From Chelativorans multitrophicus (GTDB taxonomy: Bacteria > Pseudomonadota > Alphaproteobacteria > Rhizobiales > Rhizobiaceae), in the NCBI RefSeq assembly GCF_011317445.1, contig NZ_JAAAPL010000001.1:496001-560000 (forward strand): a stretch of DNA of 64,000 nt, written 5' to 3'. Made by a program: the position numbers and the translations under genes. Position 1 is the stretch's first letter. Each line of letters begins with the position of its first letter. Of the stretch, positions 1 through 64,000 are shown piece after piece. The notes beneath the pieces are model-generated. The model made no database searches and was not told the origin of the DNA. It saw only the letters and a list, made by a program, of their open reading frames with translations.

Positions 1-333
1 GGAGGTCTTTTTGCGCCTTCGCTCTCGGTCGGGGCAGGCTTGGGATCAACTCTCGGCGTGATTCTGGGCGCTGACATCGGTCTGGCAGCCGTCCTCGGAA
101 TGGCAGGCTATTTTGCCGGGGTTGTCCAGGCGCCGATGACGGCATTCGTCATCATCCTGGAAATGACAGGCAACCATGCCAATGTGATTCCCCTTATGAC
201 CGCCTCGATGCTCGGCTATGGAACCGCACGGCTTGTTTCGCCGGAGCCGCTCTACCATGCACTGTCGCGCCTGTTCATTGCCGACGTGCTGCGGCGGCAA
301 AGAGCAAACAAGGCGGTTGATGACAGGTCCTGA
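1..333 (+). CDS. ClC-family chloride channel/transporter, C-terminal fragment
   Basis: Integral membrane ClC protein that moves chloride, often in exchange for protons. Only the last 110 codons are inside the window; the gene begins upstream. The fragment opens with GGLFAPSLSVGAG, the GxFxP anion-selectivity signature of ClC proteins, and continues with hydrophobic segments and the family-typical stretch QAPMTAFVIILEMTG. It ends in a short polar tail (residues after LFIADVLRR) without CBS domains, as in short bacterial ClC proteins. The stop is TGA at 331-333. Family assignment is firm; ion and coupling mode cannot be judged from the fragment. Confidence 0.88.
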   Translation, partial: GGLFAPSLSVGAGLGSTLGVILGADIGLAAVLGMAGYFAGVVQAPMTAFVIILEMTGNHANVIPLMTASMLGYGTARLVSPEPLYHALSRLFIADVLRRQRANKAVDDRS

Positions 334-487
334 ATATCAGCCGCGTCCTGCCAGGTCCGTCATCAGCAGGTGTTTCATTCACTTAGCCGGCAGCTGCTTC
401 GAAAAAGGTCAAGAACGCCCACCGCCCGCACCTAGGCGACCAGGCGCGGGGAAAAGCAAAAACGTTGTACAGGCTGATAAAACAAGA

Positions 488-572
488 TGGTGCGGTCGAG
501 AAGACTCGAACTTCCACGGGTTGCCCCACAGCGACCTCAACGCTGCGCGTCTACCAATTCCGCCACGACCGC
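488..572 (-). tRNA. tRNA-Leu (anticodon GAG)
   Basis: On the minus strand the 7-bp acceptor stem GCGGTCG/CGACCGC closes a class II tRNA. The anticodon arm is CAGCG-TTGAGGT-CGCTG, giving anticodon GAG, which reads CUC/CUU leucine codons. A long variable arm (around TGGGGCAACCCGT) and a T arm with the TTCGAGT loop follow. The discriminator is A and CCA is encoded (positions 488-490). The D arm carries the leucine-typical AATTGGTAGACGC. Confidence 0.96.
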
Positions 573-606
573 ACGGAAAGAAGGCCGGTAACGACCGGCA
601 CGGGCG

Positions 607-635
607 CATGTAGCAAATCACCCCTGGCGAAACAA
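607..635 (-). promoter_or_regulatory. Putative promoter of tRNA-Leu
   Basis: Minus-strand TTGTTT (630-635) and TACATG (607-612) are separated by 17 nt and lie about 35 nt upstream of the tRNA 5' end. Position and spacing fit a sigma-70 type promoter; the -35 box deviates from TTGACA. Inference from motif only. Confidence 0.4.
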
Positions 636-742
636 GCCTGCCGAATGCAAATATGCAAAAAGAAAACAAAGCCGCAGCGCGCGCCCCCGCCCTCTCGACT
701 TCGCGCCGTCGCAGGGCCATAGAAAGTGCGGAGCATCAGCCC

Positions 743-1483
743 ATGAGCCAGACAAGCCAAACCCGCTTCATCCCGCATTCCCCCTCGCCACCGGTTGAAT
801 GGCGAATCGAACCGGGCCTTACTCCCTACGAAAAGGCGCTTGCCTTCATGGAACAGCGCGCAGACGCCATCCGCGCCGGCACGGCGGGTGAGATGGTGTG
901 GCTGGTCGAGCACCCTCCCCTTTACACAGCCGGCACGAGCGCCAGCCCGGGCGACCTGCTCGATCCGAATCGCCTGCCCGTCTACCAGACCGGCCGCGGC
1001 GGCGAATACACTTATCATGGTCCGGGTCAGCGCGTGGCCTATGTCATGCTCGACCTGAAACGCCGGCGCGAGGACGTGCGCGCCTTCGTCACCGCGCTGG
1101 AGGATTGGATCATCGCCAGCCTCGCCCGTTTCAACATCCGTGGCGAGCGCCGGCAGGGACGCGTCGGGGTGTGGGTGGCGCGCCCGGAAAAATCCCCGCT
1201 GCCGGACGGAACGATCATGGAAGACAAGATCGCAGCCATCGGCATCCGTCTACGGCGCTGGGTGAGCTTTCACGGCATTGCCGTCAATGTGGAGCCGGAG
1301 CTTGCGCATTTTTCGGGCATCGTGCCCTGCGGAATCTCGGGCTTCGGCGTCACCAGCCTCGTCGATCTCGGCCTGCCCGTCACCATGGCCGATTTCGACG
1401 TTGCGCTAAAGGAAGCGTTCGAGGAGGTCTTCGGGGCAGCAGAGCCGCTTTTCGAAACGGATTCCCTGAAAAGGAGTGCCTGA
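743..1483 (+). CDS. lipB: Octanoyltransferase LipB (lipoyl-protein ligase)
   Basis: Transfers octanoate from octanoyl-ACP to a lysine of lipoyl domains, the first step of lipoate synthesis; GcvH, encoded at 31.7 kb here, is one expected target. The 246-residue product carries the LipB signature [12 protein letters not shown] (residues about 85-96), the lysine in [10 protein letters not shown] (K162) and the catalytic cysteine in VPCGISG (C196). The chosen ATG at 743 follows GGAGC and gives the family length; the reading frame is open further upstream (to about 653), but that part is basic, low in complexity and not conserved-looking. ggt follows after one base. Confidence 0.95.
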
Positions 1484-1484
1484 C

Positions 1485-3245
1485 ATGGGTGTAAGAGAAA
1501 CACTCGCCAAGGGCGCAATGGCTCTCGGCCTTCTCCTTGCCACACCCGCCCTGGCCCAGCAGGCGGCCGACACGCTTGCTCCCGAGATCGCCAGCGGTAC
1601 GGAGGAAAAGGCGCCCGTCAAGGCGCGCCGCCAGATGGTCGTCGCAGCCAATCCGCTTGCCGCCGAGGCGGGCCTGAAAATCCTGCGCGAGGGCGGCAGC
1701 GCGGCCGACGCGCTCGTTGCCGTGCAGACGGTGCTCGGTCTCGTCGAGCCACAATCCTCCGGCGTCGGCGGTGGCGCCTTCCTGGTCTGGTATGACGCTG
1801 AAAATGGAACGCTGACCACCTTCGACGGCCGTGAAACCGCGCCCGAAGCTGCGACGGCAGAGCTCTTCCTCGACGAGAAGGGCGAGCCGCTTGCCTTCTT
1901 CGATGCCGTCGTGGGCGGACGCTCCGTCGGGACACCGGGCGTGGTGCGGCTGATGGAAAAGGCGCACGAGCGCTACGGAACGCTTGATTGGAACATACTC
2001 TTCCAGCCTGCCATTACGCTGGCCGAGAACGGCTTTGAAGTCTCGCCACGGCTTCATGCGCTGATCGCCGCCGACAAAGGCAAGCTCGATAAGGAGGAAG
2101 CTGCGCGCGCCTACTTCTATGATGCGGACGGCGAGCCGCTGGACGAGGGCACGCTTTTGAAAAACCCTGACTACGCGCAGACATTGCGGGCGATCGGGGA
2201 AAAGGGCGCGGATGCTTTTTATACCGGAGAGATCGCCGAGAAGATCGTCGCTGCCGTGCAGAACCACCCGACAAATGCGGGGCTCCTCAGCCTTGAAGAT
2301 CTCGCCGCATACGAAGTCAGGGAGCGCCCGGCGGTCTGCGCGCCCTATCGCGGCTACGAACTGTGCGGCATGGGGCCGCCCTCCTCTGGTGCACTCACGA
2401 TCGGGCAGATCCTTGGCATGGTCTCGCATTTCGACCTTGGAGGGCTCGGCTCGGACGATCCGGAGAGCTGGCGCATTATCGGAGACGCGACCCGGCTCGC
2501 CTTCGCCGACCGGGAGCTTTACATGGCCGACAGCGATTTCGTCTCCATGCCGCAGGGGCTGCTGAACCCGGATTATCTAAAAGACCGCGCGTCCCTTATC
2601 CGCCGCCCGACCGCCCTTCCCGCGGAGGAGGTCAAGGCCGGTACTCCGCCGTGGGACAAGGCTGAGCTGCGCATCCCCGGTATCGACATGGAGCAGCCCT
2701 CGACGTCGCATTTCGTCATTGTGGACGAGGCAGGCAACATCGCCTCAATGACCACTTCCATCGAGAATGGTTTCGGCTCGCGGCAGATGGCGGCAGGCTT
2801 CCTGCTCAACAACCAGCTCACCGATTTCTCCTTCACCCCGGAGGAGGACGGAAAGGCCGTCGCCAACCGGGTGGAGCCGGGCAAGCGCCCCCGCTCCTCC
2901 ATGTCGCCCACTGTCGTGTTGCAGGACGGCAGGCCAGTCTTCGCCCTCGGTTCGCCCGGCGGCAGCAACATCATTCCCTATGTCGCCAACACCCTCATCG
3001 CGCTTATCGACTGGGATATGGACATGCAGCAGGCCATCTCGCTGCCCCATCTGACGAACCGCTTCGGCACCTATATATTGGAAGCCGGCACGCCGGCCGA
3101 GGAACTTGCCGATGACCTCACAGCATTGGGCTTTGAGGTTGAAGCCGGCGAACTCAATTCCGGCCTGCACGGCATCGCCTTCACATCAGAAGGGCTTGAA
3201 GGCGGCGCCGACCCGCGGCGAGAGGGCGTGGCGCTAGGTGACTAA
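1485..3245 (+). CDS. ggt: Gamma-glutamyltranspeptidase (glutathione hydrolase), exported
   Basis: Cleaves the gamma-glutamyl bond of glutathione and related peptides in the periplasm. The 586-residue precursor has a signal peptide ending near ATPALAQ, a large-subunit region with GGGAF (about residues 95-100), and the autoprocessing site STSHFVIVD. Thr407 corresponds to the N-terminal nucleophile of the small subunit. GSPGGSNIIPYV near residues 485-496 is the conserved glycine-rich motif. AAGGAG at 1471-1476 is well placed for ATG 1485; a GTG at 1476 would overlap that Shine-Dalgarno and is less likely. It may be co-transcribed with lipB. Confidence 0.95.
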   Translation: MGVRETLAKGAMALGLLLATPALAQQAADTLAPEIASGTEEKAPVKARRQMVVAANPLAAEAGLKILREGGSAADALVAVQTVLGLVEPQSSGVGGGAFLVWYDAENGTLTTFDGRETAPEAATAELFLDEKGEPLAFFDAVVGGRSVGTPGVVRLMEKAHERYGTLDWNILFQPAITLAENGFEVSPRLHALIAADKGKLDKEEAARAYFYDADGEPLDEGTLLKNPDYAQTLRAIGEKGADAFYTGEIAEKIVAAVQNHPTNAGLLSLEDLAAYEVRERPAVCAPYRGYELCGMGPPSSGALTIGQILGMVSHFDLGGLGSDDPESWRIIGDATRLAFADRELYMADSDFVSMPQGLLNPDYLKDRASLIRRPTALPAEEVKAGTPPWDKAELRIPGIDMEQPSTSHFVIVDEAGNIASMTTSIENGFGSRQMAAGFLLNNQLTDFSFTPEEDGKAVANRVEPGKRPRSSMSPTVVLQDGRPVFALGSPGGSNIIPYVANTLIALIDWDMDMQQAISLPHLTNRFGTYILEAGTPAEELADDLTALGFEVEAGELNSGLHGIAFTSEGLEGGADPRREGVALGD

Positions 3246-3285
3246 GCCGTCCATCCGCAGGGCAGCACCGCGCAAATAACGGCGG

Positions 3286-3372
3286 CTACAGGGCAAGAAT
3301 CCAGGTGACGGCAACAAGAACGAAGGAGCTGACTGCGACCAGCGAAGCGATATCATGAATGATGTCGGCCAT
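3286..3372 (-). CDS. 28-residue single-pass membrane peptide, probably SOS-controlled
   Basis: A very short reading frame: ATG at 3372, TAG at 3286-3288, with AGGAGA 7 nt before the start. The peptide begins MADIIHDIASLV and from about residue 9 to its last residue (ends VTWILAL) is hydrophobic, so a single inner-membrane helix is expected. Upstream lies a well-formed promoter whose spacer holds a GAAC-N7-GAAC LexA box. Length, topology and control resemble Caulobacter SidA (29 residues, SOS-induced division inhibitor) and E. coli TisB (29 residues, SOS-induced membrane toxin), but no sequence relationship is claimed. The coding call rests on Shine-Dalgarno, hydrophobic pattern and promoter. 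Confidence 0.6.
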   Translation of the reverse strand: MADIIHDIASLVAVSSFVLVAVTWILAL

Positions 3373-3417
3373 GGGATTTCTCCTGTGCACAAATGCAGAA
3401 CAGATCTTGATATGATC

Positions 3418-3446
3418 CTTATATGTTCTGATAATGTTCCGGTCAA
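3418..3446 (-). promoter_or_regulatory. LexA-box promoter of the 28-residue peptide gene
   Basis: On the minus strand TTGACC (3441-3446), a 17-nt spacer and TATAAG (3418-3423) form a near-consensus promoter. The spacer contains GAACATTATCAGAAC (3425-3439), an exact GAAC-N7-GAAC direct repeat, which is the established LexA operator form in Alphaproteobacteria. Bound LexA would sit between the -35 and -10 boxes. The expected transcript start is near 3411, leaving a leader of about 40 nt before ATG 3372. Confidence 0.65.
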
Positions 3447-3551
3447 CCCTGGATTTGCAGCCAGGTGCCGAACTGCATCAAAATTGATGCCGCATTGGAC
3501 CGGCTGTGCAGGTGGGCTCGGTTGGAGAAAGCATTGGCTGTGAGGTGATGA

Positions 3552-3905
3552 ATGAGGGTCAAGCGCATTGTTGCCAACATTTCCACGCCCGAGCTTGACG
3601 CGGCCAGACGTTTTTACGGCGACATACTCGGGCTGGAGGTGGTGATGGACCATGGCTGGATCACCACCTATGGCTCGAACGAGCAGATGCGGGTGCAGGT
3701 CAGCTTTGCCTCGGAAGGAGGCTCATCCACGCCAGTACCGGATTTGTCTATTGAAGTAGACGACCTTGAGGCGGCGCTGGAGCGGGTGCAAAAAGCAGGC
3801 GTTCCGATTGAATATGGCCCGGCGGACGAGCCGTGGGGCGTGCGCCGCTTTTACGTGCGGGATCCTTTTGGGAAGCTGGTCAACATCCTCGTCCACGCGG
3901 AATGA
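3552..3905 (+). CDS. VOC (glyoxalase/bleomycin-resistance fold) family protein
   Basis: A 117-residue single-module vicinal oxygen chelate protein. It shows the beta-alpha-beta-beta-beta layout: NISTPELDAARRFYGDILGL at residues 9-28, a central strand set (TTYGSNEQMRVQVSF), then VDDLEAALERVQKAG and a C-terminal strand ending DPFGKLVNIL. E/H positions usable as metal ligands are present, but no substrate can be named. The start at 3552 follows GAGG (3542-3545); an earlier ATG at 3548 is in another frame. It stands alone between the divergent small peptide gene and convergent lolD. Confidence 0.8.
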   Translation: MRVKRIVANISTPELDAARRFYGDILGLEVVMDHGWITTYGSNEQMRVQVSFASEGGSSTPVPDLSIEVDDLEAALERVQKAGVPIEYGPADEPWGVRRFYVRDPFGKLVNILVHAE

Positions 3906-3935
3906 GCGCGATTAGCCGGCGGGCAAGGAGGCAGC

Positions 3936-4625
3936 TTATTTTGCCGGAAGCTCCACCACGCGCCCGTCGGAGAGGGTCACGCGGCGATCCATCCGGGCAG
4001 CAAGCTCTTCATTATGCGTCGCGATAAGCGCCGCCAAGCCCGAATGCCGGACGATGGCCTCAAGCGCCTCGAAGACATAGCCCGCGGTCACAGGATCCAG
4101 ATTGCCCGTCGGCTCGTCGGCAAGAAGCACCAGCGGGGCATTGGCCACTGCACGCGCGATTGCGACGCGCTGCTGTTCGCCGCCTGACAGCTCCGAAGGA
4201 CGATGCTCGGTGCGGGAACCAAGCTTCATATAAGCGAGAAGCTGGCCGGCGCGCTCCCTGGCTTCCGCAGGGCTCAAACCGGCGATGAGCTGCGGCATCA
4301 TCACATTTTCGATTGCGGTGAATTCAGGCAGGAGGTGGTGGAACTGGTAAACGAAGCCGATTTCCTTCCGGCGTATCTCCGTCCTCCGGTCGTCCGCAAG
4401 CCCGGCACAGGGCTGCCCGTTGACAATGACATCGCCGCCGTCGGGATGTTCCAGCAGGCCGGCGATGTGGAGCAGCGTCGATTTGCCGGTCCCGGAAGGT
4501 GCCACCAGCGCGACCATTTCGCCGGGCGCGAGCGTGAAATCGGCAGCTTTCAGGATGGTGAGCGTGTTCTGTCCCTGAACATAGTGCCGGTCGACCGACT
4601 TCAATTCCAATACGCTTGTCGGCAT
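3936..4625 (-). CDS. lolD: Lipoprotein-releasing ABC transporter ATPase LolD
   Basis: ATPase of the LolCDE-type complex that extracts outer-membrane lipoproteins from the inner membrane. The 229-residue product has Walker [10 protein letters not shown] (42-50), Q-loop region [14 protein letters not shown], signature [14 protein letters not shown] (146-159) and Walker [13 protein letters not shown] (166-177), the MacB/LolD subfamily pattern. Its ATG lies directly against the lolC stop (4626-4628), so the two are translationally coupled and form the end of the proS-lolC-lolD cluster. Confidence 0.93.
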
Positions 4626-5909
4626 CTACTCGTATCTCAAGGCGTCCACGGGATCGAGGCGCGAAGCGCGCCAGGCCGGAAACAGAGTTGCAAGGAAGGA
4701 AAGGATGAGGGCCATCAAGACCACGGAAATGGTTTCGCCACTTTCCATATCGGCGGGCAACTGGCTCAGGAAATACACTTCCGGATCGAAGATCACCGTG
4801 CCTGATAACCAGGTGAAGAACTCCCGGATGGATTCCACGTTCAGGCAGAGCATCGACCCGAGCACAAGGCCGGCGAAGGTTCCCGCCACACCGATCGAAG
4901 CACCCGCCATCAGGAAGATGCGCATGATAGAGCCGCTGGTGGCTCCCATCGTGCGCAGAATGGCTATGTCGTGGCTCTTGTCCTTCACCAGCATGATCAT
5001 GCCGGAAATGATGTTGAGCGCCGCCACCAGCACAATCATGGTCAGGATCATGAACATAACGTTCCGCTCGACCTGAAGGGCGGAGAAGAACACCTGATTT
5101 CGCTGGCGCCAGTCGCTAATGGAGACCGGGCGCATGGCCGCCTCCTCCACCAGTGGACGCAAGGTGCCGACATTGTCGGGATGATCAGCGAATACTTCGA
5201 TGAACTGTACCAGGCCTTCGACATTGAAGAAGAGCTGCGCCTCCTCCAGCGGCATATATATGATGGAGGCATCATATTCCGACATGCCGATCTCGAAGAC
5301 AGCCGTGACGGGATAGCTTTTCACGCGGGGTGTCGTGCCAAAGGGCGTCACATCGCCTTCCGGCGCAACAAGGGTGATGGAATCACCCACCGCCAGTCCG
5401 AGGCTCTGCGCCATGCGAGACCCGATTGCGACCCCCTGCCCCGCGGCAAAATCGACCAGCGAGCCGACACGAATGTTCTTTGCCACCAGATCGATCTTGG
5501 TGAGGTCTTCAGCACGCACACCACGGACGAGCGCGCCGCTACCGGCTCCGCTGCGACCGGAGGCAAGCACCTGCCCCTCCACGATCGGCATTGCGTCACG
5601 CACGCCTGGCACCTGGGCGATGCGTCCGGCGACCGCATCATAGTCGCTCAATGGTGAATCGACGGGCTGCACGATGATATGGCCGTTCACGCCCAGAATG
5701 CGTGTCAGGAGTTCGCCGCGAAAGCCGTTCATCACCGCCATCACCACAATAAGAGTGGCGACTCCGAGCATGATGCCCAGAAATGAAATCAGCGCGATCA
5801 CGGAAACGACGGTTTCCTTGCGGCGCGAGCGCAGATAGCGCCAAGCGACGAGGCGCTCGAAATAGGAGAAGGGTTTAATACCCCCTTTTGCCGCCTCGGC
5901 TCCGCTCAT
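4626..5909 (-). CDS. lolC: Lipoprotein-releasing ABC transporter permease LolC/LolE
   Basis: Membrane subunit partner of LolD. The 427-residue protein has an N-terminal helix (about 37-60, [19 protein letters not shown]), a large periplasmic domain (about 65-285) and three C-terminal helices ([20 protein letters not shown]; the region around [20 protein letters not shown]; and one near [15 protein letters not shown]), ending DPVDALRYE as FtsX/LolC proteins do. Only one permease gene is present beside lolD, as in many alphaproteobacteria where a single LolC/E-type protein probably acts as a homodimer (family knowledge). It overlaps the 3' end of proS by 4 nt. Confidence 0.92.
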
Positions 5910-7234
5910 CGACGCGCGCCGAACCGCCCGGGTACTGCCGAAATAGGCAAATTCTCACGCTCTCCCGTGGCTCGGTTCTTCACTTCAACTTCTCCGGCGG
6001 CTATTCCACGCGGGCCGACGATTACCTGCCAGGGAAGACCGATGAGATCAGCCGTCGCAAACTTCGCGCCGGCGCGCTGATCCGTGTCGTCGTAAAGCAC
6101 CTCGCGACCGGCCGCCGTCATCCCGGCGTATAGCTCCTCGCAAACGCGGTCACATTCCGCATCGCCCACTTTCATATTTATGAGCGCCACATCGAAGGGA
6201 GCCACGCTTTCCGGCCAGATAATTCCGCCATCATCATGGCTCGCCTCGATAATCGCGGCGGTAAGCCGCGTCGGGCCGATGCCATAGGAACCCATGGAAA
6301 CGAAGTGTTCCTGCCCGTCCGGCCCCGTCACCTTCGCGTTCATCGGCTTGGAATATTTCGTGCCGAAATGGAAGATATGGCCAACTTCAATGCCGCGCGC
6401 GGCAAGCTGCTTTTCCGCCGGCACCTCGGCCCATGCGGCCTCGTCATGCATCTCGTCCGTCGCCGCATAGGGTGTGGTCCACTCCGAAACCACGCCGCCG
6501 ATCTCCGCATCATTGGTGAAATCGACATCGGCCGGCGGCACCGGAAGGTCCAAAAAGTCCTTATTGCAGAAAACCTCGCTTTCGCCCGTTGAGGCGAGAA
6601 TGATGAATTCGTGGCTCAAATCGCCGCCGATCGGGCCCGTATCGGCTCGCATGGGAATAGCCTTCAGGCCCATGCGGGCGAAAGTTCTAAGATAGGCCAC
6701 GAACATGCGATTATAGGCCGCCTTGGCGCCCTCGTAATCGAGGTCGAAGCTGTAAGCGTCCTTCATCAGGAACTCACGGGAGCGCATGACGCCGAAACGC
6801 GGCCGCACCTCGTCGCGGAACTTCCATTGGATGTGATAAAGATTGAGCGGCAGATCCTTGTAGGATTTCACATAGGCCCGGAAGATATCCGTCACCATCT
6901 CTTCATTGGTGGGTCCGTAGAGCATGGCGCGATCCTGCCGGTCGCGGATGCGCAGCATCTCCTTGCCATAATCGTTGTAACGGCCGCTCTCGATCCATAG
7001 ATCGGCCGACTGAATGGTGGGCATCAGGATTTCCTGGGCGCCCGCGCGATCCTGCTCCTCGCGGACGATCTGGCACACCTTGTCGAGAACGCGCTTGCCG
7101 AGAGGCAGCCACGAGAAACTGCCCGCCCCCTGCTGCCGGATCATGCCGGAGCGGAGCATAAGCCTATGCGAGACGATTTCAGCCTCGCGGGGTGTCTCCT
7201 TCAATATGGGCAAAAAGTAACGCGATACACGCAT
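5906..7234 (-). CDS. proS: Prolyl-tRNA synthetase, short bacterial form
   Basis: Charges tRNA-Pro with proline. At 442 residues it is the short form that lacks the inserted editing domain of the E. coli type, common in Alphaproteobacteria. Class II motifs are visible: motif 1 around [20 protein letters not shown], motif 2 [20 protein letters not shown] (about residues 139-158) and motif 3 [15 protein letters not shown]-terminal anticodon-binding domain starts near residue 345. No strong Shine-Dalgarno precedes ATG 7234. The stop overlaps lolC, pointing to one transcript with lolC and lolD. Confidence 0.96.
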
Positions 7235-7402
7235 GAGTTTATCCGTGACGAGAGGGCGGCGGAATCAGTCTTGCCCGCCAGAGCGGTGACGCTTCTTATC
7301 GGTTTCGAGGCAAATTGAAAACCCGCACCATCCATGGGCAAGCTGCCCCGCAAGAGCCATCAACCATACCGTCAAACCCGGCCATAAATTGAAAAATTTC
7401 GC

Positions 7403-7437
7403 GTGACATTGAGTCAAAACTTGGTCTAAAGTTATCG
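7403..7437 (+). promoter_or_regulatory. Putative promoter of the 25-residue ORF transcript
   Basis: Two overlapping readings are possible: GTGACA (7403-7408), 18 nt, TAAAGT (7427-7432); or TTGAGT (7409-7414), 17 nt, TTATCG (7432-7437). Either would start transcription some 20 nt before the Shine-Dalgarno of the ORF at 7461. The rest of the proS upstream stretch (7235-7400) shows no recognisable gene. Confidence 0.35.
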
Positions 7438-7460
7438 ACACAAAATAAGAGGGTGGAACA

Positions 7461-7538
7461 ATGAATCCGCTCTCATTACGCGGTCAAAAGTCTTGGGAGG
7501 ATACGGTCCTGGCGCGGTTACTCGCCGCCGCCGTTTAA
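7461..7538 (+). CDS. 25-residue peptide ORF in a short terminated transcript
   Basis: ATG at 7461 is preceded by GAGGG at 7449-7453 (7-nt spacing) and the frame ends with TAA at 7536-7538. The peptide starts MNPLSLRGQKSWEDTV and has a C-terminal hydrophobic run (VLARLLAAAV) that could form a short amphipathic helix. A perfect intrinsic terminator lies 34 nt after the stop, and no same-strand gene follows, so this is not a leader peptide for a downstream gene. It may be a small protein, or a small RNA that also encodes a peptide. No family recognised. Confidence 0.45.
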   Translation: MNPLSLRGQKSWEDTVLARLLAAAV

Positions 7539-7571
7539 AAAAAACGGAAGCGGATCGGACGCGTTCTAGTT

Positions 7572-7598
7572 GCAAGGCTTCTGCCTTGCTTTTTTTTT
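7572..7598 (+). terminator. Intrinsic terminator of the short transcript
   Basis: A perfect 7-bp stem GCAAGGC (7572-7578) / GCCTTGC (7583-7589) with loop TTCT is followed by an uninterrupted run of nine T (7590-7598). The T run is only on the plus strand, so it terminates the 25-residue ORF transcript, not the minus-strand DUF1467 gene. Confidence 0.88.
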
Positions 7599-7614
7599 GA
7601 CCCAGAACTCCCGA

Positions 7615-7884
7615 TCAACGGAGTTTAGGAACGATCTGCGGGATATCGTCGAACGAATATCCGAGCACACGCGTGACCACATAGAAAATACCGATGACGG
7701 CCACTGTCAGCATCGTTGTGCGGATCACTGCGCGCAGCATATGCGGGCCGCGTGGCGCGCTGGACGTCGTTCCCAACACCACCTCTTGATCGTCGTCCTG
7801 CGTGCGCAAGCCGAAAGGCAGCGAAACGAACAGCATCATCCACCAGACGATGAAGAAAACTGCCGCGAGCGAAATCCAGGTCAT
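7615..7884 (-). CDS. DUF1467 family small membrane protein
   Basis: An 89-residue protein with two predicted transmembrane helices (about residues 3-22, SLAAVFFIVWWMMLFVSLPF, and 53-72, RTTMLTVAVIGIFYVVTRVL). The connecting part is polar and includes GLRTQDDDQEVVLGT. This matches the DUF1467 family, which in Rhizobiales regularly sits between mce and proS, as here. No biochemical role is established. It belongs to the minus-strand block rnj-mce-DUF1467-proS. Confidence 0.82.
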   Translation of the reverse strand: MTWISLAAVFFIVWWMMLFVSLPFGLRTQDDDQEVVLGTTSSAPRGPHMLRAVIRTTMLTVAVIGIFYVVTRVLGYSFDDIPQIVPKLR

Positions 7885-7909
7885 TCATTTTCCAATGCGT
7901 GGGGACTAA

Positions 7910-7925
7910 CTCACTCGCAAGTGAG
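7910..7925. repeat. Short perfect hairpin between mce and the DUF1467 gene
   Basis: CTCACT-CGCA-AGTGAG forms a 6-bp stem in the 147-nt spacer between mce and the DUF1467 gene. No T run follows on either strand, so it is not a typical terminator; an RNA-processing or stability element is possible. Confidence 0.3.
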
Positions 7926-8031
7926 GAGGTTCGACACTTCGAGCCCGGCTACGCCGTTCAGCTATAAAACTGCCGTTCTATAAATAGCGCCTAAGCCGGC
8001 GGTTTGAAACCACCGACGGCGCGGCGTGCCG

Positions 8032-8436
8032 TCACACTTCTTCAAGCTCCACGAGCGTGCCGCAAAAGTCCTTGGGATGCAGAAAAAGCACCGGCTTGCC
8101 GTGAGCGCCTGTCTTCGGCTCGCCATCGCCCAACACACGGGCGCCGCCAGCCACCAGCCGATCGCGGGCAACGATGATGTCGTCCACTTCGTAGCATATG
8201 TGGTGCATGCCGCCCGCCGGGCTCTTCTCGAGAAAACCGGCGATCGGTGAATTTTCGCCCAGCGGCTCGATCAGCTCCACCTTCGTGTTGCCGAGTTCGA
8301 CGAAGACGACCGTGACCCCGTGCTCAGGCAGGGCCTGTGGCGGCGAGACGGTGGCGCCCAACACGTCACGATAGGTGGCGGCGGCTGCCTCAAGATCGGG
8401 CACAGCGATCGCAACGTGATTGAGCCGCTTGAGCAT
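8032..8436 (-). CDS. mce: Methylmalonyl-CoA epimerase
   Basis: Interconverts (R)- and (S)-methylmalonyl-CoA, linking propionyl-CoA carboxylation to succinyl-CoA; the carboxylase alpha subunit is encoded at 27.8-29.8 kb. The 134-residue VOC-fold protein has LNHVAIAVPDLEAAAATYRD (first metal-ligand His), FVELGNTKVELIEPLG, the second-module GGMHHICYEVDDI, and a C-terminal CGTLVELEEV supplying the last glutamate ligand. These match the epimerase pattern better than glyoxalase I. It starts 8 nt after the rnj stop. Confidence 0.9.
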   Translation of the reverse strand: MLKRLNHVAIAVPDLEAAAATYRDVLGATVSPPQALPEHGVTVVFVELGNTKVELIEPLGENSPIAGFLEKSPAGGMHHICYEVDDIIVARDRLVAGGARVLGDGEPKTGAHGKPVLFLHPKDFCGTLVELEEV

Positions 8437-8444
8437 CTCCCTCC

Positions 8445-10112
8445 TTACTGGGTGACAAAGACCGTCACGATCGGCTTCTTGCCCCAGGCGTCACTGGCGG
8501 CCGCACGCACCGCGCGCCGCACCGCCTCGCCCACGAGATCAAGGTCCCTGCGGTTGCCGCGCGGGATGCTGCGCACGGCTCCCACCGCGGCATCCAGCAT
8601 GATATCCTCCATCGGCTCACCCGCAGAGTCCGCCTGCGGCAGGCCGATTGCCACCAGATCTGGATCGCCCGCCAGATCATAGCGGTCATCGAGCACGACA
8701 TTGACAGCCACATGGCCGGCAAAGGAAAGCTTGCGCCTGTCGCGCACGCCCACTTCATCGTCCGTGCCAATCACCTTGCCGTCCCGGTAGATGCGGCCAA
8801 ACGGAACCTGGTCGATGATTTCGGCCGGACCTGGAGCCAGGCGCAGCATGCCGCCATTCCTCACCTGGGCCACCTCGGGGATTCCGGACATGGCGCCGAG
8901 CGATCCCTGCGCAACCAGATGGGCGGCCTCGCCATGGACGGGCACCAGGATGCGCGGCCTTACCCATTCATACATCTGCTTCAATTCGTTGCGGCGCGGA
9001 TGGCCGGAAACATGAACGAGCGCGTCGCTATCCTCGACAACCCTGATCCCCTGTTCGATCAGCTGGTTTTTGATGGTGAGGATCGCCTTTTCGTTGCCCG
9101 GAATGGTGCGCGAGGAAAAGATGACCGTATCACCCGGCGAGAGCGCCACATTGCGCATCTCGTCGCGCGCAAGCTTTGCCAATGCCGCGCGGGCTTCGCC
9201 CTGGCTGCCGGTACAGAGGATCACCGCGTTCTCGCGCGGGATATAACCGAAATCCTCCTCGACGAGGAAGGGTGGCAATCCGTCCAGATATCCCAGCTCG
9301 TCGGCGACATCGATGACGCGTTGCAACGAGCGCCCGAGCACCAGCACCTGCCGGCCTGCATCGCGCGCCGCTTCGGCTATCGAGCGGATGCGCCCGACAT
9401 TGGAGGAGAAGGTGGTAACGGCCACGCGACCCGGCGCCTTCTCGATCACCTCCCTCAGCCCCCGGCCGACATCCTGCTCCGAGGGGGAAACACCCTCGCG
9501 CATGGCATTGGTGGAATCGCAGATGAGCGCCAGAACGCCCTTCTCTCCCAGGGCGCGGAAGCGTGCCTCGTCCGTTTTGGGGCCGAGTTCGGGCGCGGGA
9601 TCGATCTTCCAGTCGCCGGTATGGATCACCGTTCCCGCCGGCGTGGTGATGGCGAGAGAGACAGGCTCGGGGATCGAGTGGGCGACGGCGATCGCCTCGA
9701 TGGCGAAGGGGCCGACGGTGAAGGTCTCGCCGGCCTTGTAGATCGTCACCGGCACTTTCGGCGCGTTCACCTCACCCTGCCGTTTGGCCTCGAGAAGGCC
9801 TGCCGTGAACGGCGTCATCCACACATTGGTCTTGAGGCGCGGCCAAAGGTCCAGCAACGCGCCGTAATGGTCCTCATGCGCGTGGGTGATGATTATGCCC
9901 GCGAGATTTTCAAGCTGGTCCTCGATGAAGCTGACATCCGGAAGAATGAGATCGACGCCCGGCAGGTTCTCGCCTGGAAAGCTCACACCGCAATCGATCA
10001 TGATCCAGGTGCGATTGTCGCGCGGCCCGTAACCATAGAGGGCCAAATTCATGCCGATCTCGCCGACACCACCCAAAGGGCAAAAAACCAGTTCCGCTTC
10101 GTCGGACGCCAC
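8445..10112 (-). CDS. rnj: Ribonuclease J
   Basis: Metallo-beta-lactamase/beta-CASP nuclease with 5'-3' exo- and endonuclease activity in RNA decay and maturation. The 555-residue product has FCPLGGVGEIGMN (10-22), the zinc motif THAHEDH (76-82), then HTGDWKID, CDSTN, the beta-CASP GSQGE and SGHPRRNEL segments, and a C-terminal domain. The GTG at 10112 is preferred: AGGAG lies just upstream, and the longer frame to 10163 would run into birA and lacks family character. It lies 13 nt after the birA stop in the nuo-birA-rnj block. Confidence 0.93.
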   Translation of the reverse strand: MASDEAELVFCPLGGVGEIGMNLALYGYGPRDNRTWIMIDCGVSFPGENLPGVDLILPDVSFIEDQLENLAGIIITHAHEDHYGALLDLWPRLKTNVWMTPFTAGLLEAKRQGEVNAPKVPVTIYKAGETFTVGPFAIEAIAVAHSIPEPVSLAITTPAGTVIHTGDWKIDPAPELGPKTDEARFRALGEKGVLALICDSTNAMREGVSPSEQDVGRGLREVIEKAPGRVAVTTFSSNVGRIRSIAEAARDAGRQVLVLGRSLQRVIDVADELGYLDGLPPFLVEEDFGYIPRENAVILCTGSQGEARAALAKLARDEMRNVALSPGDTVIFSSRTIPGNEKAILTIKNQLIEQGIRVVEDSDALVHVSGHPRRNELKQMYEWVRPRILVPVHGEAAHLVAQGSLGAMSGIPEVAQVRNGGMLRLAPGPAEIIDQVPFGRIYRDGKVIGTDDEVGVRDRRKLSFAGHVAVNVVLDDRYDLAGDPDLVAIGLPQADSAGEPMEDIMLDAAVGAVRSIPRGNRRDLDLVGEAVRRAVRAAASDAWGKKPIVTVFVTQ

Positions 10113-10125
10113 GCCCTCTCCTCTT

Positions 10126-10950
10126 CTAATCCCTTGCCGACGCCACGGCGCCGAAATGCACATCGCCCGCGGCGATCAACAGCCGCGATCCATTATCCTC
10201 CCTTACGACGAACCGGCATTGTTCGTCGATTGTTTCGAAAATCCCGCGCACCACTCTTCCATCGGCACGCACCGAAACTGTGGAACCGAGGCCCGCGGCG
10301 TTTTCCAGCCAGCGGTCGCGGATGGCCGACATGCCGCGCGGCCCTTGCCAAAGAGCAAAATTTTCGACCCACGCGGCCGACAGCGCCTCAAATAGACGTT
10401 CGGCATCGCAATCCGCCCCAAGCCCCTGCAGGGAGATCGCCGGGTAAGGCGTGTCGACGGGATGCGAGACGATGTTGACGCCGATGCCGATCGCCACCGC
10501 GAACCGGCCCTCCCCCAGCACGGAGGATTCAAGCAGGATGCCCGCGAGCTTGGCGCCATCCGCAAGCACATCATTTGGCCATTTGAGCTCGAAGCGGGTG
10601 CGCTCTGCCTTCCCCTCGCCGCCATCGATCCCGATGCCGAGCCGCGCCGACGGCGCGGCCTGACGCAGAGCATCCGAAAGTGACAATCCGGCCACGAAGC
10701 CGAGCGTTGCGGCAGCGCCCGGTTCAATCCGGTCGGCAAGAAGCAGCGTGGCGGCGAGGTTGCCCGCAGGCGTTTCCCAGGTCCGGCCCCGCCTGCCGCG
10801 CCCACTTGTCTGGTTTTTCGAGACGACCCAAAGCTTTCCGGGATCGCCGCTCACAGCCCTTTCGAGCGCCAAGACATTTGTCGACCCGACGCTCTCATGC
10901 GCCTCCAGCCGGTACCCTGCGGCAGAAGCCGAAGCCGCGAGCGCGAACAT
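10126..10950 (-). CDS. birA: Biotin-protein ligase BirA (catalytic type)
   Basis: Attaches biotin to carboxylase carrier domains, for example the EAMKMEN lysine of the carboxylase at 27.8 kb. The 274-residue protein lacks the N-terminal DNA-binding domain of E. coli BirA. Conserved parts include HESVGSTN, SGRGRRGRTWETPAGNLAAT and KWPNDVLADGAKLAGILLE. ATG 10950 starts two bases before the nuoN stop, giving the usual length; an upstream extension would lie inside nuoN. Its place behind nuoN is typical of Rhizobiales. Confidence 0.92.
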   Translation of the reverse strand: MFALAASASAAGYRLEAHESVGSTNVLALERAVSGDPGKLWVVSKNQTSGRGRRGRTWETPAGNLAATLLLADRIEPGAAATLGFVAGLSLSDALRQAAPSARLGIGIDGGEGKAERTRFELKWPNDVLADGAKLAGILLESSVLGEGRFAVAIGIGVNIVSHPVDTPYPAISLQGLGADCDAERLFEALSAAWVENFALWQGPRGMSAIRDRWLENAAGLGSTVSVRADGRVVRGIFETIDEQCRFVVREDNGSRLLIAAGDVHFGAVASARD

Positions 10951-10951
10951 C

Positions 10952-12391
10952 TTAAAAGAACGTCGACGCTGCGGCTTCCGCCAGCCGGCCGACAGGGCCG
11001 CCGAAGAACACGTAAAGAAGCACGAAAGCGCCCGATAGAGTAAGCACAAGACGCAGTTCGCCCGCCATCGGCTGGAAGGCTCCGACGGACTCATCGAACC
11101 ACATCACCTTGATAATGCGCAGGTAGTAGTACGCGGCCACCACAGAGGCGAGGACGCCGATGACCGCCAGCGCCACCAGCCCGGCATTGATGGCGGCGAG
11201 GAAGACGTACCACTTGGCCCAGAAGCCCGCGAGCGGCGGAATGCCGGCCATGGAGAACATCAGGATCGTCATGATGGTGGCCATCATGGGATTTGTGGAG
11301 GCAAGCCCAGCGAGATCGTCGATCTGCTCGACATTGGTGTCGTTGCGGCGCATCGCAAGGATGAAGGCGAAGGTGCCGAGCGTCATCGCAAGGTAGATGA
11401 GCATATAGATGATGACGCCGCGCACGCCGGCCTCTGAATTGGCGGCAAGCCCGACCAAAGCGAAGCCCATATGGCCGATGGAGGAATAGGCCATCAGACG
11501 CTTGATGTTGCGCTGGCCTATGGCCGCGAAGGAGCCGAGAAGCATGGACGCGATCGAAATGAAGACCACGATCTGCTGCCAATCGACGGCGATGGGCTCG
11601 AACGCCTGCATCGTTACGCGGATGAGCAGGGCGATGGCAGCCATCTTGGGCGCGGCGGCGAAAAAGGCCGTCACCGGCGTTGGCGCACCCTCGTAGACAT
11701 CCGGCGTCCACATATGGAACGGCACGGCGGAGATCTTGAAGGCCAGGCCGGCCAGAACGAACACGAGCCCGAAGACGAGGCCCAGCTGCCTCTCACCGCC
11801 GCTCGAAAGGGCAGTGGCGATAGCCTCGAAGCCGGTGTTGCCGGTAAAGCCGTAGACCAGCGAGACGCCGTAGAGCAGCATGCCCGAGGAGAGAGCGCCG
11901 AGGACGAAATATTTCAGTCCCGCCTCCGTCGCGCGCACGCTGTCGCGGTTAATCGCGGCCACGACGTAAAGCGCAAGCGACTGAAGCTCCAGGCCAAGAT
12001 AGAGCGAGATCATGTCATTGGCCGAAATCATCAGCAGCATGCCGAGCGTCGACAGCATGATCAGGACCGGATACTCGAACTTGTCGAACTTCTCCGCCTT
12101 GGCGAAGCCAACAGACATGACGAGAGTCACGGCCGCGCCGATCAGGGTCAATAGCTTCATGAAGCGGGAGAAGGGGTCGCTGATGAAGGCGCCGCCGAAA
12201 GCCTCTCCATCGGCCGGGAAGACCACGATCCAGGCGATGGCAGCGAGGAACAGCGCCACCGCAAGGCCCGTCACAGTGGCGTTCGCCCTCTCGCCAGAAA
12301 AGACGCCGATCATCAGCAGCACCATGGCGCCGACGGCAAGCGCCACTTCGGGAAAAGCGAGGGCCAGGCTCGATGCGAGATCAAAGTTCAT
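10952..12391 (-). CDS. nuoN: NADH-quinone oxidoreductase subunit N
   Basis: One of three antiporter-like, proton-pumping subunits in the membrane arm of complex I. The 479-residue protein is almost entirely transmembrane. It keeps the conserved lysine/proline-kinked helix region [20 protein letters not shown] and the segment [14 protein letters not shown] shared by NuoL/M/N. The chosen ATG (12391, MNFDLASS) follows GGGAAG and gives the family length; an upstream in-frame start overlaps nuoM. Last of the 14 nuo genes. Confidence 0.95.
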
Positions 12392-12407
12392 TTGCCAGTC
12401 TTCCCGT

Positions 12408-13913
12408 TCAATTGGCCGCCGCGGCCTGCGCGGTGGAAAGCGATGCGCTGACGTGGTCAAGCAGCGCGCTCACCGAGGCCGTGGTGGTATCGATGAGTGC
12501 GGAGGGATAAACGCCGAAGAAGATGACCAGCGCCACCAGCGGATAGAGGATCGTCTTCTCGCGCAGCGAAAGGTCCGTCAGTCCCTTCAGGCTCTCCTTG
12601 GTCAGGGCACCGAAAATCACGCGGCGGTAGAGCCATAGCGCATAAGCGGCAGAGAGCACCACGCCGGTGGTGGCGAAGAATGCCACCCATGTGTTCACCT
12701 GGAAGGCGGCAAAAAGCGTCAGGAACTCGCCGACGAAGCCGCTCGTACCGGGCAGGCCCACATTGGCCATGGTGAAGACCATGAAGGCCACCGCATATTT
12801 CGGCATGTTGTTGACGAGGCCGCCATAGGCAGAGATCTCGCGGGTGTGCATACGGTCGTAGATCACGCCCACGCACAGAAAGAGCGCGCCTGAGACGAGG
12901 CCGTGGGAGAGCATCTGGAAGATGGCGCCTTGCACGCCCTGCTCGTTCATGGCGAAAATGCCCATGGTGACGAAGCCCATATGGGCCACGGACGAATATG
13001 CGATGAGCTTCTTGATGTCATCCTGCATCATCGCCACCAGCGAGGTGTAGATGATGGCGACAACGGAGAGCGTGAAGACGAATGGAGCGAATTCCGCCGA
13101 CGCCTCGGGGAACATCGGCAAGGAGAAGCGGAGAAAACCGTAGCCGCCCATTTTCAGGAGGATGCCCGCCAGGATCACGGAGCCTGCCGTCGGCGCCTCG
13201 ACGTGGGCGTCCGGCAGCCAGGTGTGCACCGGCCACATGGGCATCTTCACCGCGAAGGAGGCGAAGAAGGCGATCCAAAGCCAATATTGCATCTGGACGG
13301 GGAAGGCATGCGTGAGCAGCGTCGGAATGTCCGTCGTGCCGGACTGCCAGAACATGGCCATCATGGCCAGTAGCATGAGCACGGAGCCGGCGAGCGTATA
13401 GAGGAAGAACTTGAAGCTCGCATAGACCCGGCGCTTGCCGCCCCACACGCCGATGATGATGAACATCGGAATGAGGCCAGCCTCGAAGAACACGTAGAAG
13501 AGCACGATATCGAGCGCGCAGAAGACGCCGATCATCAGCGTTTCCAGGATCAGAAACGCGATCATGTATTCCTTGACACGGCTGTCGATCGCCTCCCAGC
13601 TTGCCAGGATGCAGAAGGGCATCAGGAAAGTGGTGAGGATCACGAACAGCATCGAAATGCCGTCCACCCCCATATGGTAGGAAATGCCGGAGTCCAGCCA
13701 CTCCCTCTTTTCGACCATCTGGAAGCCGGGCGTCGTGTAATCGAAGCCGATCCAGATGAAGAGCGACAGGATGAAGGTGAAGACCGTCGTCAGCAGCGCC
13801 ACGTTGCGGATGTTGCGGCGCGCGCCCTGCCCGTCATCCCTGATAAGCAGGATGAGGAATGCGCCGACGAGCGGCAGGAAAGTGACCGTGGAAAGAATGG
13901 GCCAGTCGGTCAT
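12408..13913 (-). CDS. nuoM: NADH-quinone oxidoreductase subunit M
   Basis: Proton-pumping antiporter-like membrane subunit of complex I. The 501-residue protein has about 14 predicted helices, the conserved glutamate region near [13 protein letters not shown], the lysine-bearing [20 protein letters not shown] and [18 protein letters not shown]. Its ATG lies directly after the nuoL stop codon (13914-13916), and nuoN follows after 16 nt. Confidence 0.96.
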
Positions 13914-15902
13914 TTAGAAGGAGCTCCCGAGCATCATCCAGGTCACGAAGGCAGCGATGCCGATCAGCATCGCGAAGGCGTAATGATAGAGATAGCCGGT
14001 CTGCAGCTTGACCACGCGATTGGCAACGTCGACCACCCGCGCAGAAATGCCGTCGGGGCCGAAGCCGTCAATGAACCAGCCGTCGCCCTTTTTCCAAAGA
14101 AAGCGGCCGAGGCGCTGCGCCGGGCGCACGAACAGGAAGTCGTATACTTCGTCGAAGTACCACTTGTTCAGCAGGAAGGCATAAAGAGCGCGGTGCCGTT
14201 CGGCGAGCCGCTTCGGGCTTTCCGGCGAGCGGATGTAGAACTGCCAGGCAACAAGAAGCCCAAACAGCATCGCCACGAATGGCGAGAGCTTCACCCACAG
14301 CGGCACATGATGGAACTCCTCCACCATATGATTGTCTGGCAGCGTAAAGAGTGCGCCCTTCCAGAAGTGGTCGTATTCGTGGCCGACGAAGAAGCCTTCG
14401 AAAACGAGACCGGCGAAGATGGCGCCGATCGCCAGCAGGAAGAGCGGCACCAGCATCACATAGGGTGATTCATGCACATGGTGCATGACGTCCGAAGAGG
14501 CGCGCGGCTTGCCGTGAAAGGTCATGAAGATCAGCCGCCAGGAATAGAAACTGGTGAAGACGGCGGCCACCACCAGCAATGTGAAGGCGATGGGCGCCAC
14601 CGCGTTGTGGGCTACGAAGGAGCCTTCGATGATAGCGTCCTTCGAAAAGAAGCCCGCCGTGCCGATAAGCGTGCCGGGAATGCCGACACCCGTCAGCGCA
14701 AGCGTGCCGATGATCATCATCCAGTAGGTCTGCGGAATGAGTTTCCTCAGGCCGCCCATCTTACGCATGTCCTGCTCGTCGGAGACCGCATGGATAACCG
14801 AGCCTGAGCCCAGGAAGAGCAACGCCTTGAAGAAGGCGTGCGTGAAGAGGTGGAAGATCGCCGCGCTATAGAAGCCCGTGCCGAGCGCCACGAACATGTA
14901 GCCGAGCTGAGAGCAGGTGGAATAGGCGATAACGCGCTTGATGTCGTTTTGCACGAGGCCGACGGTCGCGGCGAAGAAGGCCGTGAAGGCGCCCACGGCC
15001 GTCACCACCGTCAGGGCGGTTTGCGACAGCTCGAAAATGGGCGACAGCCGCGCCACCATGAACACGCCCGCCGTCACCATCGTCGCGGCGTGGATGAGGG
15101 CGGAGACCGGCGTCGGGCCTTCCATGGCGTCGGGAAGCCAGGTGTGGAGCGGCACCTGCGCCGACTTGCCCATCGCGCCCAGGAAGAGGAGCAGGCAGAC
15201 GACCGTCAGCGCGGAATGCGGATCGAGGGCATAGCCCAGGAAGGTCAGCACCGGCTGGGCCGCTTCCGCCCCGCCTTCACCCGGCATGAAGGCCGCCGTG
15301 TTGGCAAAGATCGTGTCGAAATTGATCGAACCGAAGAGGACGAACACGCCGAAAATGCCGAGCGCAAAGCCGAAATCGCCCACGCGGTTGACGATAAAGG
15401 CTTTCATGGCCGCGGCATTGGCGGAGGGCTTCTTGTACCAGAAGCCGATAAGCAGATAGGAGGCCAGGCCCACGCCTTCCCAGCCGAAGAACATCTGCAC
15501 CAGGTTGTCGGATGTCACCAGCATGAGCATGGCGAAAGTGAAGAGCGACAGGTAGGCGAAGAAGCGCGGCCGGTCGGGGTCGTGGTGCATGTAGCCGATG
15601 GAATAGATGTGCACCAGCGCCGAGACGGTGTTGACCACCACCAGCATCACTGCCGTCAGCGTGTCGATCCTAAGCGCCCAGTCCACATCCAGCGCGCCGG
15701 ATGAGATGAAGCGCAGAAGCGGTATGGTGATTGCCTCGCCGTCGCCCAGGCCCACCTGAAAGAAAGCGATCCATGACAGGAAGGCTGAGACCACCAGCAG
15801 GCCGGACGTGATGTATTCCGACCCTTTGGCGCCGATCGAGCGGCCGAAGAGCCCGGCGATCAGGAAGCCCGCAAGCGGAAGGAAGACGATTGCTTGATAC
15901 AT
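13914..15902 (-). CDS. nuoL: NADH-quinone oxidoreductase subunit L
   Basis: Largest antiporter-like subunit of complex I, carrying the long lateral helix that runs along the membrane arm. At 662 residues it has the conserved [39 protein letters not shown] and [20 protein letters not shown], and a C-terminal extension with the lateral helix and last transmembrane segment ([18 protein letters not shown]). A 90-nt spacer without clear features separates it from nuoK. Confidence 0.96.
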
Positions 15903-15992
15903 GTTTTCGCCGACCTCTAAAGCATCTTGTGTTCAGGCATGGTGCCGGGCGTGATCGTTTCCATAGGTGCAAATCCAACCAAGGCAGTCGCC

Positions 15993-16301
15993 TCAGCCCT
16001 TCATCATGTTGATGTCTTCCACCGCGATCGAGCCTCGATTGCGGAAGAACACCACCAGGATGGCAAGACCGATGGCCGCCTCGGCCGCGGCAACGGTAAG
16101 AACGAAAAGCGCGAAAACCTGCCCCACCAGATCGCCCAGCACCGCCGAGAAGGCGATGAAGTTCAGGTTCACGGCAAGCAGGATGAGCTCGATCGACATC
16201 AGGATGATGATGACGTTCTTGCGGTTCAGGAAAATGCCGAAAATCCCGAGCGTGAAGAGCACGGCCGAAACGGTGAGATAATGCGCGATACCGACTTCCA
16301 T
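15993..16301 (-). CDS. nuoK: NADH-quinone oxidoreductase subunit K
   Basis: Small membrane subunit (102 residues, three helices) of complex I. It retains the two conserved membrane glutamates, in the segment [17 protein letters not shown] and in [13 protein letters not shown], which belong to the proton pathway in the family. It starts 3 nt after the nuoJ stop. Confidence 0.95.
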
Positions 16302-16304
16302 TGC

Positions 16305-16925
16305 TCAGATTCCCTCGCCCGTTTCCACCTTGCGGATCTCGATCGCGGTCGCAGGCGTGCGCGCCACCTGGGCGGCGATGTTCTGCCGCCTCACATTCGG
16401 CTTGTGCCTGAGGGTGAGCACGATGGCGCCGACCATGGCCACGAGCAGGATCAGGCCCGCGACCTGAAAGAAGTAGAAGTAGTTCGTGTAAAGGATATCG
16501 CCCAATGCGGCCGTGTTGTGCCGTTCCGCGATTGCCGGCGCGGGCTGGGCGATTTCGGCGGCGATCTCCGGCGTGAAGGCGTAGCCGCCAAGCACCACGA
16601 TAAGCTCCACCGCAAGGATGATGCCCACGATAGCGCCGACCGGCGCATATTGAAGTGCGCCCTGCTTCAGCTCGGCAAAGTCCACATCGAGCATCATGAC
16701 CACAAAGAGGAAGAGCACCGCCACCGCGCCCACATAGACGATGAGGAGGATCATCGCCAGGAACTCGGCCCCGGTCAGCAGGAAGAGTGCCGCCGCGTTG
16801 AAGAAGGTCAGGATCAGAAAAAGAACCGAGTGCACGGGATTGCGCGCGGAAATGACCATGAAGGCCGCCGCAACCCCGATGAAGGCGAAGAGATAGAAGA
16901 AGATCGCCTCGAGTCCTGTCAGCAT
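16305..16925 (-). CDS. nuoJ: NADH-quinone oxidoreductase subunit J
   Basis: Membrane subunit of complex I with five predicted helices in the first ~165 residues (for example FYLFAFIGVAAAFMVISA and FLAMILLIVYVGAVAVLFLF, which includes the conserved YVGAVAVLFLFVVMML pi-bulge helix). The 206-residue protein ends in a soluble tail. A 121-nt gap separates it from nuoI; a small hairpin (17042-17058) overlaps the nuoI stop there. Confidence 0.95.
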   Translation of the reverse strand: MLTGLEAIFFYLFAFIGVAAAFMVISARNPVHSVLFLILTFFNAAALFLLTGAEFLAMILLIVYVGAVAVLFLFVVMMLDVDFAELKQGALQYAPVGAIVGIILAVELIVVLGGYAFTPEIAAEIAQPAPAIAERHNTAALGDILYTNYFYFFQVAGLILLVAMVGAIVLTLRHKPNVRRQNIAAQVARTPATAIEIRKVETGEGI

Positions 16926-17046
16926 CGATTCCCTCGATTTTTCCCGTTGCCGGAGCTGCCGCCCCAGCCTTCCGTTCCGCCCTGATTGCCGGCTCTCTTA
17001 AAGGAGCGCCCCGCCCTCGTCTACTCCTGCGACACCGCCGCCCCTA

Positions 17047-17538
17047 TCAGCGATAGGGCGCGTCGAGCGCGATGTTGCGCGCAAGCTCGCGCTCCCAGCG
17101 GTCGCCGTTCGCAAGCAGCTTGTCCTTGTCGTAATAGAGTTCCTCGCGCGTTTCCGTCGCGAACTCGAAATTCGGTCCTTCCACGATGGCATCCACAGGG
17201 CAGGCCTCCTGGCAGAAGCCGCAATAGATGCACTTCACCATGTCGATATCGTACCGCACGGTACGGCGCGTGCCGTCGTTGCGGCGCGGCCCGGCCTCGA
17301 TGGTGATGGCCTGCGCCGGGCAGATCGCCTCGCAGAGCTTGCAGGCGATGCAGCGCTCCTCGCCATTGGGGTAGCGGCGCAACGCGTGCTCGCCGCGGAA
17401 GCGGGGCGATAGCGGTCCTTTCTCGTGCGGATAGTTCAGCGTCGCCTTCGGCGCGAAGAACTGCCGCATGGAAAGCACGACTGCACCAAAAAACTCCTTC
17501 AGGAGAAGGGATTTGGCGGCTTGAGCAAGAGCTGACAT
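17047..17538 (-). CDS. nuoI: NADH-quinone oxidoreductase subunit I (two 4Fe-4S ferredoxin-like)
   Basis: Peripheral-arm subunit of complex I that passes electrons through clusters N6a and N6b towards NuoB. Two complete 4Fe-4S motifs are visible: [12 protein letters not shown] and [12 protein letters not shown]. The product is 163 residues from ATG 17538, which has GGAG seven bases upstream; an ATG two codons earlier (17544) is almost on top of that Shine-Dalgarno. It lies 34 nt after the nuoH stop. Confidence 0.95.
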
Positions 17539-17572
17539 CGTCATTCTCCGGCGAATCTGGACGGGCGGCTCT

Positions 17573-18616
17573 TCATACCAGCCCCGTAAATTTCAGGAAT
17601 GCCGCCGTCGCAACCACCATGAAGAGCGAGATCGGCAGGAAGACCTTCCAGCCGAGCCGCATGAGCTGGTCGTAGCGGTAGCGAGGCACGAAGGATTTCA
17701 CCAGGGCGAACATGAAGAACACGGCCACCAGCTTGAGCACGAACCACACCACGCCTGGCACCCAGGTAAAGGGAGCGAAGTCGAAAGGCGGCAGCCAGCC
17801 TCCGAGGAAGAGGATGGTGGTGAGCGCGCACATCAGCACGATGGCGACATATTCGCCGAGGAAGAAGAGCAGGAAGGGCGTCGAGGAATACTCGATCATA
17901 TGGCCGGCGACCAGCTCCGATTCGGCCTCCACGAGATCGAATGGCGGGCGGTTCGTCTCCGCCAGGGCGGAGATGAAGAAGATGATGAACATCGGGAAGA
18001 GCGCCAGCCAGTGCCAGTCGAGGAAGGAGTTGGGCAGGCCCACCATGGTTCCGAGCCCGTCACGCTGGGAGAGCACAATATCGGTCAGGTTGAGCGAACC
18101 CACCGCGAGCAGCACCGTCACGATGACGAAGCCGATGGAAACCTCGTAGGACACCATCTGCGCCGCCGAGCGCAGCGCGCCCAGGAACGGGTATTTCGAG
18201 TTCGACGCCCAGCCGGCCATGATCACGCCATAGACCTCGAGCGAAGCGATGGCGAAGACATAGAGAATGCCCACATTGATGTTCGCTATTGCCCAGCCTT
18301 CGCTGACTGGAATAACGGCCCAGGCAGCAAGCGCTAGGCCAGCAGCGACCACCGGCGCAAGCAGGAACACGCCCTTGTTGGCGCCGGAAGGAATGACCGG
18401 CTCCTTGAACACGAACTTGAATAGATCCGCAAAAGCCTGAAACAGGCCCCACGGCCCCACCACATTGGGACCGCGGCGCAGCTGCACCGCTGCCCAGATC
18501 TTGCGGTCGGCGTAAAGGATATAGGCGACCCCCACCAGCAGGATGACGATCAGCGCGACCGACTTCAGCAGGATCAGAAGCCCCGGAAGAACGTAGAGCG
18601 TGACAAAGGATTCCAT
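17573..18616 (-). CDS. nuoH: NADH-quinone oxidoreductase subunit H
   Basis: Membrane subunit that forms the quinone-binding chamber at the junction with the peripheral arm. The 347-residue protein has eight predicted helices and conserved charged loops: [28 protein letters not shown], the acidic [20 protein letters not shown] and [16 protein letters not shown]. It is 12 nt downstream of nuoG. Confidence 0.96.
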
Positions 18617-18628
18617 CGTTTCTCGCCC

Positions 18629-20710
18629 CTACTCGGCCGCCTGTTTCAATTCGCCACGCGCAAGCGCGGAGCATTCCGCCATGATGGCGGATGCGCGCGC
18701 GATCGGGTTGGTGAGATAGAAATCCGTCACCGTCGAAAGGAACGGCATGGGATTCAGCTTGCCGGAGAGTCTGGCGAGCGCCAGCACCTCGTCCGCGCTG
18801 CCGGGCTCGATCGCGTCGAGGCCCGCGAAATGCGGATGCTCCGCATAAAGCTTCGCACGCAACTGCTGAAGCGAATCGAAGGGCAACCTGTGGCCGAGCA
18901 CATCCGAGAGCGCGCGCAGGATCGCCCAATCCTCGCGGGCGTCGCCCGGAGCGAAGCCGGCGCGGTTGGTCATCTGAACGCGGCCTTCCGTGTTCACGTA
19001 AGTGGCGGATTTCTCCGTATAGGTCGCGCCCGGCAGGATCACGTCGGCACGATGGGCGCCGGCATCACCATGAGTGCCGATATAAACCGTGAAGGCATCG
19101 CCGATCTGGTTCATATCGATCTCGTCGGCGCCGAGCAGGAAGAGCACGTCCATTGCGCCCATCATGCCGGCGACGGCCTTCCCGCCCTTATTCGGCACGA
19201 AGCCGAGATCGAGACCCCCCACACGCGCCGCTGCCGTGTGAAGCACGGCAAAGCCGTTCCACTCCGGCGTGACCGCGCCGATATCGTTTGCAAGCTTCGC
19301 CGCGCGGCCGAGCACCGCCGCGCCGTCCGGCCGGGCCAGAGCGCCCTGCCCCACGATGACCATCGGACGCTCTGCCTTCTCGAGCACCGACAGGAAGCTT
19401 CCCTTGCCTTCGGCCAGGTCCGAAAGCGTTTCGGGTCCGGTACCGAGATGGGTGTAGCCGTAGCGCAGTTCTCCACCCTCGCCGATGACGCCGATGGGGA
19501 ACTCGCCCATGCGCCAGCGCTTGAGGATGCGGGCGTTGAGCACCGCCGCCTCGATGCGTGGATTGGCGCCGATGATGAGGAGCGCGTCGGAGCGCTCGAT
19601 CCCTTCGATCGTCGGATTGAAGAGGTAGCTTGCGCGGCCGAATTTCGGGTCTAGTGCCGTGCCGTCCTGCCGGCAGTCGATATTGGGCGAGCCGAGCGAC
19701 TGCATGAGCTTCTTCAGCGCATACATCTCTTCCACGCTGGCGAGGTCGCCGGCAATCGCGCCGATCTTTTCGGGCGCTGCCTTCTTCACCGCCTTGGCGA
19801 TCGCATCGAACGCCTCGCTCCATGTCGCCGGCTGCAGGCGCTTGCCCTTGCGGACATAAGGCCGGTCGAGGCGCTGCGTGCGAAGACCATCCCAAACGAA
19901 TCGGGTTTTGTCGGAGATCCACTCCTCATTCACGAATTCATTGACGATCGGCAGAATGCGCATCACCTCGCGGCCACGCGTGTCGACACGGATGGCGGAG
20001 CCTACCGCGTCCATTACGTCGATGGACTGCGTCTTGCCGAGCTCCCACGGGCGAGCCTGGAAGGCATAGGGTTTCGAAGTCAGCGCGCCCACGGGGCAGA
20101 GGTCGATCACATTGCCCTGAAGCTCGGACGTTATCGCCCGCTCCAGATAGGTGGTGATCTCCATATCCTCTCCGCGGCCAGTGGCGCCGAGCTCGGAGAC
20201 GCCCGCCACCTCGGTCGTGAAGCGCACACAGCGCGTGCAGTGGATGCAGCGCGTCATGATCGTCTTGACGAGCGGGCCGATATATTTGTCCTCAACGGCG
20301 CGCTTGTTCTCGTAGAAACGCGAGGAATCCACGCCGTAGGCCATGGCCTGGTCCTGCAGGTCGCACTCGCCGCCCTGATCGCAGATCGGGCAGTCAAGCG
20401 GGTGGTTGATGAGCAGGAACTCCATCACGCCTTCGCGCGCCTTCTTCACCATTGGGCTCTTGGTGAAGACTTCCGGCAGTTCGCCATTGGGGCCGGGGCG
20501 CAGGTCGCGCACGCCCATGGCGCAGGAGGCCTGCGGCTTGGGCGGACCGCCCTTCACCTCGACCAGGCACATGCGGCAATTGCCGGCAACGGAGAGCCGC
20601 TCGTGGAAGCAGAAACGCGGGATCTCCGCCCCCGCCTCCTCGGCAGCCTGCAGCAGCGTGTAGTGATCGGGTACCTCGATCTCCGTGCCGTCGACTTTCA
20701 ACCTTGCCAT
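18629..20710 (-). CDS. nuoG: NADH-quinone oxidoreductase subunit G
   Basis: Largest peripheral-arm subunit (693 residues). The N-terminal domain binds a 2Fe-2S cluster ([18 protein letters not shown]) and two 4Fe-4S clusters ([15 protein letters not shown] region, then [10 protein letters not shown]), followed by a molybdopterin-oxidoreductase-like domain that has no cofactor role here. The extra fourth cluster of the E. coli protein is not evident, as in mitochondrial-type enzymes. A 54-nt spacer follows nuoF. Confidence 0.95.
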
Positions 20711-20764
20711 TATCGCCGTCCGCTAACTGCTTGCCTGTGAAGCAAGATCCGTTTTCGTTTTACT

Positions 20765-22069
20765 CTATTCCGCAGCCACCAGCGCGGGCTCCGCGCGGTG
20801 GGCGTTGCGGGTGAATTCGTCGATGCGCCGCTCGATCTCCGGGCGGAAGTGCCGGATCAGGCCCTGGATCGGCCACGCGGCCGCGTCACCCAACGCGCAG
20901 ATCGTGTGCCCTTCCACCTGCTTCGTGACGTCGAGCAGCATATCGATCTCGTGCTTGTGCGCCTCACCGCGCACCAGCCGCTCCATGACGCGCCACATCC
21001 AGCCGGTGCCTTCACGGCACGGCGTGCATTGGCCGCAGCTTTCGTGCTTGTAGAAATAGGAAAGCCGCGCGATGGCCTTCACGATGTCGGTGGACTTGTC
21101 CATCACGATCACCGCCGCCGTGCCGAGACCCGATTTCAGGTCGCGCAGCGAATCGAAATCCATCGGCGCGTCGATGATCTGCTCGGCCGGCACCAGCGGC
21201 ACCGAGGAGCCGCCGGGGATCACAGCAAGCAGATTGTCCCAGCCGCCGCGAATGCCGCCGCAATGGCGGTCGATGAGCTCGCGGAAGGGGATCGACATCT
21301 CCTCCTCCACCGTGCACGGGTTGTTAACATGGCCGGAGATGCAGAAGAGCTTCGTGCCCTTGTTGTTCTCGCGCCCGAATGAGGAGAACCAGGCGGCGCC
21401 GCGGCGAAGGATCGTGGGCGCCACGGCAATGGACTCCACGTTGTTCACCGTGGTCGGGCAGCCGTAGAGACCCATATTCGCCGGGAATGGCGGCTTCAGG
21501 CGCGGCTGGCCTTTCTTGCCTTCCAGGCTTTCGAGCAGCGCGGTCTCCTCGCCGCAGATATAGGCGCCGGCGCCGTGATGGACGATTACGTCAAAGTCCC
21601 AGCCATGGATGTTGTTCTTGCCCAGCAGACCATGCGCGTAACACTCGTCGATGGCCGCCTGCAGCGCCTCGCGCTCGCGGATGAACTCACCGCGCACATA
21701 GATGTAGGCGGCATGCGCGCCCATGGCGAAGCCGGCGATGAGGCAGCCCTCCACCAGCGTGTGCGGCTCGTGGCGCAGGATGTCGCGATCCTTGCAGGTG
21801 CCGGGTTCCGACTCGTCGGCATTGACGACGAGGTAATGCGGCCGGTCCGTCGGCGCTTTCGGCATGAAGGACCATTTCAGGCCGGTCGGAAAGCCGGCGC
21901 CGCCGCGTCCGCGCAGGCCGGAGGCCTTCATCTCGTTGATGATCCAGTCGCGGCCCTTTTCCAGGATGGCTTTTGTGCCGTCCCAGTGGCCGCGCGCCAT
22001 GGCACCGTGGAGCGACCGGTCGAACTGGCCGTAAATATTGGTGAAGATGCGGTCCTTGTCCTGAAGCAT
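20765..22069 (-). CDS. nuoF: NADH-quinone oxidoreductase subunit F
   Basis: NADH- and FMN-binding subunit, where electrons enter complex I. The 434-residue protein shows the glycine-rich [17 protein letters not shown] (NADH/FMN site), [19 protein letters not shown], and the N3 cluster motif [15 protein letters not shown]. It follows nuoE after 10 nt. Confidence 0.96.
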
Positions 22070-22079
22070 CTATCTCTCC

Positions 22080-23117
22080 TCAGCGCCGCTTCCTGCCCGA
22101 CCCCGGACCGCCCGCAGGTCCCGCGGGGTCGACGCCGCGCTCGGGCGATTCCGGCCCGACATCCATTTTGTTGCGTGGCGCCTTGCGCTTTTTCAGCTCC
22201 GGCGAGCGCAGCGACGGCTCCTCGGTCTTTGGCGCATCGCTGTGACGGCGTGTGCGGGAGGCAACTTCCGTCTCCTCGGCCACACGATCCGCCTGCACGG
22301 GGTTTTCCTTTGGCCCTCGCACGCTGACGCGCTTCTCGCCGCCGCTACGCGCCTTGACGGGCGAGGGCGACTTGATTGCCGCATCGGTCTCCAGGGCATC
22401 GGTCTTCGGCCTGCCGGCCCGCGTCGGGGGAACGGCCGCGCTGTCACCGGCCTTGGCCGCGCGCTTGGCAACCTTCTTGCCACCATTGGGGAACTTCAGG
22501 ATAACGCTCTCGTCGGTGAGCGAGGTCAGACCGGAAGCAGGCGCCGAGGTCAGGCGGTCGATCTGCGTGCCCGGCTTGATCGTGTCGCCCTTGCCCGCCT
22601 CGAACGCATCGATGATCTCTTCCAGCCGCTCTGGCGTCAGATCCTCGTAGCTATCCTTGGAGATCATGATCATGGGCGCGTTCACGCAGGCGCCCTGGCA
22701 CTCCACCTCTTCCCAGGAGAGCGTGCCGCCCTCATTGGTGTGGAAGGGCTCGGGATGGATCCTGCTCTTGCAAACCTCGATCAGGTCGCCTGCCCCGCGC
22801 AGCATGCAGGGCGTGGTGCCGCAGACCTGCACATGGGCGCGCGTGCCGACCGGTGCCAGCTGGAACTGGGTATAGAAGGTCGCGACCTCCAGGACGCGGA
22901 TCAACGGCATGTCGAGCATTTTGGCGACATGCTCGATCGCCGCGCGCGTGACCCAGCCTTCCTGTTCCTGCGCGCGCATCAAAAGCGGGATCACCGCCGA
23001 CTGCTGGCGCCCAGGGGGGTATTTGCGGATCGTATGATGCGCCCAGGCCTCGTTTTCCCTGGTGAAGGCAAAGCCCTGGGGCTGGACGGCTTCGTCTGCG
23101 AGACGGCGGACTGCCAT
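22080..23117 (-). CDS. nuoE: NADH-quinone oxidoreductase subunit E with long charged C-terminal tail
   Basis: Thioredoxin-like 2Fe-2S (N1a) subunit that pairs with NuoF. Cluster cysteines are in VQVCGTTPCMLRG and in VECQGACVNAP. The core takes up about the first 205 residues (ending with TQIDRLTSAPASGLTSL, a segment seen in rhizobial NuoE). About 130 further residues are rich in Lys, Arg, Pro and Ser, look disordered, and end PGSGRKRR. Long NuoE proteins are known in Rhizobiales, but this tail is unusually basic. The start overlaps the nuoD stop by one base. Confidence 0.93.
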   Translation of the reverse strand: MAVRRLADEAVQPQGFAFTRENEAWAHHTIRKYPPGRQQSAVIPLLMRAQEQEGWVTRAAIEHVAKMLDMPLIRVLEVATFYTQFQLAPVGTRAHVQVCGTTPCMLRGAGDLIEVCKSRIHPEPFHTNEGGTLSWEEVECQGACVNAPMIMISKDSYEDLTPERLEEIIDAFEAGKGDTIKPGTQIDRLTSAPASGLTSLTDESVILKFPNGGKKVAKRAAKAGDSAAVPPTRAGRPKTDALETDAAIKSPSPVKARSGGEKRVSVRGPKENPVQADRVAEETEVASRTRRHSDAPKTEEPSLRSPELKKRKAPRNKMDVGPESPERGVDPAGPAGGPGSGRKRR

Positions 23118-24307
23118 TATCTGTCTACCTCACCAAACACGATATCGAGGGAGCCGAGCACGGCGGTTACGTCGGCAAGAAGATGGCCGCGGCACATGAA
23201 ATCCATGGCCTGAAGATGAGCGAAGCCCGGCGCGCGCAGCTTGCAGCGGTAGGGCTTGTTGGTGCCGTCGGCCACGAGATAGACGCCGAACTCGCCTTTC
23301 GGCGCCTCGACGGCCGCGTAAACCTCGCCGGCCGGCACGTGATAGCCTTCCGTATAGAGCTTGAAGTGATGGATGAGCGATTCCATCGATCGCTTCATGG
23401 CGGCGCGCTTCGGCGGCACGACCTTGCCGTCCATGTTCGAGACGGGGCCAACGCGCTCCTTGCCGAGCAGACGCTCAACGCATTGCCGCATGATCTTGGC
23501 CGACTGGCGCATCTCCTCCATGCGGATGAGATAGCGGTCGTAGCAGTCGCCATTCTTGCCCACAGGGATGTCGAAATCCATCTCCGGGTAGCACTCGTAG
23601 GGCTGGCTCTTGCGCAGGTCCCAGGCCGCGCCGGAGCCGCGCACCATCACGCCCGAAAAGCCCCAGGCCCAGGCATCCTCGAGCGACACGATTCCGATAT
23701 CGGCGTTGCGCTGCTTGAAGATCCGGTTCTCGGTCAGGAGTTCATCGAGATCGTCGACCGTCTTCAGGAACGGATCGATCCACTTGCCGATATCCTCCAC
23801 CAGCTTTTCCGGCAGGTCCTGGTGCACACCGCCGGGCCGGAAATAGGCCGCGTGCATGCGGGCGCCGGAAGCCCGCTCGTAGAAGACCATCAGCTTCTCG
23901 CGCTCCTCGAACCCCCACAGCGGCGGGGTGAGCGCACCGACGTCCATCGCCTGCGTGGTGATGTTGAGCAGGTGGTTCAGGATGCGGCTGATCTCGGAAT
24001 AGAGAACACGGATGAGCTGGCCACGGATAGGCACGTCAATGCCCAGCAACCGCTCGATCGCCAGCGCGAAGGCATGCTCCTGGTTCATCGGCGCGACATA
24101 GTCGAGCCGGTCGAAATACGGGATCGCCTGCAGGTAGGTCTTATACTCGATCAGCTTTTCGGTGCCGCGGTGGAGCAGCCCGATATGGGGATCCACGCGC
24201 TCCACCACCTCGCCGTCGAGCTCCAGAACAAGACGAAGCACGCCGTGCGCGGCCGGATGCTGCGGGCCGAAATTGATATTGAAGTTGCGGATGGAGGTTT
24301 CAGCCAC
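23117..24307 (-). CDS. nuoD: NADH-quinone oxidoreductase subunit D
   Basis: 49-kDa-type subunit that forms the quinone site with NuoB. The 396-residue protein begins with the conserved [20 protein letters not shown], contains [16 protein letters not shown] and [18 protein letters not shown], and ends DIVFGEVDR. Separate nuoC and nuoD genes (not a nuoCD fusion) are the alphaproteobacterial and mitochondrial arrangement. 15 nt separate it from nuoC. Confidence 0.96.
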
Positions 24308-24322
24308 GCGACACCTTCCCGA

Positions 24323-24925
24323 TCACTGCTTTGCTTTTTCATCGCCAGGAAGGACGTAATCGGTTCCCTCCCATGGAGACAAAAAGTCGAAATTTCTGAA
24401 TTCCTGCCGCAGATTCACCGGTTGGTAGACGACCCGCTTGGCCTCGTCGTCATAATGCACCTCGACAAAGCCCGTGAGCGGGAAGTCCTTCCTGAGCGGA
24501 TGCCCCTCGAAGCCATAGTCCGTGAGAATACGGCGCAGGTCCGGGTGCTCTGTGAAAAGCACGCCGTAAAGATCATAGATCTCGCGCTCATACCAGTTCG
24601 CGGCCGGGAAAACCTCGATCACGGAGGGGATCGGCGTTTCCTCGTCGGTCGAGACCTTGACGCGGATGCGTTGGTTCTGCCGCGGCGAGAGCAGGTGATA
24701 GACAACCTCGAAGCGCCTCTCACGTGCCGGATAATCCACGCCCGAAATATCGACAAAGGCGAAGAACTGGCACTGCACGTCGCTCTTCAGGAAAGTCAGG
24801 ACATCGACGATATCGCCTGGCTCGACGAAAATCGTCAGCTCGTCATAGGCGACCATCCAGTCCTGGACCCGGCCGTCCAGCTTTTCCTTGATGTAGCCCG
24901 CGAGATCCCTCAGCGCTTCATTCAT
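24323..24925 (-). CDS. nuoC: NADH-quinone oxidoreductase subunit C
   Basis: 30-kDa-type peripheral-arm subunit (200 residues). Recognisable by [47 protein letters not shown] and [20 protein letters not shown]. No cofactor is expected. It lies between nuoB (9 nt upstream) and nuoD. Confidence 0.96.
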
Positions 24926-24934
24926 GGTCCGCTC

Positions 24935-25507
24935 CTAGCGCTCGATGGTGCCGGTCCGGCGGATCTTCTTTTGAAGGAGAAGAATGCCGTATAGCAGCGC
25001 TTCCGCGGTGGGCGGGCAGCCGGGCACATAGATATCCACCGGCACGATGCGATCGCAGCCGCGCACCACCGAATAGGAATAATGGTAGTAGCCGCCGCCA
25101 TTGGCGCAGGATCCCATGGAGATCACGTAGCGCGGCTCCGGCATCTGGTCGTAGACCTTGCGCAGGGCCGGCGCCATCTTGTTGGTGAGCGTGCCGGCGA
25201 CGATCATCACATCCGACTGGCGCGGGGAGGCGCGCGGCGCGATACCGAAACGCTCTGCATCATAACGCGGCATGGAGGTGTGCATCATCTCCACCGCGCA
25301 ACAGGCCAGACCGAAGGTCATCCACATCAGCGAGCCCGTACGCGCCCAGGTGATCAGCGCCTCGGAGGAGGTGACAAGGAAGCCCTTGTCGGAAAGCTCT
25401 TCATTGATCGCGCCGTAAAACGGATCATTCGCACCGACCGGGTTGCCCGTGTTGGGGTCAATGATACCGCGCGACCTGGGCGCAACGAGGGTATCGTTCA
25501 ATCCCAT
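24935..25507 (-). CDS. nuoB: NADH-quinone oxidoreductase subunit B
   Basis: PSST-type subunit that carries terminal cluster N2 and reduces quinone. The 190-residue protein has the adjacent cysteines in [13 protein letters not shown], then [15 protein letters not shown] and [14 protein letters not shown], completing the four N2 ligands. ATG 25507 (MGLNDTL) gives the family length and overlaps the nuoA 3' end by 10 nt. Confidence 0.96.
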
Positions 25508-25863
25508 TCCAGCGCTCCCTTCTTCCACTCATAGATGAAGCCGATGGTCAGCACGCCGAGGAAGATCATCATCGACCAGAAGCCGAACCAGCCGATCTCG
25601 CCGAAGGACACCGCCCAGGGGAACAGGAACGCGACCTCGAGATCGAAGATAATGAAGAGGATCGAGACGAGATAGAACCGCACGTCGAACTTCATGCGCG
25701 CGTCATCGAAGGCATTGAAGCCGCATTCGTAAGCCGACAGCTTCTCGGGGTCCGGATTCCTGTAGGCCACGATGAACGGAGCGATGAGGAGCACGAGGCA
25801 AATGGCCAGCGCCACGCCCATGAAGATGATGATGGGTAGATATGAACTCAAGAGATCGTTCAT
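25498..25863 (-). CDS. nuoA: NADH-quinone oxidoreductase subunit A
   Basis: Small membrane subunit (121 residues, three helices) and first gene of the nuo operon. It has the conserved loop [20 protein letters not shown] with the quinone-site-proximal cysteine, and ends in KKGALEWD. Start ATG 25863 (MNDLLSSY) is chosen because the frame upstream lacks membrane or family character. Confidence 0.95.
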
Positions 25864-26228
25864 GTTCCGACTTTCCGTTGCCCGACGAACGGGCTCCGTA
25901 CCGGGCAAGTGCGAGCGCCTGCTTATAAGCAGTGCGGCAAAGCCCTTGTTGCAACGCGGCGACGGTTAGCGCAGCCGGTTCGGTGACGCAAGTCAAACCT
26001 TGGCCGGAATGAGGCATCCGATTGCCAATACCAGGTTTTCTGCTGGAACCGTTCGCCTGTCCGGCGTGATGACAGCTATCATTTAAGAAGGCCGAGGCTT
26101 CTTTTGAAGCACCGATTTCGCTACCGCGACAAAAATGTCAGGAGCCCGCGCCATGATCGTCAATGCGGGTGGCGCGCGGCGCATTCAGGCTCTACCTTTC
26201 GCACGCCAATGTGAAATCCCGAGGCCAG
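25864..26228. other. Divergent spacer between nuoA and the YcaQ-like gene
   Basis: The 365-nt spacer must hold the nuo promoter. The best minus-strand candidate is TTGACT (25991-25996), but no convincing -10 box lies at the right distance, so no promoter is called. On the plus strand a 29-codon frame (ATG 26153, TGA 26240-26242) has a good AGGAG at about 26139 and overlaps the start of the YcaQ-like gene, a possible coupling leader. No other gene is seen. Confidence 0.4.
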
Positions 26229-27491
26229 ATGAAGCCACGTGAAAAGTTGACGATAAGGGAGGTGCGGCGAATCGCCCTTTCCGCTCAGGGCTTCGCGGAC
26301 CGGCCGCCGTCCGGCCCTATCGGACGCCGGCATCTCTCCCGCGTGATAGGCCGCACCGGTCTCTTTCAGATCGACTCCGTCAATGTGGTCGTACGCGCGC
26401 ATTATATGCCGCTCTTTTCCCGTCTCGGCCCCTATCCCGTCGAGCTTCTCGAGCGTGCCGCCTCGCGAAAGCCGCGCTCCCTCTTTGAATATTGGGCGCA
26501 CGAAGCCTCGCTCCTGCCCGTGGAGATTCAGCCGCTGATGCGGTGGCGCATGGAGCGCGCGCGGGAGGGCCTGGGCATCTATGGCGGGCTTGCCCGGTTC
26601 GGCCGCGAGCAACGCAGCTTCATCGATCAGGTCTATGCCGAAGTCGCCGCGCACGGCCCCCTTGCCGCTTCCGATATCGAGGGCCACAAGGGCACGTCCG
26701 GCTGGTGGCAATGGAGCGACGCCAAGCGCGCGCTCGAATGGCTGTTCTGGGCCGGCTTCATCACCACGCATTCGCGGCGGGCGAGTTTTGAGCGGCTTTA
26801 CCATTTGCCGGAGCGCGTCCTGCCACCGGCGATCCACGAAGCGCCCACACCTGCGCCTCAGGATGCAAAGCGAAAGCTGATCGAGATTTCCGCCCGTGCG
26901 CTGGGCGTCGCGACCGCGAGCGATCTGCGGGACTATTTTCGCTTGTCACCGGAAGATGCCTATCCGCGCGTGGAGGAACTCGTCGAGGAAGGCACGCTCC
27001 TGCCCGTGAGCGTAAAGGGCTGGCCGCAGAAAGCGTATATGCACCGCGACGCGAAAATGCCGCGCAGGATCGAGGCAGGGGCACTGCTCGCGCCCTTCGA
27101 TCCGCTGATCTGGGAGCGCTCGCGCACCGAGCGCCTTTTCAACTTCCGCTACCGTATCGAGATTTACACGCCCGCGCACAAGCGCGTCTACGGATACTAT
27201 GTCTATCCCCTCCTGCTCGGCGAAAGCATCGTCGCGCGCGTCGATCTCAAGGCCGACCGTCAAAACCGCGTTCTGCGCGTGCAGGCGGCGCATGCGGAGC
27301 CCGACGCGCCGCGCCACACCGCGCCGGAACTATGGCAGGCGCTCAATTCCATGGCGGAATGGCTCGGATTGGAGAAGGTGGAGATTTCCCGCACCGGAGA
27401 TTTTGCCCCGGCACTGGCCGCCGCCGGCAAAGTTGGCCTTATCGAGTCGAGCCAAGTGGCCGAGGCTGCCCTCACCGAGCCGCAGGAGTAA
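26229..27491 (+). CDS. Winged-helix DNA-binding protein, YcaQ/AlkX-type crosslink DNA glycosylase family
   Basis: Members of this HTH_42 (DUF1006) family include E. coli YcaQ, which unhooks DNA interstrand crosslinks. The 420-residue protein carries the family pattern: GRTGLFQIDSVNVVVRAH (with the conserved Gln-x-Asp motif near residue 48), LFSRLGPYPVELLERA, SLFEYWAHEASLLPVE, winged-helix repeats in the middle, and ALLAPFDPLIWERSRTERLF near residue 290. ATG 26229 follows GAGG; a frame-compatible ATG at 26163 would add 22 basic residues. It is monocistronic. The glycosylase activity is inferred from the family. Confidence 0.8.
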   Translation: MKPREKLTIREVRRIALSAQGFADRPPSGPIGRRHLSRVIGRTGLFQIDSVNVVVRAHYMPLFSRLGPYPVELLERAASRKPRSLFEYWAHEASLLPVEIQPLMRWRMERAREGLGIYGGLARFGREQRSFIDQVYAEVAAHGPLAASDIEGHKGTSGWWQWSDAKRALEWLFWAGFITTHSRRASFERLYHLPERVLPPAIHEAPTPAPQDAKRKLIEISARALGVATASDLRDYFRLSPEDAYPRVEELVEEGTLLPVSVKGWPQKAYMHRDAKMPRRIEAGALLAPFDPLIWERSRTERLFNFRYRIEIYTPAHKRVYGYYVYPLLLGESIVARVDLKADRQNRVLRVQAAHAEPDAPRHTAPELWQALNSMAEWLGLEKVEISRTGDFAPALAAAGKVGLIESSQVAEAALTEPQE

Positions 27492-27512
27492 CCGGCGCGT
27501 TCGCTTCACCGG

Positions 27513-27726
27513 CCCCTCTCTTGCAAATTCCAAGAACTTAGCTTTGCTAAGCCCAGGAATTTGCTTTCTCTCCCACAAGGGGAGAGATAACGTCGGCATC
27601 CACCTTGCCGCAAAACTCTCTGTCGGTGCATGCGCCCTATCTCTCCCCTTGTGGGAGAGAAAGCGATTTCAACATCTTAGCCGAAGTAAAACGAAGGCTA
27701 AGTGTTAGAAATCGCAAGAGAGGGGG
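27513..27726. repeat. MITE-like nested palindromic element
   Basis: A roughly 213-bp non-coding element with 12-bp terminal inverted repeats: CCCCTCTCTTGC at 27513-27524 and its complement at 27714-27725. Inside are a left hairpin (27523-27564, arms GCAAATTCC/GGAATTTGC around CTTAGC/GCTAAG), a perfect 26-bp inverted repeat (27563-27588 and 27639-27664, core CTCTCCCACAAGGGGAGAG), and a right hairpin (27663-27715, GCGATTT/AAATCGC around CTTAGCC/GGCTAAG). It lies between convergent genes and resembles rhizobial intergenic mosaic repeats. No transposase is encoded. Confidence 0.8.
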
Positions 27727-27757
27727 AGAACCTGCGGCTGCTCGCCGTCACCACGCT

Positions 27758-29770
27758 TCAGGCAAATTCCATGATGACCGCATCGACGGCGAGGCTATCG
27801 CCCGGCGCCGCCAGGACGGCGGCCACCGTGCAATCACGCTCCGCGCGCAGCACATTTTCCATCTTCATCGCTTCCACGATTGCCAGCACCTCGCCTGCCT
27901 TTACCTCCTGATTCTCGCTCACGGCGATGGAGACCACGAGGCCAGGCATTGGACAGAGCAGCTTTTTGGACATGTCGGCGGCTTTGCGTTCGGGCATCAG
28001 CCTGTCGAGCTCGGCTATGCGCGGGGTCATGACCTTCACGACCGATGCCACCCCCTGCCAGGAAAGCTCATGACCATTCAGCACAGGGCGGATCTGCACG
28101 GCCGCTTCCTTGCGCCCTACCCGCCCCGTCCATATCCGTTCGCCCGGATGCCAGGACGAGGAGAGCGTTACCGGAGCAGCGCCATCTATCGAAATGCTCA
28201 AATCGGTCGGGATGGATCCCGTCCCCTCGACCAACGATACCGGAATATATTCGCGGTCCAGCTTCACCACCCAATCGCGCCGCATAACGCCTGAATGCGG
28301 CGCGAGCCGACCGGGAAGCCGGTCGAGGCGGTCACGCCGGATAAGTTCGATTGCAAGCGCCACTGCGCAGAACACCGCGCGCTCTGCCTTCCCGGCCGCG
28401 GGAATCGAGAAGCCGTCAGGGTATTCCTCCGCGATGAAGGCGGTTGAAAGCCGCCCCTCACGCCAGCGGGGATGGCGCATGAGCGCGGCAAGGAAGGGAA
28501 TGTTGTGGGCGATGCCGTCCACGACGAACCGGTCCAATGCCTGCGACATTGCATCGATCGCGCCGAGGCGATCCGGTGCCCAGGTGCAAAGCTTGGCGAT
28601 CATGGGATCGTAGAACATCGAGATCTCCGACCCCTCGGTCACGCCAGTGTCATTGCGCAAAACAGTTTCTCCGCTCCGCCCCTCCTCCGGCGGACGGTAC
28701 CGCGCAAGCCGCCCGATCGAAGGAAGGAAGTTGCGCGTCGGGTCCTCGGCATAAAGCCTGCTCTCGATGGCCCAGCCCTTGAGCTTTACGTCGTCCTGCG
28801 CGATCTCCAATCTCTCTCCGGCGGCGATGCGGATCATCTGCTCGACGAGATCGATACCCGTGACGAGCTCCGTCACTGGATGCTCGACCTGCAGGCGCGT
28901 GTTCATTTCGAGAAAATAGAAGTTGCGCTCGCTGTCGACGATGAACTCGACCGTGCCCGCGCTCTGATAATCCACCGCCTTGGCCAGCGCGATGGCCTGC
29001 GCGCCCATTTCCGCGCGGGTCTTCGCGTCGAGAAAGGGCGAAGGCGCCTCCTCCACCACCTTCTGGTTGCGCCGCTGGATCGAGCATTCGCGCTCGCCCA
29101 GATGGATGCAGTTGCCGAAGCCGTCCCCCAGCACCTGGATTTCGATATGGCGCGGCTCCTCAACGAATTTCTCGATGAAAATGCGGTTGTCGCCGAAAGA
29201 CGAGGCGGCTTCCGAGCGCGAGCGCTCAAAGCCTTCGCGAGCCTCCGCATCGTTCCAGGCGATCCGCATTCCCTTTCCGCCGCCACCGGCGGAGGCCTTG
29301 ATCATCACCGGGTAGCCGATCTCAGCGGCAATCCTGGCGGCATGGCCGGCATCCTCCACCAGCCCCATATGGCCGGGCACGGTGGATACGCCCGCTTCCG
29401 CCGCGATCTTCTTGGAGGTGATCTTGTCGCCCATGGCGCGGATGGCCTTGGATTTCGGGCCGATGAAGACAATGCCCTCCGATTCCAGCCGCTCGCAGAA
29501 TTCCGCGTTCTCGGAGAGAAATCCGTAACCGGGATGCACGGCCTCGGCTCCGATCTGCTTGCAGGCCGCAATGATGTTCTCGGCCACGAGGTAGCTCTGG
29601 CTTGCCGGAGCAGGGCCAATCGCCACGGCTTCGTCGGCCATCTCCGCATGCAAGGCATCCGCATCGGCTTCCGAATAGACCGCGACCGTGGCAATTCCCA
29701 TCCGGCGGGCGGTCTTGATGATGCGGCAGGCGATCTCGCCACGATTGGCAATGAGTATCTTTTTGAACAT
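27758..29770 (-). CDS. pccA: Propionyl/acetyl-CoA carboxylase alpha subunit (biotin carboxylase + BCCP)
   Basis: ATP-dependent carboxylation of biotin, then transfer to an acyl-CoA by a separate beta subunit not in this window. The 670-residue protein has the biotin carboxylase domain (KKILIANRGEIACRI; SAGGGGKGMRIAW; EMNTRLQVEHPVTE), a middle BT linker domain, and a C-terminal biotinyl domain with EAMKMEN. Length and domain order fit PccA; 3-methylcrotonyl-CoA carboxylase alpha is the main alternative. mce at 8 kb supports propionyl-CoA use. It is divergent from the UPF0178 gene. Confidence 0.87.
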   Translation of the reverse strand: MFKKILIANRGEIACRIIKTARRMGIATVAVYSEADADALHAEMADEAVAIGPAPASQSYLVAENIIAACKQIGAEAVHPGYGFLSENAEFCERLESEGIVFIGPKSKAIRAMGDKITSKKIAAEAGVSTVPGHMGLVEDAGHAARIAAEIGYPVMIKASAGGGGKGMRIAWNDAEAREGFERSRSEAASSFGDNRIFIEKFVEEPRHIEIQVLGDGFGNCIHLGERECSIQRRNQKVVEEAPSPFLDAKTRAEMGAQAIALAKAVDYQSAGTVEFIVDSERNFYFLEMNTRLQVEHPVTELVTGIDLVEQMIRIAAGERLEIAQDDVKLKGWAIESRLYAEDPTRNFLPSIGRLARYRPPEEGRSGETVLRNDTGVTEGSEISMFYDPMIAKLCTWAPDRLGAIDAMSQALDRFVVDGIAHNIPFLAALMRHPRWREGRLSTAFIAEEYPDGFSIPAAGKAERAVFCAVALAIELIRRDRLDRLPGRLAPHSGVMRRDWVVKLDREYIPVSLVEGTGSIPTDLSISIDGAAPVTLSSSWHPGERIWTGRVGRKEAAVQIRPVLNGHELSWQGVASVVKVMTPRIAELDRLMPERKAADMSKKLLCPMPGLVVSIAVSENQEVKAGEVLAIVEAMKMENVLRAERDCTVAAVLAAPGDSLAVDAVIMEFA

Positions 29771-29840
29771 GCGGCCTTTCCCCTCCCCGGCAATCTTTTC
29801 TATGGTTTCGTAGCGCTCTGCTCAAGCGGGAGACCAATTC

Positions 29841-30293
29841 GTGGCCACGATCTATGTTGACGCTGACGCATGTCCGGTAAAGGAGGAGGTCACCCGCGTG
29901 GCCGAGCGCCATGGGCTCCCGGTTGTCTTCGTCTCCAATGGAGGGCTGCGGCCTTCCCGCGATCCGATGATTCGTCACATTGTGGTGCCTGGCAAAGCCG
30001 ACGCGGCCGACGATTGGATCGTGGAGAATGCGTCAAAAGGAGATATCGCCATCACCGCTGACGTGCCGCTTGCGGCAAGGCTGGTGGAGAAGGGCTTGCA
30101 GGTGCTGGGTCCCACCGGCCGCACCTTCACCCGCGAAAGCATCGGCATGGATGTGGCCATGCGCAACCTGAAGCAGGATCTGCGCGAGGCGGGCGAGATC
30201 CGGGGCTACAACGCCAGTTTCACGGCGAAAGATCGCAGCAGCTTCCTTCAAGGTCTCGACATGGCAGTCAGGCGGGCTCTGCGCGGCGGCTGA
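29841..30293 (+). CDS. UPF0178 (YaiI/YqxD) family protein
   Basis: A 150-residue protein of a conserved family with a PIN-like NYN fold and unknown function. It begins IYVDADACPVKEEVTRVAER, the family hallmark, followed by VVFVSNG, the acidic ADDWIVENASKGDIAITAD and GPTGRTFTRESIG. Acidic residues at D8, D10 and in DDW/TAD could form a metal site. Start is GTG 29841. The riboswitch-controlled gcv operon follows. Confidence 0.85.
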   Translation: MATIYVDADACPVKEEVTRVAERHGLPVVFVSNGGLRPSRDPMIRHIVVPGKADAADDWIVENASKGDIAITADVPLAARLVEKGLQVLGPTGRTFTRESIGMDVAMRNLKQDLREAGEIRGYNASFTAKDRSSFLQGLDMAVRRALRGG

Positions 30294-30353
30294 GGCTTGA
30301 GTTGCCCGCGGGGGTTCTGCACAAAGAAGTGTTTGCTCCCTCGCTGCGGGCAG

Positions 30354-30382
30354 GTGACAAAGCCCTGCGCCTACGCTAGGTA
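30354..30382 (+). promoter_or_regulatory. Putative promoter of the gcv operon
   Basis: GTGACA (30354-30359), a 17-nt spacer and TAGGTA (30377-30382) lie about 30 nt before the glycine riboswitch. The predicted start near 30389 would put the complete riboswitch in the leader. Motif-based inference. Confidence 0.45.
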
Positions 30383-30410
30383 TCACGCCGTCATAGGAGA
30401 AATCCTGCCC

Positions 30411-30592
30411 GTCCGTGGGAGAGAGCAGCCCGGCTGCCGCCGAAGGGGAAATCGCCCGAAATCTCTCAGGCAAAAGAACCGCGAATGGGTTAGACACTCT
30501 GGAAAGTCGGGGCTTTTGCCCCGCGCCGAAGGTGTAAGCGTGGCCGACAGGGTTCCGGCGCGCGAGTCTCTCAGGCTTCAGACAGAGGGGCA
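30411..30592 (+). promoter_or_regulatory. Tandem glycine riboswitch (two aptamers) controlling gcvTHP
   Basis: Two aptamers with the same conserved cores lie in series. Aptamer 1 has GGGAGAGAGC near 30417, CGCCGAAGG at 30438-30446 and CTCTCAGGCAAAAGAAC from 30463. Aptamer 2 has CTCTGGAAAG near 30498, CGCCGAAGG at 30524-30532 and CTCTCAGG at 30568-30575, closing with CAGACAGAGGG. The linker carries GGTTAGACA. This is the class that turns on glycine cleavage genes when glycine is plentiful. The short gap to the Shine-Dalgarno (GGAGG, about 30628) and lack of a T-run terminator suggest control of translation. Confidence 0.93.
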
Positions 30593-30636
30593 CGGACACG
30601 TTGCGAAGGCAGCGTGCGTGCATCTTTGGAGGCTTG

Positions 30637-31731
30637 ATGAGCGACCTGAAACATCTTCCCCTTGAATCCTTGCATGAGGAAGCCGGCGCGCGCTTCGGCG
30701 CCTTTGCCGGCTGGCGCATGCCGCTTACCTATCCCGCCGGCGTGATGAAGGAGCATCTTCACACCCGCGAGAAGGCGGGCCTTTTCGACATTTCCCACAT
30801 GCAGCTCTTTACCATAGAGGGCGCGAATACCGCAGCCTTCCTTTCGCGCGCCTGCCCGCTCGACGCGGCGGCGCTCGAGGCCGGCAAGTCGAAATACACC
30901 GTGCTGCTCAACGAAAAGGCGGGCATCATTGACGATCTGATCGTCACCCGCCTTGGGAGCGACCGCTTTATGGTCGTCGCCAATGCCGGCAATGCTGCAA
31001 AGGATGAAGCGCATTTCCGCTTCGTTGCACGCGATTTTGACGTAAAAATCGATGCTTTAGACCGCGTTTTCCTGGCTTTGCAGGGTCCGGAAGCTGAAAG
31101 CATTCTGCTGGGCGCGGGCCTCGATCTTGCCGATCTTTCCTTCATGACCGCCGCCGAGCCGCGAGAGAACTGGTTCGCCGCGCGCTCGGGCTATACCGGC
31201 GAAGACGGCTTCGAAGTCGCGCTTCCAGAGGAGGAAGCGCGGAGATTTGCGGAGAAAATTCTCGCCGACGAGCGAGTTATATGGATCGGGCTCGCCGCAC
31301 GCGACAGCCTGCGGCTTGAAGCAGGGCTCTGCCTGCACGGGCAGGACCTTGACGAGACGATCGACCCGGCGAGCGCCGCAATCCTCTGGGCGATCCCGAA
31401 AAAAATACGCGAGAGCGGAGATTTCATCGGTGCGGAAGCCTTGCGGCGTACTATCGCCGAAGGCCCCGTGCGAGTGCGCGTCGGCCTCAAGCCCGATGGA
31501 CGCCAGCCCGTCCGCACGGGCGCCCTGCTTCTGAATGAGGAGGGCCAGACGGTTGGCAAGGTCACGTCCGGCGGCTTTGGTCCTTCTGTCGGCCACCCGA
31601 TCGCCATGGGCTTTGTCGCGCCCGGCTATCGCGAGCCGGGAACCATGCTCGTGGCGGAGGTGCGCGGAAACCGCCTGCCGATTGCCGTTCACCCCCTGCC
31701 CTTCACGCCCCATCGCTATCGCAAAGGATAA
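30637..31731 (+). CDS. gcvT: Glycine cleavage system T protein (aminomethyltransferase)
   Basis: Moves the methylene group from the aminomethyl-lipoyl arm of GcvH to tetrahydrofolate and releases ammonia. The 364-residue product has the folate-binding fold signatures [61 protein letters not shown] and [23 protein letters not shown] 30637 (MSDLKHLP) is chosen because GGAGG lies just upstream; the frame upstream overlaps the riboswitch expression platform. First gene of gcvT-gcvH-gcvP. Confidence 0.95.
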
Positions 31732-31736
31732 AAAGA

Positions 31737-32105
31737 ATGAGCAAGACCTATTTCACAGAAGACCACGAGTGGATCCGCGTCGAAGGAGAGACGGCGACCG
31801 TGGGCATCACCGATTATGCCCAGGAGCAACTGGGCGATCTCGTCTTCGTCGAGCTGCCCGAAACGGGCAAGACGCTCAAGAAGGGAGACGCGGCGGTGGT
31901 GGTTGAATCCGTGAAGGCCGCCTCCGATGTCTATGCTCCAGTGGACGGCGAAGTGACCGAAGTGAACGAAGCGCTGTCCAGCGAACCCGCTCTCGTCAAC
32001 GGCGCCCCGATGGATGGCGGCTGGCTGTGGAAGATGAAGCTTTCCGACAAAAGCCAGCTCGAAGGCCTTATGGACGAGGCAGGCTACAAGGCGACGATCG
32101 CCTAG
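31737..32105 (+). CDS. gcvH: Glycine cleavage system H protein
   Basis: Lipoyl carrier that shuttles the aminomethyl group between GcvP, GcvT and lipoamide dehydrogenase. The 122-residue protein has [20 protein letters not shown] and the lipoylation motif [14 protein letters not shown], with the lipoyl lysine at K60. LipB (0.7 kb in this window) would provide the octanoyl precursor. It starts 5 nt after gcvT and ends 11 nt before gcvP. Confidence 0.96.
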
Positions 32106-32116
32106 GAGAATCATTT

Positions 32117-34912
32117 ATGACTGCAACTTTCTCCACCCGCCATATCGGCCCGCGCAGCGACGAGACCAAGGCGATGCTCGCCTTTCTCGGTCTCCCCTCG
32201 CTCGAGACGCTGATCAGCCAGGCGGTGCCGAAATCAATCCGCCTCGACCGCCCTCTCAACCTCCCGGAAGCGGCGAGCGAGGCCGAAGCCCTGGCAGAGC
32301 TGCAGGCTTATATGCGGGAGAATAAGGTTCTGAAGAGCTTTATCGGCGCCGGATATCATGGCTGCCATGTCCCGCCGGTCATCCAGCGGAACCTGTTCGA
32401 GAACCCGGCCTGGTACACGGCCTATACGCCTTATCAGTCCGAGATAAGCCAGGGCCGCCTGGAAATGCTCTTCCACTTCCAGACGCTGGTGACGGAGCTT
32501 ACCGGCTTGCCCGTTGCCTCCGCCTCCCTTTTGGATGAGGCGTCGGCTGTCGCCGAGGCTGTCGGAATCGCCTGGCGGCATCACAAGAGCAAGCGCAACA
32601 GAATAGTGATCGCCGGCGCGCTCAATCCGCAGACGCGCGATGTCGTGGAAACACGCGCGGAGCCTCTCGGTATCGAGATTGCAACGAATATTGAGCTCGA
32701 TGGCGACACCTTTGCCCTTATCGTTCCGTGGGGCGACACCTACGGTGCCTACGAGGATCACTCGGCCCTCATCGGCGAGGCAAAAGCGAAGGACGCGATC
32801 GTCATCTTCGTGGCCGATCCGCTCGGTCTTCTGCTCAGCGACACGCCGGCCGCGCTTGGCGCGGAGATTGCCGTCGGCCCGATGCAGCGCTTCGGCGTTC
32901 CCATGGGCTTTGGCGGCCCGCATGCGGCTTATTGCGCGGTTTCCGACCGGCTGACCCGCCTGATGCCGGGCCGGCTCGTCGGCCAGTCGGTCGATGCCCA
33001 TGGCCGCCCGGGCTATCGCCTGGCGCTACAGACGCGCGAGCAGCACATCCGCCGCGACAAGGCCACCTCAAATATCTGCACCGCCCAGGCGTTGCTCGCC
33101 AATATGGCGGCGGCTTATGCAATCTGGCACGGGCCTGAGGGGCTGAAGGCCATCGCAACGCATGTGCATGGCCTTGCCGCGCGCCTCCATGCGGGTCTCA
33201 AGGCGGCGGGCCTGGAGCTTGCCGGCGAGAAGATTTTCGACACGGTGACGGTCACCGTTCCCGGCAAGGCCGCGGCGATTGCGGCTGAGGCCGAGAAAAC
33301 CGGCAGCCTGCTGCGTGTCATTGATGCGGACCGTGTCGGGATCACCTTCGACGAGATATCGACCGAGGCCGATCTGGAATCGATCGCCAAACTCTTCGGC
33401 ATCACCGTGCCCGCCGCAGCCCCGGCAATCGCGCCGTCGCAGCCTCGCGGCGAGCACTTCCTCACGCAGCCTGTCTTCCACGAGCACCGCTCGGAAACGG
33501 AGATGATGCGCTTCCTGCGGCGGCTCTCCGACAAGGATCTGGCGCTTGACCGGGCGATGATCCCGCTCGGCTCCTGCACCATGAAGCTCAATGCGGCGGC
33601 CGAAATGATGCCGGTGAGCTGGCCGGAGGTAAACGGCCTCCACCCCTTCGCGCCGGATGCCCATACGGTGGGCTATCGCCGCATGGTCGGCGAGCTTGAA
33701 GGCTGGCTTGCCGAGATCACCGGCTTTGATGCCGTGTCGCTGCAGCCCAATGCCGGCAGCCAGGGCGAATATGCCGGGCTTCTCGCTATCCGCCGCTATT
33801 TCCGCGAGCGCGGCGAGGACCATCGCGATGTCTGCCTTATCCCCTCCTCGGCCCATGGCACCAATCCGGCGTCCGCTGCGATGGCCGGCATGCGCGTGGT
33901 GGTCGTGCGCTGCCTTGAGCAAGGCGATATCGATCCTGAGGACCTGAAGGCCAAGGCCGAGGAGCACTCGAGCCGCCTTGCCGCCCTTATGATCACCTAT
34001 CCCTCCACGCATGGGGTGTTCGAGGAAGGCGTGCGCGACATGTGCGCCCTCATCCATGAGCATGGCGGACAGGTCTATCTCGACGGCGCCAACCTCAATG
34101 CGCTCGTTGGCCTCGCGCGTCCGGGCGATCTCGGCGCCGATGTATGCCACATGAACCTGCACAAGACCTTCTGCATTCCGCATGGCGGCGGCGGGCCGGG
34201 CATCGGCCCGATTGGCGTGAAGGCGCACCTGCAGCCCTTCCTGCCCGGCCACGTGGAGTTGGGCTCGGCCCACGCCGTGGCGGCTGCCCCCTTCGGCAGT
34301 GCGTCCATTCTGCCCATCACCTGGATGTATATCCGCATGATGGGCGCGGCGGGGCTGAAGCGCGCGACGGAAATGGCGATCCTTAACGCCAACTACATCG
34401 CCGGCAGGCTTGAGGCGTACTATCCGGTACTCTACCGGGGCCGCAACGGCCGGGTCGCGCACGAATGCATTCTCGACACCCGCGTCTTCAAGGAACGGGC
34501 AGGCATAGGCGTCGAGGACATCGCCAAGCGCCTCATCGACTATGGCTTCCATGCGCCGACCATGTCCTGGCCGGTGGCCGGCACGCTCATGGTCGAGCCG
34601 ACCGAGTCGGAGCCCAAGAGCGAACTCGACCGCTTTTGCGACGCGATGATCTCCATTGCGGGAGAAGCGGGACGCGTGGAAAAAGGCGAGTGGCCGAAAG
34701 ACGACAATCCGCTTGTCAACGCGCCCCACACCGCCGCGGAGCTGATGGCCGATACCTGGTCGCATCCCTATTCCCGCGCGGAAGCGGCCTTCCCGTCGGG
34801 AAGCATGGATTGGGCGGCGAAATACTGGCCGCCCGTCTCCCGCGTCGACAATGTGGCGGGCGACCGCAACCTTGTCTGCGCCTGCCCGCCTATCGAGGCG
34901 CTCGCAAGCTGA
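32117..34912 (+). CDS. gcvP: Glycine dehydrogenase (decarboxylating), P protein
   Basis: PLP enzyme that decarboxylates glycine and loads the aminomethyl group on GcvH. The single 931-residue chain joins the alpha- and beta-type halves, as in proteobacteria. The PLP lysine is K683 in [17 protein letters not shown]. The N-terminal half starts [17 protein letters not shown]; the C-terminal half opens [20 protein letters not shown] 32117 has AGGAGA at 32104-32109. The L protein (lipoamide dehydrogenase) is not in the operon. Confidence 0.96.
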
Positions 34913-34931
34913 CGTCCGGAAATAGTTAATA

Positions 34932-34967
34932 AATGCGGTGCACTCCCGTTAACGGGTGCACCGCATT
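34932..34967. terminator. Strong hairpin after gcvP (probable terminator)
   Basis: A 12-bp perfect stem AATGCGGTGCAC / GTGCACCGCATT encloses the self-complementary CCCGTTAACGGG. It starts 19 nt after the gcvP stop. No long T run follows on the plus strand, so it may be a Rho-assisted or processing-protected 3' end; a dyad operator in the parE upstream region is the alternative. Confidence 0.5.
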
Positions 34968-35041
34968 ATCCGGTTGGCTAAAAGCGGTTCTTCGGTTAAG
35001 AGCCGTCCACAACCACCGAACGGAACCGGAACGGCCTTCGC

Positions 35042-35064
35042 TTTGCCATGGAAACCATGGCAAA
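35042..35064. repeat. Perfect inverted repeat upstream of parE
   Basis: TTTGCCATGG-AAA-CCATGGCAAA gives 10-bp arms with a 3-nt loop, ending 41 nt before the parE start. It could be an operator or a leader hairpin. Nothing else recognisable lies between 34968 and 35105 besides an imperfect small stem near 34984-35004. Confidence 0.4.
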
Positions 35065-35105
35065 CTGGATGTGATTCGCGGGGTGCGCAGGGGAAAAGAA
35101 TTTCG

Positions 35106-37157
35106 ATGGACGACACCAACGACCTCTTTGCAACGCTTGGCTCCTCCAGCGCAGAGCGCGTCAAGCAGCCGGAACCGATTGCGACTGCGCGCAAGGCGCA
35201 GCGTGCGCCATCCCCTGCGCGCGATGCAAGCGACAGCTACAGCGCGGCCGACATCGAGGTTCTGGAAGGCCTGGAGCCGGTGCGCCGGCGGCCTGGCATG
35301 TATATCGGCGGCACGGACGACAAGGCGCTGCACCACCTCTTTGCCGAGGTGATCGACAATTCCATGGATGAGGCCGTGGCCGGCCACGCGACCTTCATCG
35401 ACGTTGAGCTCTCCGAAGACGGATTCCTCACCGTCACCGACAATGGCCGCGGCATTCCGGTCGACCCGCACCCGAAATTCAAGGACAAGTCCGCCCTGGA
35501 AGTCATCATGACGACGCTGCATTCGGGCGGCAAATTCGATTCCAAGGTCTATGAGACCTCCGGCGGCCTTCACGGCGTGGGCGTTTCTGTGGTCAACGCG
35601 CTTTCCGAGTTGCTGGAGGTGGAGGTCGCGCGCGGGCGCCAGCTCTTCCGCCAGCGCTTTTCGCGCGGCAAACCGCTCGGCCCGCTCGAAAGCGTGGGCG
35701 AGGTGCATAACCGGCGCGGCACGCGCACACGCTTCAAGCCGGACCCGGAGATCTTCGGCGCGGGGGCAAAATTCGAGCCGGCGCGGCTCTACCGCATGAC
35801 GCGCTCAAAGGCGTACCTCTTCGGAGGTGTCGAGATCCGCTGGAACTGCGCGCCTTCGCTGCTCAAGGAGAAGGACGAAACGCCGGACAAGGCCGTCTTC
35901 CATTTCCCCGGCGGCCTGAAGGACTATCTTTCAAACTCCATCGACGGCGAATTCCAAGTCACCCGCGAAGTCTTCGCCGGCAAGACCGAGAAGCAAAGCG
36001 GCCACGGCGCAGTGGAGTGGGCGGTCACCTGGTATGGCGGCGACGCTTTCCTCAATTCCTACTGCAACACCATCCCGACGCCCGAGGGCGGCACGCATGA
36101 ACAGGGCTTCCGAAACGCGCTCCTGAGGGGCCTGCGCGGCTACGCCGACCTCACGGGCAACAAGCGCGCCTCCATCGTCACCGCCGAGGACGTGATGATC
36201 TCGGCCGCCGGCATGCTCTCGGTCTTCGTGCGCGAGCCCGAATTCGTCGGCCAGACGAAGGACAAGCTCGCCACCGCCGCAGCCATGCGCATTGTCGAAA
36301 ACGCGGTGCGCGATCCCTTCGACCATTGGCTGGCGGACAACCCGGCCGAGGCTTCCAAGCTGCTCGACTGGGTGATCGCCCGCGCCGACGAACGGCTGAA
36401 ACGCCGGCAGGAAAAGGAAGTCAGCCGCAAATCGGCGGTGCGCAAGCTGCGCCTGCCCGGCAAGCTCGCCGATTGTACCGTGGGCGCTGCCGCGGGTGCC
36501 GAGATCTTCATCGTCGAAGGTGATTCGGCCGGCGGCTCGGCCAAGCAGGCGCGTAACCGCGCCACACAGGCGGTGCTGCCTTTGCGCGGCAAGATCCTCA
36601 ACGTGGCCAGCGCGGGCTCTGGCAAGCTCGCCGCCAACCAGCAGATCACCGACCTGATCCAGGCACTTGGCTGCGGCACACGATCGAAATACCGCGAGGA
36701 GGATCTGCGCTACGAGCGCGTGATCATCATGACGGATGCCGACGTGGACGGCGCGCACATTGCCTCCCTCCTCATCACCTTCTTCTATCAGGAGATGCCG
36801 CAGCTCATCACCGGCGGGCACCTGTTCCTGGCCGTGCCGCCGCTCTACCGCATCAGCCAGGGCGGCAAGACCATGTATGCCCGCGACGACGCCCATAAGG
36901 ACGAGTTGCTGAAAACCGAGTTCACCGGCCGCGGCAAGGTAGAGATCGGCCGCTTCAAGGGTCTCGGCGAGATGATGCCGGCGCAGCTCAAGGAAACGAC
37001 CATGGATCCGAAATACCGCACCCTTCTGCGCGTTGAGGTCCTGGACACGCCGGAAGCCACGAGCAGCGCTGTCGATGCATTGATGGGCACCAAGCCGGAA
37101 GCCCGCTTCCGCTTCATCCAGGAAAACGCGGAATTCGTGGAAGAGCTGGATATTTGA
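35106..37157 (+). CDS. parE: DNA topoisomerase IV subunit B
   Basis: ATPase subunit of topoisomerase IV, which decatenates daughter chromosomes with ParC. The 683-residue protein has the GHKL ATPase motifs (VIDNSMDEA; TDNGRGIPVDPH; GGLHGVGVSVVNAL), the TOPRIM acidic residues in EGDSAGGSAK and DADVDGAHIASLL, and lacks the long insert of proteobacterial GyrB. The QPETPL-like C-terminal pattern reads EMMPAQLKETTMDP. ATG 35106 (MDDTND) gives normal length; the upstream open frame covers the palindromes. No operon partner. Confidence 0.93.
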   Translation: MDDTNDLFATLGSSSAERVKQPEPIATARKAQRAPSPARDASDSYSAADIEVLEGLEPVRRRPGMYIGGTDDKALHHLFAEVIDNSMDEAVAGHATFIDVELSEDGFLTVTDNGRGIPVDPHPKFKDKSALEVIMTTLHSGGKFDSKVYETSGGLHGVGVSVVNALSELLEVEVARGRQLFRQRFSRGKPLGPLESVGEVHNRRGTRTRFKPDPEIFGAGAKFEPARLYRMTRSKAYLFGGVEIRWNCAPSLLKEKDETPDKAVFHFPGGLKDYLSNSIDGEFQVTREVFAGKTEKQSGHGAVEWAVTWYGGDAFLNSYCNTIPTPEGGTHEQGFRNALLRGLRGYADLTGNKRASIVTAEDVMISAAGMLSVFVREPEFVGQTKDKLATAAAMRIVENAVRDPFDHWLADNPAEASKLLDWVIARADERLKRRQEKEVSRKSAVRKLRLPGKLADCTVGAAAGAEIFIVEGDSAGGSAKQARNRATQAVLPLRGKILNVASAGSGKLAANQQITDLIQALGCGTRSKYREEDLRYERVIIMTDADVDGAHIASLLITFFYQEMPQLITGGHLFLAVPPLYRISQGGKTMYARDDAHKDELLKTEFTGRGKVEIGRFKGLGEMMPAQLKETTMDPKYRTLLRVEVLDTPEATSSAVDALMGTKPEARFRFIQENAEFVEELDI

Positions 37158-37158
37158 A

Positions 37159-37280
37159 GAGCGAATAGGGAATAGCGAGTAGCGAATAGGGGAGTTAGTG
37201 AATAGCGTCGCGGCAGCGACAGCGGCGACTTCCTGTCTCCTGCTCTTCTATTCGCTACTCGCTATTCCCTATTCGCTCTC
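37159..37280. repeat. Long inverted repeat filling the parE/DUF2336 convergent gap
   Basis: Perfect 32-nt arms (37159-37190 and 37249-37280) made of GAATAG/AGCGA-type units such as GCGAATAGGGAATAGCGAG, with a 58-nt loop holding further GAATAGCG units. The arms begin 1 nt after the parE stop and end 1 nt before the stop of the minus-strand DUF2336 gene, so the element occupies the whole gap. A bidirectional terminator role is likely. A related imperfect repeat lies at 39890-39986. Confidence 0.85.
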
Positions 37281-37281
37281 A

Positions 37282-38424
37282 TCACGCCGCCGCCAATGCC
37301 AGCGCCTGCTGGCGCGCGTTCTGGCGCATCGCTTCAAGATGAATGCGCCGCAGCAAGCCGGCGAGCGCAGTGCCTGCCGGGTCTTCGAAGGCCCTCGGAT
37401 TGCCCTCCAGGGCCTTCAGCATGTGCCAGGAAGCCTCCTGCGGGCCCGCGGCGCGCTTTCCGTTCGCGACCTGACGCCAAATCTTCAGCGCGGCGAGAAT
37501 CGGCGCGTGCGTGATCTGCTTGAGGCCGGCCTTGGCGAGCAAGCCCGTTACCGCGCCATCCCTGCCGCGCGAAAGGGTGGAGCGCACACGCGCTTCGCTT
37601 GTCCCTGTGAGGGCTACGAGGACCGCGCCGAAGAAGTCGATTTTACCGTGAGCCACGGAGCGGGCGAGGAAGGCGGAGGTCAGATCCCCTCGAAGCCGCA
37701 AGTGCTCCACAAGCGCCGCGTGCTCCCGAGGCTCCGTCGTTTCGATAAGCGTGAGCGAGGCTTTCACGCAGGCCTCCCGTGTCAGCTTTTCCGCGCGCTC
37801 GGAACCCATGAGCGCCTGGACGAAACGGGCGGAGGAAAGCGCCTCCCCCACATGGACAAGCAACAGGTGACGGCAGTCGGATGGCAGGCGGCGGTCAGCT
37901 GCAAGGGCGGCGCGAACCCCGGAGTGAGCGCCGTGCCGCTCTATCATTCGGCGGAAACTCAAAGCCGCGATCTGTGCGCCTCCATTGCGCAGAAGCGCCA
38001 GGCAGGCCGGTGCTTCCCCCACTTCGGCGATGGCAGCCGCAAGCGCCATGGAAACCCAGGGGCGTGAGGCGATCAGAACCTGGATCCGCACCTCGCCCGT
38101 GGCCACCCAATCGATGAGGTCTATATCTGTGAGGAGAGGCGAGCGAACGAGCACGGGTGCTGCCACTTCCGGCTGATCGGTTGCCAGCGCCGCGACGACC
38201 TGCGGCGGCGCCGTGTGGCTGAGTGAAAGCACTTCGGCAAGCGCAAGACGAACCTGCGGCGAAGGATCTTCCGCCAGAAGGGTCATCGCGGCCTCGGCGG
38301 CCACCCGCTCCTCAAAGGGGAACTTTCTATGAAGATAGGCTCGCGCCAAAGCAGCGGCGGCCTGCGCGCGCTGTGACACCTTTGCCGTTGCGACCCAACG
38401 GAGAAAGTATTGGATGACAGCCAC
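37282..38424 (-). CDS. DUF2336 domain protein (HEAT-like helical repeats)
   Basis: A 380-residue, Ala/Leu-rich, all-helical protein. Repeating segments such as RAQAAAALARAYLHRKFPFE, DPSPQVRLALAEVLSLS and ALATDQPEVAAPVLVRSPLL are typical of the alphaproteobacterial DUF2336 family; HEAT-like helical packing is inferred. The function is unknown. The start is taken as GTG 38424, because GGGGGAG lies about 8 nt upstream; the frame stays open to 38550 without domain character. It is divergent from the MaoC gene. Confidence 0.75.
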   Translation of the reverse strand: MAVIQYFLRWVATAKVSQRAQAAAALARAYLHRKFPFEERVAAEAAMTLLAEDPSPQVRLALAEVLSLSHTAPPQVVAALATDQPEVAAPVLVRSPLLTDIDLIDWVATGEVRIQVLIASRPWVSMALAAAIAEVGEAPACLALLRNGGAQIAALSFRRMIERHGAHSGVRAALAADRRLPSDCRHLLLVHVGEALSSARFVQALMGSERAEKLTREACVKASLTLIETTEPREHAALVEHLRLRGDLTSAFLARSVAHGKIDFFGAVLVALTGTSEARVRSTLSRGRDGAVTGLLAKAGLKQITHAPILAALKIWRQVANGKRAAGPQEASWHMLKALEGNPRAFEDPAGTALAGLLRRIHLEAMRQNARQQALALAAA

Positions 38425-38569
38425 AATTTTTCTCCCCCTGATAAACCTCAGGTTAGGCGCTGTTCGTTTAGAATTCGTTGACCATAATTGCCGTTCGAAA
38501 GTCGTGTACCGACGCAACTTGCGGGTGGGACCCGCTCCGCTAAAATACACTCAACAAAAGGGGGTGATG

Positions 38570-39022
38570 ATGCCGGGTCTTTACCTTGAGGACTTTGAAC
38601 CGGGACAGGTTTTTCGTCATACTCTGCGCAAGACAATCACCGAGAGCGACAACGTTCTCTTTTCGGTGATGACGCTGAACCCGCAGCCCCTCCATATCGA
38701 CTTCGACTTCGCCGAGAAGACTGAATGGGGCAAGCCACTCGTGAACTCACTCTTCACGCTTGGACTCATGATCGGCATTTCAGTTCACGATACTACACTT
38801 GGCACGACGATTGCCAATCTCGGGATGACAGAAACAGTGTTTCCCCACCCGGTTTTCCACGGAGATACGCTGCGTGTGGAAACAGAAGTGAAGAATTTGC
38901 GTGCATCGCGGTCCAAACCTGACCGCGGCATCGTCGAATTCGAGCATCGCGGCTTCAATCAACACGATGTGCTGGTGGCCCGGTGCCTGCGGCAAGCGAT
39001 GATCGTGAAAAGGAACGCCTGA
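38570..39022 (+). CDS. MaoC-like hot-dog fold dehydratase
   Basis: A 150-residue enoyl-CoA hydratase-like protein. Recognisable by LEDFEPGQVFRHTLRKTITE, the catalytic-site region NPQPLHIDFDFAEKTEWGKP (Asp/His of the hydratase-2 motif), VNSLFTLGLMIGIS, and FHGDTLRVETEV. ATG 38570 has AGGGGG 5 nt upstream; ATG 38567 is the alternative. Its TGA overlaps the ATG of the following CitE-like gene (39020-39024), so both probably act on one CoA thioester pathway. Confidence 0.85.
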   Translation: MPGLYLEDFEPGQVFRHTLRKTITESDNVLFSVMTLNPQPLHIDFDFAEKTEWGKPLVNSLFTLGLMIGISVHDTTLGTTIANLGMTETVFPHPVFHGDTLRVETEVKNLRASRSKPDRGIVEFEHRGFNQHDVLVARCLRQAMIVKRNA

Positions 39023-39897
39023 TGCGCTCGCTGCTTTTCGTTCCCGCTGATTCGGAGCGCAAAATGACGAAAGCGCTTCAATCCGGGGCCGACGTGCTGA
39101 TCCTGGACCTTGAGGATTCGGTTGGCCCTTCCCGAAAAGAAGAAGCGCGCCGGCTTGCGGCCGACTTTCTCGCGCGGCACGAGACGCCAACCCTAATATA
39201 TGTGCGCGTGAACGCGCTCTCGACGGGACTGACCGATGAGGATCTGGCGGCGGTCATGCCGGGCCGACCGGCAGGGATCATGCTGCCCAAAGCCGAAGGG
39301 GGGCAGGACATCTCCCTCCTTTCCGTTAAGCTCCGCGTTTGTGAGGCCGAGAACGGGATTGAGGATGGCGCAACGCACATCCTTCCCATTATCACGGAAA
39401 CCGGAAAGGCCATATTTTCGGCCCAGACGATCGCTGGCTCAAGCGAGCGGCTTTCCGCTCTCACCTGGGGAGCGGAGGACCTTTCCGCCGCAATCGGAGC
39501 GCGGGCTACCCGCGATGATGCAGGCCGATATACGAGTGTTTTCGCGCTTGCACGCTCCATCACCCTCTTTGCCGCCGCCGATGCCGGCGTGCCGGCGATC
39601 GACACTGTCTTCCCCGCCTTCCGGGATCTCGATGCCTTCGCACGCGATTGCAGAGAGGCGGAACGCGACGGCTTTACGGGAAAGATGGCCATCCATCCCT
39701 CGCAGGTGCCGTTCATCAATGCCGCCTTCACCCCTTCCGAGGAGGCGATCGATCATTCGCGCCGGGTTGTTGCGGCCTTCGCCGAAACCGGGGAAACCGG
39801 CGTTGTGAATCTCGATGGTGAAATGGTCGATCGGCCCCATTTCATCCGGGCAACGCGCATCCTGGAACGCGCGCGCCTTGCCGGACTGGGGGAATAG
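39022..39897 (+). CDS. HpcH/HpaI aldolase/citrate lyase family CoA-ester lyase
   Basis: TIM-barrel lyase of the CitE/malyl-CoA lyase type (291 residues). Motifs: RSLLFVPADSERKMTKAL, VLILDLEDSVGPSRK (Mg-binding acidic residues), RVNALSTG, GIMLPKAEG, ITETGKAIF, LTWGAEDLSAAIGA and MAIHPSQVPFIN. The MaoC-CitE pair suggests hydration plus C-C cleavage of a 3-hydroxyacyl- or malyl-type CoA. The substrate (malyl-, methylmalyl- or citramalyl-CoA) cannot be fixed from sequence. The last codons lie in a repeat element. Confidence 0.85.
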   Translation: MRSLLFVPADSERKMTKALQSGADVLILDLEDSVGPSRKEEARRLAADFLARHETPTLIYVRVNALSTGLTDEDLAAVMPGRPAGIMLPKAEGGQDISLLSVKLRVCEAENGIEDGATHILPIITETGKAIFSAQTIAGSSERLSALTWGAEDLSAAIGARATRDDAGRYTSVFALARSITLFAAADAGVPAIDTVFPAFRDLDAFARDCREAERDGFTGKMAIHPSQVPFINAAFTPSEEAIDHSRRVVAAFAETGETGVVNLDGEMVDRPHFIRATRILERARLAGLGE

Positions 39898-39986
39898 GGC
39901 AATACGGCAGCAGGCAGTAAGTGGGGTCACAACGGTCGCCAGCAGCTGCGAAAAATTTTCCGCTACTGCCTTACTGCGCTATTCCC
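39890..39986. repeat. Imperfect inverted repeat between the CitE-like and nitroreductase genes
   Basis: Left arm 39890-39915 and right arm 39961-39986 match at about 20 of 26 positions (GGGAATAG.GCA.TA.GGCAG.AG). The right side continues with TTACT/CGCTACTCCC units up to 40010. It contains both convergent stop codons (39895-39897 and 40003-40005). Its GAATAG/CTATTC units resemble the 37159-37280 element. Confidence 0.6.
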
Positions 39987-40002
39987 TTACTACCTTACTC
40001 CG

Positions 40003-40584
40003 CTACTCCCACGGCCCTTGATAATCGCTGACCAGGCTCGCCACATCGGGTCTTGGTCGGTCTGGCGTATTTCCATGGTGCTTGCCGATATGCACGAAGC
40101 CGATCACCCGTTCGTGCGGCGCGATCCCCAAAATCCGCCGGCCCTCCTCGACATCCGAGTACCAGTTGGTGATCATGTTGGTGTGATAACCCACTGCTCT
40201 CGCGGCGATCATGAGGTTCATGGCCACCATGCCGCCCGAAAGAAACATCTCCCATTGCGGAATTTTGATGCTTTCCTTGGGGCTCGAGACCACTCCGATG
40301 ACGAGCGGCGCGCGTGAAAAACGCGTCAGTTCCTGCTGTCGGCGCGCATCGTTTAGCGGTCCTTCGCGCTTTTCCGCAAGCTCTGCGAGCAAATGACCGA
40401 CGCGCTCGCGTGCCTCGCCACGATAAAGAATGAAACGCCATGGCGTGAGCTGGCCATGATCGGGCACACGGGTGGCGGCCCGCAAAATGATATCGAGCTC
40501 ACGATCCGACGGGGCGGGCGCGGCAAGCTCGTGGATCGGCGCCGAACGGCGCTCAAGCAAAAGGTCGATCACTGCATTGCTCAA
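40003..40584 (-). CDS. Nitroreductase family protein
   Basis: FMN-dependent oxidoreductase of about 193 residues. It shows the N-terminal IDLLLERRSAPIHEL, RAATRVPDHGQLTPWRFILY (FMN-phosphate binding region), the central WEMFLSGGMVAMNLMIAARA and YHTNMITNWYSD, and the C-terminal VIGFVHIGKHHG. This matches the small YdjA-like nitroreductase group. The start is placed at TTG 40584, with AGGAG 8 nt upstream; GTG 40590 is possible but too close to that site. Physiological substrate unknown. Confidence 0.85.
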   Translation of the reverse strand: MSNAVIDLLLERRSAPIHELAAPAPSDRELDIILRAATRVPDHGQLTPWRFILYRGEARERVGHLLAELAEKREGPLNDARRQQELTRFSRAPLVIGVVSSPKESIKIPQWEMFLSGGMVAMNLMIAARAVGYHTNMITNWYSDVEEGRRILGIAPHERVIGFVHIGKHHGNTPDRPRPDVASLVSDYQGPWE

Positions 40585-40677
40585 GAACACATCTCCTGTG
40601 GTGGAAGGGCAGCCGAAACCTTCGCGAGGCAAAGCTCGCATGGCTGCAGTCTTGAAATTGCCACCGGCTTGGGCTTC

Positions 40678-41628
40678 ATGGCAAGCATGTGGTTGGTGGC
40701 CAAACGAATCATAGTGATATCCTTCCTTGCAGCGGGGGTTCCAGCAGCCCCTGCCCTGGCCCAGGATGACAGCCGGAATTTGCCCGGCCTGACCGAATTT
40801 GCCGCGCCGCAAACCCAGTCTCCCCTTGCCCAGGCGAAAGCGTCGCAGGTGGTGCTTGCAGCACAGCTTACCAAGGATGCGCCGGAAATTCCGGGCGGCC
40901 TGACATGGCGTGTCTTCAGCCCGGAACCGGGGCCCGATGGCAAATTGCCGCTCGTGGCGACAGCAAAGGGCGGAACGAGCGCCTTTTCGCTCGCGCCCGG
41001 CAGCTATCTGGTCCATGCCGCTTACGGGCGAGCGGGCGCGACCAAGCGAATAACGGTCGCGGGAGAAGCCAAGCACGAGAGCCTCGTGCTCGATGCTGGA
41101 GGTCTCAAGCTTGACGCTGTGCTTCCCGGCGACATCCGGATTCCCGAGAAGCAACTGCGCTTTTCCATTTATGAGGCAGAGCCGGACGCTACCGGAGAGC
41201 GCCCGTTGATTGTACCGGATGTGCGGCCGAACGCGATCGTGCGGCTCAATGCAGGCACATATCACGTCGTCTCCAACTATGGCCCGATCGCAGTCATCCG
41301 CTCCGACATTCGCGTGGAGGCGGGCCAATTGACGGAAGCAACGGTCGAGCATAGGGCGGCCGAGATGACGCTGAAGCTGGTGCGTGAAACCGGAGGCGAA
41401 GCGATCGCCGACACGGCGTGGTCTATCCTTACGGAGACGGGCGAGATCGTGCTCGATACGGTCGGCGCCTATGCCTCGATCGTGCTGCCCGAGGGCGACT
41501 ATACGATTGTGGCGAAGAACCGAGAGCGCATCTATCAGCGCGATTTCACGGTGACACCCGGCCAGAAGCAAGACGTGGAGCTTCTGCCCGAGGACCTCAT
41601 TCCGCCCGATGAAGAATTTACGGATTAG
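40678..41628 (+). CDS. Exported protein with repeated beta-sandwich-like segments, function unknown
   Basis: A 316-residue product with a signal peptide (IIVISFLAAGVPAAPALAQ, cleaved near residue 29). The mature part holds at least three similar segments of about 75-85 residues; each has a 'sling' such as FSLAPGSYLVHAAYG, VRLNAGTYHVVSNYG and IVLPEGDYTIVAKN, like carboxypeptidase-regulatory or PEGA-type beta sandwiches. It ends in an acidic tail (PEDLIPPDEEFTD). It is probably periplasmic. No strong Shine-Dalgarno is visible before ATG 40678; ATG 40687 is in the same frame. Confidence 0.72.
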   Translation: MASMWLVAKRIIVISFLAAGVPAAPALAQDDSRNLPGLTEFAAPQTQSPLAQAKASQVVLAAQLTKDAPEIPGGLTWRVFSPEPGPDGKLPLVATAKGGTSAFSLAPGSYLVHAAYGRAGATKRITVAGEAKHESLVLDAGGLKLDAVLPGDIRIPEKQLRFSIYEAEPDATGERPLIVPDVRPNAIVRLNAGTYHVVSNYGPIAVIRSDIRVEAGQLTEATVEHRAAEMTLKLVRETGGEAIADTAWSILTETGEIVLDTVGAYASIVLPEGDYTIVAKNRERIYQRDFTVTPGQKQDVELLPEDLIPPDEEFTD

Positions 41629-41969
41629 GCCGTGAACCCATAAAGGCAGCATGACCGACTTGGGGGTGGTGAAGCAGACGGTCAGCTTCTGGGGGCTGAA
41701 GTTGAGAAAGAGGCCGTTCAGGTGATCGCCGCACTTCGACCGCAACGCGCCCCATTCCGGTCTCTGCGCGTAACATCTGGGGCTAGACGTCGCCAGAATG
41801 GCCGCGCGCGAGAACGGTATAGACGAGGGCGGCGACACGAGTGCATCCTATGAAGCTGCAAGATTCGAGGTTGAGAAGATAAGAACAATTGTTGTGCATG
41901 TTCATCATTTGGCCTTCACAGTAAGGCACACTATTTATATCTCTGATCAGACCGTGGGAGGTTGCCGCA
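41629..41969. other. Unassigned stretch at the left edge of the ImmA/PIN-like insert
   Basis: No intact gene is recognised. On the minus strand, about 41650-41780 reads as a coding-like fragment with no start of its own (includes NGLFLNFSPQKLTVCF), which could be a remnant of a mobile or repeated gene; its family is not identified. The right part (41900-41969) is AT-richer and holds the promoter and ribosome binding site of the metallopeptidase gene. Confidence 0.35.
41909..41937 (+). promoter_or_regulatory. Putative promoter of the ImmA/IrrE-type gene
   Basis: TTGGCC (41909-41914), a 17-nt spacer and TATTTA (41932-41937). Transcription would begin near 41944, 12 nt before the GGGAGG Shine-Dalgarno at 41956-41961. 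This placement supports a translation start near 41970. Confidence 0.5.
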
Positions 41970-42998
41970 CTGAATCCGATCGCCGATAGGGCCGCTAAAC
42001 TTGAACGGGAACTACGCTCAGAGCTTGCCGAACTCGGAGTGGCTTGGCGGTCGTTGAAGCTTGTGCTCCCGGACTGGATCGAGACGGCCTTTGACAGCAA
42101 ATCCGGTATGGTCGAGCTGAAGACCTTTCTGTCGCGCAACACCGGTTTGCAGATAACGTCTGACGGCCATCTCGCGCCGAAGGATCTCCCTGCTGCTTGC
42201 TTCAAGACCAATGCTGCAACATCAGTCGAGCAGGTAACTGCCGCCCGAAGCATGGCGACCGCTTGTGCCCGTTTGGTCGCAAAGGCGACAAAGATCCCAT
42301 ACACGCGACTGCCTGACGCTGCAGACGCTTTCCGCGAGCAGGTTCTACGGCAGAACAGTAAACCGTGGATCGACTTGTCGATGCTGCTGTCCGCTTGCTG
42401 GGCGCACGGAGTCCCTGTCCTTTTCTTGCCGTCTCTGCCGGTTCAGGGGCGGAAGATGGAGGGCATGGTCACGTACGTAAGTGATCGGCCTGTGATCATC
42501 CTTACGAAAAAAGTGCCTCACCCGGACTGGCTCTTATTCATCCTTGCGCACGAGATCGGACACTTGGCCAAGGGGCACCTGCCTGAGGACGAAGGCCAGG
42601 CTATCGTGGACGACACGGTAGAAGTGAAGACTGGCGACGACCGCGACCAGCAGGAACGGGAGGCTAATGGGTTTGCGACCCATCTTCTTGCTCCGGGCGG
42701 CAAAGAGGTCACCATTGGGCGCCGTTTGCCTGTCGCTGCGCGGTTTGCCGCGCTTGCCCAGAAATATGGTCACGATAATGGGATGGCACCTGGCTACGTC
42801 ATCCTGAACGCCGTTCACAATTCGCTCATCAACGGAAGGAAGCCGTATGCACTCGGCCAGGCCGCGCTCAAGCTACTGCCGCCAGATGGAGGTCCGAGTG
42901 CGGCCGAGTTCTGCAAGATTGCTCTGCGCGACAATATAGATATAGACCTGCTTCGCGACGACAGTATCGAATTCCTAGAGAAACTCGAATTGCTCTAG
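41970..42998 (+). CDS. ImmA/IrrE family metallopeptidase
   Basis: Zinc peptidase of the M78 (COG2856) family, whose members cleave repressors in mobile elements (ImmA) or stress regulators (IrrE/PprI). The motif LAHEIGHLAKGH provides HExxH (residues 194-198 from the CTG start), with a later glutamate region DQQEREANGFATHLL typical of the family. The N-terminal ~120 residues are helical and not a recognisable HTH. The start is uncertain: CTG 41970 fits the Shine-Dalgarno, while GTG 42039 gives 319 residues but has no good site. It is followed after 13 nt by the PIN-like gene. Its GC content looks lower than its neighbours'. Confidence 0.8.
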   Translation: MNPIADRAAKLERELRSELAELGVAWRSLKLVLPDWIETAFDSKSGMVELKTFLSRNTGLQITSDGHLAPKDLPAACFKTNAATSVEQVTAARSMATACARLVAKATKIPYTRLPDAADAFREQVLRQNSKPWIDLSMLLSACWAHGVPVLFLPSLPVQGRKMEGMVTYVSDRPVIILTKKVPHPDWLLFILAHEIGHLAKGHLPEDEGQAIVDDTVEVKTGDDRDQQEREANGFATHLLAPGGKEVTIGRRLPVAARFAALAQKYGHDNGMAPGYVILNAVHNSLINGRKPYALGQAALKLLPPDGGPSAAEFCKIALRDNIDIDLLRDDSIEFLEKLELL

Positions 42999-43011
42999 GA
43001 ACTTCCTCATC

Positions 43012-43650
43012 GTGATAGGGCTGTTCGACCGTGACGTATTTCTCAAGCTCTGCTGCTGCAATCTTTGGTTTGAGGCGGTCGAAGCGCTCGGGATAACTGA
43101 TCCGTTCCGACTTGCCGCGACAAGCAGCGAGAAGTCCAATCGCAAGAAGATCACTCAGATGCTCCGCGACATGGATCCTGAGGAGGCCCTCCTGCGAACA
43201 CAAGAGATCGTACATACCGTGCCGGTCTTGCCGGATGAGTGGGTTGAAGAGATCTACGCGGCTCAGAGTTTCCAAGAACTGTCGGACATCGACGGTATTG
43301 ATGGCGGCGAACAAGTTCTGGCTGCGATCCTGATCGCTGCCCCAGAAGGTCGGGTTCTGCTCTCCGGGGACAAGCGGTTCGTTCAGGCGTTTCGTGAAAA
43401 CCTGCCAGAGCGCTGGGATGCGCTCGGCGGTTCGATCATTTCCTTCGAAGCATGCATGCTTGCCATCGAAGAAAGATATGGATTTGACTATCTGCGCGAG
43501 CGTGTTCACGCGGTGAAGCACTGCGATGGCAGCCTCAGACTAGCCGTTGGCGATGAGCCAACCGCAGAGACATTTCGCGAGGCGATGGCGTCATTCAATC
43601 CGTGCCGGATTGTTGAGCCTGTAGTCGAACAAGTGGTCGTCGTGGAATAG
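43012..43650 (+). CDS. PIN-like domain protein paired with the metallopeptidase
   Basis: A 212-residue protein without a confident named family. PIN-type features: it opens MIGLFDRDVFLKL (Asp6 or Asp8), has DGIDGGEQVLAA (Glu100) and RVLLSGDKRFVQAF (Asp120), in the order and spacing of acidic residues that bind metal in PIN nucleases. A helical insert with basic residues (SEKSNRKKITQML) lies in between. Operonic coupling to an ImmA/IrrE-type peptidase suggests a toxin- or defence-like pair. Nuclease function is inference. Confidence 0.5.
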   Translation: MIGLFDRDVFLKLCCCNLWFEAVEALGITDPFRLAATSSEKSNRKKITQMLRDMDPEEALLRTQEIVHTVPVLPDEWVEEIYAAQSFQELSDIDGIDGGEQVLAAILIAAPEGRVLLSGDKRFVQAFRENLPERWDALGGSIISFEACMLAIEERYGFDYLRERVHAVKHCDGSLRLAVGDEPTAETFREAMASFNPCRIVEPVVEQVVVVE

Positions 43651-43651
43651 G

Positions 43652-43851
43652 GCTACGTACTTTAAGTAGGCGGTCGCTGAATGGAAGGTTCATCACAAGG
43701 GTGCACAGAGCTGGCCGGCCCCGGCTCTGCCGTCTGGCGGGACTGAACGAACGGCAGGTTTTGGGTGGGGCGTAAGCAATACGAACGGCGATAATGCGGT
43801 CGCTCGCCGACCGGCACATTCTGCGGCTTATGACTCTACGGCGTGATGAAA
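43652..43851. other. Unassigned right edge of the insert
   Basis: The 200 nt between the PIN-like gene stop and the thrS terminator contain no supported gene. Short open frames on both strands show no recognisable similarity, start site or Shine-Dalgarno. It may be debris from the event that brought in the two upstream genes. Confidence 0.3.
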
Positions 43852-43870
43852 GCGCCGGCTTTGCCGGCGC
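43852..43870 (-). terminator. thrS terminator hairpin
   Basis: An 8-bp perfect GC-rich stem GCGCCGGC / GCCGGCGC with a 3-nt loop starts 5 nt after the thrS stop. On the minus strand it is followed by TTTCATC, a short T tract. Confidence 0.7.
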
Positions 43871-43875
43871 CCTCA

Positions 43876-45846
43876 CTAAGCCTTGGCCCGCCGAATGTCG
43901 GGCGGGGTAGCCTCGTCGATCAGCTGGGCAATCGCTTCCGCCAGGAGCAATGACGCTTGATCCCGGCTGCCGAGCCGGCGGATGTTCACGCTGCCTTCCT
44001 CCGCCTCGCGCTTGCCGCAAACGAGGATGACCGGCACCTTTGCGAGGCTGTGCTCGCGGACCTTGTAGTTGATCTTCTCGTTGCGCAAGTCGGCCTCGGC
44101 GGTAAGGCCTGCCGCTTTCAGTTGCTGGGTCACCTGCCGGGCATAGTCGTCGGCGTCCGACGTGATCGTTGCCACCACCACCTGCAACGGCGCGAACCAT
44201 AGCGGGAAGTGTCCCGCATAGTTCTCGATCAGGATGCCGAGGAAGCGCTCCATCGAGCCGCAGATGGCGCGATGGATCATCACCGGCTGTTTCTTCTCCG
44301 AATCCTTGTCGATGTAGAAGGCGCCGAAGCGCTCCGGCAGGTTGAAATCCACCTGTGTCGTGCCGCACTGCCACTGGCGGCCAATGGCATCTTTCAGCAC
44401 GTAATCGAATTTCGGACCGTAGAAGGCACCGTCTCCCGGATTGATCGCGGTCTTGATGCGTCCTCCCGAACGTTCCGCAATCTGCTCCAAGACGCCGCCC
44501 ATGATCTCTTCCGCGTGATCCCAGAGCGCATCGGAGCCCACGCGCTTCTCAGGCCGCGTGGAGAAGAAGACCTGAATCTCCTCGAAGCCGAAATCGGCAT
44601 AGGTGGAGAGGATCAGATCGTTGATCTTGAGGCACTCCTCGGCGAGCTGATCTTCCGTGCAGAAGATATGCGCATCGTCCTGTGTGAAGCCGCGCACGCG
44701 CATCAGCCCATGCAAGGCGCCCGAAGGCTCATAGCGGTGAACGGCGCCAAATTCGGCAAGGCGGATCGGCAGGTCGCGGTAGGACTTCAGGCCATGCTTG
44801 AAGATCTGCACATGGCCGGGGCAGTTCATCGGCTTCAGCGCGAAGGTGCGCTTGTCCTCCGCCTCCTCGTCGGCGCACTCGACCTTGAACATGTTCTCCT
44901 TGTACCAGCCCCAGTGGCCTGAGGTCTGCCACAGGGAATGGTCGAGCACCTGCGGCGCATTCACCTCCTGATACACACCGTCGAGCCGGCGGCGCATGTA
45001 GGAGACAAGGTTCTGGAACATGCGCCAGCCCTTGGCGTGCCAGAAGACGACGCCCGGCCCCTCCTCCTGGAAATGGAACAGGTCCATCTCGCGGCCGAGG
45101 CGGCGATGATCGCGCTTTTCCGCCTCCTCCAGCATCTGCAGATAAGAGTCGAGCTGCTGCTGGTCCGCCCAGGCAGTACCGTAGATGCGCGTCAGCATCG
45201 GGCGGTTGGAATCGCCGCGCCAATAGGCGCCGGCAACCTTCATCAGCTTGAACGCCTTGCCGATCTGGCCGGTCGAGGCCATGTGCGGGCCGCGGCAGAG
45301 ATCGAACCAATCGCCCTGAAAGTAGATTTTCAGGTCCTGGTCTTCCGGGATGGCGTCGATCAGCTCGACCTTGTAGCTCTCGCCCTTGTCGGCAAAAACC
45401 TTCTTCGCCTTGTCGCGCGGCCAGACTTCCTTGGAAAACCGCTTATTGCGGTCGACGATCTCCCGCATCTTCTTCTCGATAACCGGCAGGTCATCCAGCG
45501 TGAAGGGCTCATTGCGGGCGAAATCGTAATAGAAGCCGTTCTCGATCACCGGGCCGATGGTCACCTGGGTGCCCGGCCACAATTCCTGCACGGCTTCGGC
45601 CAGCACATGCGCCGCGTCGTGCCTGATAAGCTCCAGCGCGCGCGGGTCCTCGCGCGTGATGATCTCTATCTTGCCGCTGCGCTCAACGGGATCGGATAGA
45701 TCGCGCAGGGAGCCGTCCATGGCATAGGCGACGGCCTTCTTGGCCAGCGATTTCGATATGGATTCTGCAATGTCGGCTCCGGTCATCGCCGCATCGACAT
45801 TGCGGACGGAGCCATCGGGGAATGTCAGGGAAGCGGCTTCAGCCAT
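43876..45846 (-). CDS. thrS: Threonyl-tRNA synthetase
   Basis: Charges tRNA-Thr. The 656-residue product has the N-terminal TGS domain ([20 protein letters not shown]), the editing domain with [11 protein letters not shown] and a later C/H zinc-type site ([13 protein letters not shown]), the class II catalytic core ([46 protein letters not shown]) and the anticodon-binding domain. ATG 45846 (MAEAASL) has AAGGAG upstream; the frame extends 18 codons further without support. No T-box is expected or seen in this group. Confidence 0.96.
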
Positions 45847-45951
45847 TGGAATCTCCTTATCCAGTCCCGCCAACGAGCGCGGGTGGTGAAAGACAATCAA
45901 GGCTGTCGCATCTAGCGGGATAGAGGGGGATCGGCAAGCCCCCAGTGGAAT

Positions 45952-46278
45952 CTAGGGCTTCAATTTCCAAAGCCGCCAAGGGGCCCACCAGGCGTGGCGC
46001 GGCTGCAAGATCTCCGGCACCGGATCGATGCCATGGGTGCCCCCAGGCCCGCAATGCATGACGCGAAAGAGGCCCATCCAGCCGCCCGCCCAAAGCCCAT
46101 GCCGCGCGATTGCCTCATAGGCATATTCCGAGCAGGTCGGGAAGTGCCGGCAGGAATTGCCGATAAATCCAGAGAGTGTGAGCTGATAGAGGCGCACGAA
46201 AGCGGTGCCCAGCACCCTCCCCGGCGTCTTCGGCCACGGGCCGGACCAGTTGCGGGAATATCCTGCGGGCAAGGCCAT
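45952..46278 (-). CDS. yidD: Membrane protein insertion efficiency factor YidD
   Basis: Small inner-membrane-associated protein that assists YidC-dependent insertion. The 108-residue protein has the family core IGNSCRHFPTCSEYAYEAI, GWMGLFRVMHCGPGGTHGID and the amphipathic N-terminal helix before it. The Cys triad (NSC, PTC, HCGPGG) is intact. It starts 4 nt after the IscU-like gene stop, so the two are probably one transcript; the rpmH/rnpA context found elsewhere is absent. Confidence 0.92.
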   Translation of the reverse strand: MALPAGYSRNWSGPWPKTPGRVLGTAFVRLYQLTLSGFIGNSCRHFPTCSEYAYEAIARHGLWAGGWMGLFRVMHCGPGGTHGIDPVPEILQPRHAWWAPWRLWKLKP

Positions 46279-46282
46279 TGGA

Positions 46283-46729
46283 TCAGGCGGCCTTCTCCGC
46301 CGCCTTGCGCTCGATCTGGTCTATGCAGTCCACCACCGCGTCGAAAGTGAGCAAGGTGGAGGCGTGGCGAGCCTTATAGTCGCGCACCGGCTCCAGATAT
46401 TTAAGATCCGCGAAGCGGCCGTCGGGCGGAGCACCGTTCTCCTTGAGCATCAGGCGCATCTTCTCCCGTACGGCCCGAAGCTCTCCGGCACTCGCGCCAA
46501 TGACATTTCGCGCCATAATGGAGGACGACGCCTGGCCAAGCGCGCAGGCGCGCACCTCATGGGCAAAGTCAGTCACCACGCCGTCCGCCATCTTCAGATC
46601 GACCGTTACAGTCGAGCCGCAGAGCTTGGAATGAGCCGTGGCGGTGGCGTCAGGATCCGCCAGCCGGCCGATGCGGCCGATATTGCCGGCAAAGCCAAGA
46701 ATTTTCGCATTATAGACGTCGTCGATCAT
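46283..46729 (-). CDS. IscU/NifU-N-like iron-sulfur scaffold protein
   Basis: A 148-residue protein of the SufU/IscU superfamily. The conserved cysteine regions HSKLCGSTVTVDL and VRACALGQASSSIM provide two of the usual three ligands. The third family position, normally near the C-terminal end, could be VVDCIDQIE, which departs from the IscU pattern. This variant is common in Alphaproteobacteria upstream of yidD. ATG 46729 (MIDDVYNAKIL) is chosen for family length. Confidence 0.82.
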   Translation of the reverse strand: MIDDVYNAKILGFAGNIGRIGRLADPDATATAHSKLCGSTVTVDLKMADGVVTDFAHEVRACALGQASSSIMARNVIGASAGELRAVREKMRLMLKENGAPPDGRFADLKYLEPVRDYKARHASTLLTFDAVVDCIDQIERKAAEKAA

Positions 46730-46802
46730 GAAATTCCGCCTGTCGGCGCCAACTCGGGACAGGATGTCGCGCAAATGGCTTTCATTTGCGCCGCCCAAAA
46801 AC

Positions 46803-46832
46803 TATATAGTGAGGGTATCCGGCGGAGGGCAA
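46803..46832 (-). promoter_or_regulatory. Putative promoter of the IscU-like/yidD genes
   Basis: On the minus strand TTGCCC (46827-46832), an 18-nt spacer and TATATA (46803-46808) lie some 75 nt before ATG 46729. It is in the 236-nt divergent spacer shared with folE; no clear folE promoter is seen. Confidence 0.4.
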
Positions 46833-46965
46833 GATGGTGTGTTCCACCCGCCGGTGCCGCTATGCCGCTTTCGGGCGGGACTGATTGCAGTTCCCAACAA
46901 CCCGCAAAAGGCAGTGACCGTTTAACTCGCTCCTGCGCGACAGGGGCTACGGGAGACGCCTTAAC

Positions 46966-47634
46966 ATGGACGCGATCATCAAGAGCTTCCCGCCTCGTCC
47001 TGACCAGACCTCCGTACCGGCGGAACAGGCCGGCTATCTCGACAAGCCGATCACGGACCGGCCCAGCCGGGAGGAGGCCGAGGCCGCCGTGCGAACGCTT
47101 CTGCGCTGGGCCGGCGACAATCCGGACCGCGAGGGCCTCAAGGAGACGCCAGCGCGTGTGGTGAAAGCGTACCAGGAATTGTTCGGCGGCTATGATCTCT
47201 GTCCGGCCGAGGAACTCGGGCGCACCTTCGAGGAGGTCGCCGGCTATGAGGACATGGTGCTCGTGAAGGACATCCCCTTTCACTCCCACTGCGAGCATCA
47301 CATGGTGCCGATCGTCGGTAAGGCCCATGTGGGCTACTTGCCGGACGGAAAGGTCGTCGGCCTGTCTAAGATCGCGCGCGTTGTGGACATCTTCGCCCGC
47401 CGGCTTCAAACCCAGGAAGCGATAACGGCCCAGATCGCCGGCGCGATCCAGAACGTGCTCCAGCCCCTCGGCGTCGCCGTGATGGTCGAGGCGGAGCACA
47501 TGTGCATGGCCATGCGCGGCGTCCGCAAGCAGGGCGCCAGCACGCTTACGACAACATTTACCGGAGCCTTCAAGACGCGACCTGAAGACCAGGCGCGCTT
47601 TATCACCATGGTCCGCGATTCGCGCAGCGGTTAA
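46966..47634 (+). CDS. folE: GTP cyclohydrolase I
   Basis: Converts GTP to 7,8-dihydroneopterin triphosphate, the first step of tetrahydrofolate synthesis, which supplies the cofactor of GcvT. The 222-residue protein has the zinc ligands C109 and H112 in [11 protein letters not shown] and C180 in EHMCMAMRG, plus [20 protein letters not shown]. The N-terminal ~35 residues are a variable extension. hisI follows after 3 nt. Confidence 0.96.
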
Positions 47635-47637
47635 GCC

Positions 47638-48057
47638 ATGCAAGCCTCGGAACTTCGCTTCGCGCCTCCCTCAGCCGACAAAAGCGCGCTGGAGGAAGGC
47701 AGGCTTTTTACGCCGCGCTTCGATGCGAACGGCCTTATCACGGCGGTTGTCACCGACGCCGGGGACGGCACGCTCCTCATGGTGGCGCATATGAACGCCG
47801 AGGCGCTGGCGAAGACACTAGAAACGGGCATCGCCCATTACTGGTCGCGTTCCCGCTCAAGCCTCTGGAAGAAGGGGGAAACCTCCGGCAACCTGCAGCA
47901 TGTGGAGTCGATCAGCACCGACTGCGATCAGGATGCTGTTCTTCTCAAGGTGCGCGTCGGGGGCGAGGGTGCAACTTGTCATACCGGCCGACGTTCCTGC
48001 TTCTATAGGAACGTGAAAGTTGAGGACGGCCGCCCAATTCTGACCGAAAACGGGTGA
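47638..48057 (+). CDS. hisI: Phosphoribosyl-AMP cyclohydrolase
   Basis: Third step of histidine biosynthesis (PRA-CH); stand-alone form without the HisE domain, as in Alphaproteobacteria. The 139-residue protein has [50 protein letters not shown] (metal-binding Asp/Cys) and [11 protein letters not shown] (zinc cysteines). It is translationally close to folE (3 nt), a pairing often kept in rhizobia. Confidence 0.96.
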
Positions 48058-48166
48058 AATTCTCGCTTTCGGGTGAGCGGAGTCACCAATTCGGATCTTT
48101 GCCGTCCCGGATTCATGAATTTATTACGGTCCCTTGGCATTGTTGCCTGGGGCGTAGGAGATTGCG

Positions 48167-49147
48167 ATGCTCGATTGGGGACCGCTCCGCGGAAAATCCG
48201 AGGGCAGTGACAACAACGCCATGAAGCCTCCGGCTAAGCAGCTTCACGCCGCCGACCAAGGACCAGCTATCGCACTGGCGCTCGGCGGAGGCGCCGCGCG
48301 CGGCTGGGCCCATATCGGGGTGCTGCGCGCACTGGACGAGGCCGGTATTCGAATTTCCATGATCGCGGGCACCTCCATCGGCGCGCTTGTGGGCGGCTGT
48401 TATCTTGCCGGTAAGCTGGATGCGCTCGAAGAGTTTGCGCGTTCGCTGACCCGCCGCCGCATCCTGGGTCTGCTCGATCTCAATTTCGGCGGCAGCGGGC
48501 TCCTGGGCGGCATGAAGCTCACTCAGAGAATGCAGGAGCACCTCAACGGGCTCACCTTCGAGGATTTGCCGAAACCGTTCGTCTGCGTCGCGGCGGAAAT
48601 CCGCACCGGGCATGAAATCTGGATTTCCAGTGGTTCCCTTATCACGGCCATGCGGGCCTCCTACGCCCTGCCGGGCGTTTTCGAGCCGGTGGTCTGCAAC
48701 GGCCGCGTGCTCATCGACGGCGCGCTTGTCAATCCCGTTCCCGTAACAGTCTGCCGGGCGCACGAGCAGCCGCTCGTCGTGGCCGTCAATCTCCATTACG
48801 ACGTCTTTGGCCGGGCGGCAGTCATCCGGCACAGCGCCGACCTGCCGGAAAAGGAAGGCAAGCCCCTGGACGGCGAAAAGGCGCCTCTGCTTGTCGACAA
48901 AGGTCCACGGCGGCACGAAATGCGGCTTGGCATTACCGGAGTGATGGTCGAGGCCTTCAACATCATCCAGGACCGCATTTCCCGCGCGCGTCTGGCGGGC
49001 GATCCGCCGGACCTGTCGCTCCAGCCGAAGCTTGGCCACATCGGGCTGACGGAGTTCTACCGTGCGGGCGAAGCGATCGATGTCGGCTATGAGACGACCA
49101 AGTCCCAGCTTGCCGATCTGGAACGCATGCTGAGCGTCTTGACCTAG
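48167..49147 (+). CDS. Patatin-like phospholipase (RssA/NTE family)
   Basis: Serine lipase-type hydrolase with a Ser-Asp dyad. The 326-residue protein shows the oxyanion motif ALGGGAARGWAHIGVL (about 38-53), nucleophile GTSIG (Ser70) and the DGA motif in LIDGALVNPVP. The rest resembles bacterial RssA-type proteins of unknown physiological substrate. ATG 48167 has AGGAG 7 nt upstream. It lies 109 nt after hisI; read-through is possible. Confidence 0.87.
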   Translation: MLDWGPLRGKSEGSDNNAMKPPAKQLHAADQGPAIALALGGGAARGWAHIGVLRALDEAGIRISMIAGTSIGALVGGCYLAGKLDALEEFARSLTRRRILGLLDLNFGGSGLLGGMKLTQRMQEHLNGLTFEDLPKPFVCVAAEIRTGHEIWISSGSLITAMRASYALPGVFEPVVCNGRVLIDGALVNPVPVTVCRAHEQPLVVAVNLHYDVFGRAAVIRHSADLPEKEGKPLDGEKAPLLVDKGPRRHEMRLGITGVMVEAFNIIQDRISRARLAGDPPDLSLQPKLGHIGLTEFYRAGEAIDVGYETTKSQLADLERMLSVLT

Positions 49148-49495
49148 CCGTAGAGTGAAAGGCGCGGAGTTGCGCGCGTGCCCTCTTCTGCAAATGCCTG
49201 CAGGGTGAGCAAGGCAGAATGCCGGACGCGCCACTTCAGGTTTTTGCCGAAGCGTATCCACCATTCGTATAGCGAAACTGCAGGTGATGCGAGAGATCGC
49301 GCCGGCAATTGACCTTCTTTCATTGCGGCTGATTGAAAGTAAAAACCCCAGCCTCCGGCCATAATCTCGGAACAAAAGCAAGGGCTGTGAATGTCATAGA
49401 TATTTCATATGGATTTTATGAGCGTGACACACTCGGAACCCTAATGTGCGGCGCATGTGGAGTTGAATTATCTCCGCCATTGAAAGGAGTTCTGG
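49148..49495. other. Spacer before the peptide-type ABC operon
   Basis: No confident gene. A minus-strand frame (49144-49323, 59 residues, includes SLYEWWIRFGKNLKWRVRH) has no Shine-Dalgarno and is probably not coding. The right half is AT-richer and holds a possible operator-like dyad CATAG...TATG near 49392-49420. It ends in GAAAGGAG (about 49482-49489), the ribosome binding site of the binding-protein gene. Confidence 0.35.
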
Positions 49496-51124
49496 ATGTT
49501 TACGCTCAATCGACGGCGAGCGCTCGGCTTGCTTGGTGCCACCGCGGGCAGCATCGCCCTGCCACGTTTCGCGATCGGCCAGACGGCTCGCCCGTCCGTC
49601 ACCATCGCGGTGCAAAAGATCACCAACAACAACACGCTCGACATTTGGTATGAGCAGTCCAATGTCGGCGAGCGTGTATTCTTCCCCAACCTCTGGGAAG
49701 GGTTGATCCTGCGCGATTGGATGGGCAACCAGGGCCCCGTTCCCGGGCTTGCCACAGAATGGCGGCGCATCGACGACAAGACGCTCGAGCTCACGCTGCG
49801 CCAGGGCGTGAAGTTCCACAATGGGGACGAATTGACCGCCGAGGATGTGGTGTTCAGTTTCTCGGCAGAGCGCGTCTTTGGCGACACGCAGCCCGCTGGC
49901 GGCAGAACCATCTTCGAGACCGATCACAAACCAACCACGGTCAAAGAGCTGCCCGCGAGCGTGCCGGGCATCGGCCGCCGTCTGTGGCCGGCTCTGGCCG
50001 GCGTCGAGGCGGTGGACAAATACACGGTGCGTTTCCACAATGCCACGCCGGATGTGACGCTCGAAGGGCGCCTCTATTCCCACGGCAGCCAGATCGCCAA
50101 CCGTCGTGCCTGGGATGAGGCTTCCTCCTACAACGACTGGGCGCGCAAGCCCATCACCACTGGCCCCTATATGGTCGGCGAATACCGGCCCGACGTTTCG
50201 CTGACGCTGGTTGCCTTCGACGACTACTGGGGCGGGCGGCCGCCGCTGGAGCAGATCCGCTTCGTCGAGGTGCCGGAAGTATCCTCGCGCGTGAACGGCC
50301 TCTTGTCGGGCGAATATGATTTCGCCTGCGACCTGCCGCCGGATCAGATCGCCGCGGTGCAATCCGCTCCGGGTTTCGAGGTCCAGAACTCCACGATCTG
50401 GAATCACCGCATTTCCGTCTTCAACACGCAGATCCCGATACTGGCCGATCCGCTTGTGCGCCGCGCCATGACGCATTCGATCGACCGTCAGGCCATCGTC
50501 GATTCGCTCTGGGGCGGCCAGACGGTCATCCCGGCCGGGCTGCAGTTCGAATCATTCGGCGACATGTTTGTACAGGGCTGGACTGTTCCGGAATTCAATC
50601 CTGAACTGGCGCGCGATCTGTTGCGGCAGGCGAACTACAAGGGCGACCCGATCCCTTATCGCCTGCTGAACAACTATTATACGAACCAGACACCCACGGC
50701 GCAGATCCTGGTCGAGATGTGGAAGCAGGTGGGCCTCAATGTCGAGATCGAGATGAAGGAGAACTGGGCTCAGATCCATGAGCCGGCCGGGGTGAAGGGT
50801 GTACGCGACTGGTCGGCGTCCAACACCATCAACGACCCGATCACCCCGATGGTGGTGCAGTTCGGCCCCAATGGCGAGGTCCAGCAGAAGCAGGACTGGA
50901 CCAACGCCGAGGTGAACGAGCTTTCCGTCGTGATGGAAACCTCGACCGACAAGGCAAAGCGCAAGCAGGCTTTCGCCCGCATGCTGGAAATCTGCGAGCG
51001 CGAGGACCCCGCCTATACGGTTCTGCACCAGAACGCCGTTTTCACCGGCATGAAGTCTTCCCTGAAGTGGAAGGCGGCTCCCGCCTTCGCAATGGACTTC
51101 CGCAGTTCCAACTGGACGAGCTGA
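49496..51124 (+). CDS. Periplasmic substrate-binding protein of a peptide/opine-type ABC transporter (family 5)
   Basis: Solute-binding protein of the DppA/OppA cluster (542 residues). An N-terminal export signal with twin-arginine-like NRRRALGLLGATAGSIAL precedes the mature part. Family 5 signatures include PNLWEGLILRDW, ELTLRQGVKFHNGDELTAED, TTGPYMVGEYRPD and NTQIPILADPLVRRAMTHSI. The ligand is not deducible; the phosphodiesterase gene downstream makes a phosphodiester sugar conjugate possible. Close to this group is AccA, the agrocinopine-binding protein, which has the same fold. First gene of the operon. Confidence 0.88.
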   Translation: MFTLNRRRALGLLGATAGSIALPRFAIGQTARPSVTIAVQKITNNNTLDIWYEQSNVGERVFFPNLWEGLILRDWMGNQGPVPGLATEWRRIDDKTLELTLRQGVKFHNGDELTAEDVVFSFSAERVFGDTQPAGGRTIFETDHKPTTVKELPASVPGIGRRLWPALAGVEAVDKYTVRFHNATPDVTLEGRLYSHGSQIANRRAWDEASSYNDWARKPITTGPYMVGEYRPDVSLTLVAFDDYWGGRPPLEQIRFVEVPEVSSRVNGLLSGEYDFACDLPPDQIAAVQSAPGFEVQNSTIWNHRISVFNTQIPILADPLVRRAMTHSIDRQAIVDSLWGGQTVIPAGLQFESFGDMFVQGWTVPEFNPELARDLLRQANYKGDPIPYRLLNNYYTNQTPTAQILVEMWKQVGLNVEIEMKENWAQIHEPAGVKGVRDWSASNTINDPITPMVVQFGPNGEVQQKQDWTNAEVNELSVVMETSTDKAKRKQAFARMLEICEREDPAYTVLHQNAVFTGMKSSLKWKAAPAFAMDFRSSNWTS

Positions 51125-51136
51125 ACGCCACAGGCA

Positions 51137-51163
51137 GGCTCCGGCGCTTCGGCCGCCGGAGCC
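51137..51163 (+). terminator. Stable hairpin after the binding-protein gene
   Basis: Ten-bp perfect arms GGCTCCGGCG / CGCCGGAGCC around a UUCG-type loop begin 13 nt after the stop codon and are followed by AAGCTCTTTT. It probably acts as a partial terminator or 3' stabiliser that keeps binding-protein mRNA in excess over the transporter genes. Confidence 0.6.
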
Positions 51164-51227
51164 AAGCTCTTTTCCAATAGCGTCCATGGGCGTCGCTCGC
51201 GATGGGCCTGCAAACCGCGGAAGAGGC

Positions 51228-52241
51228 ATGAGCACGCAAACACCTAACCTCGTGGAACTGCGGGATCTGAAAGTGGCCTTCGATGGCGTTCAGGTCCTGC
51301 ACGGGATCAATCTCGACGTGGCGCATGGAGACGCGCTTGGCCTTGTCGGGGAGTCGGGCTGTGGCAAATCCGTAACCTGGCTGGCGGCCCTTGGCCTGCT
51401 GCCGGGCAAAGCCAGCGTCACCGGCTCCGTTCGTCTTGGAGGAATGGAACTTTCCACCGCGCCACGGCCGGTCCTTGAGAAAGTGCGCGGCAAGCGGATT
51501 GCGATGATATTTCAGGATCCGTCGAGCTCGCTCAATCCGGTCCTGCGCATCGGCCGGCAGATAACGGAGGCGCTTGCCATCCATCGCGGCCTGACCGGCG
51601 AGGCTGCCAGAGCCGAAGCGCTGCGTCTGATGGATATGGTGGGTATCCCCGATCCCAGGCGCCGTTTCGATCAGTATTCGCATGAGTTTTCGGGCGGGCA
51701 GTGCCAGCGCTTGATGATCGCCATCGCGCTTGCCGGCGAGCCCGATCTCTTGATTGCCGACGAGCCCACGACGGCGCTCGATGCGACTATCCAGGCGCAG
51801 ATCCTCGACCTACTGGCAGAACTGAAGAGGGAGACCGGCATGGCGCTGGTTTTCATCAGCCACGATCTCGGTGCGGTCTCTCAGGTTTGTGAGAGCGTCT
51901 GCGTGATGTATGCCGGCCGCATCGTCGAACAGGGCACGGTCGATCAGCTGTTTTCCGAACCCCGGCACCCCTATACGCGGGGCCTGTTCGACGCCATTCC
52001 CCGCCTCCACGGTACTCGCGAAAGGCTGATCCCCATTCCCGGCACGGTGCCGAACCCGAGGGAGCTGCCGCGCGGCTGTGCGTTCTCGCCGCGCTGCCCC
52101 AAGGCGAGCAACTTCTGCCACACAAACAGCCCGCGGCTGCTTCTTCAGCCCGACGGAAGCAGCCTTGCCTGCGTGCATCCAGTCGAGGTCGCCGGAACCG
52201 GCGCGGGCAAGGCCCGCATTTTCGAAGAAGTGATGCAATGA
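51228..52241 (+). CDS. Peptide-type ABC transporter ATP-binding protein (OppD/DppD-like)
   Basis: First of two ATPase subunits (337 residues). Walker [10 protein letters not shown]-loop [13 protein letters not shown], signature [15 protein letters not shown], Walker [13 protein letters not shown] and a C-terminal oligopeptide-transporter domain with three cysteines (GCAFSPRCP...NFC). The signature has Cys where OppD usually has Met (GGMxQR), a minor variation. ATG 51228 (MSTQTPN) has GAAGAGG upstream. It overlaps the next gene by 4 nt. Confidence 0.92.
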
Positions 52242-53218
52242 TACCTTTGATCGAGGCGAGAGGGCTCGTCCGCATCTATGAGATTCGCAAGGGGCCCTTC
52301 AGCCGCCCGCAACCGGTGCGCGCCGTCGACGACCTTTCCCTGTCGGTTATGCCAGGCGAAACTGTGGGCATTGTGGGCGAATCCGGCTCGGGAAAATCGA
52401 CCCTCGGGCGCATGCTTCTCGGGATAGACCGGGCGCAGGCGGGTGAGGTCATCTTCGACGGGCGGCAGATGCCGCCGCTGCACAGCCAGCAATGGCGCGC
52501 TCTGCGGGCGAAGATGCAGCTGGTCTATCAGGATCCGCTTGCCGCGCTCGACCGGCGCCTAACGATCTCGGCACAGATCGGCGAGCCGCTGGATATTCAT
52601 GGGATCGGCAGCAAAGAGGAACGCAAAGAGCGCGTGCGCGAGCTGATGGGTGCCGTCGGCCTCAGGCCCGACCAAGCCGGGCGCTATCCGCACGAGCTTT
52701 CCGGAGGGCAACGCCAGCGCGCCGTCATCGCGCGCGCGCTCGCCGCCCGCCCCTCGCTTCTGATCTGTGACGAGCCGGTGTCGGCTCTGGATGTCTCGAT
52801 CCAGGCGCAGGTCGTCAATATGCTGCGCGATCTCCAGGAGCAGAACGGCATCGCCATGGTCTTCATCAGCCATGACCTCAAGGTCGTGCGCAACATCGCC
52901 GACCGCGTGGCGGTGATGTATCTCGGCAAGATCGTGGAGGAAGGCTCCTCCGACACGATTTTCCAGTTCCCGCGTCATCCCTATACGAAGGCATTGGTCT
53001 CAAGCGTGCCGGTCCCCGGCAAGCGGCTGCAGGGCCGGGTCATCCTCCAGGGGGAGCCGCCCAATCCGGCCGCCCGCCCTTCGGGCTGCGCCTTCCATCC
53101 CCGCTGCCCGCTGGCAACCGACATCTGCCGCACCAGAACGCCTGAGCTGCGCCGGATCGAGACGGGCCGCACGGCCGCCTGCCACCTCTTGGCGAATGAC
53201 CTCGCCGTGGCAGCCTAA
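52238..53218 (+). CDS. Peptide-type ABC transporter ATP-binding protein (OppF/DppF-like)
   Basis: Second ATPase subunit (326 residues). Walker A GESGSGKSTLGRML, QDPLAALDRRLTI after the Q-loop, signature LSGGQRQRAVIARAL, Walker B LLICDEPVSALDVS and the C-terminal cysteine-containing segment GCAFHPRCPLATDIC. The ATGA overlap with the preceding ATPase gene indicates coupled translation. Confidence 0.92.
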   Translation: MIPLIEARGLVRIYEIRKGPFSRPQPVRAVDDLSLSVMPGETVGIVGESGSGKSTLGRMLLGIDRAQAGEVIFDGRQMPPLHSQQWRALRAKMQLVYQDPLAALDRRLTISAQIGEPLDIHGIGSKEERKERVRELMGAVGLRPDQAGRYPHELSGGQRQRAVIARALAARPSLLICDEPVSALDVSIQAQVVNMLRDLQEQNGIAMVFISHDLKVVRNIADRVAVMYLGKIVEEGSSDTIFQFPRHPYTKALVSSVPVPGKRLQGRVILQGEPPNPAARPSGCAFHPRCPLATDICRTRTPELRRIETGRTAACHLLANDLAVAA

Positions 53219-53228
53219 GGAAACAGAA

Positions 53229-54155
53229 ATGGTTCAGTTCGTCCTCACGAGGCTCCTCCGGGCTGTCATCACGATTGCCGCCGTCGTCACCTTCGCATTT
53301 GTCGTGCTGCGCATGTCGGGCGATCCGGCACAGGTGATGCTCGGCCCCGACGTGCCGCAGGAGTCGGTCGACGCTTTCCGCCGCGCCTGGGGGCTCGATC
53401 AGCCGCTCTGGGTACAATACTTCGCCTATCTCAAATCGATCCTCACAGGCGATTTCGGCGTCTCGATGCGCGACAAGGCCCCAGCCATCCAACTGGTGCT
53501 GGAACGCGTGCCTGCCACGCTGCAGCTGACGCTTCCAGCCCTCTTCCTGAAGCTCCTGATTGGCATTCCGGCCGGCGTCTATGCCGCCCTGCACCGGCAG
53601 AGCGTCACGGATCGCGGCGTGATCCTGGCTTCGATCATCGGCTTCACGATACCGTCCTTCGTGTTGGGGTTGCTCCTCGTGCTGATCTTCTCGGTGACGT
53701 TCGGCGTGCTGCCGTCAGGAGGACAGGACACCTGGATGCACGGCATCCTCCCGACGCTTACCTTGAGCATCGGCGGCATCGGCATTCTCGCCCGCTTTTC
53801 GCGTAGCGCCATGATCGAGGTGATGGGCCAGCCATTCATCCGCACGGCTTCGGCCAAGGGCCTGAAATGGCGCGAGGTCGTCTGGGGGCACGCGCTGCCC
53901 AATGCCGCGATCCCGATCGTCACGATAGTGGGCTTCATGGTTGGTTCGCTCATCGCCGGCGCCGTGGTGGTGGAATCGATCTTCTCATGGCCGGGGATCG
54001 GCAGGCTGCTGGTCGTATCTGTCACGAACCGCGACCTCGCCGTCGTGCAGTGTATCCTCCTCATCATCGCAGCCGCCATGGTGATTTCCAACCTGGTTGT
54101 GGACCTCCTCTACGGCTGGCTCGACCCGCGACTGCGCGCGCATGTCGCGCATTAG
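53229..54155 (+). CDS. Peptide-type ABC transporter permease (OppB/DppB-like)
   Basis: Membrane subunit of 308 residues with six predicted helices. It has the OppB N-terminal domain (FVVLRMSGDPAQVMLGPDVP, WVQYFAYLKSILTGDFGVSM) and the permease EAA-like loop RTASAKGLKWREVVWGHALP. ATG 53229 is 10 nt after the previous stop, with AAGGAAAC as a modest ribosome site. Confidence 0.92.
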   Translation: MVQFVLTRLLRAVITIAAVVTFAFVVLRMSGDPAQVMLGPDVPQESVDAFRRAWGLDQPLWVQYFAYLKSILTGDFGVSMRDKAPAIQLVLERVPATLQLTLPALFLKLLIGIPAGVYAALHRQSVTDRGVILASIIGFTIPSFVLGLLLVLIFSVTFGVLPSGGQDTWMHGILPTLTLSIGGIGILARFSRSAMIEVMGQPFIRTASAKGLKWREVVWGHALPNAAIPIVTIVGFMVGSLIAGAVVVESIFSWPGIGRLLVVSVTNRDLAVVQCILLIIAAAMVISNLVVDLLYGWLDPRLRAHVAH

Positions 54156-54171
54156 GTAACAGGAAGAAGGC

Positions 54172-55053
54172 ATGTCCTCGGCAGATCTGACCCAAACGCA
54201 ACAGACGCCACGCCCGGCTTTCGGCATTCTGGCCCGCATTCGCCGTCAGGTGCCGGCTTCCGTAGGGTTTGGCATCTTGTGGCTCGCTGCCATGGTGCTG
54301 ATTGCGATCCTGGCCGATTGGCTGCGTCCCTACGGCATCACCGCCATGGATCTGACCAGCCGCCTCTCCCCGCCGGGAACCCCCGGCCATTGGCTGGGTA
54401 CCGACGAGCTTGGCCGGGACGTGCTCTCCCGCCTCATCCAGTCAATCCGCGTTTCGCTGGTCATCGCCTTCGGCGCGACCATCATCTCCGCCGTCTTTGG
54501 AACTACGCTCGGCTTTCTGGCCGCCCAGTTCCGCGGCACGGTCGAGCATCTGGTGCTCGTGCTTGCAGACTTTCAAGCCGCCTTGCCCTTTCTCATCATG
54601 TCGCTGGCAGTTCTGGCCTTCTTTGGCTCCTCCATGATGCTCCTGGTCTGCCTCATGGGCTTCTACGGCTGGGAGAGATATGCGCGCATAGCGCGCGGGC
54701 TTGCGATTTCGGCCGGGGCGCAGGGCTATGCCGCGTCTGTGGTCCAGCTTGGGGCCAACCCCGCCCGCGTCTATTTCCGGCACATATTGCCCAACGTCGC
54801 CTCGACGCTGATCGTCTCGATGACACTCACCTTTCCCGAGATCATTCTCATGGAAAGCGGGCTCTCCTTCCTCGGCCTCGGCGTGCAGCCGCCGGAATCG
54901 AGCCTCGGCAACATGGTCGGGTTCGGGCGTGAATATCTCACCAGCGCACCATGGATCATGCTCGCGCCTGCGGCCGTGATCATGGTGACAACGCTTTCCA
55001 TATCGCTTGTCGGGGACTGGCTTCGCGACAAGCTCGACCCAACCATCCGCTAA
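54172..55053 (+). CDS. Peptide-type ABC transporter permease (OppC/DppC-like)
   Basis: Second membrane subunit (293 residues). It has the OppC-type N-terminal helix (FGILWLAAMVLIAILADWL), the marker PPGTPGHWLGTDELGRDVLS and RVYFRHILPNVASTLIVSMT near the cytoplasmic coupling loop, with SGLSFLGLGVQPPESSLGNM. It completes a full five-gene importer (binding protein, two ATPases, two permeases). Confidence 0.93.
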   Translation: MSSADLTQTQQTPRPAFGILARIRRQVPASVGFGILWLAAMVLIAILADWLRPYGITAMDLTSRLSPPGTPGHWLGTDELGRDVLSRLIQSIRVSLVIAFGATIISAVFGTTLGFLAAQFRGTVEHLVLVLADFQAALPFLIMSLAVLAFFGSSMMLLVCLMGFYGWERYARIARGLAISAGAQGYAASVVQLGANPARVYFRHILPNVASTLIVSMTLTFPEIILMESGLSFLGLGVQPPESSLGNMVGFGREYLTSAPWIMLAPAAVIMVTTLSISLVGDWLRDKLDPTIR

Positions 55054-55062
55054 GAGGTAGCC

Positions 55063-55830
55063 ATGACACTGATCACCGGCCATCGCGGAGCCCGCAACCT
55101 CTGGCCTGAAAATTCCCTGACCGGATTTCGTAACGTGCTTCAGCTTGGCGTCGACGCCATCGAGTTCGACGTTCATCTGACGCGTTCCGGCGAGCTCGTC
55201 GTCATTCACGATGCGACTCTTGACCGAACGGCCGAAGGCTCGGGACCCGTCCGGGATCTGACGCCGCAAGCGCGTCTTGAAACGAAGCTGAAAGACACCG
55301 ACGAGTGCATACCCACGCTTGCCGATGTGCTCGAAATTCTCAAGCCTTCGGACGGGCCGACGCTGCACGTGGAGATCAAGGTGGACGAAGCCGGACTGCC
55401 CTATCCGGGCATTGCCGGTCTTGTCGCGCGGGAGCTTTCCCGCTTTGCAGTGGACCAGCGTGCTGTCCTCACCTCCTTCGATACGTCGATCCTGGAGGAC
55501 TGCCGAAGACATGCGCCGCAGGTCTCCCGCCTCGTCTCGGTCAATGCCGCCTGGGCGCAAAAGCAGGGCGGGCTTGCTGCATTCCTCGATCATGTGGAAC
55601 CGCTCGTCAAAACCGTCGCGATCCATCACGAACTGATGGAGGCCGAGTGGGCGCTGATCCGCAAGCGGCTGCCGCTGGAGCGTCTCTGCGTCTGGACCCT
55701 CAACGATGAGCCGCTCATCCGCCAGTGGCTGGAGCGCGGCATCGGCCACCTCACCTCGGACCAGCCCGACCTTGCGCTCTCCCTACGGGCTTCGCTTCAG
55801 AAGTCATCCAACCCCGCAATGGCTGGATAA
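55063..55830 (+). CDS. Glycerophosphodiester phosphodiesterase-like enzyme
   Basis: GDPD-family TIM-barrel hydrolase of 255 residues, cytoplasmic (no signal peptide). Active-site motifs are complete: GHRGARNLWPENS, EFDVHLTRSGELVVIHD and VEIKVDE. The family cleaves glycerophosphodiesters, but AccF of agrocinopine catabolism also belongs here and splits a sugar-phosphodiester opine. Its position right after an intact importer, 9 nt after the permease stop, suggests it acts on the imported compound. Specific substrate unknown. Confidence 0.88.
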   Translation: MTLITGHRGARNLWPENSLTGFRNVLQLGVDAIEFDVHLTRSGELVVIHDATLDRTAEGSGPVRDLTPQARLETKLKDTDECIPTLADVLEILKPSDGPTLHVEIKVDEAGLPYPGIAGLVARELSRFAVDQRAVLTSFDTSILEDCRRHAPQVSRLVSVNAAWAQKQGGLAAFLDHVEPLVKTVAIHHELMEAEWALIRKRLPLERLCVWTLNDEPLIRQWLERGIGHLTSDQPDLALSLRASLQKSSNPAMAG

Positions 55831-55861
55831 GCCAGCCTCCCTAATCCATCGGAGACAGACA

Positions 55862-56776
55862 ATGGCCAATATCATCGCGACGGGCTTCAATGCCGGTTCT
55901 ATCGACGGGGAGCTCTTCAGCCTCGAGGCAGAGCTGCGGCGGCTGGCCGAGATCGGCGTTGACACGGTCGAGCTGGGGCTGACCAGCATCGACCTCATCA
56001 GCGGCGGCCGCATCATCAGGGAACGGGCGGAGAGGCTGAAGGCGCTCACGGCGCAATTTCCCTTCCGCTATACCGTTCACGGCCTGGTTTCCTCGAACTT
56101 CATGGATCCTGCGACCCTGCGCTACCAGATGGATGCCGCCAAGGCGCTGATCGAGATCTGTGACCAGATCGATGCCCGGATAATCGTCCAGCATGGCGGG
56201 CATCTGCGCGCGGACCAGCTCTTCGACCGCGCGGCGGCGGATGAGCGCGAACGCGAGGCGCTGTTCGAGCTTGCCGAGTTCGCCCGTCCTTATGATGTGC
56301 GCATTGCGTTCGAGAACATATTCACCACCGAGCCGGGGCAATACCGCCAGACGCCGGCCGAGGTTGCGGCCACGGTGAAGGCGGTCAACCACCCCAATCT
56401 CGTGGCGCTGATCGATTTCAGCCACGCCTACATCGAGTCCACCTATCGCGGGCTGGATTTCCGCGAGCAGCTGCGGGCCATGGCGCCGGTTGCCGGGCAC
56501 CTGCACGTGCACGATTCTTTCGGCCGCCCGATCGGCTTTTACAAGCCGTACCATCTCCAGGAAGCCACCGCGCTGGGACTGGGCGTCCTGCACCTGCCGC
56601 TTGGCTGGGGAGATATGGACTGGGAAGACATCTTCAGCGAGCTGGAGTTCCTGCCGGGCACTGTGATGATGATGGAGATCAATCATCGCTATCGCAGCGA
56701 GCAACCCGCTAGTCTCGAACGCGCCCAGCAGCTGATGGCGTTGAACGCCCGACGCATTTCAATCGCAGCGGAATGA
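55862..56776 (+). CDS. Sugar phosphate isomerase/epimerase-like TIM-barrel protein
   Basis: A 304-residue protein of the AP-endonuclease-2/xylose-isomerase-like superfamily. Metal-ligand type residues sit at GVDTVELGLTS, VQHGGHL, IAFENIFTTEPG, ALIDFSHAYIES, HLHVHDSFGRP and MMMEINHR. Start ATG 55862 has GGAGA upstream; the frame is open earlier but overlaps the phosphodiesterase gene. It probably acts on the sugar released by the upstream phosphodiesterase. Exact reaction unknown. Confidence 0.8.
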   Translation: MANIIATGFNAGSIDGELFSLEAELRRLAEIGVDTVELGLTSIDLISGGRIIRERAERLKALTAQFPFRYTVHGLVSSNFMDPATLRYQMDAAKALIEICDQIDARIIVQHGGHLRADQLFDRAAADEREREALFELAEFARPYDVRIAFENIFTTEPGQYRQTPAEVAATVKAVNHPNLVALIDFSHAYIESTYRGLDFREQLRAMAPVAGHLHVHDSFGRPIGFYKPYHLQEATALGLGVLHLPLGWGDMDWEDIFSELEFLPGTVMMMEINHRYRSEQPASLERAQQLMALNARRISIAAE

Positions 56777-56891
56777 CAGAGTGCTAGTGCCACCTTGCAA
56801 GCGAGGGTGACGAGCCTTGCAAACCTGCCGCCTGGCAGGCTCTGGCGGCAGGACACGAGGCGGAGCTTCGGATTCATAGAAACGAAAGGCA

Positions 56892-56921
56892 ATCGCCGGA
56901 ATCCCGTCAGAGTCCGGCGAT
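56892..56921. terminator. Hairpin between convergent isomerase-like and DUF899 genes
   Basis: Nine-bp perfect stem ATCGCCGGA / TCCGGCGAT with a 12-nt loop in the 179-nt convergent spacer. No clear T run; likely serves both transcripts. The rest of 56777-56955 shows no gene. Confidence 0.45.
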
Positions 56922-56955
56922 CACCTTGGTCATCGTGCCATATCTCGGGGGGCGG

Positions 56956-57648
56956 CTACTCGTAGCGATCGTGGCGGCGCACCCAGTCCATTCCCCGGGC
57001 CTCGTTGCGGCCCTTCGGAGCGAGATCGAGCATGTTGTAGGTGCCCATCATCACCTCGACGCCGCGCCCGTAGGTGGAATAGGTGCGGAAGACCTCTCCC
57101 GCGTCGTCCTTATAGAAGGCGCTGACGCCGGGCCATTCCTCGCCGGTTTCCTGCCATTCGCCGAAATTGTAGTCGATGTGCCCGCTGGCCACCTCCTCGG
57201 GAGTGAAGCTGACGCGGAAGTCGTAGTTGAAGTCGGTGCCGAAGGACGACACCCATTTGAACTGCCAGCCCATGCGCTTGCGGTAGCGCTCGATGTCGGC
57301 AAGCGGCGCGCGCGAAATCGCGATCATGGTGACGTCGTGATGCGCCAGGTGCTTGTTCATGCCATCTGTGTGATCGGCCATGTAGGAACAGCTCGGGCAG
57401 CCTTGCTCCCATCCCGGCGCTAACATGAAATGCTGCACCAGAAGTTGCGATCGACCGTCGAAGAGATCGGCCAGCGTGCGCGGGCCCTCCGGCGTGTCAA
57501 ATACGTATTCCTTGTCGATGCGCACCCAAGGCAGGGCGAGCCGCTCACGAGCGACCTTGTCACGAAAACGCGTGAGTTCCTTCTCGGCTTTCAGAAGGTC
57601 CCGGCGGGCTGTCAGCCAGTCATCGCGTGAAACAACAGCGTGTTGCAT
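56956..57648 (-). CDS. DUF899 family thioredoxin-like protein
   Basis: A 230-residue cytoplasmic protein of the DUF899 family with a thioredoxin-like fold. The core begins FDGRSQLLVQHFMLAPGWEQ and holds the CxxC-type GCPSCSYMADHTDG, then DVTMIAISRAPLADIERYRK and WVSSFGTDFNYDF. The family often has a peroxiredoxin-type Cys; here GCPSC provides two. ATG 57648 has AAGGAG upstream. It follows a small membrane-protein gene by 2 nt, so the two are one operon. Function unknown. Confidence 0.82.
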   Translation of the reverse strand: MQHAVVSRDDWLTARRDLLKAEKELTRFRDKVARERLALPWVRIDKEYVFDTPEGPRTLADLFDGRSQLLVQHFMLAPGWEQGCPSCSYMADHTDGMNKHLAHHDVTMIAISRAPLADIERYRKRMGWQFKWVSSFGTDFNYDFRVSFTPEEVASGHIDYNFGEWQETGEEWPGVSAFYKDDAGEVFRTYSTYGRGVEVMMGTYNMLDLAPKGRNEARGMDWVRRHDRYE

Positions 57649-57650
57649 TG

Positions 57651-57944
57651 TCAGTCTCCTTCGGTTTGAGTGACGGGCGTGTTGGGGCGCTGCGAACGGG
57701 CGGAAAGGAGCTTCATCCACGGCGATAGGTGAAAGAGGCTCATCAGCACGTACATGAGGGCCATGTCGTTGATCGGCACGAAAGGCGAGGCGGCAGCGCA
57801 CATCATCATGCCGGGCGAGCCGACGGCAGAAATCCAGGCCATCAGCGCGAAGGTCGGGGTGGCGGCAAGTCCTAGCCGGCCTGCCGCATCGAGCGCCGGC
57901 TTGGGCGACGAAGCGACCACTTCTGTTGCTGTGCGCATTGTCAT
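57651..57944 (-). CDS. Small membrane protein upstream of DUF899, function unknown
   Basis: A 97-residue product with two or three hydrophobic stretches (LGLAATPTFALMAWISAV, and around NDMALMYVLMSLFHLSPWM). No family recognised. ATG 57944 (MTMRTATEV) is preceded by AGAGGA and is preferred over earlier ATGs in the frame. Two nt separate it from DUF899, suggesting a joint redox- or membrane-related job (inference). Confidence 0.55.
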   Translation of the reverse strand: MTMRTATEVVASSPKPALDAAGRLGLAATPTFALMAWISAVGSPGMMMCAAASPFVPINDMALMYVLMSLFHLSPWMKLLSARSQRPNTPVTQTEGD

Positions 57945-58046
57945 TTCCGGTCCTCTCATCGTATTCGCCGTTTGCAGCGGTTGCGATACCAAGACGGTAG
58001 CTCGGGCAGAGGGCCTGGTGAGAGTTACAAGTGTGACGGGATTTCA

Positions 58047-59267
58047 ATGGACTCGCTGATCACCGCCGCTGCACGCGCTCTCTCGGCTGGCGACCCCCTC
58101 GCTGCGCTGAAGAGGGTCGCATTGCGCGATGACCCGCCCGCACTGGCGTTGCGTGGCATCGCGATGGCGCAGCTCGGCGACCTCACGCGCGCCAGGGAGC
58201 TTCTGCGAAGCGCGGCACGTGCCTTCGGCCCGAAAGAGCCTGTGGCCCGTGCGCGTTGTGCCGTCGCCGAAGCCGAAATCGCCCTTGTTACGCGCGATCT
58301 TGGCCGGTCGTTGCAAACGCTCGACGCAGCGCGGGCGGTGCTCGAAGCTTCAGGCGACCGATGGAACGCAGCGCACGCTGCCTATCTCGAAGCCCGGCAT
58401 CTTCTCCTGATCGGCCGTCTCGATGAAGCTGAAAAGGTGCTCGATGCGTTCGATGCCGGCGCTCTGCCACCCGCTTCGCTGGTCGGGCGCGAATTGGTGG
58501 TGGCGGGCATAGCCATCCGTCGCATCAGGACGGAGCCAGCGAGAACCGCTCTGGAACGGGCAAGACGGGCAGCGGAAGACGCGCGCATTCCAGCGCTTTT
58601 GGCCGAGGTCGACCAGGCAGTGCGGGCGTTCGGGGCCCCGGCGGCGCGCTTCGTGAGACGCGACGTCGAGCGGTTGCTCCATCTCGAAGAGGTCGAAAGG
58701 CTATTTGGCTCCGATACGCTCATTGTGGATGCCTGCCGCAACATCGTACGTGCGGGGACAAAGATCGTTCCGCTCGCCGCCCGTCCGGTGCTGCTCGCAC
58801 TCATCCGTGCCCTTGCGGAGGCATGGCCGGAGGATGTACCGCGCGAAACGCTTCTCCAACGTGCTTTCCGGGCACGGCATTCCGACGAGTCGCATCGCGC
58901 GCGATTGCGTGTCGAAATTGCCCGGCTGCGTGAGGCGATCAAACCGCTGGCGGCGCTGAGTGCAACCAAGCGGGGCTTTGTCCTGCGGCCTCACGCTGCG
59001 GGCAGTGTTGCCGTGCTGGCCCCGCCCATCGAAGGCGATCATGCAGAAGTGCTCGCTCTGCTCGGCGACGGCGAAGCCTGGTCGAGTTCCGCATTGGCAC
59101 TGGCTCTGAGCGTTAGCTCGCGAACGGTACAGCGGGCACTCGAAGAGCTTGCCCAGGACAACAAGGTCGAGGCCTTCGGGCGCGGGCGGGCCCGCCGCTG
59201 GATCGCTTCGAGCGTGCCGGGATTCCCGACAAGCTTGTTACTCCCCGCCGCGGGAATTTCCAGCTAG
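58047..59267 (+). CDS. TPR-like protein with C-terminal winged helix, probable transcription regulator
   Basis: A 406-residue protein without a named family. The N-terminal ~200 residues are TPR-like alpha-helical repeats (ALRGIAMAQLGDLTRARELL, AHAAYLEARHLLLIGRLDEA). A middle section (ETLLQRAFRARHSDESHRAR) looks like a winged-helix effector domain (OmpR-like), and the C-terminus (SSSALALALSVSSRTVQRAL) is an HTH. It is divergent from the membrane-protein/DUF899 pair, which it may control, and 9 nt upstream of a beta-propeller gene. No strong Shine-Dalgarno before ATG 58047. Confidence 0.6.
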   Translation: MDSLITAAARALSAGDPLAALKRVALRDDPPALALRGIAMAQLGDLTRARELLRSAARAFGPKEPVARARCAVAEAEIALVTRDLGRSLQTLDAARAVLEASGDRWNAAHAAYLEARHLLLIGRLDEAEKVLDAFDAGALPPASLVGRELVVAGIAIRRIRTEPARTALERARRAAEDARIPALLAEVDQAVRAFGAPAARFVRRDVERLLHLEEVERLFGSDTLIVDACRNIVRAGTKIVPLAARPVLLALIRALAEAWPEDVPRETLLQRAFRARHSDESHRARLRVEIARLREAIKPLAALSATKRGFVLRPHAAGSVAVLAPPIEGDHAEVLALLGDGEAWSSSALALALSVSSRTVQRALEELAQDNKVEAFGRGRARRWIASSVPGFPTSLLLPAAGISS

Positions 59268-59276
59268 GATAAAGAC

Positions 59277-59918
59277 ATGAAACATTCAGCTGTCGAAATC
59301 ATCCGTGAATATGGTCCCTTTCCCGATGTGGACGACGTGGCCGGCGTCAGCTTCGACGGCAGTCAGATCTGGTTCGCAGCCGGCGAAAGGCTGAACGCTC
59401 TCGATCCCGAAAGCGGGGAAATCTTGAGATCGCTCGATGTCGCCGCCCATGCAGGGACCGCTTTCGATGGCGAGCACCTGTTCCAGATTGCCGATGCCGT
59501 GATCCGAAAAATCGATCCCAAGACCGGCGAGGTTGTCGCCACAATACCCGCGCCCGGGCGTGGTGGTGACTCGGGGCTGGCCTGGGCGGAGGGCTCGCTC
59601 TGGGTAGGGCAGCATCGCGGGCGCAAGATCCATCAGGTGGACCCCGAGACCGGAGAAGTGCTGCGCACGATCGAATCCGATCGATTCGTCACCGGCGTCA
59701 CCTGGGTAGACGGCGAGCTTTGGCACGGCACATGGGAAGACAGCGGGAGCGAACTCCGCCATATCGACCCCGAGACAGGTGAAGTGCTCGAGCGATTGGA
59801 TATGCCGCCGGGAACCGGCGTTTCAGGGCTGGAATCCGATGGCGGCGACCGCTTTTTCTGCGGAGGCGGAAGCAGCGGAAAACTAAGAGCCGTTCGTCGG
59901 CCCCGGCAGAGCCTTTGA
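59277..59918 (+). CDS. Beta-propeller (YncE/Vgb-like) repeat protein
   Basis: A 213-residue protein of repeated blades with the unit (L/I)DPE(S/T)GE(I/V)L: LNALDPESGEILRSLD, RKIDPKTGEVVATIPAPG, HQVDPETGEVLRTIE and RHIDPETGEVLERLD. Blade-like WFAAGERL, WVGQHRG and WHGTWED segments agree. No signal peptide, so it may be cytoplasmic. It ends GGGSSGKLRAVRRP. Catalytic residues of streptogramin lyase are not assured. Operon partner of the winged-helix protein. Confidence 0.72.
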   Translation: MKHSAVEIIREYGPFPDVDDVAGVSFDGSQIWFAAGERLNALDPESGEILRSLDVAAHAGTAFDGEHLFQIADAVIRKIDPKTGEVVATIPAPGRGGDSGLAWAEGSLWVGQHRGRKIHQVDPETGEVLRTIESDRFVTGVTWVDGELWHGTWEDSGSELRHIDPETGEVLERLDMPPGTGVSGLESDGGDRFFCGGGSSGKLRAVRRPRQSL

Positions 59919-60036
59919 GCGTGGACTTACGGCCAAATGATGATCCGACGAATGGCCGCTTTTTGGTGGTGCCCCTCAAGAAGCCGACCGACAGAAAACC
60001 ACCCATCTCAGCCGTTCGCGTTTTTGGATTCGCAGG

Positions 60037-61821
60037 CTAATCCCTTGCCGCATCCGTGATGCGGAATTGCACGGAGCGGCTGCCATTCCAGTGGTTGACG
60101 GCGAGCGTTCCGGCCACATGGACCGAAGCTCCGCGGCTTGCGAAAAGAAAATTCCCCAGATCCGTTTCGGCGGCACGGAAGGCGATCGCCTGGAGGCGAG
60201 CGCCAGAGAGCGACCTTAGATCGGCGCGGATGTGGCCGTTGCCGACCAGTTTCGCATCGGCCAGCCGATGGCGCGGCAAAGCCAACACAGGAGCCGGATG
60301 ACCGGAACCATACGGGCCGGCTGCCTCCAAGGTCTCCAGAAGCTCCAGCGTTGCGCCTTCCGCCGAAAGGGCGGCATCGATCCTGAGGCTTTCGGACTGG
60401 CGCAGAAGCGAAACGGCGCCGGCGGCCTTCTCCTCAAAGAATGCACGCAAGGCGCCGAGCTTCTTCCGCTCGACCGTAATCCCCGCCGCCATGGCATGTC
60501 CGCCGCCTTTGACGAGAAGTCCCTCGGAGACCGCGTCGCGCACCAGCCGGCCGAGATCAAAGCCCGTAATGGACCGGCCGGAGCCCGTGCCCATGCCATT
60601 CATGTCGAAGGCGATCGCAAATGTGGGCCGGCGCGCGTGGTCCTTGAGCCGCGAGGCAATCAGCCCGACAATTCCGGGGTGCCAGGTGTCGCTTGCCGTC
60701 ACCAGCACGGCGGGTCCATCTCCGCTCATCAGTTCGGCATCCGCCTCCGCCCGCGCTTCGGCCAGCATGGCCGTCTCCATCGCCTGGCGCTCCTGGTTCA
60801 GACGATCGAGCGTGGCGGCGATCGATTCCGCTTCGCCCGGCTCCACGGTGGCGAGCAGCAGGCTGCCCAAGGCCGCATTCCCGATGCGCCCGCCAGCATT
60901 AATGCGCGGCCCCAGAAGAAAACCCAGGTGATGGCAATTGAGCGGTTCACCGATACGCGCCACCCTGGCGAGCGCGGAAAGGCCCGGCGTTCTCATCTGC
61001 CGCGCCGCAAGCAGGCCCTTTGCCACGAATGCGCGGTTGACGCCGACCAGCGGCACCACATCGCAGACTGTGGCAAGCGCCACCAGATCGAGCATGGAAA
61101 GAAGATCCGGCGGCGGCGTGGCGCGCAGCTCCTCCCTCAAGATGCGGGTGGTCTGTACCAGGGCGAGGAAGACGACCCCCGCGGCGCACAAATGTCCCTG
61201 GCCGGAAAGGTCATCCTCGCGGTTCGGATTCACGATGGCAACGGCCTCGGGCAGGTCGCCTCCCACCTGATGATGATCCAGCACGACGACTTCCGCGCCC
61301 ATTTCATTGGCGGCGGCTATGGAAGGAGCGCTGTTGGTGCCGCAGTCCACGGTGACGATCAGCTTTGCGCCACGACGGATCAGTTCGCGCATGGCATCGG
61401 GATTGGGGCCGTATCCCTCGAAAAGGCGATCGGGGATATAAATCTCCGCCGTGACGCCGTAGTGGGCCAGAAAGCGCTTCAGGATGGCAGAGGAGACCGC
61501 GCCGTCGACATCGTAATCTCCGAAGATCGCCACGCGCTCCCCGGCATGCACCGCGTCCGCTATGCGGCGGGCCGCCTTCTCCATATCGGTCAGTCCGGCC
61601 GGGTCGGGCAGCAGGTCGCGGATGGAAGGAGTCAGAAAACGTTCCGCCTCCTCAAGCGCGACGCCGCGGCCTGCGAGCACGCGCGCCACGATCTCAGGCA
61701 CGCCGTGGCTCTGCGCAATTCCAAGCGCGACGTTCTCACCGCGCGAGTCGAGCCGGTGTTCCCAGCTCACACCCCGCGCGGACTGTCTCACGCCCAGGAA
61801 ATATCGCTTCTCGCCGCTCAA
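60037..61821 (-). CDS. recJ: Single-stranded DNA exonuclease RecJ
   Basis: 5'-3' ssDNA exonuclease in recombination and mismatch/base-excision repair. The 594-residue protein carries the DHH phosphoesterase motifs: FGDYDVDGAVSSAILKRF (motif I), VDCGTN (motif II), VVLDHHQV (motif III) and the C-terminal DHHA1 GGGHAMAAGITV. Start ATG 61821 lies just downstream of the repeat at 61843-61940. glpX is upstream in the same direction; the order is common in Rhizobiales. Confidence 0.95.
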   Translation of the reverse strand: MSGEKRYFLGVRQSARGVSWEHRLDSRGENVALGIAQSHGVPEIVARVLAGRGVALEEAERFLTPSIRDLLPDPAGLTDMEKAARRIADAVHAGERVAIFGDYDVDGAVSSAILKRFLAHYGVTAEIYIPDRLFEGYGPNPDAMRELIRRGAKLIVTVDCGTNSAPSIAAANEMGAEVVVLDHHQVGGDLPEAVAIVNPNREDDLSGQGHLCAAGVVFLALVQTTRILREELRATPPPDLLSMLDLVALATVCDVVPLVGVNRAFVAKGLLAARQMRTPGLSALARVARIGEPLNCHHLGFLLGPRINAGGRIGNAALGSLLLATVEPGEAESIAATLDRLNQERQAMETAMLAEARAEADAELMSGDGPAVLVTASDTWHPGIVGLIASRLKDHARRPTFAIAFDMNGMGTGSGRSITGFDLGRLVRDAVSEGLLVKGGGHAMAAGITVERKKLGALRAFFEEKAAGAVSLLRQSESLRIDAALSAEGATLELLETLEAAGPYGSGHPAPVLALPRHRLADAKLVGNGHIRADLRSLSGARLQAIAFRAAETDLGNFLFASRGASVHVAGTLAVNHWNGSRSVQFRITDAARD

Positions 61822-61842
61822 ACCAGTCTCCGTCCGTTCTAG

Positions 61843-61940
61843 CGCATCGGCTCGAAAACCGGGATCGGTTTTCGGAAAGCACGATGCGTAGAATCAATAA
61901 CAGCGTCCTTTGTGCGTCCTAAAAGGACGCATGGCGCTGT
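61843..61940. repeat. Composite palindromic intergenic repeat (rhizobial type)
   Basis: Two stem-loops in series. First: GCATCG (61843) / CGATGC (61882-61887) enclosing CGAAAACCG-GGAT-CGGTTTTCG (61853-61874). Second: ACAGCG (61900-61905) / CGCTGT (61935-61940) enclosing GCGTCC-TAAAA-GGACGC (61914-61930). This pattern is a familiar abundant intergenic element of Mesorhizobium-like genomes. It lies between glpX and recJ. Confidence 0.75.
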
Positions 61941-61979
61941 CGGGACGATAGACGTTTGAGCGGCGGAATTGGAAAAAAT

Positions 61980-62966
61980 TCAGAACTTTTCCAAATCTTG
62001 ATGCCGCGCCTTGATCTCACGGACCGTGCGTGAGGAAGAGCGCATGACGATCGTATGGGTCTGGATCGAATCGCGGCCGAATTTCACGCCCGCGAGCAGA
62101 TTGCCGTCTGTCACACCCGTCGCGGCGAAGAGCACATCCCCGCTCGCCATCTCCTCCATGAGATAGATCTTGTTGGGATCGGAAATTCCCATATTGGCCG
62201 CGCGCGCCACCTTTTCCTCGGTGTTGAGCTGGAGCCGGCCCTGCATCTGGCCACCGATGCAGCGCAGCGCCGCCGCGGCAAGAACCCCCTCGGGGGCGCC
62301 GCCGATTCCCATATAAATGTCGATGCCGGTATTGTCCGGATCGGTGGTGTGGATGACGCCTGCCACGTCGCCGTCACCGATAAGCCGGATGGCGGCTCCG
62401 GTGGCGCGGACCTCCTCGATCAGGCGCGCGTGGCGCGGGCGATCAAGAATGCAGGCGGTGATCTCCGAGACCGGCACGCCCTTCGCCTTGGCAAGATTTT
62501 CGATGTTTTCGGCTGCCGGCGCATCCAGGTTCACAATGCCTTCCGGATAGCCGGGTCCGACCGCGATCTTCTCCATATAAACGTCCGGCGCGTAAAGCAG
62601 GCTGCCGCGCTCGGCGATCGCGATGACCGCCAGCGAATTGGGAAGGTTCTTCGCGCAGATTGTGGTGCCTTCGAGCGGATCGAGCGCGATATCGACAGCC
62701 GGGCCCTCACCAAGGCCGACCTCCTCGCCGATGTAAAGCATCGGCGCCTCGTCCCGCTCGCCCTCGCCGATTACGACCGTACCCTGGATCGGCAAACGGT
62801 TCAGTTCCGAACGCATCGCGTCCACGGCCACCTGATCGGCGGCTTTCTCATCACCGCGCCCGCGCAGCCTTGCCGCGGCGACCGCCGCCCTCTCCGTCAC
62901 GCGGACGAGTTCGAGCGTCAAGATTCGATCGAGGCCGGCCTGTGGGCTTTTCGGCATGAAGGTCAT
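61980..62966 (-). CDS. glpX: Fructose-1,6-bisphosphatase class II (GlpX)
   Basis: Dephosphorylates fructose 1,6-bisphosphate in gluconeogenesis; may also act on sedoheptulose bisphosphate. The 328-residue product has the Li-sensitive phosphatase motifs GEGERDEAPMLYIGEEVG, DIALDPLEGTT, and the IYMGIGGAPEGVLAAAALRC stretch. ATG 62966 (MTFMPKSPQ) has GGGAG 7 nt upstream; ATG three codons later is possible. It is followed by recJ on the same strand. Confidence 0.94.
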   Translation of the reverse strand: MTFMPKSPQAGLDRILTLELVRVTERAAVAAARLRGRGDEKAADQVAVDAMRSELNRLPIQGTVVIGEGERDEAPMLYIGEEVGLGEGPAVDIALDPLEGTTICAKNLPNSLAVIAIAERGSLLYAPDVYMEKIAVGPGYPEGIVNLDAPAAENIENLAKAKGVPVSEITACILDRPRHARLIEEVRATGAAIRLIGDGDVAGVIHTTDPDNTGIDIYMGIGGAPEGVLAAAALRCIGGQMQGRLQLNTEEKVARAANMGISDPNKIYLMEEMASGDVLFAATGVTDGNLLAGVKFGRDSIQTHTIVMRSSSRTVREIKARHQDLEKF

Positions 62967-63356
62967 CCCTGTTCTCCCGGAAAATAGGCGCGGAAAGACC
63001 ACCCGCGCCAAATGCTTGTCAACTGTTCTGGCAAAGACATCGAAGGACGGCAAGTCCCCCACCACCCCGCCTAGCAATATGAATCGATTGAATAATTATG
63101 GCGGGCAATTTGCTTATCGGCCATGCGTCCTGGCCGTCCCGGGCTCGCGCGACTGAACCACTGTTGAACAAATTTTGAACCAGCCCGTCCCGCGTCTCGT
63201 TTATGCGTGCTTTTCTTTGCGAAATTCCGATTTTGTTTCCGATACTTACCAAATGCCGGGTCCAAGGCTGCCACGGGATTGCCTCGAAAAGGCCCAAGTC
63301 TTTTCATCCGCAGGCGATCTGGTACATAATCGCGCCTTCCCAAGACGGAGGCCACG
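62967..63356. other. Spacer between divergent glpX and cfa
   Basis: No supported gene in this 390-nt stretch. Short frames on either strand (for example a 17-codon minus-strand frame from 63124) lack support. It holds a triple GAAC repeat (63155-63180) and must contain the glpX and cfa promoters; none could be pinned down with confidence. The cfa ribosome site GGAGG is at about 63348-63352. Confidence 0.4.
63155..63180. promoter_or_regulatory. Triple GAAC direct repeat, LexA-box-like
   Basis: GAAC at 63155-63158, 63166-63169 and 63177-63180, each pair separated by exactly 7 nt, so the sequence holds two overlapping GAAC-N7-GAAC boxes at 11-bp spacing. The single-box form is the alphaproteobacterial LexA operator. 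No promoter is clearly matched to it. Chance occurrence of one box in this window is plausible; two in phase is much less so. Confidence 0.4.
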
Positions 63357-64000
63357 ATGAATCCTCTGCTCCAAAAATTGGCGTCCAGCCTGATACAAAG
63401 CGGATCGCTTACGATCACGGATGCGGATGGGGGGGTGCACCGGTTCGGTGACGGATCGGGCGAGCCTGTTCATATCGTCATCCATTCCCGTCGCGCCGAG
63501 CGCGCCATTGCCCTTGATCCCATGCTGTCCGTTCCCGAAAGCTATATGGGGGGCGAAGTCGACTTCCTCGAAGGCGATCCGCTGCGTCTTCTCAAGGTGG
63601 CATACCAGAATTTCGAACACGGCGGCGCGGAAGCCCTCGCGATGAAGGTCGGCGAGGGTATCCGCTACCTCTTCCGCAGATTGCATCAATTCAATCCAGC
63701 CGGCCGTTCCAAGCGCAATGTTGCGCGCCACTACGACCTCTCCGGCGAGATGTACAAGCTCTTCCTCGACGAGGACATGCAGTATTCCTGCGCCTATTAC
63801 CCTGATCCGGACATTTCTCTGGAGGAGGCCCAAAAGCTCAAGAAGAGTCACATCATGGCAAAGCTGGCGCTTGAGCCCGGCCAGAAGGTGCTCGATATCG
63901 GCTCGGGCTGGGGCGGGCTTGGCCTCGATATTGCTCGCCAGTTCGATGCCAATGTGCTGGGCGTCACGCTTTCGGAGGAACAGCACGCGGTATCGCAGCG
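63357..64000 (+). CDS. cfa: Cyclopropane-fatty-acyl-phospholipid synthase, 5' part
   Basis: S-adenosylmethionine-dependent methylene transfer to unsaturated phospholipid acyl chains in the inner membrane. The first 214 codons are in the window; the gene runs off the right edge. Visible motifs: FNPAGRSKRNVARHYDLSGE, the FLDEDMQYSCAYYPDPDISL segment, and the SAM-binding GQKVLDIGSGWGGLGLDIA (about residues 175-195). ATG 63357 has GGAGG 5-8 nt upstream. Confidence 0.93.
   Translation, partial: MNPLLQKLASSLIQSGSLTITDADGGVHRFGDGSGEPVHIVIHSRRAERAIALDPMLSVPESYMGGEVDFLEGDPLRLLKVAYQNFEHGGAEALAMKVGEGIRYLFRRLHQFNPAGRSKRNVARHYDLSGEMYKLFLDEDMQYSCAYYPDPDISLEEAQKLKKSHIMAKLALEPGQKVLDIGSGWGGLGLDIARQFDANVLGVTLSEEQHAVSQ

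Follow-up and report, generated by a model that had tools for sequence, protein, structure and literature searches.

The window, that is the whole 64-kb stretch of DNA analysed here, carries on its minus strand, between positions 3446 and 3286, a promoter, an operator, a short leader and a small reading frame in close succession. The -35 element TTGACC (3441-3446, minus strand) and the -10 element TATAAG (3418-3423, minus strand) are separated by a 17-nt spacer, inside which lies the LexA operator GAACATTATCAGAAC (3425-3439, minus strand), a motif of the form GAAC-N7-GAAC. A 5' leader of about 39 nt (3373-3411, minus strand), whose start site was placed from the position of the promoter, contains the Shine-Dalgarno sequence AGGAGA (3379-3384, minus strand) 6 nt 5' of the ATG and leads into a sidA-like gene (3286-3372, minus strand; ATG at 3372, stop codon TAG at 3288-3286) for the 28-residue single-helix peptide MADIIHDIASLVAVSSFVLVAVTWILAL. 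The original prediction had described TTGACC and TATAAG 17 nt apart with the box in the spacer, a leader of about 40 nt, AGGAGA and a frame of 28 codons, and all of these were confirmed. The promoter was absent from the output of a simple promoter scanner, because TATAAG does not end in the T that this scanner requires; promoter-like sites on the plus strand were listed at 3407-3435 and 3329-3356. Two degenerate half-sites (GATC-N7-GATC, 3403-3417, minus strand) stand in the same 11-bp register as the operator and possibly extend the LexA array; a third GAAC in register precedes the peptide in some other genera among the family loci.

The peptide gene lies downstream of proS (5906-7234), lolC (4626-5909) and lolD (3936-4625), all on the minus strand, names which we take to apply on the basis of synteny and of their Pfam domains (class II tRNA synthetase core and anticodon domains, MacB_PCD and FtsX domains, and an ABC transporter domain, respectively). 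On its other side it converges with a gene assigned by Pfam to gamma-glutamyltranspeptidase (ggt, 1476-3245, plus strand). Among 15 loci of the genus, which exclude a chance match of genome G006 (L034), the peptide gene is downstream of and codirectional with lolD in 14, lolD being inverted in the remaining one (L029), and it converges with ggt or lipB in 12. A plasmid gene was ruled out, as no plasmid match was found and the locus is syntenic. The idea that the window copy came from a prophage was likewise rejected, because its six annotated neighbours are genes of housekeeping type.

The LexA box and the frame within the genus

Exact copies of GAAC-N7-GAAC occur at five sites in the window against 1.54 expected and at 154 sites genome-wide against 117 for the pattern read backwards. 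By these counts the box by itself is little proof; going by the genome counts, any one stretch of 120 bases, read on one strand, would contain an exact box in about 0.2% of cases, a figure that may differ for AT-rich spacers. The motif is nevertheless the LexA operator of this genome, because it stands upstream of lexA (exact), upstream of recA (with one mismatch) and at loci of DnaE-type polymerases. The latter comprise two extra DnaE-type polymerase domains (G000:C9:41294-42058 and 629667-630431; L099 and L098), each with an exact box about 3 kb upstream, and probably represent two damage-mutagenesis cassettes.

The DNA from the -35 element into the frame is conserved in the genus, and by this conservation the box rises above chance. 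A DNA search with positions 3240-3560 against 81 genomes gave 19 matching genomes, own genome included. In 14 of the 15 same-genus relatives the match starts no more than two bases from the -35 element, and its far end falls anywhere from codon 19 to six bases beyond the stop codon (two matches end in codon 19, eight in codon 25, and four extend to the stop); the remaining four matches, one of them in the same-genus genome G006, cover 20 to 40 bases and were given no weight. A peptide profile search found the peptide in all 16 genus genomes, own included, and the operator is exact in 14 of these 16 and has one mismatch in the other two (L007 and L414). In the 15 genus loci the elements are kept to different degrees: TTGAC at the -35 position in all 15, the exact box in 14, CACAGGAG at the Shine-Dalgarno position in 11, TATAAG in eight and both GATC half-sites in seven. 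Over the 15 genus frames pN/pS was 0.32, pairwise differences by codon position numbered 662, 329 and 1361, an excess at third positions, and column identity was 0.83 in the frame versus 0.43 in the 60 bases that follow it. The frame is under codon-level selection in the genus. An alignment across relatives had been set beforehand as the test of the original prediction, and it found box and peptide frame conserved in the genus.

Several further boxes were observed. Three GAAC half-sites in 11-bp register (GAACCACTGTTGAACAAATTTTGAAC) lie at 63155-63180 of the window (plus strand), a possible further LexA-array promoter; some 180 bases separate them from a frame at 63357, methyltransferase-like by eye, that follows. 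Other exact sites in the window are at 35018-35032 and 58543-58557 (plus strand). Elsewhere in the genome (G000), identical boxes, GAACGGATGGTGAAC or GAACGGATCGTGAAC, recur at C1:18642/18730 and 22447/22534, C2:59314, C5:30/30821 and C6:32/17861; some of them are paired 87-88 bases apart and some are close to contig ends, and they are probably part of a repeated element.

Box and peptide across the family and the order

A profile built from the genus peptides was searched against 101 family genomes and matched 76 of them at E values up to 1, many of these matches being noise, and 42 at E values below 1e-3. An exact box stands upstream in 27 of the 30 best family matches (two of the 30 are genus members), and a box with one mismatch in one (L060); L054 is a phage-like region without a box, and in L064 the upstream DNA is covered for 11 bases only. 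The next 28 family loci comprise 19 with and nine without an exact box. Six of these nine are in phage-like regions (L096 being the same locus as L054), one (L095) is a chance match, and two, L079 and L072, lie beside dnaE. L079 has a box with one mismatch. L072 (genome G095), a locus of chromosomal type beside lolD and dnaE, shows no box in 120 bases even when one mismatch is allowed, which may mean that SOS control has been lost there or that the operator has moved. Two overlapping exact boxes (GAAC-N7-GAAC-N7-GAAC) precede the peptide in L042, L046, L048, L049, L050, L057, L058 and L061, an arrangement that suggests a LexA array of three half-sites. In the 1.9-Mb genome G119 an exact box and the peptide occur together (L082), and neither lolD nor dnaE is found within its 4-kb stretch.

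A broader profile was run against 20 of the 25 family genomes that had been unmatched earlier and matched 16 of them at E values up to 0.1, leaving four with no match. Of 16 loci checked, namely 15 of those rescued and that of G006, 15 carry exact boxes and all 16 a box within one mismatch. At the level of the order, the profile search matched 67 of 199 genomes at E values up to 0.01; the 132 without a match at this threshold may lack the gene or may have escaped the short profile. Among the 28 newly fetched order loci the box is exact in 25 and one mismatch away in the other three; in 27 of the 28, lolC/lolD or dnaE adjoins the peptide. Although some of the peptides behind the search profile had first been located through their box, these new order loci were chosen and ranked by peptide score alone, so that the box at them counts as evidence in its own right. 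A chance box was thereby ruled out.

A single script was also applied to 33 named genomes of Hyphomicrobiales, Caulobacterales and their neighbours, and box and peptide were found together in 26 of them (18 with exact and eight with one-mismatch boxes), a tally that scanned whole stretches of unequal lengths and was not blind, because its criteria were set after some of those loci were known. On the opposite strand the same script gave no match in 253,742 bases. The peptide of Brevundimonas poindexterae was missed by the script and added by eye; the script found none in two Methylobacterium, one Xanthobacteraceae bacterium, one Hyphomicrobium, Brevundimonas bacteroides and one Parvularculaceae MAG.

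In 13 of the 58 family-level loci, and also in many order-level loci, the peptide has lolD on one side and dnaE on the other, and the order lolD-peptide-dnaE is common to many Hyphomicrobiales and Caulobacterales, suggesting that this was the ancestral arrangement. In the window genome the lolD side has been kept, and dnaE is found near C1:296,000, about 200 kb from the peptide gene. Conversely, the peptide of Hoeflea is beside dnaE, and about 560 kb separate it from lolD. Because either neighbour can be this distant, the peptide seems to serve neither of them.

Relation to Caulobacter SidA

The interval from lolD to dnaE contains a frame of 29 codons in four isolates and one MAG of Caulobacter, and two annotated Caulobacter intervals read lolD, inosine-uridine nucleoside hydrolase, 29-residue frame, dnaE. 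We take CC1927 to be sidA. In the sources available, the tag CCNA_02004 is given to sidA (PMC10769358), CCNA_02005 to an inosine-uridine nucleoside hydrolase (PMC3667746) and CC1926 to dnaE (PMC1839093), and SidA is described as an inner-membrane protein of 29 residues that acts on FtsW (PMC4211646). Since both gene order and length agree with these published tags, the Caulobacter frame was equated with SidA, an identification made by position and length in sister species of C. crescentus and not by the letters of SidA itself.

The sequences of the two groups are related at a detectable level. When a profile of 49 family peptides was compared with a profile of 11 peptides from Caulobacter, Phenylobacterium, Asticcacaulis, Oceanicaulis and Robiginitomaculum, the P value was 2e-6 and the probability 89.5, the alignment being ungapped and running from residue 1 to residue 1, and Phe17 is invariant in 31 of 31 diverse members. 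Individually, five Caulobacteraceae peptides are 18-29% identical to the window peptide. When shuffled sequences were scored, 0 to 3 of 300 shuffles reached the real score for ten Caulobacteraceae peptides, 0 to 2 of 300 for five peptides of the Rhodopseudomonas/Bradyrhizobium type, 0 of 300 for Devosia and Cucumibacter and 1 of 300 for Alsobacter, tests which are not independent because the peptides are related to each other. The peptides of Oceanicaulis, Robiginitomaculum and two Microvirga failed this test (56 to 115 of 300), and their membership is by locus and box only.

The window gene thus resembles Caulobacter sidA in its LexA-type promoter, its length of 28-29 residues, its one predicted helix, its locus beside lolD and ancestrally dnaE, and its detectable sequence similarity. 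It differs in that its box is exact, whereas the Caulobacter species examined have one-mismatch boxes only, in that dnaE has moved away and no nucleoside hydrolase gene adjoins, and in that its peptide has neither Arg nor Lys, whereas two Arg close to the N-terminus are found in several Caulobacter-type peptides. Since locus, operator, selection on the frame and profile similarity agree, we consider it very probable that the window gene is the orthologue of Caulobacter sidA and, as far as its sequence can tell, a damage-induced inhibitor of FtsW-dependent division. In the undamaged cell, LexA bound to GAAC-N7-GAAC between the -35 and -10 elements would keep the gene off, and the GATC half-sites in register would perhaps be bound as well. 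Upon DNA damage, active RecA would promote the self-cleavage of LexA, allowing a short mRNA and the 28-residue peptide to be made, and the peptide would presumably insert, as a single helix, into the inner membrane. It would most likely act there as SidA does and keep the septal wall-synthesis complex of FtsW, FtsI and FtsN inactive, so that division would be halted and cells would elongate until repair is complete. In Caulobacter, SidA and DidA are thought to bar FtsW/FtsI/FtsN from the active state, according to the available text of PMC4211646, and loss of sidA in addition to lexA is described as giving a mutant that is not filamentous in that of PMC12700426.

The original prediction had left two possibilities, a division inhibitor like SidA or a membrane toxin like TisB; conservation supports this guess as a whole, and synteny and the profile comparison favour its SidA arm. 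TisB of E. coli is an SOS-induced membrane peptide of similar length, and a toxin of this type would depolarise the membrane and promote dormancy rather than block the divisome. SOS control, size and a single helix fit it equally well. The window gene, however, is at the sidA locus and its product resembles the Caulobacter peptides; searches of Pfam and NCBIfam at E values up to 10 matched the peptide to no family (we assume that Pfam contains a TisB model), and an Rfam search of 3200-3600 found no match, so that no known RNA family was seen nearby, although an antisense antitoxin RNA of a new kind could exist. Moreover, the best 19-residue hydropathy of the peptide is 2.40, in line with the predicted single membrane helix, and its hydrophobic moment is low (0.14), values that fit a transmembrane helix buried in the bilayer better than an amphipathic helix that forms pores. 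A toxin of the TisB type is therefore unlikely.

It is also conceivable that the peptide shares its ancestor with SidA and that its target in Rhizobiaceae is a different one, either another part of the divisome or the polar elongation machinery of Hyphomicrobiales; Rhizobiales grow unipolarly, as the accessible part of PMC7327166 states. The net charge of the window peptide is -2 versus +1 in three of the five Caulobacteraceae peptides scored and 0 in the other two, and this difference in N-terminal charge means that topology or contacts could differ; identity between the groups is also low. Against this, the invariant Phe17 and a profile match without gaps point to a contact surface common to both groups, and we regard a different target as very unlikely. 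That the frame is instead an upstream leader peptide controlling a downstream gene, originally dnaE, with no function as a product, is barely credible: dnaE adjoins the peptide in many genomes and Ribo-seq detected a translated frame, sORF25, in the dnaE1 5'-UTR of S. meliloti (the available text of PMC10117765), yet box and frame are kept in the window genome, where the distance to dnaE rules out a dnaE leader, lolD is far off in Hoeflea, the next gene here, ggt, converges, the helix residues are conserved, and a related frame stands among phage genes in a prophage of this genome. The S. meliloti sORF25 may be the same gene as that of the window peptide.

Inhibition of division in the course of the SOS response is also carried out by YneA, SosA and SulA, which are larger or unrelated proteins. 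Of these, YneA acts on FtsW, as stated in the part of PMC13396833 available. DidA, in the accessible text of PMC4211646, is likewise a small peptide with one helix, and after damage it blocks the division that depends on FtsW/I/N, but it has 71 residues, is activated by DriD and is SOS-independent, in contrast to the 28 residues and the LexA operator found here, and the window gene is not assigned to it.

We found no mention of this peptide family, that is of SidA outside Caulobacter, in the available portions of the literature searched, which included PMC4211646, PMC12700426, PMC13384398, PMC9578287, PMC10769358 and PMC10811719; Modell 2011 and Erill 2004 were outside its scope, so that the family may have been noticed earlier. 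In the same portions of the literature, division arrest after DNA damage in Hyphomicrobiales appeared to be an open subject, for which a candidate with a clear locus and operator is now offered, and the dozens of natural variants provide an alignment for mapping the contact with FtsW.

Copies in prophages and viral contigs

The window genome has a second member of the family, MRDLLQDISSLIAVTAFVLVAGAYLGAL (G000:C1:348911-348997; L069 2012-2098), and the 120 bases upstream of it contain no box even when one mismatch is allowed. It lies in a prophage with genes for a terminase, a DnaB-like helicase, a CI-like repressor, exonuclease VIII, RecT and an integrase, and the peptide is found among the early genes. 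Five more box-less copies in the family are near phage-type genes, strongly so in L074, L088 and L094 and weakly so in L080 and L096, and three box-less copies are present on IMG/VR contigs (L255, L406 and L407). Because the L255 peptide is identical letter for letter to that of the own prophage, and the L406 peptide, whose contig is as long as that of L074, to the L074 peptide, the viral and prophage copies are not all independent. GenBank phages gave a single match at chance level (E 7), no convincing SidA-like peptide was seen among the matches listed for the loci of viral contigs, at least 120, that combine a box with a Shine-Dalgarno sequence, and two viral pattern matches, L408 and L409, were dropped as not being such peptides. 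These box-less relatives in the own prophage, in phage-like regions of relatives and on three viral contigs are new.

The simplest reading suggested by the sequences is that phages captured a division brake of their hosts, and the phage copies suggest that the same tool was taken up by them. We lean slightly towards a broader view, in which SidA would not be peculiar to Caulobacter and would go back to an ancestral brake on division under SOS control, in Hyphomicrobiales and Caulobacterales at least, that was overlooked because it has only about 28-33 codons, and in which temperate phages of these hosts would have captured it, dropped the LexA operator and placed it among early genes, so that phage induction and not DNA damage would stop host division. 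The phage proteins Kil and DicB are known blockers of host division, and the prophage copies, which match the SidA-like profile, may work in a similar manner.
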